Positions 1 to 23,181 of a DNA stretch of 23,181 nucleotides are shown in pieces. Source of the stretch: a virus. The stretch lies in IMG/VR virus record IMGVR_UViG_3300045135_000518, positions 1 to 23,181 of that record, one strand, 5' to 3'. Position 1 is the first letter of the stretch, and each line of letters starts with the position of its first letter. Below the pieces are notes generated by a model that had not been told where the DNA came from, did not search any database, and saw only the letters and a list, made by a program, of their open reading frames with translations. A program made the position numbers and the translations under genes.

Positions 1-887
1 AAGGAGAAATTATAGAGATAAAAGAAAGACTAAAGGACGCAATCAAAATGATTGAAGAAAACTCTTTAAATCCTGGTATGTCTGGAATCCCTAGTGGATT
101 TGACTCAATAGATAAATTCACAGGAGGTTGGCAACCACAAGATTTAATTATCGTTGGAGGTGCATCTTCTATGGGTAAGACCTCTTTCTCTTTGGCTCTT
201 GCTTATAATGCTTCTTTGTATCAATATCCTAGTGTCGTATTCTCTTATGAAATGTCTGTTAATCAGTTGATATCTAGAATATTAAGTGTTGAGACAGAGA
301 TAGATAATAGATATCTCATAAAAGGTACTTTAACAAGCGATGAATGGGGGTTAATACAAAAAGCTCAAGGTAAAATTGAGAAAGCTCCTCTATATATTGA
401 TGAATGTAGCAATACATCTCTAAAATATCTAATGAACAAGATAAGACAATATGTTATTACTAAAGGAATACAATTAGTAATGATTGATTATTTACAATTA
501 ATTAGTAATCATGTTAAAGGACGTAGCAGAGAGCAAGAAGTATCTATTATTGCTAGATCTCTTAAGAACATAGCTAAAGAATTAGATATAACTATTATTG
601 CTTTATCTCAATTATCTAGAAGCGTTGAAAGAAATGAAGCTGCTAGACCTATGATGTCCAATCTAAGAGAATCTGGAGAGATAGAACAAGCTGCAGATGC
701 AGTAGTGTTTGTATATAGACCAGAGTATTACGGGTATACAGAAGATCAAGAAGGAAACAGCACAGAAGGAAAAGCAGAAATCATATTTGCAAAAGGAAGA
801 AACATTGGTACAGGTAGTAAATGGCTTGGTTGGGTAAACTATCTAACTAAATTTATTGACCTAAAAGATGACGAAACCTATTGTTAA
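1..887 (+). CDS. dnaB: DnaB-type replicative helicase, C-terminal part (5' end cut by window edge)
   Basis: Hexameric helicase that unwinds DNA at the phage replication fork. Only the RecA-like motor domain is present. Counting from the ATG at 48, Walker A is GASSMGKTS (residues 38-46), the FSYEMS motif is at 65-70, Walker B is VMIDYLQL around D147, and the ALSQLSR and LRESGEIEQAAD segments of DnaB motifs follow. The reading frame stays open to the left edge (first full codon at 3) and encodes IKERLKDAIKMIEEN, which fits the linker just before the DnaB motor. The ATG at 48 is therefore probably internal and the primase-interacting N-terminal domain lies outside the window. The family is normally about 450 residues. 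It heads a replication/recombination cluster, with an HU-like gene 27 bases downstream. Confidence 0.9.
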   Translation, partial: GEIIEIKERLKDAIKMIEENSLNPGMSGIPSGFDSIDKFTGGWQPQDLIIVGGASSMGKTSFSLALAYNASLYQYPSVVFSYEMSVNQLISRILSVETEIDNRYLIKGTLTSDEWGLIQKAQGKIEKAPLYIDECSNTSLKYLMNKIRQYVITKGIQLVMIDYLQLISNHVKGRSREQEVSIIARSLKNIAKELDITIIALSQLSRSVERNEAARPMMSNLRESGEIEQAADAVVFVYRPEYYGYTEDQEGNSTEGKAEIIFAKGRNIGTGSKWLGWVNYLTKFIDLKDDETYC

Positions 888-910
888 TAACTTCCTTTTG
901 ACTATCTTAG
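881..910 (+). promoter_or_regulatory. Possible weak Bacteroidetes-type promoter at the end of the helicase gene
   Basis: TTG at 881-883 and TATCTTAG at 903-910 are separated by 19 bases, the spacing expected for the TTTG / TAnnTTTG promoter of Bacteroidetes. The -7 box has A where the third T is expected. Transcription would begin at or next to the ATG at 915, so the message would be nearly leaderless. The match is short and could be chance. Confidence 0.22.
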
Positions 911-914
911 CAGT

Positions 915-1142
915 ATGAAAAGTACTGACGATATCATTAACAAAATTAGCGCACAACTACCTAATAACAAGAAAGTTATTAGAGAGGTTGTGTACAAAAC
1001 TTTCTCTGAACTAAGGGAGAGAATGTCTAATGAAGATAAGATAATGTTGAGAGGTTTCTTCAAGCTCGTACCAGCTAGCAACAAGAAGAGTAAGGTATAC
1101 ACAACTAAAGATTATCAACAATTAAAAACCAAAGACAAATGA
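915..1142 (+). CDS. Small HU/IHF-like DNA-binding protein
   Basis: This 75-residue protein resembles the N-terminal half of HU/IHF proteins: IINKISAQLPNNKKVIREVV matches the two-helix 'I..IA...g.s......vv' pattern, and ERMSNEDKIMLRGFFKLVPA matches the 'l..g..v.l.gFG.F.v' beta segment that ends the helical part. HU proteins bend DNA and help replication and recombination complexes form. Here the chain ends soon after that segment in a lysine-rich tail, so the long DNA-clasping beta arms of a 90-residue HU seem to be missing. It lies between the helicase and an ATPase gene whose ATG overlaps its stop (ATGA). Assignment rests on pattern only and is moderate. Confidence 0.5.
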   Translation: MKSTDDIINKISAQLPNNKKVIREVVYKTFSELRERMSNEDKIMLRGFFKLVPASNKKSKVYTTKDYQQLKTKDK

Positions 1143-1774
1143 AACCAAACATCATTGTTGTAGGAAAGAGTGGTTCTGGGAAATCCACATCCTTAAGAAA
1201 TTTAAACCCAGAAACAACAGCAGTAATAAACACAGAAAGAAAACAGCTACCATTTAAGGGTGCTAATAAATTTCAAAATGTTCCTGTTGCTGATTTAAAT
1301 ACGTTCAACAAAACTTTAGATCAAGCTATGGCATCAGATAAAATTGATGTAATAGTCATTGAGTCATTCACATCTCTTATTGAAATGATATATAGAGAAG
1401 CTGATGTAAGATTTAAAGGTTTTGATGTGTGGTCTTTCTACAATAAAGAGATAGATCGCATCTTAAACAAAAGCAAGAATACAGATAAGTATATCATATT
1501 CTTAGCTATTGATGGTGCTTACGACAGCGGAGACGGTGTTGAAGAGCGTTATGTAGCAGTTGATGGGAATAGATGGAAGAAAAGAGTGGAGAAAGAGTTT
1601 GTATTATCTCTATTTACAGATAACCATTTATCAGATGAAGGGATGGATCATAGATTTAGAACACAATCATTAGGTAAAGACTCAGCTAAGAGTCCTATGG
1701 GCATGTTCGAAGAATTATACGTTCCTAATGACTTACAATTAGTCATTGAACAATGCGAGGAGTATTACAATTAA
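1139..1774 (+). CDS. Sak4-like RecA-core P-loop ATPase (recombination)
   Basis: A 211-residue single-domain P-loop ATPase. Walker A is GKSGSGKST at residues 9-17 and the Walker B strand is KIDVIVIES at about 68-76. Size and layout match the phage nucleotide-binding AAA_24/Sak4 group, a RecA-like core without extra DNA-binding domains that promotes single-strand annealing together with SSB. The next gene encodes an SSB-like protein, followed by NinB-like and RusA-like genes, which supports a role in recombination-dependent replication. The gene overlaps the HU-like gene by four bases, so translation is probably coupled. An alternative is a generic phage ATPase of unknown role. Sak4 is inferred from fold features and neighbours. 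Confidence 0.68.
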   Translation: MKPNIIVVGKSGSGKSTSLRNLNPETTAVINTERKQLPFKGANKFQNVPVADLNTFNKTLDQAMASDKIDVIVIESFTSLIEMIYREADVRFKGFDVWSFYNKEIDRILNKSKNTDKYIIFLAIDGAYDSGDGVEERYVAVDGNRWKKRVEKEFVLSLFTDNHLSDEGMDHRFRTQSLGKDSAKSPMGMFEELYVPNDLQLVIEQCEEYYN

Positions 1775-1803
1775 TTATAAACCAAACCAAAAACAAGTAA
1801 ATT

Positions 1804-2379
1804 ATGTTTCCAAATTTAAAAACAGCGGAAGTAAGCGAAGTAACAAACTATTTAACAGCTGGGGTTCACTCAGTAAAGATAGATGAGATTAAGAGCTCAA
1901 GCTCTGTTGAAGGGTACAAAGGTAATCCTTATGTAGAATATAAGGTATCTAACTCTGAAGGTATTCAGTACATTAAATTCTGGGGTATCACTAAAGATAC
2001 ATCTGAAAAAGCAGCTAAAGTAAAAACAGAGATGTTCAAAACATTCTTGCATAATGCAGGTGTTAAGAACTTCGATGTGTTTGTATCAGCAGCTAAAGAA
2101 GCAGTAGGAAAGAACATTAATGTGTGTTTATCTGAAGAAGAATATTGGAATAACGATAGAGATACAGGTGAGCCAAAGATTCGTAAAGCTATTCGTTATA
2201 AATTCTCTTCACCTGTAGGGCAATCTATTACATGGAAAGAATCTTACAATAAGTCTTTACCAATAGATCAAATGGCTGAATTTAAAGCAGCTCACGAAGC
2301 TCATATATCAGCTATGACTGGAGGTGTAGAATCAACAGATGACTTTCATTCAGCAGATGATTTAAACAATCCTTTCTAG
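1804..2379 (+). CDS. Single-stranded-DNA-binding (SSB)-like protein
   Basis: A 191-residue protein with a beta-rich body and a low-complexity acidic tail that ends DDFHSADDLNNPF. Acidic residues ending in proline-phenylalanine are the signature of bacterial SSB tails, which recruit partner proteins. The body (GVHSVKIDEIKSS, YVEYKVSNSEGIQYIKFWG, KAIRYKFSSP) looks like an OB-fold-type DUF669/SSB-like phage protein, but no exact family signature can be read by eye. It sits right after the Sak4-like ATPase; Sak4 recombinases are known to act with an SSB, so the pair is probably functional. There is no Shine-Dalgarno sequence; the leader is A-rich, as is usual in Bacteroidetes. Confidence 0.62.
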   Translation: MFPNLKTAEVSEVTNYLTAGVHSVKIDEIKSSSSVEGYKGNPYVEYKVSNSEGIQYIKFWGITKDTSEKAAKVKTEMFKTFLHNAGVKNFDVFVSAAKEAVGKNINVCLSEEEYWNNDRDTGEPKIRKAIRYKFSSPVGQSITWKESYNKSLPIDQMAEFKAAHEAHISAMTGGVESTDDFHSADDLNNPF

Positions 2380-2380
2380 G

Positions 2381-2782
2381 GTGGTTTTAAAGCATGTAGC
2401 TAAAATTCTAAATGGTAAGTTCCACTTCGGAGATAAAAGCAAACTGGAATACGATACACATCGTTACGAAGGCAAGACAGTGGAGCTTACCATTAAAGAA
2501 TTTAAACCAAAAAGAAGCAACCAACTTAACCAATACTACTGGGGAGTTGTAATTAGATTAGTATCAGACTATACAGGGTTTAGTAAAGAAGAAACCCACG
2601 AACTACTAAAGTTTAAATTCTTAAAACATAAAGTATTAGTAGGAGATGAATGGTATGACACTACTAAGAGTACTACTAAACTAAACAATCAAGAGATGAT
2701 TGGGTATATAGAGAAGATACAGCAATTTGCTGCAGAAGAATTCTACATCTACATACCAGACCCTAACGAAAGAAAAGTGTAA
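2381..2782 (+). CDS. NinB-like recombination protein (putative)
   Basis: A 133-residue protein that I place with the NinB/YbcN-like phage proteins because of the segment RSNQLNQYYWGVVIRLVSDY (about residues 45-64), a version of the 'R...QN..yWg.v...i' core, and because of its place directly before a RusA-type resolvase, the usual position of ninB. NinB proteins bind single-stranded DNA and act in Red-type recombination. The start is GTG at 2381, one base after the stop of the SSB-like gene; no ATG is available upstream. The C terminus abuts the next gene (stop at 2780-2782, next ATG at 2782). Family placement is moderate. Confidence 0.5.
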   Translation: MVLKHVAKILNGKFHFGDKSKLEYDTHRYEGKTVELTIKEFKPKRSNQLNQYYWGVVIRLVSDYTGFSKEETHELLKFKFLKHKVLVGDEWYDTTKSTTKLNNQEMIGYIEKIQQFAAEEFYIYIPDPNERKV

Positions 2783-3162
2783 TGGAAATCTATATACCAG
2801 GGAATGTACCCTCAAGTAAAAATAGTAAGCAATGGACTGGTAAATACCTTATCAATAGTAAGACTACAACTAATTACATTAAAGATACACGATTTCATTA
2901 CAAGCAATTCAAAGCAGTATTCGAAGATATGGTTAAAGGTTTAGAGAAGCCATACCATATATCATTCTATTTTATCAGAAGCACTAGAAGGAAGTTTGAT
3001 TATATAAATCCAGCACAAACTGTACAGGATTTAATGGTTAAGAACTTTTGGGTTGAAGATGATAACATGGAAAACATCATACCATACTTCGATGGATATG
3101 AAGTAGATAAAGAAAAAGCTGGAGTTATTATACGAGTAGTAGAAGAAAACAAAAGGCTTTAA
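2782..3162 (+). CDS. rusA: RusA-type Holliday junction resolvase
   Basis: A 126-residue endonuclease predicted to cut four-way DNA junctions made during recombination or replication. The N terminus (IYIPGNVPSSKNSKQW) is the typical RusA beta strand plus P-S-K-N segment. The acidic catalytic residues match the family pattern: D73 in RRKFDYINP, D83 in TVQDLMVK, and E92/D93/D94 in VEDDNMENI. Its length is normal (E. coli RusA is 120 residues). Start overlaps the previous stop by one base. It is the last gene of the recombination cluster; the non-coding structured region begins immediately after its stop. Confidence 0.88.
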   Translation: MEIYIPGNVPSSKNSKQWTGKYLINSKTTTNYIKDTRFHYKQFKAVFEDMVKGLEKPYHISFYFIRSTRRKFDYINPAQTVQDLMVKNFWVEDDNMENIIPYFDGYEVDKEKAGVIIRVVEENKRL

Positions 3163-3169
3163 AAATAAA

Positions 3170-3258
3170 GTGACCAAGCTACTTGAGTGCTGGATAAAAC
3201 TCTCTCCTAGCTCTACCCGAAAGGGCAAGAGGTTGTTCAAATTATGTCGTGGAGAGAG
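3170..3258 (+). ncRNA. Repeated RNA motif, copy 1
   Basis: The 25-base leader at 3170-3194 (core CCAAGCTACTTGAGTGCTGG) recurs at 3512-3536 and 6090-6114. It is followed after six bases by an 8-bp stem CTCTCTCC/GGAGAGAG that encloses a second hairpin, CTCT-A-CCC-GAAA-GGG-CA-AGAG. The stem sequence differs completely from those of the other two copies yet still pairs. It starts seven bases after the resolvase stop codon. Function unknown. Confidence 0.55.
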
Positions 3259-3262
3259 ATTA

Positions 3263-3411
3263 CAGAAGGAGGCAGAATGGTAGACGAGGGCTCCAACACG
3301 GGGGTCTGTGAGGTTAATATCAGATTAGCTGGAAGAATACTGGAGCAATTCTAGATATGCAAACAGAAGCTATTGATACTCACATTGAAGGTTCGAATCC
3401 TTCCCTTCTGA
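3263..3411 (+). ncRNA. tRNA-like element with perfect acceptor stem and T arm, 149 nt, non-canonical interior
   Basis: CAGAAGG (3263-3269) pairs perfectly with CCTTCTG (3404-3410). A five-pair T stem GAAGG/CCTTC encloses the canonical seven-base T loop TTCGAAT (3392-3398), placed directly before the acceptor 3' strand and an A discriminator, exactly as in tRNA. The 5' side has a D-arm-like stretch, GGCAGAATGGTAGAC (3271-3285), reminiscent of class II tRNAs. The total length is about twice that of a tRNA, the expected D-stem partner is missing, and I could not find a credible anticodon arm. It may be a tRNA interrupted by about 70 bases, a decayed tRNA, or a tRNA mimic inside a larger RNA. No amino-acid identity is proposed. 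Confidence 0.45.
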
Positions 3412-3413
3412 CA

Positions 3414-3496
3414 AATAACGTATATCTTCTAAGTATAGGATAGCTAGGCATTGCGTCACATGCAGATGCGAGATGAAAGGCTCGCTATACGTTATT
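3414..3496 (+). ncRNA. Cloverleaf-like 11-bp inverted repeat
   Basis: AATAACGTATA at 3414-3424 pairs perfectly with TATACGTTATT at 3486-3496. Inside are GCAT/ATGC (3448-3451 with 3460-3463, eight-base loop) and GCGAG/CTCGC (3468-3472 with 3481-3485, eight-base loop). The last hairpin abuts the long stem with no gap, as a T arm does on an acceptor stem. There is no TTC T loop, so it is not a normal tRNA. It starts two bases after the tRNA-like element ends. Confidence 0.5.
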
Positions 3497-3511
3497 CAAT
3501 TTAAATTCAAC

Positions 3512-3606
3512 GAGAGCAAGCCACGTGAACGCTGCAATAAGCTCCGATAAAATCTTAAGTCTATTTTGATTCACCTAATCGGAGCACACATACGAGAGTA
3601 CCATGC
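3512..3606 (+). ncRNA. Repeated RNA motif, copy 2
   Basis: The leader at 3512-3536 (core AGCAAGCCACGTGAACGCTG) differs from copy 3 at three of 25 bases. It is followed by the 8-bp stem GCTCCGAT (3541-3548) / ATCGGAGC (3578-3585). Next comes ATACGAGAGT, which lies at the same distance from the stem as ATACGGAACT in copy 3. In copy 2 this segment sits in a second hairpin, CACACAT / ATGCGTG, with one mismatch. Function unknown. Confidence 0.55.
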
Positions 3607-3630
3607 GTGAGTTGGGCATAAATTGAAAGT

Positions 3631-3714
3631 CCTAGTAACGTAAAATCGCTAGGCAAGAAATCCTAGTCTGGGGAGGCTAGGTGAAGTCAGTGTCGGAGGG
3701 GGTTCGCCCTCTCC
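3631..3714 (+). repeat. Two CCTAG/CTAGG hairpins and a TTCG-capped hairpin ending the structured region
   Basis: CCTAG at 3631-3635 can pair with CTAGG at 3649-3653, and CCTAG at 3662-3666 with CTAGG at 3677-3681; cross-pairing is also possible. CTAG is usually rare in bacterial DNA, so four copies in 50 bases are unlikely by chance. GGAGGGGG (3695-3702), loop TTCG and CCCTCTCC (3707-3714) form an eight-pair stem with one G-U pair and an extra-stable tetraloop. TGAA at 3682-3685 and TTCA at 3715-3718 could extend it. No T-run follows, so it is not a standard terminator. Confidence 0.5.
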
Positions 3715-3760
3715 TTCATAACTAAAACAGGTCAAAGTCGACTACTTTAAAACTAAACTT

Positions 3761-4063
3761 ATGAAAACAGAAAAAAGCAATAAACTGATAGCAGACTTTA
3801 TGGGGTTACAATTCTCTAAAGGAGAATACTACCGACCATTATACAATAGTGGGGATTGGATATCTGTAAACCAATTAAAATACCACACCTCTTGGGATTG
3901 GCTAATGCCTGTTATAAAAGAATGTTTAAAGGGAGAGGCAGAAGTAAATGAAGATGTATCTAACACTATAGTTATAAATATCTATGAGGGATTATGTAGT
4001 CAAGATAAATCTTTAACATACAAGTCAGTAGTAAAATTCATAAAAGAGTATAACGACAATTAA
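3761..4063 (+). CDS. Small phage protein with WDWLMPV motif
   Basis: A 100-residue protein of unknown function. The pattern KLIADFMGLQ near the N terminus, then YHTSWDWLMPVIKECL, then a short strand/helix and a C-terminal VVKFIKEYN is common in small phage proteins of Bacteroidetes and may belong to the phage 'ABA sandwich' type of domain; that is only a resemblance. No enzyme motif, signal peptide or membrane segment is seen. It is the first gene after the structured region, with a leader rich in A and no Shine-Dalgarno sequence. Confidence 0.75.
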   Translation: MKTEKSNKLIADFMGLQFSKGEYYRPLYNSGDWISVNQLKYHTSWDWLMPVIKECLKGEAEVNEDVSNTIVINIYEGLCSQDKSLTYKSVVKFIKEYNDN

Positions 4064-4072
4064 TAACCAACA

Positions 4073-4089
4073 GTTGCATATTTTGCAAC
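4073..4089 (+). repeat. Small perfect hairpin GTTGCA-tattt-TGCAAC
   Basis: A six-pair stem with a five-base loop lies between the stop at 4063 and the ATG at 4107. It is not followed by a T-run. It may affect translation or transcript stability, and chance cannot be excluded. Confidence 0.3.
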
Positions 4090-4094
4090 AGTTC

Positions 4095-4113
4095 AAAACA
4101 AGAGATATGAAAG
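4095..4113 (+). repeat. Repeated initiation module AAAACAAGAGATATGA, copy 1 of 3
   Basis: Nineteen bases here are identical to 4925-4943, and the first 16 to 4319-4334. Each copy contains the ATG of a gene (4107, 4331, 4937). In copies 2 and 3 it also encodes the end of the preceding protein (LKQEI-stop). The arrangement suggests duplication of a junction with a good A-rich translation start. Confidence 0.6.
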
Positions 4114-4334
4114 CAGAAATAGACATAGCTTTAATGCAGTATTTGCAAGATAAAAGGACACACGAAGAGGTTATAACATATCTTATAGGTGAGTTTGAAA
4201 AGCAATCTAACCAAAAAGTAATCGAGGAGTTAGAGCGGTTTGGTAGTTTTCAATACGAAGGAGACCAAACAAGGTCTTTTGTAAGTAAGAAGAAAATACA
4301 AGCTAGAATCAACGAGCTAAAACAAGAGATATGA
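4107..4334 (+). CDS. Hypothetical small charged protein
   Basis: A 75-residue, mainly helical and charged protein (MKAEIDIALMQYLQ...) of unknown function. I chose the ATG at 4107 over the in-frame TTG at 4074 because the TTG lies in a hairpin, while the ATG is preceded by AAAACAAGAGAT, the same initiation context used by the genes at 4331 and 4937. The C terminus, INELKQEI, is nearly the same as that of the gene ending at 4940 (KELKQEI), because the repeated DNA there encodes both a protein end and the next gene's start. Stop and next start overlap (ATGA). Confidence 0.6.
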   Translation: MKAEIDIALMQYLQDKRTHEEVITYLIGEFEKQSNQKVIEELERFGSFQYEGDQTRSFVSKKKIQARINELKQEI

Positions 4335-4660
4335 GTGGAGGGAAATTTAACTACGACCAGTATAAAATCAAAGAGATAGCTGATGATATTCAAGAGCTAT
4401 TAGATAAGCAAGGAGAGTTAAATACTGATATTCCTTCTTGGTATATTGAACAACATCCAGAAGATAGCTACTACGAAGTCTATGATGATTTAGTTCAGGA
4501 AGCTATGGAAAAAGGTGTAGAAATGTTAAGGGTAGCTTATATCTATGCTCAAAGAATAGATTGGTATCTATCGGGAGATGATGGGGAAGAAACTTTCCGT
4601 GAAAGATTAAGAGAGGATTTAATGAAATTAAACCAAGAAACTTATGGGAGTAAAAGATAA
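4331..4660 (+). CDS. Conserved phage protein with MSGG-FNY start and RIDWYLSGDDGEE motif
   Basis: A 109-residue acidic protein. The N terminus MSGGKFNYDQYKIKEIADDI and the C-terminal block YAQRIDWYLSGDDGEETFRERL are hallmarks of a widespread small phage protein with no known function. The acidic tract WYIEQHPEDSYYEVYDD lies between them. No catalytic motif is obvious. Start overlaps the preceding stop by four bases and the C terminus overlaps the next gene by 17 bases, so it is part of a translationally coupled run. Family membership is fairly sure; function unknown. Confidence 0.8.
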   Translation: MSGGKFNYDQYKIKEIADDIQELLDKQGELNTDIPSWYIEQHPEDSYYEVYDDLVQEAMEKGVEMLRVAYIYAQRIDWYLSGDDGEETFRERLREDLMKLNQETYGSKR

Positions 4661-4940
4661 AATAAGAGCATTTAATGGTGTGTGTAACTTTTTAAGTAGG
4701 TTTGATACAGGAACGCCAAGAAACAAAAGCTACAGAGCGTATGACGAGCATATTAATAATATACTTATGGGTTACTGTAAGGAGTTTAATATTGAATACG
4801 CTCCCAACAATAAACCTAAATATAAAGGTAGTAATAATCCTGTACTCTATAATAGTTTGGTTGTTCAATCCAATTTCAAACGCTTTGCCGACTGGGTTAA
4901 GTGTAATTACGAAGCCAAAGAACTAAAACAAGAGATATGA
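4644..4940 (+). CDS. Hypothetical protein
   Basis: A 98-residue protein I do not recognise. It is rich in aromatic and basic residues (RAFNGVCNFLSRFDTGTPRN, FKRFADWVKCNYEAKELKQEI) and probably soluble. It starts at the ATG at 4644 inside the end of the previous gene (17-base overlap) and its stop overlaps the next ATG at 4937. A second frame, 4702-4926, is also open but lies fully inside this gene and breaks the overlapping-gene pattern, so I treat it as a shadow. Confidence 0.62.
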   Translation: MGVKDKIRAFNGVCNFLSRFDTGTPRNKSYRAYDEHINNILMGYCKEFNIEYAPNNKPKYKGSNNPVLYNSLVVQSNFKRFADWVKCNYEAKELKQEI

Positions 4941-5203
4941 AAGTAGATAATAGTAAGGTAATTAAACAAAGTCCAAGAATGATAAAAGAAGATTTTAGTA
5001 ATACACCAAGACAAACAATTTCAAATAGTTCAGTTAAGGAATACACATACAAAGAGCGAGAACAATACGCTAATCAACGAGTGATTGATGAGTTGGAGAA
5101 ATGTTTAAGTATTGACGGTGATACGCCCTGCGAAAATGTTTACGAAACATATCAAAGAATATTAGAAAGGATTAAAGAAATAAAACAAAACCAAGATGAC
5201 TGA
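4937..5203 (+). CDS. Hypothetical charged protein
   Basis: An 88-residue unrecognised protein. The first 35 residues are polar and low in structure (QTISNSSVKEYTYKEREQYA); the rest is probably helical, with VIDELEKCLSIDGDTPCENVYETYQRILERIKEI. The phrase 'QRVIDELEK' resembles 'QKVIEELER' in the protein at 4107-4334, so the two may be distant paralogues. It starts in the third copy of the AAAACAAGAGATATGA module. A hairpin follows its stop. Confidence 0.62.
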   Translation: MKVDNSKVIKQSPRMIKEDFSNTPRQTISNSSVKEYTYKEREQYANQRVIDELEKCLSIDGDTPCENVYETYQRILERIKEIKQNQDD

Positions 5204-5209
5204 AGAAAA

Positions 5210-5228
5210 CCCCATCACAAGGATGGGG
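5210..5228 (+). terminator. Hairpin CCCCATC-acaag-GATGGGG after the small-gene run
   Basis: A perfect seven-pair GC-rich stem with a five-base loop begins seven bases after the stop at 5203. No T-run follows (the next bases are CTAACAACTG), so termination would be weak or protein-dependent. It could also be an RNA-stability or processing hairpin between transcription units. Confidence 0.4.
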
Positions 5229-5248
5229 CTAACAACTGATAACTAATT

Positions 5249-5536
5249 ATGAAAAAGACAAACAAATATAAACAAATGCCCGACCAGTCGCAAACTGATT
5301 TGCTTTTAATCATTGCAACTATTAAGAGCCTTCACGAACAACTATATAACCTTAAAGGGGTGCATAGCCAGAGGACAAAGCAATATTTTAACGTATTGCT
5401 AACTACGGCAAAACGATATGAAAAAGAAGTAGATAAGATGCTAGGAGCTGAAGAGGTGGAGGCTGTAAATGCTTTATACGATGCAATGACAGAAGCGCAT
5501 TATATTGTAAAAGATGGTATTTTAAAAGAAAAATAA
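5249..5536 (+). CDS. Hypothetical helical protein
   Basis: A 95-residue, almost fully helical protein of unknown function: LLLIIATIKSLHEQLYNLKG, then a second helix with TKQYFNVLLTTAKRYEKEVDKML, then an acidic helix AEEVEAVNALYDAMTEAHYIV. It has no membrane segment long enough to be convincing. It lies between the hairpin at 5210 and the ribbon-helix-helix gene, separated from the latter by 27 bases. Confidence 0.62.
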   Translation: MKKTNKYKQMPDQSQTDLLLIIATIKSLHEQLYNLKGVHSQRTKQYFNVLLTTAKRYEKEVDKMLGAEEVEAVNALYDAMTEAHYIVKDGILKEK

Positions 5537-5563
5537 CTATATTAGCACTACAAAAATAAACCA

Positions 5564-5719
5564 ATGAGCGATAAAATTACATACGCGATTAAGCTAGATA
5601 AGGCGCAAACGGAAGCCCTTAAAGAAGTTGCTAAAGGCAACGATAGAACGCTAAGCGGCGAAATTAGGCACGCCTTAAAGTTGCATATTGCTAAAGCTAA
5701 AGTAAAAGAGACTCGATAA
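5564..5719 (+). CDS. Ribbon-helix-helix (CopG/Arc-type) DNA-binding protein
   Basis: A short 51-residue protein. It has a short beta strand (KITYAIKLD), a first helix (KAQTEALKEVAKG), a turn (NDRTLS) and a second helix (GEIRHALKLHIAKAK), the order and size of a ribbon-helix-helix dimer subunit such as Arc or CopG. Such proteins bind operators as dimers, using alternate residues of the strand. The stop TAA is followed at once by the ATG of the VRR-NUC gene (5720), so the two are almost certainly co-expressed. It may regulate a phage operon or its own; no operator was identified. Confidence 0.68.
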   Translation: MSDKITYAIKLDKAQTEALKEVAKGNDRTLSGEIRHALKLHIAKAKVKETR

Positions 5720-6106
5720 ATGCAAGAGCCGTACTATTTCAATGAGGAGGGTCTACAGACACACGTTGTAAACTATCTTAAAAAGTATTATCCAGAAGTA
5801 AGATATTGCGCAAGTTTAGGCGGTATTCGTACGGGCATAAAGCAAGCAAAGAAGAGTAAAAATACGGGATATGTAAAAGGCTTCCCAGATTTACAAATTT
5901 GTGAGGCTAGAGGCGGATATTTTGGCTTATTCATTGAATTGAAATTTAATAAGCAATGCTATGCCAATCAAAGCCAAAAGGATTGGGTAGATGACCTTAA
6001 TAAAAGAGGTTATAAAGCTGAAATTTGCAAAGGATGGGAAGAGGCTATATATGAAATAGATAACTATCTTTTGTTAGATAATACCATAAGTGAGCAAGCT
6101 ACTTGA
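5720..6106 (+). CDS. VRR-NUC domain nuclease
   Basis: A 128-residue stand-alone VRR-NUC nuclease of the restriction-endonuclease (PD-(D/E)XK) fold. The motifs are in order: an N-terminal helix with E9/E10, GFPDLQI (D57), YFGLFIELK (E73, K75) and the glutamine of NQSQKDWVDDL (Q86), ending with the RGYKAEICKGWEEAI strand-helix. Small phage versions are thought to cut branched or structured DNA. It directly follows a ribbon-helix-helix gene. Its last codons and stop (SEQAT-stop) are encoded by the repeated RNA motif copy 3, which may constrain the C terminus. Confidence 0.88.
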   Translation: MQEPYYFNEEGLQTHVVNYLKKYYPEVRYCASLGGIRTGIKQAKKSKNTGYVKGFPDLQICEARGGYFGLFIELKFNKQCYANQSQKDWVDDLNKRGYKAEICKGWEEAIYEIDNYLLLDNTISEQAT

Positions 6107-6184
6107 ACGCTGCACAACGCCCGCACTTGTTATTCATGTTTTTTAAAATCTACCAGCGGGCAATTATACGGAACTTCATACCGA
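6090..6184 (+). ncRNA. Repeated RNA motif, copy 3 (upstream of holin-like gene)
   Basis: The leader at 6090-6114 (core AGCAAGCTACTTGAACGCTG) matches copies 1 and 2 about 2.6-2.9 kb upstream. It is followed by stem GCCCGC (6119-6124) / GCGGGC (6156-6161) and then ATACGGAACTTCATACCG, which can fold as CGG/CCG or TAT/ATA. The element overlaps the VRR-NUC stop and ends just before the ATG at 6189. It could be a cis-acting leader of that gene or a separate small RNA. Confidence 0.5.
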
Positions 6185-6188
6185 TAAA

Positions 6189-6428
6189 ATGAAAAATCTA
6201 CTTAAACAGCTATTATTTGGAGCATTACAAGCTCTACCTTTTGGGAATGTATTAACCGTAGTTGCTGACAATGTTACAAGCCCAGAGTATAGCCCAGAGG
6301 GTGAAATAAACTATCCTAAATTGATAATGTATATCATAACGGGGCTTATAGTGTTAGCCCGTCTATTTGGGTGGATAACTAACGAAGATTTAATACTACT
6401 TATCGATAACTTACAAGAAATTGAGTAG
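6189..6428 (+). CDS. Holin-like small membrane protein
   Basis: A 79-residue protein. An amphipathic N terminus (MKNLLKQLLFGALQALPFGNVL) is followed by a polar stretch (SPEYSPEGEINYPK) and one strong membrane segment, LIMYIITGLIVLARLFGWI (about residues 45-63), with a short acidic tail. The hydrophobic N-terminal stretch could be a second membrane-associated helix. Size and layout fit a small phage holin, but position next to packaging genes, far from the DUF5675 gene, makes the role uncertain. The last eight bases overlap the next gene. The structured element copy 3 lies directly upstream. Confidence 0.55.
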   Translation: MKNLLKQLLFGALQALPFGNVLTVVADNVTSPEYSPEGEINYPKLIMYIITGLIVLARLFGWITNEDLILLIDNLQEIE

Positions 6429-6780
6429 TATTGTAATACATAGCGGGCTAGAGGCTGTATCTACTAGGGCGGACGGCTCTATTAAATTAACTTTTAGCAC
6501 CCCCGAATTGAGTGCCGAGAAATGCGCCAAATTATTTGAGTTAAGAAGAAAAGAATGCCTTTTACACCTAACTACTGGAGCAGTAACGCAACAGCAAAAG
6601 GATGTACTAGAAAGCGCAGCCACAGACTTAAAGAAGATGCCCGCTAAAAGTCAGAGCCAACGCCTAAGAGCTGTATTATATCGACTTTGGGAGCAAAGCG
6701 ATACGGCTCTAAGCTCTGATGAGTTTTATAATAACCGCATGGAGTTACTTATTAACCAAGTAAAGGAACGCCTAGAATAA
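6421..6780 (+). CDS. Conserved phage protein with QSQRLRAVLYRLWEQ motif
   Basis: A 119-residue protein of unknown function. Its second half (KSQSQRLRAVLYRLWEQ..., then FYNNRMELLINQVKERL) is a block I associate with a common phage protein next to nuclease or packaging genes. The first half has a short beta region (SIVIHSGLEAV, GSIKLTFSTPEL). The start is probably TTG at 6421, which overlaps the previous gene by eight bases; no ATG or GTG gives a product that keeps the N-terminal half. The stop touches the ATG of the first HNH gene. Confidence 0.68.
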   Translation: MSSIVIHSGLEAVSTRADGSIKLTFSTPELSAEKCAKLFELRRKECLLHLTTGAVTQQQKDVLESAATDLKKMPAKSQSQRLRAVLYRLWEQSDTALSSDEFYNNRMELLINQVKERLE

Positions 6781-7040
6781 TGCAGAAGCACACACGCATA
6801 TACTTAGACTCTTTAGGCTATACAGATACAGACTTTGTAAGTTGTGAGGTGTGCGGCAAGTGTGCAACTGATGTACATCATATCGAGGCGCGAGGTATGG
6901 GAGGAAGTAAAGAGAGGGACACAATAGATAATTTACAAGCCTTATGCCGTCCTTGTCATATTAAGTACGGAGATAGGAAAGACTTAAAGCCCTTTCTAAT
7001 AGAGCTACATAAGGAACGAATGAAGCAGCGCGATGCCTAG
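6780..7040 (+). CDS. HNH endonuclease 1
   Basis: An 86-residue zinc-containing HNH nuclease. C22-x2-C25 (CEVCGKC), the HHI catalytic pair at H33/H34, N51 in DNLQALC, and C56-x2-C59-H60 (CRPCH) make the complete motif. Its small size suggests a bare nuclease domain, not a homing endonuclease with DNA-recognition repeats. It overlaps the second HNH gene by eight bases. HNH proteins next to terminase genes in HK97-type phages assist cos cleavage during packaging; which of the two does this here cannot be told. Confidence 0.85.
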   Translation: MQKHTRIYLDSLGYTDTDFVSCEVCGKCATDVHHIEARGMGGSKERDTIDNLQALCRPCHIKYGDRKDLKPFLIELHKERMKQRDA

Positions 7041-7356
7041 TATACCAAAGAAGAATAGACACACCTTAAAGGCTAAGGCTAGAATGTCCTATGTAGCAGA
7101 TAAGAAGAGAGCATTTACGGGAATGGATAGAAGTAATGCAGCTTTTTATAATAGTAGAACATGGCGCAAGCTTAGGCTAATGATACTTAACCGAGACCCA
7201 GTATGTAAGATGTGTGAGGAGAGAGGGAATGTAAGTAGTAGTACGGTAGTTGACCATATACAACCAATCAACAAAGGCGGTGCTAAGCTAAACCCCGACA
7301 ACCTACAAGGACTATGCTTTAGCTGTCATAGTAAGAAGAGTGCAAGAGATAAGTAA
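7033..7356 (+). CDS. HNH endonuclease 2 (terminase-associated type)
   Basis: A 107-residue HNH nuclease with FYNSRTWRKLRLMILNRDP at about residues 38-56, then C58-x2-C61 (CKMC), VVDHIQPI (D74, H75), N90 in NPDNLQGLC, and C95-x2-C98-H99. The 'FYnSraWrklR' lead-in is typical of the HNH proteins found beside small terminase genes in cos-type phages, where HNH acts with terminase to cut cohesive ends. It lies 211 bases upstream of the small terminase gene, across a non-coding gap that could contain cos. The N terminus is lysine-rich. Confidence 0.88.
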   Translation: MPSIPKKNRHTLKAKARMSYVADKKRAFTGMDRSNAAFYNSRTWRKLRLMILNRDPVCKMCEERGNVSSSTVVDHIQPINKGGAKLNPDNLQGLCFSCHSKKSARDK

Positions 7357-7567
7357 GTAATTGTGATACAGTTAAGCAATGATAACGGGTAGCTACTGGC
7401 TGCGATACTGCAAAATAAAATCTACCGACTTACTAATATTATTAAAAGAGAAAGATATATAGGGAGGGGGTGTAAAATACCTAAGCCCTATTAACTGTAC
7501 ATCGCCGCGGTGGTCAGAGAAAAACACGCGTGCAAAATTGGAGTTTCTGTATAAGTAAGATAAAAAT
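7357..7567 (+). other. Non-coding gap before terminase; possible cos region
   Basis: Some 211 bases without a credible gene in an otherwise gapless packaging module. It contains a purine tract (GGGAGGGGGTGTAAAA near 7461-7476) and a GC-rich palindrome CGCCGCGGTG at 7503-7512 in AT-rich surroundings. Position between HNH and small terminase genes is where cos or terminase-binding sites of HK97-type phages lie. No cohesive-end sequence or clear promoter can be named. Confidence 0.3.
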
Positions 7568-8029
7568 ATGAAAGGGAGACCCCCCAAGCCAAGCCGATTA
7601 AAACAAATGTCTGGGACTGACCAGCCTTGTAGAATGCTCCCTAATGAAATGGAAGTAAGTACATTGGTAAATATACCTGACTGCCCTTTAGATTTGAATG
7701 AGTGGGGACGGCGTGAGTGGGAAATAGTAACGCACGAACTACTAAACAAAAAAATGCTTCATTTGGTAGACCTTGCTTTAGTTTCATCTTACGCTAATGA
7801 AATGGGTTTATATTTTGAGATGGAAAGCTTTTTAAACCAACACGGGCGAATTGATGAATTTTACAACGATGAGGGGTTACTGACTAGACGAAGTAAAAAG
7901 CCAGAGCAAGCAATAAGTAAGGATGCTCTAGCAAATGCTATGAAGCTGGCGGCTCAATTTGGACTTACTCCAAGCGCAAGAACTCGTATAAGTATGCCTA
8001 CACAAGGTCCGAAGCCTTTAGAAATATGA
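7568..8029 (+). CDS. terS: Terminase small subunit (P27-type)
   Basis: A 153-residue protein that recognises phage DNA and recruits the large terminase to start packaging. The N terminus MKGRPPKPSRLKQMSGT is the typical P27-family 'GRPPKP...lkg' start, followed by PDCPLDLNEWGRREWEIVTHELLNKKMLH and DLALVSSYANEM, the helical core of the family, and a C-terminal LAAQFGLTPSARTRI block. Length is normal. It is preceded by a non-coding gap and overlaps the large subunit by four bases (ATGA). Confidence 0.87.
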   Translation: MKGRPPKPSRLKQMSGTDQPCRMLPNEMEVSTLVNIPDCPLDLNEWGRREWEIVTHELLNKKMLHLVDLALVSSYANEMGLYFEMESFLNQHGRIDEFYNDEGLLTRRSKKPEQAISKDALANAMKLAAQFGLTPSARTRISMPTQGPKPLEI

Positions 8030-9597
8030 CAGAAGTAGACTTAAATAAGTACTATTATGATGAAGAAGCAGCGGAAAAGGCTGTAAGATTCATTGAAAAG
8101 TACCTTACTCACACTAAGGGAGAGTGGGGCGGAAAGCCTTTTATACTTGAAGAGTGGCAAAAATCCGAGATAATAAAGCCCATTTTTGGGTGGAAACACC
8201 TTGATACAGGGCTAAGGAAGTATAGAACAGCCTTTATATTTCTACCTAGAAAGAACGGCAAGAGCGCACTTGCGGCTTGCATTATACTTACTTTAATGTT
8301 TATCGATAACGAGCCAGGAGCAGAATACTATAGCGCAGCAAATGACCGCGAACAAGCAAAGTTAGTATTTGAAGCGGCTAAAGGAATGGTTAACAATAAG
8401 CCAGAGCTAGGACAATATTTAAAATGCTTTAGAAATTCTATTACCTACGATGCACAAGGTTCTTTTTATAAAGCCATAAGCTCGGAGAGTGGGACAAAGC
8501 ACGGATTTAATGTATCGGCGGCAATATATGACGAATTGCACGCCATGAAGTCAGATAGTGAAAATCTTTATCAAGTATTAGAGACAGCAACGGGAGCGCG
8601 ACAGCAGCCTTTAATGGTGGCAATTACTACGGCTGGATATGATACTACTAGCGAATGTTATAAGATGTACAACTATGCTAAGAGAGTAGAAGAGGGTGCT
8701 TTAAAAGATGATGCTTTTTTGAGTGTTATATACGAGGCTTCGCCTGATGATGATATACAAAGCGAAGAAACTTGGAAAAAGGCTAATCCTAATTTTGGCG
8801 TTAGTTTAAAGGCTGACTATATGAAAAGGGAGGCTTTAAAAGCTGCAACGCTTCCAAGCTATGAAAATATATTTAGGAGGTTAATGCTTAACCAATGGAC
8901 GGGGTCAGATGTGCGCTGGATAAGTGATAAAATTTGGGTTGAAAACGACCATGTAATAGACGAAAATAAACTTATAAGTTTACCATGTTACGGCGGTTTA
9001 GATTTGGCGAGTACGCGAGATTTAACTTGTTTTGCTTTAGTATGGCAAATAGATGATTATTATATTTATAAGCATTGGACTTTTCTGCCAGAAGAGAAGT
9101 ATTTTAGTAGAAATGGGCTAAAAGACGGCGTAAATTATACGGAGTGGGGCGATATATTAGAAGTAACAGACGGCAACGCTACAGACTTTAACTATGTAGA
9201 GGCTAAAATATTGACCCTTAAACAACAGTACAACATACAAAGTATTGCGTATGACCGTTATAATTCTAGCCAATTAGTGCTTAACTTAGCCGAAAAAGGA
9301 CTTAAAATGTCCCCATTCGGTCAAGGCTTTGTCAGTATGTCCCCCCCTACAAAAGCTTTAGAGATTAAGCTTTTAAATAAAGAAGTTGTACACTATGGCT
9401 GCCCAGTATTACGCTGGCAGATTGGAAACGTACAACTATCTACTAATGATGCGGGCGATGTTAAGCCTACGAAAGGAAAAGCAAAAGATAAAATTGATTC
9501 TATTGTAGCTATGTTAATGGCTACTGGAGAGATGATATTTACAGAGAGAGAAGAGCGAAGCGTTTACCAAGAGGGGCGCGGATTTTTATCTATTTGA
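8026..9597 (+). CDS. terL: Terminase large subunit
   Basis: The 523-residue packaging motor and nuclease. Walker A-like FLPRKNGKS is at residues 72-80, the adenine-binding YYSAANDREQAK is near 101-112, Walker B AAIYDELHAM has D169/E170, and the coupling motif ITTAG is at 200-204. The RNase H-like nuclease has acidic residues at GGLDLASTRD (D326), IAYDRYN (D410) and KDKIDSIVAM (D491). Layout and length match the Terminase_1 (HK97-like) family. Its position between small terminase and portal genes is standard. All motor and nuclease residues appear intact. Confidence 0.96.
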   Translation: MTEVDLNKYYYDEEAAEKAVRFIEKYLTHTKGEWGGKPFILEEWQKSEIIKPIFGWKHLDTGLRKYRTAFIFLPRKNGKSALAACIILTLMFIDNEPGAEYYSAANDREQAKLVFEAAKGMVNNKPELGQYLKCFRNSITYDAQGSFYKAISSESGTKHGFNVSAAIYDELHAMKSDSENLYQVLETATGARQQPLMVAITTAGYDTTSECYKMYNYAKRVEEGALKDDAFLSVIYEASPDDDIQSEETWKKANPNFGVSLKADYMKREALKAATLPSYENIFRRLMLNQWTGSDVRWISDKIWVENDHVIDENKLISLPCYGGLDLASTRDLTCFALVWQIDDYYIYKHWTFLPEEKYFSRNGLKDGVNYTEWGDILEVTDGNATDFNYVEAKILTLKQQYNIQSIAYDRYNSSQLVLNLAEKGLKMSPFGQGFVSMSPPTKALEIKLLNKEVVHYGCPVLRWQIGNVQLSTNDAGDVKPTKGKAKDKIDSIVAMLMATGEMIFTEREERSVYQEGRGFLSI

Positions 9598-9623
9598 AAT
9601 TAAATTAATTAGTTGTAAATTGC
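9593..9623 (+). promoter_or_regulatory. Possible weak promoter upstream of portal gene
   Basis: TTTG at 9593-9596 and TAAATTGC at 9616-9623 are separated by 19 bases, the same spacing as in the better promoter at 21417. The -7 box lacks the third T and final G of TAnnTTTG. It lies in the only gap (44 bases) between the terminase and portal genes, which gives some support. Confidence 0.22.
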
Positions 9624-9641
9624 AAAAACCTAAAACTTGAA

Positions 9642-10841
9642 ATGGCAAACTTTTTAAGTAGGCTTTTTAGTCAGTCACAACCCGAAGAGCGCGGTTTTAT
9701 AGATACAGCTCTAAGCAACCATATGAGCGGGGTAAATGTAACACCCGAAACAGCTCTTACATTTTCGGCTGTATACGCAGCTATTCGCGTAATTTCCGAA
9801 ACGATTGCACAACTTCCTTTAGATTACTATATAAAAACGGAGAAAGGACGAGAAAAGTACACCGCTAGCCCATTATTTAAGCTCGTAAATAGCGAGCCGA
9901 ATAAGATAATGAGCAAGTACACATTCTTTGAAACGTATATAAATACTCTTTTGTTGTATGGTAACGCTTACGCGCATATAGTACGCAAGAATAATTTGCC
10001 TGTTGGATTGGTGCTTATTCATCCAGACGATGTACAAATAGAGATAAAAGACGGCTACAAAGTATTTAACGTAAAAGACAAGGGGACTATTGCGGCGGAT
10101 GATATGTTGCACCTTTTAGATATGTCTTTTGATGGCTTGCAAGGGCAAAGCCGAATATCTAAAGCAATGGATAATATAGCTCTAGGTATAGCAGCTCAAA
10201 AGTATGGTAAGGAGTTTTTCGAAAGTGGTGCTAAAATAAGCGGCGTGCTTATGCATCCAGGTACTATTGGAAGTAATGCGCTAAAGACTTTAAAAGCTTC
10301 TTGGCGTAAAACTTTCCATGCTGGAATAGGCTCTAAATTTGAGACGGCAATACTAGAAGAGGGGATGCAGTATAAACCTATACAGCTACGACCAGACGAA
10401 GCCCAATTTTTAGCTACTCGTAAATTTAGTATTTTAGAGATAAGCCGTATTTTTAGAGTGCCGCCGCATTTATTAGGAGACTTAGAGCGTGCAACTTTCT
10501 CTAATATCGAACACCAAAGTATTGAATTTGTTATTCATACGATTAACCCCGTAGCCGTAAAGCTAGAGCAAGAGCTTAATAAGAAGCTAATACCAGAAGC
10601 GGACAAGGGTAACACATACTTTGAGCATAACAATAACCAACTTTTAAGAGGGGATGCAAAGGCAAGAGCCGAATACTACGCTAAGCTTTTCCAAGTTGGA
10701 GCTATTACGCCAAACGAGATAAGACGGCGAGAAAATATGAACGATGTAGACAACGGCGATAGTTTATATGTGCCTATGAACTACATAAATATTAACGATA
10801 AAAACCCTAAAGCAGATGAAAAAGGAAATAAGACAGCTTGA
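9642..10841 (+). CDS. Portal protein (HK97 type)
   Basis: The 399-residue portal forms the ring through which DNA enters and leaves the head. Recognisable family segments are VTPETALTFSAVYAAIRVISETIAQLPLDYY (about 33-63), YTFFETYINTLLLYGNAYAHIVR, LHLLDMSFDGLQGQSRISKAMDNI, GVLMHPG, and the crown/stem region EISRIFRVPPHLLGDLERATFSNIEHQ, ending with ITPNEIRRRENM. Length is typical for HK97-type portals. The C terminus overlaps the protease gene by 26 bases, an arrangement often seen in this module. Confidence 0.95.
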   Translation: MANFLSRLFSQSQPEERGFIDTALSNHMSGVNVTPETALTFSAVYAAIRVISETIAQLPLDYYIKTEKGREKYTASPLFKLVNSEPNKIMSKYTFFETYINTLLLYGNAYAHIVRKNNLPVGLVLIHPDDVQIEIKDGYKVFNVKDKGTIAADDMLHLLDMSFDGLQGQSRISKAMDNIALGIAAQKYGKEFFESGAKISGVLMHPGTIGSNALKTLKASWRKTFHAGIGSKFETAILEEGMQYKPIQLRPDEAQFLATRKFSILEISRIFRVPPHLLGDLERATFSNIEHQSIEFVIHTINPVAVKLEQELNKKLIPEADKGNTYFEHNNNQLLRGDAKARAEYYAKLFQVGAITPNEIRRRENMNDVDNGDSLYVPMNYININDKNPKADEKGNKTA

Positions 10842-11397
10842 CGCTGCAGAGCTAAGGGCTGAAAAAACTGAAAACGGCTATACTATTAGAGGGTATGCGG
10901 CTGTATTCGATAAGAAAAGCCTTGATTTAGGAGGCTTTAGGGAGGTTATACAAAGAGGGGCTTTTGCCAATGCTTTAGCTTCTAAAGACTTGGATTGTGT
11001 GGCATTGTTAAACCATGATAACAATATGCTATTTGCTCGCTCTACTAGTGGTACTTTATCGCTAAAAGAGGACGAAAACGGCTTATTGTCAGAGTGGACT
11101 ATGCCAGATACACAACTAGGAAAAGATACCGCTAAACTCGTAGAGCGCGGCGATATTTCAAAAATGAGTTTCGGCTTTTATATAAATAAAGACCATTGGG
11201 AGGAAAGAGACGGCGAGTATACGCGTACTGTTCTGGACGTTTCAAAGTTAGTAGATGTTAGCTTAGTAACGCGACCAGCTTATCCAGATACAAGCGCAGC
11301 TTTACGCTCAATGGATGCATTTAAAGAAGTCCAAACACCAACAAACAAACGCCCTTATAAGGCTATTTTAACCATTCACGAAAATTCATTAAAATGA
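10816..11397 (+). CDS. Prohead maturation protease (HK97/U35 type)
   Basis: A 193-residue serine protease that trims the scaffold-like N terminus of the capsid protein during prohead maturation. Family markers: GYTIRGYAAVFD (21-32), the histidine motif VALLNHD (H67), DTQLGKDTAKLVERGDI and the serine motif KMSFGF (S118), then VDVSLVTRPAYPDTS. Both catalytic residues are in place. The length is near the usual 180-220. The gene begins inside the portal gene (26-base overlap) and ends overlapping the capsid start by four bases (ATGA). Confidence 0.94.
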   Translation: MKKEIRQLDAAELRAEKTENGYTIRGYAAVFDKKSLDLGGFREVIQRGAFANALASKDLDCVALLNHDNNMLFARSTSGTLSLKEDENGLLSEWTMPDTQLGKDTAKLVERGDISKMSFGFYINKDHWEERDGEYTRTVLDVSKLVDVSLVTRPAYPDTSAALRSMDAFKEVQTPTNKRPYKAILTIHENSLK

Positions 11398-12626
11398 AAA
11401 AAACACTAAAAGAACTTAGAGAGGCTTTAGCTTCAAAAGTTGCAGAAATGCGCGCTTTAGTAGAAGTTTCAGAGGCGGAAAATAGAAGCCTTAACGAAAC
11501 AGAACAAGCAAGTTTTGACACATTAGACAGCGAAATTAACGACCACAAGTCGAGAATTGAACGCCTAGAGAGAGCTTTAGAATTGTCCGCAGCTCCTATT
11601 GATTTCAAAATGCAAGACCCTAAAGAAGATAAGACTTTACGCCAATTCTCTTTTGGTGCATTAGCGAAAGCGGCGTATACTGGTCGTTTAGAGGGTATTG
11701 TTAAAGAGATGGACGAAGAGGCACGCCTTGAAGCTCCACAACAACTATTTAGAGGTGTTGCAGTACCAGCAAAAGTATTGCAAATGCGTAATGCAGTAGG
11801 AGAAAAGGCTGGAGTGGAAAATGCTTCTTTTGTTGACCAATTAGAAGCAAATTCAGTACTTGTACAAGCTGGAGCAAATTTTTACTCTGGTTTACAAGCT
11901 GACCGTCAATTCCCAATTGTAAGCTCTATCACAGCTTCTTTTATCGGTGAGAACTTAGACGGTACGTCTGATGTAAGCGAAAGCGGTTCTTTGTCTACAA
12001 AGAGCTTGACACCTAAAAAGATTATTTCAGTAGTTGGAATGTCTGCCGAGTTGTTAGCCCAAAACGCTGGAGTAGAAAAAGTATTACAGCGTAATATGGC
12101 TCAAGCTGTTATGGCGCAGTTTGAAAAGAACTTGCTTGCTGATGCTGATGCGGCTACAGGACCAACTTCTATATTCTTAGACGCAGCTTCTTACGCTGAC
12201 ACAACAACCAACTTAACAATTGCTGACTTGTTAGGTATGGAAACAACTATTTTAGGGAATAACATTAACCCAGCAGCGGCGCGATTAGCTTACTTATTTA
12301 ACCCTACAGCTTTAGGAGCTGCCAAAGGTTTAGCGGGTGCGGAGTATGTAGCTGGATTTATGGACAACTTCCAAAAGACGTTAAATACATACAAATACCA
12401 CGTTTCTAATAATGTTGGTAATGTTACTACTGGAACGGTAGACCAAATTTTATTTGGAGACTTTAGTGATGTTCATTTAGGGCAGTTTGGCGGTATGTCG
12501 GTATTATTCGACCCATACACAAACGCTTCTAAAGGTTTAGGTCGTTTAGTTGTTACCAACTTAGTGGACGGTTTAGCAGCTAGACCAGCACAAACACTAG
12601 TTAGATTTACAGACACTAACTCGTAG
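11394..12626 (+). CDS. Major capsid protein (HK97 fold)
   Basis: The 410-residue shell protein. Residues 1 to about 75 form a long charged coiled coil (LKELREALASKVAEMRAL..., RIERLERALEL) equal to the HK97 delta domain, which works as a built-in scaffold and is removed by the upstream protease. The mature part has the HK97 pattern: FPIVSSITASFIGE, the long helix around VEKVLQRNMAQAVMAQFEKNLL, AAARLAYLFNPTAL, and the C-terminal GGMSVLFDPYTNASKGLGRLVV. No cleavage site can be named. A strong terminator follows, in line with high expression. Confidence 0.94.
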   Translation: MKKTLKELREALASKVAEMRALVEVSEAENRSLNETEQASFDTLDSEINDHKSRIERLERALELSAAPIDFKMQDPKEDKTLRQFSFGALAKAAYTGRLEGIVKEMDEEARLEAPQQLFRGVAVPAKVLQMRNAVGEKAGVENASFVDQLEANSVLVQAGANFYSGLQADRQFPIVSSITASFIGENLDGTSDVSESGSLSTKSLTPKKIISVVGMSAELLAQNAGVEKVLQRNMAQAVMAQFEKNLLADADAATGPTSIFLDAASYADTTTNLTIADLLGMETTILGNNINPAAARLAYLFNPTALGAAKGLAGAEYVAGFMDNFQKTLNTYKYHVSNNVGNVTTGTVDQILFGDFSDVHLGQFGGMSVLFDPYTNASKGLGRLVVTNLVDGLAARPAQTLVRFTDTNS

Positions 12627-12650
12627 TAGTTAGATTTTTTCAATCAATAG

Positions 12651-12677
12651 AAAGGCGGTTTAATCGCCGCCTTTTTT
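12651..12677 (+). terminator. Rho-independent terminator after the capsid gene
   Basis: AAAGGCGG (12651-12658), loop TTTAATCG, CCGCCTTT (12667-12674) form a perfect eight-pair stem ending in six Ts (12672-12677). The next gene starts at 12692, so this probably attenuates transcription from capsid into connector genes. It is the best intrinsic terminator in the window. Confidence 0.85.
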
Positions 12678-12691
12678 ACAACTCTATATAA

Positions 12692-13264
12692 ATGGCTACA
12701 TTTTTAAAAAGAACGGTATATACAGGTGTAGAGCCTATAACATTAACGCAAGCTAAAGACTTTCTAAAAGTTAGCGGCTCGGATGATGATACTTATATAA
12801 CGGAACTTATATCTAATGTACGCGATTTCATAGAGGAGGAAACAAGCACGGCCTTAGTAAATAGAACGTATACGGAAACTTTCGATAGATTTCCAAGCGG
12901 GCGCGGTATTATAGAGCTTCAAATGTCTTGTAATATTACTACAATGACGGTAATATATTATAAGGATAATGCTGTAAATATACTTGATAATACCAAGTAT
13001 AGATATGTTGTAGACAATGGCTTACCAAAAGTTGAGCCTGTCGATGGGTGGATAACTGACTATGATAATAGAATAGGAGCTATTCAAATACAATATACAG
13101 CAACGCCTACAATGACAACTATTGACCCAGCTTTAAGACAAGCTATGTATTTACTTATTGCACATTGGTACGATAATAGGAGTGCTGTAACCTATGGAAA
13201 TGCGAAAGAATTGCCAATAGGGTACAACCGTATAATTAGAAACTATAAAAATACAGGCTTTTAA
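12692..13264 (+). CDS. Head-tail connector protein (HK97 gp6-like)
   Basis: A 190-residue adaptor expected to bind under the portal ring. The N-terminal part TLTQAKDFLKVSGSDDDTYITELISNVRDFIEEETSTAL (about 18-56) is the helical gp6/'phage connector' pattern, followed by RTYTETFDRFPS and, near the end, DPALRQAMYLLIAHWYDNR. All are standard features of the family. Position after the capsid and before the next connector is usual. The stop overlaps the next ATG by one base. Confidence 0.87.
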   Translation: MATFLKRTVYTGVEPITLTQAKDFLKVSGSDDDTYITELISNVRDFIEEETSTALVNRTYTETFDRFPSGRGIIELQMSCNITTMTVIYYKDNAVNILDNTKYRYVVDNGLPKVEPVDGWITDYDNRIGAIQIQYTATPTMTTIDPALRQAMYLLIAHWYDNRSAVTYGNAKELPIGYNRIIRNYKNTGF

Positions 13265-13593
13265 TGGACGCGGGGAGCTTTAGATATAAGATAGCTTTAA
13301 ATATAGCGAGCTTTACGCAAGATACAGACTATGGAGGTGTAAAGGCCGCCTATTCTATTACAAATGTATGGGCGCATATAAAAGAAGTTGCAGCAGATGA
13401 AAAGCTAACAGACGGCATTTTTTCATCGAGAACAAAGGCAATTTTTACATTAAGATACGACAGCACCGTGAACGCTGTAAGCTCACGAGATTCTATTACA
13501 TACGATAACTCAACGTATGAAATAAAAAGTGTAATTAAGAAAGGGCTAGGAAATAAGAGCCTTATAGAGATAACGGCAATAGCAAGCGAATGA
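13264..13593 (+). CDS. Head-tail joining protein (SPP1 gp16-like)
   Basis: A 109-residue beta-rich stopper/adaptor. The pattern AGSFRYKIALNIASFTQDTDYGGV at the N terminus, TNVWAHIKEV, RTKAIFTLRYDSTV and ITYDNSTYEIKSVIKKGL near the C terminus is characteristic of the phage head-tail joining family. Such proteins close the connector after DNA packaging. It sits between gp6-like and gp10-like genes, the normal place, and overlaps the following gene by four bases. Confidence 0.87.
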   Translation: MDAGSFRYKIALNIASFTQDTDYGGVKAAYSITNVWAHIKEVAADEKLTDGIFSSRTKAIFTLRYDSTVNAVSSRDSITYDNSTYEIKSVIKKGLGNKSLIEITAIASE

Positions 13594-14057
13594 GTGTTAC
13601 TATTGATTTTGACAGTAGAGAGCTAGAACGCCAATTATTAAAGGCTTCGGGCAAGATTAAGAGGCAAACGCTTTTAAAGGCTTTGCGCTCTTCTGGTGGT
13701 GCTATTCGTAAGGCTATGAAGTCGGCCGTCCCAGTTAGTGACTACGATAGATTCGTATATGGTAAAAGCGGCGTGCTAGGTGTTCACATGGCTGGAGACT
13801 TGCAGAAGTCAATAGGTAATATTACAGGGAAAAGTAAAAACTTCCCTAGTATTTACATCGGTCCGCGTGTCAAGGGGTCTAAGTGGAAATATGCGGGCTA
13901 TATTGGGCATTGGGTAGAATATGGGCAAGATACTGGCTACAATGTAGGCTTTGCGGGTCGTAGATTCGTAGAAAAGGGCTATAACGCTGGTCGTAAACAA
14001 TTTGAGCAACAAATGAGCAGTAAACTAGAAAAGTTTGCCGCAAAAGCATTAAGCTAG
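13590..14057 (+). CDS. Tail completion protein (HK97 gp10-like)
   Basis: A 155-residue protein with the HK97 gp10 family features: FDSRELERQLLKASGKIKRQ at the N terminus, LLKALRSSGGAIRKAMKSAVPVS (36-60), DLQKSIGNITGK and YAGYIGHWVEYGQD, then RRFVEKGYNAGRKQFEQQM. The family acts at the tail end that joins the head. The stop codon is followed directly by the ATG at 14058. Confidence 0.85.
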   Translation: MSVTIDFDSRELERQLLKASGKIKRQTLLKALRSSGGAIRKAMKSAVPVSDYDRFVYGKSGVLGVHMAGDLQKSIGNITGKSKNFPSIYIGPRVKGSKWKYAGYIGHWVEYGQDTGYNVGFAGRRFVEKGYNAGRKQFEQQMSSKLEKFAAKALS

Positions 14058-14468
14058 ATGAGTAGTATATCATATACAGGAAAGTTTATATATGGCGTAA
14101 TGAGTAATGATGCAACGCTTACGGCATTAGTGCCAGCTGCAAAGATACAACCGAGCGCGATATATAACCAGAAGCCCGAAGAGGGGATATATTACGAGAT
14201 TCTTAATATTCAGAAAGACAATGTAAAAGGGGTGCAACGTGCGCCGATAAGTACAGCGGTAGTAAATATTGAGTGCTTTAATGCGGAGTATAATATAGTG
14301 CAAGATATAGCGCATAGAATACAAGTATTATTTGATAAAAAAACGCCAGCAACATATTACGGCGTAAGTTTAAACGGTTGTATAGTAACCAATTATAGAA
14401 CTGACTACGATAGTATTAATAACTTACATTATGTATCTTTAGTGATAGATGTAAGACTAAACACGTAA
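14058..14468 (+). CDS. Tail terminator/completion protein (DUF3168, gp17-like)
   Basis: A 136-residue protein of the DUF3168/gp17 type, which caps the tail tube and sets the interface with the head. The features seen are IYGVMSNDATLTALVPAAKIQPSAIYNQ at the N terminus, YYEIL..., a central STAVVNIECFNAEYNIVQDIAHRIQVLFD strand-helix unit and the closing YVSLVIDVRL strand. The same order (gp6, gp16-like, gp10, gp17) is standard in HK97-like siphoviruses. Confidence 0.82.
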   Translation: MSSISYTGKFIYGVMSNDATLTALVPAAKIQPSAIYNQKPEEGIYYEILNIQKDNVKGVQRAPISTAVVNIECFNAEYNIVQDIAHRIQVLFDKKTPATYYGVSLNGCIVTNYRTDYDSINNLHYVSLVIDVRLNT

Positions 14469-14471
14469 GCT

Positions 14472-14657
14472 ATGTATAAAATTAGACTAACAGAGGATTG
14501 CAAAGTAAAAGGCAAACAATACCGTAAGGGCGGAGTAGTTGTAACTTTTAAAGAGGAAACAGCGCGCGAGTTTGCAAAATGTGGCACTTTAATTTGCGGA
14601 GAGTTAAAGCCTTTAAAAGCTAAAAAATCAACAAAAAAACCAACTAAAACCAAATAA
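14472..14657 (+). CDS. Small lysine-rich protein of the tail region
   Basis: A 61-residue protein. The first 45 residues form a compact beta-like unit (MYKIRLTEDCKVKGKQYRKGGVVVTF..., GTLICGEL), the end is a lysine- and threonine-rich tail (KAKKSTKKPTKTK). Similar short proteins occur near head and tail genes of phages, but I do not know the function. It lies three bases after the tail terminator gene and two bases before the tail tube gene, so it is probably made with them and could be a minor structural protein. Confidence 0.7.
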   Translation: MYKIRLTEDCKVKGKQYRKGGVVVTFKEETAREFAKCGTLICGELKPLKAKKSTKKPTKTK

Positions 14658-14659
14658 CA

Positions 14660-15088
14660 ATGGCTATCTTAAACGCTACGGACTTAGTACTCAAAGTCCA
14701 TACAACAGACGGAAGCGAGGAAATAATCGCGCACGCAACAAATTGCTCTTTAGAGGTATCTATGGATGAGCGAGATATTACAACTAAAGGCTCTGGAGGC
14801 TGGAAAGAAATTGGAGGCGGCTTACGTTCGTGGTCAGTTTCTACGGATGCTTTATATTCGGCTACTTCTGAAAGTGGGGCGGACTTTAGCACTTTATTCG
14901 GCTACTTAGATAATCGTTCTAAAGTATACATAGAGTTTACTTTACAAAGTACAGCTTCTGGAGATAATTACTACGAGGGTCAAGGCTATATTACTTCTTT
15001 GAATGTATCTGGAGGCGTAGAAGAGACGGCAACGTATTCTATTAATATCGCTGGTTCAAGAGCCTTAGACGAAGTAACAGTAGTATAA
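14660..15088 (+). CDS. Major tail tube protein
   Basis: A 142-residue beta-rich protein predicted to stack as hexamers into the tail tube. Markers are the N-terminal DLVLKVHTTDGSEEIIAHATNCSLEVSMDERDITTKGSGGWKE (about 8-50), where the 'is...e..d.t.k.s.gw.e...g..sws' pattern is typical of TP901-1/phi13-type tail tubes, then RSWSVSTDALY and a C-terminal GQGYITSLNVSGGVEETATYSINIAGS. It precedes the tail chaperone genes, as expected. It is fairly short for the family. Confidence 0.88.
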   Translation: MAILNATDLVLKVHTTDGSEEIIAHATNCSLEVSMDERDITTKGSGGWKEIGGGLRSWSVSTDALYSATSESGADFSTLFGYLDNRSKVYIEFTLQSTASGDNYYEGQGYITSLNVSGGVEETATYSINIAGSRALDEVTVV

Positions 15089-15089
15089 T

Positions 15090-15425
15090 ATGTCAAAAGT
15101 AACCCCCATAATTATAGCAGGCACAGCCAGACCCGTAAAATACGGGTTTGCAGCCTTGCGAGCTTTTGGCGATGCTACAGGATTGACTCTAAAAGATATT
15201 AACGCAATAGGCGAAGATATATCTTTCACGCAAGCTATTGCGCTTGTGTGGGCTGGTTTAAAGGATGGAGCTAGAGTAACAAAAGAGCCTTTTAATATGA
15301 CCCTTGATGATGTAGCCGATTTATTAGACGAAGATAATGAGGCACTAGGGAGAGTATTAGAAGTATTTGCTACAAGCTTAGCACCAGAACCAACGCCAGA
15401 GCCTAAGAAGTCAAAAAAAAAGTAG
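15090..15425 (+). CDS. Tail assembly chaperone G (pre-frameshift product)
   Basis: A 111-residue helical protein (FAALRAFGDATGLTLKDINAIGEDISFTQAIALVWAGLKDGA, then MTLDDVADLLDEDNEALGRVLEVFATSL), the pattern of the N-terminal tail assembly chaperone that coats the tape measure during tail assembly. It ends in a proline/lysine-rich linker, PEPTPEPKKSKKK, whose codons contain the slippery sequence. Most ribosomes should stop at TAG 15423-15425 and a minority slip to make the longer GT form. Confidence 0.85.
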   Translation: MSKVTPIIIAGTARPVKYGFAALRAFGDATGLTLKDINAIGEDISFTQAIALVWAGLKDGARVTKEPFNMTLDDVADLLDEDNEALGRVLEVFATSLAPEPTPEPKKSKKK

Positions 15426-15817
15426 ATAGTAGCCCCCAGTTAGGGGCTTACTATACTTTCGACCAACTCGAAGAGATTGCTTTTGGGTGGCTAAATTTAA
15501 GCCCTAAAGAGCTTGACGACTTCACACCACGCGAGTTTAGAAATAAACTGAAAGGCTTTGAAGATTTGCAAGAGTATCGAGACAGGGGCGAGTGGGAACG
15601 TACTAGAATGACAATAGTTAAACTATTGCAACCGCACGCGAAAAAAGGCGCAAGCCTAGATCCTTATAAATTGATGCCTTTTGCATGGGACAAAAAACCC
15701 GAAGAGGTTAATAAATTGAGTGCCGAAAAGCTAAAGTATATAAATGAGAGGCGTAAGCTAATCAAGAAAAAAGGAGTATCTAAGAAATGGGACTTAAACA
15801 AGCAACGGTTAAATTAG
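15090..15817 (+). CDS. Tail assembly chaperone GT, made by -1 ribosomal frameshift
   Basis: The extended form of the chaperone. After a -1 slip at A AAA AAG (15416-15422) the frame continues without a stop from 15422 to 15817, giving a total of about 242 residues. The added part begins VDSSPQLGAYYTFDQLEEIAFG and continues with WLNLSPKELDDFTPREFRNK, the 'lsp.el..lTprEf' pattern of T domains, and ends in a basic region. In lambda-like phages G and GT are needed in a fixed ratio; T recruits the tail tube protein. The frame has no good start of its own near its beginning. The end overlaps the tape measure gene by 31 bases. Confidence 0.82.
15416..15448 (+). promoter_or_regulatory. Programmed -1 frameshift signal
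   Basis: The heptamer A AAA AAG (15416-15422) is in the correct phase relative to the G reading frame, inside a run of nine As, and immediately precedes the G stop codon TAG. Eight bases later a hairpin AGCCCC-cagtta-GGGGCT (15431-15436 with 15443-15448) begins and can be extended by AGT/ACT across one bulged T. Slippery site, spacing and hairpin are all as in known -1 signals such as dnaX. Confidence 0.85.
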
Positions 15818-17760
15818 GGGTAGATTTAAGCCAATTCAATACAGGACTTAAAAAAGCTCAAAAAAGCCTAAGAAAGGTAGGCAAATCTATGCAGAATGTA
15901 GGTAAAGGCATGAGCGTAGGACTAACCGCACCTTTAACAGCTTTTGCCGCTGCAAGTGTAAAAGCCTTTGATACACAAGCTAAGGCAGAGGCTAAATTAA
16001 TGACAGCCTTAAAAGGTAATGAAGAGGCTTATAAGTCATTAACCGCACAAGCTAGAGAGCTACAAAAAGTTACTATTTTTGGAGATGAGGAAACAATAGC
16101 AGCTCAATCTATGCTTGCTAGTATGGGGCTAGAAGAGGAAGCTATTAAACGCTTAACTCCGCTTATACAAGATATGGCAACCGCAAAAGGTATGAGCCTT
16201 GCGGGGGCGGCTGATTTAGTGGCTAAGTCAGTAGGTAGTAGTACAAACGCCTTGAGTAGATACGGAATACAAATAGAGGGCGCAGTAGGTAGTACTGACC
16301 GTTTAGATAGTGCCGTAAATGCTTTGTCTAGTCAATTTGAGGGGCAAGCTATGGCAGCGGCACAAGCTGGGGCTGGTCCGTTACAACAGCTTAAAAATAG
16401 CTTCGGCGACCTTATGGAAGTGATAGGGGAGGCATTAGTTCCAGTACTTAAAACTTTAACAGATAAAGCGCAGTCTATTGTTAGTTGGTTTTTAAATTTA
16501 GACGGCGGAACAAAGCGCATAATTATAACTATTGGCGGGGTGCTTGCTGTACTCGGTCCAGTTGTTGCCCTATTTGGTACACTTGCAACCGTAGTAGCCG
16601 CAGTAATTAGCCCTATTGGTTTAGCCGTTGCCGCTATTGCTGGATTAGTTGCAGCCTTTTTATATGTGCGCGATAATTGGGAAGCCTTTAAGGAGAGGCT
16701 TGGGGATTGGTCATGGTGGAAAAATGCACTTATACAGGCTTTACAATGGCTTGTAGAATACAACCCTTTGAGTTTAGTTATAAAAGGTTTTAATAAGGTT
16801 TTAGAGTTCTTTGGTAAAAACCCAATACCTAACCCATACGAAAATATAGCCGATGGCTTAGAAGAGTTAAAAGGCGAAACAAAAGAATACGAACACCAAT
16901 TTAAGAGCTTTGGCGATTCGATGAAGTCCCAAGCTAAAGAGATTGCGGGGGCGTTTGGTAACTTAGGCGCTTCTATGGGGGTTGGGTCTGGAACACCAAG
17001 CACCCCCAAAACACGCCAAAAAGTAGAAACTGCAACAGTAAGTACTAAAACTATTGATTCGGTAGGCTCGACAGATGTAGGCGGACAACTACAAGGCGGA
17101 CGAATGGCAGATTTACCTTTACAGGGAATGGATGCCGTAGCTTCTAAAATGGGTAATTTATCCGAAATGGTGTTAAGTTTTGCCGACCAATTCGGCGGTG
17201 TGTTTGGTCAAGTATTCGACTTTATAGGTCAGAATATAGATAATCAAATGACTAAACTAGACAACTATTATAACAAAGAAGCCGAGAGAATAGCGAATAG
17301 TAAAAAGACCGAAGAGCAAAAGCAAAAAGCATTAGAAAAGCTAGACGAAAAAGTAGCTAAAAAGAAAGCAGCTTTACAACGTAAGCAAGCAATAGCCGAT
17401 AAGGCAAGGGCTATGTTTGAAGCTACGATAAACGTAGCAGCGCAAGTTGCAGCGTCTATTGCTAACCCTGTAATGGCTGCAATAGTGGCTGGACTAGGGG
17501 CGGCACAAATTGCAACTATAGCCGCAGCACCAATACCAGCTTTTGCACAAGGTGGGCTTGTGTTCGGTCCTACTATGGGACTTGTAGGGGAGGGTATAGG
17601 TACAACTAGAAGCAACCCCGAAGTAATTGCCCCGCTTGATAAATTAAGTCAATTCATTGGAGGAGGGCAACAAAACATTGTTGTAACTGGTCGCTTAGAT
17701 GGTACAGATATCTTATTAAGCTCTAAGCAAACATTAATTAATAGTAGGAGAGTGCGATAA
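15787..17760 (+). CDS. Tail tape measure protein
   Basis: A 657-residue protein that sets tail length and is ejected with DNA. The N terminus (TVKLGVDLSQFNTGLKKAQKSLRKVGKSMQNVGKGMS) is the standard tape-measure start. A hydrophobic region, about residues 240-295 (IIITIGGVLAVLGPVVALFG..., VISPIGLAVAAIAGLVAAF), could cross the host membrane. A coiled coil (KTEEQKQKALEKLDEKVAKKK) and a second hydrophobic segment (INVAAQVAASIANPVMAAIV) precede the FAQGGLVFGPTMGLVGEG end typical of the family. By the usual 0.15 nm per residue the tail would be about 100 nm. The start lies inside the T frame. Confidence 0.93.
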   Translation: MGLKQATVKLGVDLSQFNTGLKKAQKSLRKVGKSMQNVGKGMSVGLTAPLTAFAAASVKAFDTQAKAEAKLMTALKGNEEAYKSLTAQARELQKVTIFGDEETIAAQSMLASMGLEEEAIKRLTPLIQDMATAKGMSLAGAADLVAKSVGSSTNALSRYGIQIEGAVGSTDRLDSAVNALSSQFEGQAMAAAQAGAGPLQQLKNSFGDLMEVIGEALVPVLKTLTDKAQSIVSWFLNLDGGTKRIIITIGGVLAVLGPVVALFGTLATVVAAVISPIGLAVAAIAGLVAAFLYVRDNWEAFKERLGDWSWWKNALIQALQWLVEYNPLSLVIKGFNKVLEFFGKNPIPNPYENIADGLEELKGETKEYEHQFKSFGDSMKSQAKEIAGAFGNLGASMGVGSGTPSTPKTRQKVETATVSTKTIDSVGSTDVGGQLQGGRMADLPLQGMDAVASKMGNLSEMVLSFADQFGGVFGQVFDFIGQNIDNQMTKLDNYYNKEAERIANSKKTEEQKQKALEKLDEKVAKKKAALQRKQAIADKARAMFEATINVAAQVAASIANPVMAAIVAGLGAAQIATIAAAPIPAFAQGGLVFGPTMGLVGEGIGTTRSNPEVIAPLDKLSQFIGGGQQNIVVTGRLDGTDILLSSKQTLINSRRVR

Positions 17761-17761
17761 T

Positions 17762-20700
17762 ATGGGGTTAAGATATACAGCCGAGTTTACAAATATTCGC
17801 GAAAAGGATTATAAGGTAGAAATTTATGATACTGAACATTCTGGCGGCTCTACGACCTTAGAAATATATGGGCAAAGCGGTGTAATGATAACATGGCAAA
17901 GCCCAAGCGACAAATCATATAACCTAATAAAGTCTAGCTCGGCAAGTGTTGAATTTGTTATTGACAATGCTAGTAAATTATCTGTTATTCAAGAGATTGC
18001 AAGTAGTAATGAGGGGCGTTTTAGGATTAAAATTTATTATCAAGATGATACTTCTTATAATTTATATTGGGCAGGCTTCGTGCTTCCAGATATGATAAAT
18101 TATAAGGATGATGCATACCCTTTTAGTTTAAAGATTAGCGCCGTTTGTGCTATTGGATTTATGAAAGATAGACCTTTTGCAAATGCAGACGGAACACCAA
18201 TAGACCAACGATTTAAAATTAAGGACTTAATTACTAAATGCTTTGAGCTTACTGGCGTGCTTGACTTGTGGGGTGCAAATGATATCTTTTTGCAAACGTA
18301 TGTTAAGTGGTTTGAAAGTACCACAATGACCGCAGAAGTTGACGACCCTTGTGCAAAAGCTGGTATATATACAACGCCTTTAAATGAGTATAATGATGGC
18401 GAATTTAAGCCAAAAAATATACTAGAAGTGTTGAATATAGTTTGCAATTTATTTCATGCTCGTATTATATTAGATGACGGAAAGTATGTATTTGAGCAAA
18501 TGCCACATCTTGCAGATTTAACCTTAAAAAGGTTTAATTATAAAACAGATAATACAGCGCATACAACAGCAACAGAAACAAATGCTTTATTTATTGCGCT
18601 TGGAGAAATTGCAACAAATGACCCCTTAAACCCAAATAACTCATCTGCATTTCCAGGCTTTTACGATAGAACACACTCTTATAGCCGCTCACTTCGTGAG
18701 CTTACAGTAGATTGGAAAGGGGCGGGATATCAAGAAGATGGTAATATATACCCGTTGTATTACAACTCTTTTATAAATGCGCCAGCTAACCAGTCAAACC
18801 CTTTTGACAATGAATACGGTTCTATATTATCGGCGTGGGAATACGCCCAAACATACGGACCTTATTTAATACCTAGTTTGCAAAATTGGCAAAATCTAGG
18901 CTATACTAGTGAACCATCTTTAGGTGGTGAAATACAAAGCAACGCCGCAGACTATAAATATCGTATAAAAGGAACGGTTAGATTTATAATGCGCAAAACG
19001 GGTAATAATGCAACGTATAATAAGCATATGTACGGGCGTTTCGCTAGGCTTCCTATTAAAGTATATATAGATAATTTAAGCGGGTCGGACCAGCACTTAC
19101 AAATAAAGAGCTGGGGCGATAACGGTCAAATAATTAACAATACAGATATAAGCCCTTTACAGTATGGCGTTGATAATATGCCAAACGGCGAAAGTCCTAT
19201 AACTTCAGTTTGGGGACCGACTTCTAGTACACGAATGAAAGTATCTAGTGGTATGTTTGCTATTTCGCAAAATGACCCAATAGGAACAACAAGCGTGCAT
19301 GAAGTTGAATTCGATATATATACGCCTAATATTGATATTGACGGCTTTTTGAAAGTTGTATGCGATAATTTAAGCGATATTAAGCTAGTTGACGGAGACG
19401 GCAACGAAACAGCGCAAACAAATAACCAAATTTGGGCTAATTTTGGTTTATCAATAGCTTTACCAGATTTTAAAATTTACTTGTATGCAGATGGCGAGCT
19501 TGTAAATAATAGCGAAGTGCTTACAACTTCTGTAGATGGCTCTAACACTTCTCAAAGTGCTATTTATAATATAGCTGATACGGTATACGGAGACGGACCA
19601 ACGGCGGCTGGTTATAAATGTATTTGGATAAATACCAGCGGTAACAACTGGCAGCAGTCAAATATGTGGAATGTTAACGGGGTCGGAGATGCGTATATTA
19701 TCCAGAAGCGTATTAGCTTAGATATAATGCAGTATAATAGATACAGCCAACAACTATTAAAAGCTAAATGTATAGAGCCTTATTTTGATATTTCAGGTAA
19801 GTATAATAGAGTAAGCCGTATGTATAAGCGTGGATATGACTCTAGGGCTGGAAGCAATGTATTTGAAGATTGGCTATTTAATGGCGGTACTTACAATTTA
19901 GGTATGGGGGAGCTTGCTGGAGGGTGGCAGATGATGGTTGAAGCACCTGAAAGCGATATAGTAATATTAACTAATGATGATGAGCCTGTAATTTTAGGAG
20001 ACCCTAAAAGCAAAGTATTTAATAACGCTGGAGCGACAATTTCACAAATAGCATCACAGGAAAGCGTTACTAAGTTAACCGATGCTTTAGGAATTGACCC
20101 AGATGGCGGCGCGCTAACTACATTAAATGTAGAGGCTTTAGATTTTGACTTACAAGATAACACTCAATTAATATTAATAGACACAACGGCGCGCAAAAGT
20201 CAAGTATTAAAATTAAGCCAAGCAGAGAGCAAAGGAGCAACTACAATTAATATAGATTCGTTTACGCCAGCTTTTAGCTTTGGTAAATACTCGCGTATTG
20301 TAATAGATAAATATTGGGTCGCCCAAGAAGTATCTAAAAACGTAAGTGCATATTTTGATTTATTTACGGGGTGTTCATTCTATGATAATCTAGGTACTAC
20401 AAGGCATTATCTACCTTTTTACTCAACGCTGGAAACAACTAGCTCTAGTGTGGACGATGTAAACCTATTAGCAACGCATGACGGATATTTTGATAGTTTC
20501 ATATTGCGCACTGATAACGGTATAAATGCGGCAGGAACTATTACAATAGCTGCGTATCATGTACGAAAGGGACTAACAACCGTAACACTATTAGAGGCGC
20601 AAGCTTTAGCCGTTGATTCGGCTACAAATAAAAAGGCAATGAGCTTTAAATTTACAAGCACAACGGCAATATTTAAAGCTGGCGATAGGTTATTAATTGA

Positions 20701-20806
20701 AATACAATGCTCTAGCGGTGTTTCTACGGCGTCTAGATATTGGTATGGCAGCCTATTGTTAAAGTATAAGAAAGGGACTAACTTTACTACAACTAGCGTA
20801 AATTGA
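17762..20806 (+). CDS. Large tail-tip protein (distal tail / baseplate, probable receptor-binding end)
   Basis: A 1014-residue protein directly after the tape measure. The first 170 residues (GLRYTAEFTNIREKDYKVEIYDTE, SASVEFVIDNASKLSVIQEI, YNLYWAGFVLPDMINYKDDAYPFSLKISA) look like a distal-tail or tail-hub unit known from Bacteroidetes phages: beta-rich, with the 'W.G.v.pd' pattern. The rest is beta-rich. A linker-like block TTARKSQVLKLSQAESKGATTINI (about residue 812 onward) leads to a C-terminal sandwich-like domain (STLETTSSSVDDVNLLATHDGY..., RYWYGSLLLKYK) that may contact the host or be a trimeric tip. No other fibre gene is present in the window, so this protein may combine hub and host recognition. 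Stop TGA overlaps the next ATG. Confidence 0.72.
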   Translation: MGLRYTAEFTNIREKDYKVEIYDTEHSGGSTTLEIYGQSGVMITWQSPSDKSYNLIKSSSASVEFVIDNASKLSVIQEIASSNEGRFRIKIYYQDDTSYNLYWAGFVLPDMINYKDDAYPFSLKISAVCAIGFMKDRPFANADGTPIDQRFKIKDLITKCFELTGVLDLWGANDIFLQTYVKWFESTTMTAEVDDPCAKAGIYTTPLNEYNDGEFKPKNILEVLNIVCNLFHARIILDDGKYVFEQMPHLADLTLKRFNYKTDNTAHTTATETNALFIALGEIATNDPLNPNNSSAFPGFYDRTHSYSRSLRELTVDWKGAGYQEDGNIYPLYYNSFINAPANQSNPFDNEYGSILSAWEYAQTYGPYLIPSLQNWQNLGYTSEPSLGGEIQSNAADYKYRIKGTVRFIMRKTGNNATYNKHMYGRFARLPIKVYIDNLSGSDQHLQIKSWGDNGQIINNTDISPLQYGVDNMPNGESPITSVWGPTSSTRMKVSSGMFAISQNDPIGTTSVHEVEFDIYTPNIDIDGFLKVVCDNLSDIKLVDGDGNETAQTNNQIWANFGLSIALPDFKIYLYADGELVNNSEVLTTSVDGSNTSQSAIYNIADTVYGDGPTAAGYKCIWINTSGNNWQQSNMWNVNGVGDAYIIQKRISLDIMQYNRYSQQLLKAKCIEPYFDISGKYNRVSRMYKRGYDSRAGSNVFEDWLFNGGTYNLGMGELAGGWQMMVEAPESDIVILTNDDEPVILGDPKSKVFNNAGATISQIASQESVTKLTDALGIDPDGGALTTLNVEALDFDLQDNTQLILIDTTARKSQVLKLSQAESKGATTINIDSFTPAFSFGKYSRIVIDKYWVAQEVSKNVSAYFDLFTGCSFYDNLGTTRHYLPFYSTLETTSSSVDDVNLLATHDGYFDSFILRTDNGINAAGTITIAAYHVRKGLTTVTLLEAQALAVDSATNKKAMSFKFTSTTAIFKAGDRLLIEIQCSSGVSTASRYWYGSLLLKYKKGTNFTTTSVN

Positions 20807-20976
20807 TGCAAGATAAATATCACAACGTAATAGATAGCGTAAAAATAGCAGCAGCAAATACGGGAGCTATAAGTGTGAGCCTTTCAGAAGCTGAAAGCTG
20901 GCTTAGGGTTATTTCTTTAGTCGCTGCAATTTCATATACCTTTTATAAATTCTATAAGGACGTAAAAAATGAGTGA
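20806..20976 (+). CDS. Small one-pass membrane protein, holin candidate
   Basis: A 56-residue protein. A polar N terminus (MQDKYHNVIDSVKIAAANTGAISVSLSEAES) is followed by one membrane segment, WLRVISLVAAISYTFYKFY (about 32-50), and the short charged tail KDVKNE. It starts by a TGATG overlap with the tail-tip stop and overlaps the DUF5675 gene by eight bases, so it is locked between the tail genes and a possible cell-wall enzyme. This is the usual place for a holin. Size and one-segment layout agree, but other small phage membrane proteins look alike. Confidence 0.65.
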   Translation: MQDKYHNVIDSVKIAAANTGAISVSLSEAESWLRVISLVAAISYTFYKFYKDVKNE

Positions 20977-21379
20977 ATTAAAAGCCGTACTTTTTAGACT
21001 TTCAGACAATGGCAAGCAGACTTTAGGGCGTTTGCAATTATATAAGGGCTTAGATACAATTTTTGAAGCTGTAAGCCTAGAGCTGCCTTTTAAAGCTAAT
21101 ATGCGTAATATTAGCGCGATACCTAAAGGCACTTATAAGGTAATGCCTAGGGAAAGCGAGAAGTACGGTAAACATTTTGAAATATTAAATGTAAAAGGAA
21201 GAGATTACATACTAATACACCCAGCAAATTACTACAACCAATTAAGGGGGTGTATCGCTTTAGGCTCTTATTTCTATGATATTAATGCAGACGGCGAGCA
21301 TGATATTACAAATAGTCGCAGAACTATTAAAGCCTTATTAAATGCAGCCCCGCAAGGCTTCGAGCTTACAATTATCTAA
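20969..21379 (+). CDS. DUF5675 family protein (possible lysis or cell-wall protein)
   Basis: A 136-residue protein that fits DUF5675: TLGRLQLYKGLDTIFEAVSLELPFKANMRNISAIPKGTYKV near the N terminus, then KHFEILNVKGRDYILIHPANYYNQLRGCIALGS (about 74-106), with the family's 'R..iliH.gN....GCI..G' block. The histidine-cysteine arrangement (IHPAN...GCI) resembles that of L,D-transpeptidase-like folds, so an action on peptidoglycan is possible but unproven. It follows a holin candidate and ends the late gene block; there is no other obvious endolysin in the window. Confidence 0.78.
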   Translation: MSELKAVLFRLSDNGKQTLGRLQLYKGLDTIFEAVSLELPFKANMRNISAIPKGTYKVMPRESEKYGKHFEILNVKGRDYILIHPANYYNQLRGCIALGSYFYDINADGEHDITNSRRTIKALLNAAPQGFELTII

Positions 21380-21410
21380 ACTATTTTAAACTTTTTTAAA
21401 CTTTTCTTAG
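21380..21410 (+). repeat. Tandem TTTTAAACTT repeat ahead of promoter
   Basis: Two copies of TTTTAAACTT run in tandem (21384-21403), followed by TTTTC. The tract is very AT-rich, contains the palindrome TTTAAA twice and lies directly upstream of the promoter at 21417, so it may be an upstream activating stretch or operator. Whether a protein binds there is unknown. Confidence 0.4.
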
Positions 21411-21416
21411 TATTTC

Positions 21417-21447
21417 TTTGGTACTTTAAAATACAATTGTATCTTTA
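21417..21447 (+). promoter_or_regulatory. Bacteroidetes-type promoter for the right-hand early genes
   Basis: TTTG at 21417-21420 and TATCTTTA at 21440-21447 are 19 bases apart, matching the -33 TTTG / -7 TAnnTTTG promoter of Bacteroidetes with only the final G missing. The site is in a 98-base gap, followed by a leader of about 25 bases and the ATG at 21478. This is the best promoter in the window and marks the change from late to probably early genes. Confidence 0.6.
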
Positions 21448-21477
21448 CACCAGTAATAACAACAAAAGAACAAGAAA

Positions 21478-21666
21478 ATGACACAAGTAGCAACAACAAC
21501 AAGAACTTTTAGCAAAGCAACAAAAAAGCAAATAGTTGAACTTTTACCAACTACTAGAACATTTAAAAAAGTATATGACGGCGTTTTAATTAAAGACGAA
21601 AATTACAGAACCTTAGGAACTTGGCAACCAAGAAGAAACAATAACGGTATAATAGTAATCCACTAA
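21478..21666 (+). CDS. Hypothetical small basic protein
   Basis: A 62-residue basic protein of unknown function. It has a threonine-rich start (MTQVATTTRTFSKATKKQIVELL), the phrase 'TTRTF' twice, and a beta-like end (VLIKDENYRTLGTWQPRRNNNGIIVIH). It is the first gene after the 21417 promoter and is followed by a strong hairpin, so it may be expressed at a higher level than the following genes. Such short basic products are typical of early host-takeover genes, but nothing here shows that directly. Confidence 0.6.
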   Translation: MTQVATTTRTFSKATKKQIVELLPTTRTFKKVYDGVLIKDENYRTLGTWQPRRNNNGIIVIH

Positions 21667-21668
21667 AA

Positions 21669-21689
21669 AAAGGGGCATAGCGCCCCTTT
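21669..21689 (+). terminator. Hairpin AAAGGGGC-atagc-GCCCCTTT
   Basis: A perfect eight-pair stem with a five-base loop begins three bases after the stop at 21666, and the 3' arm ends in TTTA. The A-tract upstream and T-tract in the stem give it a bidirectional terminator shape. The T-run is short, so partial termination is likely, lowering expression of the genes from 21716 on. Confidence 0.6.
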
Positions 21690-21715
21690 AACTAACAACT
21701 AAACAACTAGAAATT

Positions 21716-21856
21716 ATGACAACTACTTACAACTACGCAGAAATGACAAAATCACAAGTAGCAGATTTATACGAAGAAATTACAGGATATGAGTATTGCT
21801 ACGGAATGACAAAATCAGAAATGGTAGAAGAGATAGAAGCTACTTTAAACAACTAA
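21716..21856 (+). CDS. Small acidic protein with two MTKS repeats
   Basis: A 46-residue acidic protein: MTTTYNYAEMTKSQVADLYEEITG followed by YEYCYGMTKSEMVEEIEATL. The two halves each contain MTKS(Q/E) and a short acidic helix, similar to SAP/HeH-type helix-extended-loop-helix units ('mtkseLieei'), which often bind nucleic acids. This is a resemblance only. It lies after the hairpin at 21669 and four bases before the next gene. Codon pattern, tight spacing and an A-rich leader support it as real. Confidence 0.55.
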   Translation: MTTTYNYAEMTKSQVADLYEEITGYEYCYGMTKSEMVEEIEATLNN

Positions 21857-21860
21857 TATT

Positions 21861-22049
21861 ATGACACAATTTGAACAACTTCAAGGAATGAGCCTAGAGC
21901 GTGAATTAATGCTAGAAGCTCACATAAATAAAGAATACGATATGTATTGCGCTATTCGTCAAGAATGGACGGAGGGACGAAGAACAGCCGAAAACGCAAC
22001 TATAAAAGAGTGGGAATATTTAAACAAGCCAAAAAATGAGACACTTTAA
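21861..22049 (+). CDS. Hypothetical small helical protein
   Basis: A 62-residue, charged, helical protein (FEQLQGMSLERELMLEAHINKEYDMYCAIRQEWTEGRRTAENATIKEWEYL) of unknown function. It follows the previous gene by four bases and overlaps the repeat-protein gene by 14 bases, so it is part of the same transcript. No motif or membrane segment is visible. Confidence 0.58.
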   Translation: MTQFEQLQGMSLERELMLEAHINKEYDMYCAIRQEWTEGRRTAENATIKEWEYLNKPKNETL

Positions 22050-22638
22050 ATTAACAAACGAAACTAAAATAGTATTAGGGTTTACTTTACATCGAATAGA
22101 GTTAACTATCGATTGTCGTTGGGGTAAAAAAGGGGATAAAGGCGGATGGATAGAAAGTAAAAGTAATTTGAAAGGAAATGCTTGGGTGTCTGGAAATGCT
22201 AGGGTGTATGGAAATGCTAGGGTGTATGGAGATGCTTGGGTGTCTGAAAATGCTTGGGTGTCTGGAAATGCTAGGGTGTCTGGAAATGCTAGGGTGTCTG
22301 GAGATGCTTGGGTGTCTGAAAATGCTAGGGTGTCTGGAAATGCTAGGGTGTCTGGAAATGCTAGGGTGTCTGAAAATGCTAGGGTGTATGGAGATGCTTG
22401 GGTGTATGGAGATGCTTGGGAAAAGTCGCCACTACAGATATATGGAAGTGCGCATTTTTTAAACGAATGCAAATTAGGGGTTTTAAAAATAGGGTGTATT
22501 GAAAAGTCTATTACAGATTGGAAGCGTAATTTTGAAGAAATCGGCGAAATAAATGGTTATTCAAAAACTCAAATTAAGGAGTATAAATTGTATATAGATT
22601 TAGCTTTTAAACTAAGTATTTTAAGAAATGGAAAGTAA
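22036..22638 (+). CDS. Hexapeptide-repeat protein (beta-helix-like) of unknown role
   Basis: A 200-residue protein. Residues 1-46 form a beta-rich start ([28 protein letters not shown]). Residues 47-128 are 13 full and one partial copies of a six-residue unit: G/E-N/D-A-R/W-V-S/Y. The spacing and the alternating small and hydrophobic residues fit a left-handed beta helix. The last 70 residues are unlike the repeats and helical ([24 protein letters not shown]). Similar '[11 protein letters not shown]' proteins are widespread in phages, sometimes labelled as transferase-like, but no acyltransferase catalytic histidine is visible. Function unknown; it may be a scaffold or binding protein. It overlaps both neighbours. 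Confidence 0.72.
22174..22419 (+). repeat. 18-bp tandem repeat, 13 full copies plus a partial one
   Basis: The unit GGAAATGCTAGGGTGTCT recurs every 18 bases from 22174. Variation is limited to a few positions: GGA/GAA, AAT/GAT, AGG/TGG and TCT/TAT, so the unit codes G/E-N/D-A-R/W-V-S/Y. Because 18 is divisible by three and the unit lacks stops in the other frames, a second + frame and a - frame are also open over the array. Units recur in a higher-order order ([21 protein letters not shown]...), pointing to duplication of blocks. Confidence 0.9.
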
Positions 22639-23056
22639 ATTGAACGATTTAAGAGAGGCTTTATGCGGCGTTGTTAACGCCTTAGAGCTTGGCGTAGATG
22701 CTGGAAGTATTTACGAAATTGAAGCTATAGTAATAGCTAAAGAAATGGAGCAACTAGCTAAACGAATAAAAGACCGTAATAGAGAGGGTGCTTTGTTGAA
22801 TGTGCAACGATGGGAGGGAACTAAAGTATTAGGCTATGAAGCTACAAGGAAAGACGGAGCTACGCGATACAAGTACGACCATATAGAAGCATACCAAAAG
22901 CGAAAAGAAGCCCTTAAACGGCTTGAAAAGGATTTAAAAGATGCGTACTTACAAGCGCAAAGGGGTAAAATGCTTGTAGATGAAAACGGCGAAGTATTGC
23001 CACAAGCTGAACCAGTACACGGAAAAGAGCAAATTGTATTAACCTATAAAGGATAA
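22628..23056 (+). CDS. Hypothetical coiled-coil phage protein
   Basis: A 142-residue protein of unknown function. The first 60 residues are helical (LREALCGVVNALELGV, IYEIEAIVIAKEMEQLAKRIKD), then a beta-like part (ATRKDGATRYKYDHI), a charged coiled coil (YQKRKEALKRLEKDLKDAYLQAQRG) and a short tail (MLVDENGEVLPQAEPVHGKEQIVLTYKG). The order of helix, coil and 'G..lvdenGevl' tail resembles small proteins of Bacteroidetes siphoviruses and recalls Gp157-like proteins, but not strongly enough to name. It overlaps the previous gene by 11 bases and is followed by an OB-like gene. Confidence 0.65.
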   Translation: MESKLNDLREALCGVVNALELGVDAGSIYEIEAIVIAKEMEQLAKRIKDRNREGALLNVQRWEGTKVLGYEATRKDGATRYKYDHIEAYQKRKEALKRLEKDLKDAYLQAQRGKMLVDENGEVLPQAEPVHGKEQIVLTYKG

Positions 23057-23059
23057 AAA

Positions 23060-23181
23060 ATGGAGAAAAAAAGCAAAGTAAAAAGCGTGCAAGCTAATGG
23101 AACTTGGACGGGTCAAGGGGGAACTACTTACTATAAATTTGAGGTTTGTATGGAAAACGGCGATATTGGGGAATACTCTAG
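23060..23181 (+). CDS. Start of an OB-fold-like / SSB-like protein (cut by window edge)
   Basis: Forty codons are visible from the ATG at 23060 to the right edge, with no stop. The protein begins MEKKSKVKSVQANGTW, then GGTTYYKFEVCMENGDIGEYS. The alternation of strands, 'ng.w...g..yykfev.meNGd.geys', resembles the first half of a small OB-fold protein found in replication modules of Bacteroidetes phages. If the genome is circular in order, this leads towards the replication genes at the left end. Only the first part is seen, so the assignment is tentative. Confidence 0.5.
   Translation, partial: MEKKSKVKSVQANGTWTGQGGTTYYKFEVCMENGDIGEYS

Follow-up and report, generated by a model that had tools for sequence, protein, structure and literature searches.

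The window, meaning the whole stretch of DNA analysed here, is a 23,181-base virus sequence (IMGVR_UViG_3300045135_000518) whose genes include those for a helicase, Sak4-like, NinB/Orf-like, RusA-like and VRR-NUC proteins, the small and large terminase subunits, portal and capsid. Between the RusA-like gene and a 100-aa open reading frame lies a gap (Table 1) for which the initial annotation claimed about 600 bases without a gene, and we indeed found no plausible gene there: no open reading frame on its + strand exceeds 37 aa. The accompanying statement that genes overlap everywhere else holds roughly, but a second gap of 211 bases (7357-7567), with a related pseudoknot, precedes the small terminase gene terS. 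The G+C content of the first gap is 0.43, against 0.32-0.34 in the surrounding sequence, and the folding energy of its + strand is modestly lower than that of shuffles (z -1.93, 2/100), with z -0.57 for the minus strand and z -3.4 to -3.9 for individual hairpins. Because the folding energy of the whole gap is modest and no proof by itself, comparative evidence was required. Between positions 2600 and 4400, sigma-70 promoters occurred only at chance level and no + strand terminator was found.

Judging from the comparisons below, the gap encodes a real folded RNA, previously undescribed, that combines repeated small pseudoknots with a tRNA look-alike. From the 5' end, its modules are PK-A1, a hairpin, a tRNA-like domain, a hairpin, PK-A2, a hairpin, PK-A3, two hairpins, the word GTCAGYGT and a terminal hairpin. 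Inverted repeats reported at the outset were confirmed (11/11 pairs at 3414-3424/3486-3496, 10/11 at 3197-3207/3251-3261 and 8/8 at 3541-3548/3578-3585), as were two tetraloops, GAAA at 3219-3222 and TTCG at 3703-3706, and the reported repeated motif turned out to be a pseudoknot that appears three times in the gap and once more as PK-A4. There, PK-A and one hairpin form a minimal version (6088-6161), and the gene for a small putative membrane protein comes next.

Table 1. Features of the window that bear on the predicted RNA
Feature	Position	Strand	Details
RusA-like gene, 5' neighbour of gap	2782-3162
Gene-free gap holding the RNA	3163-3760	+	598 bases
PK-A1	3168-3194	+	stem 1 AAG 3168-3170/CTT 3182-3184
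PK-A1, stem 2	3174-3179/3189-3193	+	CC-A-AGC/GCTGG; closing pair C-G, usually G-C; pairs read from sequence
Hairpin CTCTCTCC/GGAGAGAG	3200-3258	+	inner CTCT/AGAG and CCC-GAAA-GGG; z -2.34
tRNA-like domain	3263-3411	+	acceptor 3263-3269/3404-3410; T arm 3387-3403; long structured variable arm
Long hairpin	3414-3496	+	11 exact closing pairs AATAACGTATA/TATACGTTATT; z -1.87
PK-A2	3510-3536	+	ACG/CGT; GCAAGC/GCTGC
Hairpin GCTCCGAT/ATCGGAGC, between PK-A2 and PK-A3	3541-3585	+	z -3.69
PK-A3	3592-3618	+	ACG/CGT; GTACCA/TGGGC; start of covariance-model match 3591-3744
Hairpin GTCCTAG..CTAGGCA	3629-3654	+
Hairpin CCTAGTCT..AGGCTAGG	3662-3681	+	GGG loop
Conserved 3' word GTCAGTGT	3686-3693	+	family form GTCAGYGT
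Terminal hairpin GGAGGGGG-TTCG-CCCTCTCC	3695-3714	+	z -3.88
100-aa ORF, 3' neighbour of gap	3761-4063
PK-A4	6088-6114	+	AAG/CTT; GCAAGC/GCTGC; overlaps end of VRR-NUC ORF 5720-6106
Hairpin GCCCGC/GCGGGC, 3' of PK-A4	6119-6161	+	read from sequence
PK-C	7369-7426	+	stem 1 CAGT 7369-7372/ACTG 7395-7398
PK-C, stem 2	7388-7392/7422-7426	+	GGTAG/CTACC

The hallmark of the family is PK-A, a 27-nt H-type pseudoknot (ACG-AGAG-stem-YR-CGT-GARY-stem'-CA) with the shared core W-ACG-AGA-G[stem]YR-CGT-GARY[stem']CA. Stem 1 consists of three pairs between the prefix ACG and a CGT in the hairpin loop (a prefix AAG goes with a loop CTT), and there is possibly a fourth, non-canonical pair, since columns 5 and 15 covary too; stem 2 consists of five pairs with a one-base bulge or, in some copies, six pairs and no bulge. 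Covariation is evident in both stems over 147 distinct copies: With no structure assumed, the top four column pairs by APC-corrected mutual information (12-24, 11-25, 13-23 and 3-17) are predicted PK-A pairs, and 95% of cells pair, as opposed to 20-46% when the structure is slid. Because these candidates were gathered with conserved-base patterns, and related sequences are not independent, we relied on positions left free in the search and on the presence of several unrelated stem 2 families, the middle pairs of which were seen as A-T, C-G, T-A, G-T and T-G. When viral contigs were scanned with the prefix and one loop base left free, the free position of stem 1 paired at 80 of 82 distinct sites (C-G 48, A-T 29, T-A 1, T-G 2; two unpaired), compared with a mean of 43 and a maximum of 59 in shuffled controls. 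The eight PK-A pairs include 79 G.T or T.G cells but only 7 A.C or C.A cells, which indicates that RNA of the coding strand is what folds, and the pattern read backward had zero matches in 36 records. The structured RNA that had been proposed from the window alone is thus backed by strong covariation in its homologues, a test that the alternative of a decayed gene failed; the proposal of a single ornate RNA of about 600 nt stands as to structure, but what we see is a modular chain rather than one fixed "giant" RNA.

The recurring unit is PK-A plus hairpins, with smallest complete versions of about 120-150 nt, and the gaps that hold the RNA measure from about 80 to 1100 nt. Its 3' module takes one of two forms: Class A proceeds from PK-A through the GTCCTAG..CTAGGCA hairpin, sometimes a second hairpin, GTCAGYGT and a terminal hairpin to a start codon, and class B from PK-A through a CCTAG hairpin, TTGTTC and a long hairpin with GGTCGTC..GCG in its loop to a U-rich tract, present at the end of 35 of 37 such modules. 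Two-sided changes are present in the hairpins of the 3' modules as well, and the window's hairpin at 3200-3258 resembles class B modules in its TTGTTC and GTCGT words. A covariance model (R1) of 14 class A members, from which the window had been left out, matched the window at 3591-3744 (72.2 bits, E 1.5e-15) and, in nearly all of the phage records that it matched, hit a single place. Where two PK-A lie side by side, the spacing is 33 nt in 21 of 25 close pairs and 32 or 34 nt in the other four, and in the adjacent pairs that we read (e.g., L058, L154, L156 and L166) the first and second copies differ in stem 2 type; the spacing and the differing types together suggest a fixed two-pseudoknot architecture. 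A GTAAC-AAGTCG-GTTAC hairpin and variants of it (GTAAC or ATAAC with GTTAC or GTTAT) recur 5' of PK-A, for example in L146, L150 and L154, and probably make up one more module of these RNAs.

A second pseudoknot class, PK-C, follows the pattern N2-3-GTTAAAC-N8-10-[NNNAG]YTAC-N22-23-AAC[CTNNN]AGCC. Its stem 1 joins the bases 5' of GTTAAAC to those 3' of YTAC, with the first pair formed in 32 of 33 copies (G-C 9, A-T 15, T-A 8) and the second likewise in 32/33, and its stem 2 joins [NNNAG] to [CTNNN] in 33/33, although pairing was no condition of the search. A stricter PK-C pattern matched 54 loci, and in 29 of these a PK-A follows on the same strand at a distance of no more than 700 nt. The window's own copy occupies the 211-base gap before terS, and each of the three largest non-coding gaps examined within the window's early half contains PK-A or PK-C. 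The pre-terS gap has a further structured stretch at 7440-7567 (z -1.92), within which a packaging site or one more RNA module might lie.

The tRNA-like domain of the window has the acceptor and T arm of a tRNA, with 7/7 acceptor pairs, 5/5 T-stem pairs and, as claimed initially, a T loop (TTCGAAT, 3392-3398), and its long variable arm is likewise intact. Its D arm is degenerate, and its anticodon arm has 7 bp and a 6-nt loop lacking U33, so that by inspection it is not a decoding tRNA; ARAGORN recognised no tRNA in the window, and the Rfam tRNA model scored 18.7 bits (cutoff 29) on part of the domain only. T arms joined to a 7-bp acceptor stem were found 18 times in 139 gaps scanned, and in L001, L072, L150, L204, L213, L254, L259 and L275 only a few bases separate the end of the tRNA-like domain from the PK-A that follows, a regular junction suggestive of processing at that boundary. 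Two loci (L150:7107-7199 and L213:6174-6266) contain tRNA-like genes with a Leu-type D arm, a long and sometimes expanded variable arm and a conserved GTC (Asp) anticodon loop, and such genes occur also in L181, L188, L234, L264, L266, L274 and L292. ARAGORN labels two of the GTC-anticodon genes tRNA-Asp, and the group may represent either tRNA-Asp of an unusual class II form or mimics of tRNA.

At both gathering and permissive thresholds, Rfam models returned nothing but weak tRNA matches for the window and 17 related loci, and a literature search of open-licence papers yielded no published account of the family. Neither GOLLD nor ROOL reached the gathering threshold in the window or the 17 related loci, which agrees with the initial impression that the sequence matches no known giant RNA; the STAXI model (RF01728) and the models for group I/II introns, HEARO and OLE had no match, and neither ARAGORN nor the Rfam tmRNA models detected a tmRNA. 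GOLLD is a giant ornate RNA of phages and prophages, hundreds of nucleotides long, with a conserved 3' and a variable 5' part and with tRNAs at times inside or next to it (PMC12286853). The family described here is likewise phage-encoded, similar in size range, conserved at its 3' and variable at its 5' part, and close to tRNA-like elements (the window's RNA contains a tRNA-like part, as GOLLD loci can), but it is smaller and modular, with repeated H-type pseudoknots and unrelated conserved words, and is known from uncultured phages only. ROOL, of about 600 nt, also has a phage setting, multiple pseudoknots and nearby tRNA islands (PMC12286853), features that the window's RNA shares, but the architecture of ROOL is fixed, a single contiguous fold, whereas ours is a variable chain of modules. 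STAXI is a tandemly repeated pseudoknot near ssb and other DNA-manipulation genes, debated as RNA or ssDNA (PMC2864571); its two to four repeats near such genes have a counterpart in the one to four PK-A per locus, a likeness of architecture, not homology, since stems and loops differ, STAXI is listed for enterobacteria rather than uncultured phages, and our family adds hairpins, tRNA-like domains and a conserved 3' module. As in tmRNA, a tRNA-like acceptor and T arm and several pseudoknots share one RNA, but here the two tRNA-like halves adjoin each other instead of lying at opposite ends, and most family members have no such part. The resemblances to GOLLD, ROOL and STAXI are therefore ones of plan, not homology.

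From IMG/VR phage contigs we collected 163 distinct loci, and a typical contig has one locus with one to four PK-A. Neither of two PK-A patterns matched anywhere in 84,980 bacterial and archaeal genomes, and BLAST of the gap region and consensus modules against 50,697 deposited phages returned no family member, just unrelated short matches that included T arms of phage tRNA-Ser, exact-pattern and BLAST searches being apt to miss diverged copies. Few PK-A contigs match Terminase_6N, and a TerL resembling that of the window (47% identity) was present in only 2 of 32 PK-A records tested; with terminases so unrelated, the RNA evidently crosses phage lineages. The proteins flanking the 163 loci fall into 108 clusters (neighbours include ssb, nuclease, RusA, helicase-like and terS genes), and no conserved downstream target gene was found across these loci. 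Relatives of rusA gave the first homologous gaps, with partial matches in many phages, but synteny between rusA and the gene at 3761, suggested initially as the route to homologues, proved unreliable: neighbours are diverse, and relatives of either gene often lack the RNA. In L148, L175 and L211, the RNA follows a strong + strand intrinsic terminator (found by scan in L148; reading L175 and L211 showed the same sequence), and its far end meets the 3' end of a convergent gene, with nothing downstream. The convergent gene of L148 (L148:7101-12086), whose 3' end abuts that of the RNA, encodes a 1661-aa protein with a HEMGH zinc-protease-like motif, and its C-terminal 499 aa have no PHROGs match. 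The closest long gene upstream diverges from the RNA in about 20 loci; of four such genes tested, three were clearly terS. Bacteroidota-type promoter words numbered 182, against 134-159 in controls, no clear enrichment. Together, these sequence comparisons establish the family, its fold by covariation, its strand, its modularity and its independence of particular neighbours.

As to function, we favour an autonomous noncoding RNA acting in trans over a cis-acting leader, and put the chance that this is correct at about even. It is argued for by the spread of flanking proteins over many clusters, by the three loci that leave no downstream gene to regulate, by the divergent upstream genes and by the wide differences in RNA size, and we also count in its favour the U-rich tracts of class B and the tRNA-like domains abutting PK-A. 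Against it, minimal versions (one pseudoknot, hairpins and a start codon within tens of bases) resemble mRNA leaders, class B terminators just 5' of genes could be attenuators, and most copies sit in co-directional gene runs without a recognisable promoter; the occurrence of PK-A and PK-C in separate gaps of one phage, the window included, fits cis elements equally. A cis-acting mRNA element, whether as intercistronic punctuation, in stabilising or processing the message, or in read-through control (attenuation or antitermination), is a possibility we take seriously but regard as rather doubtful. Most loci are indeed co-directional with their flanks (upstream 123/150, downstream 94/115), PK-A often overlaps the upstream stop codon, class A modules stop shortly 5' of a start codon, class B finishes in terminator-like hairpins, and three PK-A copies begin about 4-10 nt 3' of a TAnnTTTG promoter-like word, like a structure at a 5' end. 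But no theme unites the neighbouring genes of the 163 loci, L148, L175 and L211 lack a downstream gene, and such an element sits poorly with one locus in most phage records, sizes up to about 1.1 kb and embedded tRNA-like domains.

The remaining explanations are much less probable. A single-stranded DNA structure for replication, packaging or recombination, as discussed for STAXI, would suit both the similar plan and the position among replication, recombination and terminase genes, yet we consider it unlikely, because the excess of G.T over A.C cells is what G.U pairs of RNA would give, GAAA and TTCG loops such as those in the window stabilise RNA, and the strand is always the coding direction of the unit. 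Decay, with the gap as what is left of a tRNA array or a gene and its hairpins as products of chance, would explain the degenerate D arm and aberrant anticodon arm as well as the modest total folding energy, but two strongly covarying pseudoknot classes and the covariance-model match make it very improbable: compensatory changes are not a product of decay, which is refuted for the pseudoknot parts and may apply to no more than the tRNA-like domain. Equally hard to credit is ribosomal mimicry by words borrowed from 16S or 23S rRNA; exact 8-9-mer matches do exist (TACGAGAG of the sarcin-ricin loop and GTGCTGCAT and GTCGTCAGC of 16S helices 34-35, for example), but local alignments to rRNA have scores that shuffled motifs reach as well (p 0.02-0.99 in 16 comparisons, uncorrected).

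Under the favoured trans reading, a noncoding RNA would be transcribed the same way as the early (replication and recombination) genes and would fold as a chain of small H-type pseudoknots, hairpins, an optional tRNA-like domain and a conserved 3' module (hairpins, GTCAGYGT and a terminal hairpin or terminator), to work as a discrete, free-standing transcript. Its repeated pseudoknots may present several copies of one docking surface to a single partner, which could be a protein, the ribosome or more molecules of this RNA; in members that have it, the tRNA-like part may lead tRNA-processing enzymes to cut at the pseudoknot boundary or let the RNA pass as a tRNA. More broadly, and with somewhat less than even confidence, we propose a class of phage noncoding RNAs of about 100 to 1100 nt that would be put together from PK-A, PK-C, hairpins and tRNA mimics much as proteins are from shuffled domains, and that would act in trans on the host (its ribosomes, its tRNA-targeting defences or its RNA decay, for example) or form RNA-only particles. 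To our knowledge, very few large structured phage RNAs have been described, and for none of them has a function been settled. The module on which this family is built is unusually simple and easy to recognise, and its compensatory changes are clear. The family is spread over many unrelated uncultured phages, can be found with one short search pattern, and displays tRNA-like elements set directly against pseudoknots; with minimal members of about 120-150 nt beside others of 600-1100 nt, it offers a tractable route to what ornate phage RNAs do.

Follow-up and report, generated by a model that had tools for sequence, protein, structure and literature searches.

Short RNA hairpins with a bulge or a special loop are used as recognition sites by proteins, as in lambda boxB and the MS2 operator. 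The put RNA of phage HK022, a cis-acting antiterminator, comprises two bulged stem-loops that span about 70 nt of early phage transcripts (PMC9378689). It stands past an early promoter, binds the zinc-binding domain of the polymerase beta' subunit and suppresses termination. GOLLD and ROOL are phage RNAs that often lie near tRNAs (PMC12286853). Here, we analysed a structured motif in a 23,181-base virus record (the window, by which we mean this whole stretch of DNA), which carries tailed-phage genes including those for DnaB-like helicase, Sak4-like, NinB/Orf-like and RusA-like proteins. We infer a Bacteroidota host; terminase, DnaB and one downstream protein match many phages distantly. The motif is a compact, covarying RNA without an Rfam 15 match in the window and the 19 loci scanned and without a true copy in the phage records searched, yet is present in many uncultivated virus contigs.

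A bulged hairpin occurs four times in the window

The motif, termed BH (bulged hairpin), consists of GWGA, 2 bp, a one-base bulge, 3 bp and the loop NRCKUGARY; the nine loop bases are conserved, and the stem varies freely. All four window copies are on the coding strand, three of them in the spacer past a RusA-like gene and one at an ORF end (6090). The features of the two regions are as follows.

2782-3162, + strand: RusA-like Holliday junction resolvase gene (phrog_1682, E 9.1e-22), just 5' of copy 1
3170-3194, + strand: BH copy 1; stem CC/GG plus AGC/GCT, bulged A, loop UACUUGAGU; 42.1 bits with model R1, in which it has its own row
3200-3258, + strand: hairpin after copy 1; arms 3200-3207/3251-3258, 8 bp; better than 10 of 10 shuffles of the downstream sequence; in the MFE fold
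3263-3411, + strand: tRNA-like module of 149 nt; 7-bp acceptor-like helix 3263-3269/3404-3410, T-arm 3387-3403 with GTTCGAATC, long middle insert
3414-3496, + strand: domain closed by a long helix of 3414-3424 with 3486-3496, read from the sequence; about 10 pairs in the MFE fold
3512-3536, + strand: BH copy 2; loop CACGUGAAC
3541-3585, + strand: hairpin after copy 2; arms 3541-3548/3578-3585, 8 bp; one shuffle in 10 reached its score; part of the MFE fold
3594-3618, + strand: BH copy 3; stem GU/GC plus CCA/UGG, loop UGCGUGAGU
3628-3654, + strand: second hairpin (H2) after copy 3; arms 3631-3636/3648-3653; weak alone, its score being reached by 8 of 10 shuffles
3661-3682, + strand: second CCUAG/CUAGG hairpin, in the MFE and centroid folds
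3695-3714, + strand: terminal GC-rich hairpin with a UUCG loop and no U-run, not among the terminator-like sites
3761-4063, + strand: ORF without family match, 3' of the first BH cluster
5720-6106, + strand: ORF matching a Holliday-junction-resolvase family, its end overlapping copy 4
6090-6114, + strand: BH copy 4; taken alone, it has another hairpin as its MFE fold
6119-6161, + strand: hairpin after copy 4; arms 6119-6124/6156-6161, 6 bp; better than 10 of 10 shuffles; in the MFE fold
6189-6428, + strand: small ORF of 79 aa without family match, 3' of copy 4, holin-like by its hydrophobic look alone

The original prediction had placed a 25-base leader at 3170, 3512 and 6090, each followed by a pairing stem, and we recovered both elements at all three positions: the 6090 leader has 4 differences from that at 3170 and 3 from that at 3512 (counted by eye), and each stem begins 4-5 bases past its leader. 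The count of three copies was too low, since the copy at 3594 had been overlooked. This copy also accounts for one of the two ATACG words said to be shared after the stems at 3512 and 6090: the one after 3512 is the start of the copy at 3594, and the one after 6090 is not followed by a copy. Moreover, the leader had been taken for a conserved single-stranded sequence, but it is itself a bulged hairpin with a covarying stem. Within the window, the leaders at 3170 and 6090 differ by a compensating pair, C for G at 3174 together with G for C at 3193. The proposal of a selected RNA structure is supported by compensatory change in the leader hairpin as well as in the hairpin after it.

The stem of BH covaries across IMG/VR

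An exact-match scan of IMG/VR for one loop type gave 59 stretches, with a second loop type adjoining them. A second scan, in which four of the five stem pairs were left free, gave 88 stretches, and further free-stem scans gave 56 and 39, which overlap the others and are partly chance; all free-stem patterns fixed the outermost G-C of BH. All five pairs were formed in 90/94, 45/57 and 36/40 of the free-stem matches, counts that are not independent events, since IMG/VR contigs are related. The 90 fully paired members of the first set hold about ten distinct stems, and the inner stems seen among the 94 matches were AGC/GCT, GGC/GCT, CCA/TGG, TCC/GGA and GGT/GCC. Sixteen matches from the two later scans were not fully paired: four had four pairs, and twelve had one to three and look like chance matches. 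The original prediction had named as contrary outcomes that no further copies would turn up or that the pairing would be lost; many copies were found, with the pairing kept.

Over 230 BH sites, G·U occurred 113 times and A·C twice, indicating that it is the sense strand that folds. In a 47-row alignment each of the five pairs changes on both sides at least once, although these rows were picked for pairing and the free-stem scans are the cleaner test. A loose filter returned 188 forward matches and 15 in reversed sequences. Two loci that are copies of the window (L060 and L061) were dropped from the family counts, and two chance matches (L138 and L139) from the later counts, including that of the 230 sites. 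A phage promoter was rejected as the identity of the motif because the stems covary. We conclude that BH is a real structured RNA element, apparently undescribed.

Other folds were considered. A closed GNRA tetraloop within the BH loop was rejected, as one of its extra pairs is broken in 20 and the other in 22 of the 47 rows. The alternative fold given by the MFE of the 6090 copy was rejected as well: over the family, 71.3% of its cells pair with a covariation of 0.212, as against 100% and 0.601 for BH, in a comparison on alignment A1, the rows of which had been chosen for the five BH pairs. Pairing of the BH loop or flank with downstream GTCAGCG, TTGTTCT or GTCGTC, judged by eye and unscored, did not hold across types.

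Folding energy did not single out the motif: the 595-nt region gave z = -1.59, with 8/100 shuffles as good, and the 6090 region z = -0.94. Thermodynamics alone is uninformative here and would not have revealed the motif. Single BH hairpins are weak (-3.3 to -7.2 kcal/mol), which suggests that BH has a partner.

BH heads interchangeable hairpin and tRNA-like payloads

Behind BH there is often a second hairpin, H2, with the frame A-R-N-CC ... GG-Y, in which a variable stem starts with CC:GG and an R:Y pair lies beyond a one-base bulge. ARNCC stands 2-22 nt past BH in 92 of the 149 unique sites; only these were counted, the other 57 being left out, and 80 of them carry a helix of 6 bp or longer with GG closing it, compared with 137/1840 shuffles. 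The pair outside the bulge, which was unused in the selection, was G-C in 39 of these 80 sites, A-U in 39 and other in 2; the split between G-C and A-U may in part follow lineage. H2 has 43 distinct stems. In the window this frame follows the copy at 3594, and the other three copies precede stems of a different frame. Another BH follows directly in 25/168 unique copies, and these 25 tandem copies were left out of the stem count on the 168. The minimal forms span about 110 nt from BH to the start codon.

tRNA or tRNA-like modules lie within BH clusters or next to them in only a few loci, of six kinds: the window, the L009 group, L112/L116, L052, the L066/L127 group and L120. The window module at 3263-3411 scored 18.7 bits, under the Rfam tRNA cut-off of 29, and ARAGORN found no tRNA in the window; the tRNA model was met in L052 (44.1 bits) and L112 (35.5 bits). 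T-arm words were denser near BH, with 13 in 197 kb, than away from it, with 13 in 952 kb, each related contig being counted on its own. BH stands 3 nt away from the end of a tRNA or tRNA-like module, on one side or the other, in L112 and L127; the tRNA of L052 has a second, weak BH (19.5 bits) behind it.

A GC-rich hairpin with a U-run was present after the last BH in 34/111 unique sites, compared with 7/287 control windows. These 34 are for the most part related sites that fall into two groups, before two gene families, and in most an ATG stands 18-42 nt further on, leaving little room for a promoter. The remaining 77 sites, both window sites included, have no U-run. The Bacteroidetes promoter word TANNTTTG showed no peak upstream of BH.

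Taken together, these results show a two-hairpin structured motif on the sense strand of intergenic spacers, behaving as a portable cassette. BH is its constant part, and the payload behind it can be exchanged: it may be H2, a module that is a tRNA or resembles one, a further BH, or a terminal hairpin ahead of the next start codon.

The cassette lies in early gene runs in four mapped records and is portable

An ORF stop lay within about 25 nt of the BH start in 43/100 unique sites and was absent in 57/100, figures that stand without a random-position control. BH sits on the majority coding strand in 119/132 loci and fails to do so in 13. In all four records mapped (one whole, three in part) it lies within a run of same-strand early (replication) genes, with long gene runs elsewhere on the opposite strand. 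The upstream proteins with Pfam matches (56 scanned) belong mostly to DNA metabolism: DnaA C-terminal domain 10, VRR-NUC 7, helicase domains, DUF3127 5 and DUF1064 3. The downstream proteins (68 scanned) are small and mostly without a family match. A cis-regulator tied to one gene was rejected, since upstream and downstream families both varied. A link to holin-like genes, which the original prediction had proposed to check, is weak: a cluster of small ORFs with hydrophobic starts, at a median of 112 nt past the first BH copy, does occur in 33/132 loci, but the other downstream genes varied and no holin identity was found for these ORFs. A replication origin was also rejected, as GC skew tracks the coding strand and, in the four records, shows no shift at BH.

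In 29/29 other records, the BH matches at E below 1e-6 all fall into one cluster; the window is exceptional in having two clusters 2.5 kb apart. Three loci (L004, L027 and L038) share 97% identity over 144 nt from BH onward, and over a 200-nt stretch further downstream 58-62%, which is about the random level (median 59.5%). These nearly identical cassettes between unrelated flanks indicate that the element is portable and independent of neighbouring genes.

Database searches

In the window and 19 loci, no Rfam 15 family covered BH or H2 in gathering or E-value mode, and no Rfam ribozyme matched. GOLLD (RF02032) had no match in the window or at BH; it was above the cut-off in 3/33 BH records, thousands of bases from BH, as a separate element. 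Blastn of GenBank phages, with queries from the window region and from two cassettes, returned only tRNA T-arm or chance matches and no true copy. One pattern run on GTDB genomes, restricted to CGUG loops then CATA, gave two matches, both with unpaired stems. A description of the motif was not found in the accessible parts of the open-licence literature.

Possible functions of the cassette

The constant loop and bulge, the free stem, the weak stability and the interchangeable payload suggest that BH is a recognition mark to which a factor binds, and the position of BH at gene and tRNA ends suggests a boundary. On these grounds we rank first, if at somewhat less than an even chance, the reading that BH punctuates long early transcripts, standing at the head of each RNA cassette, and is recognised by a putative factor. 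A host or phage factor would recognise the weak hairpin through its loop and bulge, and the transcript might then be cut at BH, or a new 5' end protected there. Such cutting or protection would separate tRNA-like and hairpin RNAs from messages, and could tune the life or the reading of the next gene. Counting against punctuation are the 57 of 100 sites where no ORF stop is near and the 34 of 111 with terminator-like endings, as well as the small number of loci with tRNA-like modules, the 6090 copy, which alone folds best as another hairpin, and the relatedness of the contigs.

The terminator-like endings are better explained by attenuation or antitermination, which we rank second and regard as possible but doubtful. 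BH and H2 would influence the polymerase during elongation, or serve as a sensor, and would set read-through of a terminator-like hairpin before the next gene, like the HK022 put RNA or a leader attenuator. The excess of U-run hairpins over control windows and the position of BH in early operons fit this mechanism, and put RNA likewise spans about 70 nt of early phage transcripts with two stem-loops (PMC9378689). However, the U-run is absent from most sites, both window sites among them, and most sites that have it come from the two related groups; BH also lies mid-operon, not just past a promoter, and no TANNTTTG peak precedes it. A wider form of the punctuation reading, in which BH/H2 defines a new and portable class of signal, possibly self-cleaving, by which uncultivated phages split their early transcripts into messengers, hairpins and tRNA-like pieces, whatever the payload behind the mark, seems to us unlikely.

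We give still less weight, in third place among the main alternatives, to a standalone ornate RNA of the GOLLD/ROOL sort, in which BH and H2 would be joints of a larger folded particle, perhaps with tRNA-like parts. In the window, the spacer does offer structured RNA over about 550 nt, a tRNA-like module included, GOLLD occurs in 3 of the 33 BH records, and GOLLD and ROOL often lie near tRNAs (PMC12286853), but the minimal forms span only about 110 nt, Rfam gave no match at the motif, and the whole region (z -1.59) folds not clearly better than its shuffles. Self-cleavage, with BH cutting the transcript with or without H2 and without protein, is very improbable: two small bulged hairpins with an invariant loop and invariant bulge-flanking bases at module boundaries recall a ribozyme, yet BH has five weak pairs only and no Rfam ribozyme matched. 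To our knowledge, BH is smaller than the known self-cleaving classes. Least probable of all is a DNA-level element, a folded-strand site of replication or recombination. It would suit the replication-gene neighbourhood, the 10 of 56 upstream proteins with a DnaA C-terminal domain and the movement of cassettes between contexts, but GC skew does not shift at BH in the four records and BH keeps to the majority coding strand (119/132 loci); the bias of G·U over A·C fits sense-strand RNA best, though folded sense-strand DNA is also compatible with it.

Should BH prove to be a signal for processing or antitermination, it would reveal how the early transcripts of these phages are organised and would explain the conserved spacers between their replication genes. 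It also gives a 25-nt tag for finding the putative partner protein, and BH-headed tRNA-like modules bear on why odd tRNAs persist in phages.

Comparison with known RNA elements

Like lambda boxB and the MS2 operator, BH is a short bulged hairpin, but it has a nine-base NRCKUGARY loop, a freely varying stem and a partner that is so far putative. With intrinsic terminators and attenuator leaders it has in common, at about a third of sites, a GC-rich hairpin and U-run before a start codon; the window sites are without these, and the conserved BH part stands upstream of the terminator and is not bound to any one gene. BH with H2 resembles the HK022 put RNA in outline only (two bulged stem-loops, about 70 nt, a phage early transcript); the BH-H2 cassette differs in lying mid-operon with no promoter word nearby, in being repeated and interchangeable, and in its conserved loop. 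With GOLLD and ROOL it shares being a phage-encoded structured RNA near tRNAs, but compared with these RNAs the BH cassette is small and modular.

tRNA-like modules and unusual tRNAs

Three apparently unrelated loci, the window and two loci from IMG/VR that bear the bulged hairpin (L009 and L112), carry tRNA-like modules of about 143-149 nt:

window 3263-3411, tRNA-like module
L009 about 2914-3057, reading strand, tRNA-like module
L112 12578-12721, reading strand, tRNA-like module

In each of these modules, the acceptor helix is 7 bp long and the T-arm canonical, but a long insert occupies the middle. Unusual tRNAs also adjoin the bulged hairpin at other loci (L066, L127, L128 and L136; L120; L052). 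They comprise a tRNA in which the anticodon GUC is combined with a long variable arm, as well as a tRNA-Thr (AGU), together with a tRNA-like module whose anticodon was read as ACA. Read by eye, L120 has a loop resembling that of the GUC tRNA.

Coding overlaps and repeats

In the window and at several loci, the upstream ORF ends within the hairpin, its stop codon being the UGA of the loop or a UAA in the stem:

window 6104-6106, stop codon of the upstream ORF, overlapping the bulged hairpin

Elsewhere in the window, one word is repeated:

window 4086-4110, 4310-4334 and 4916-4940, AAACAAGAGATATGA

Its 3′-end is the start codon of small genes, one after another, and it looks like a translation-start context common to these successive genes. 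Within an ORF of the window, an array of 18-base repeats (22120-22474) codes for a repeated hexapeptide.

GOLLD RNA in the hairpin-bearing records

Among 33 hairpin-bearing records, 3 (L010, G018 and G020) contain a match to the ornate phage RNA GOLLD that exceeds the cut-off score, and thousands of bases separate it from the bulged hairpin:

L010 7067-7486, minus strand, GOLLD RNA, score above cut-off
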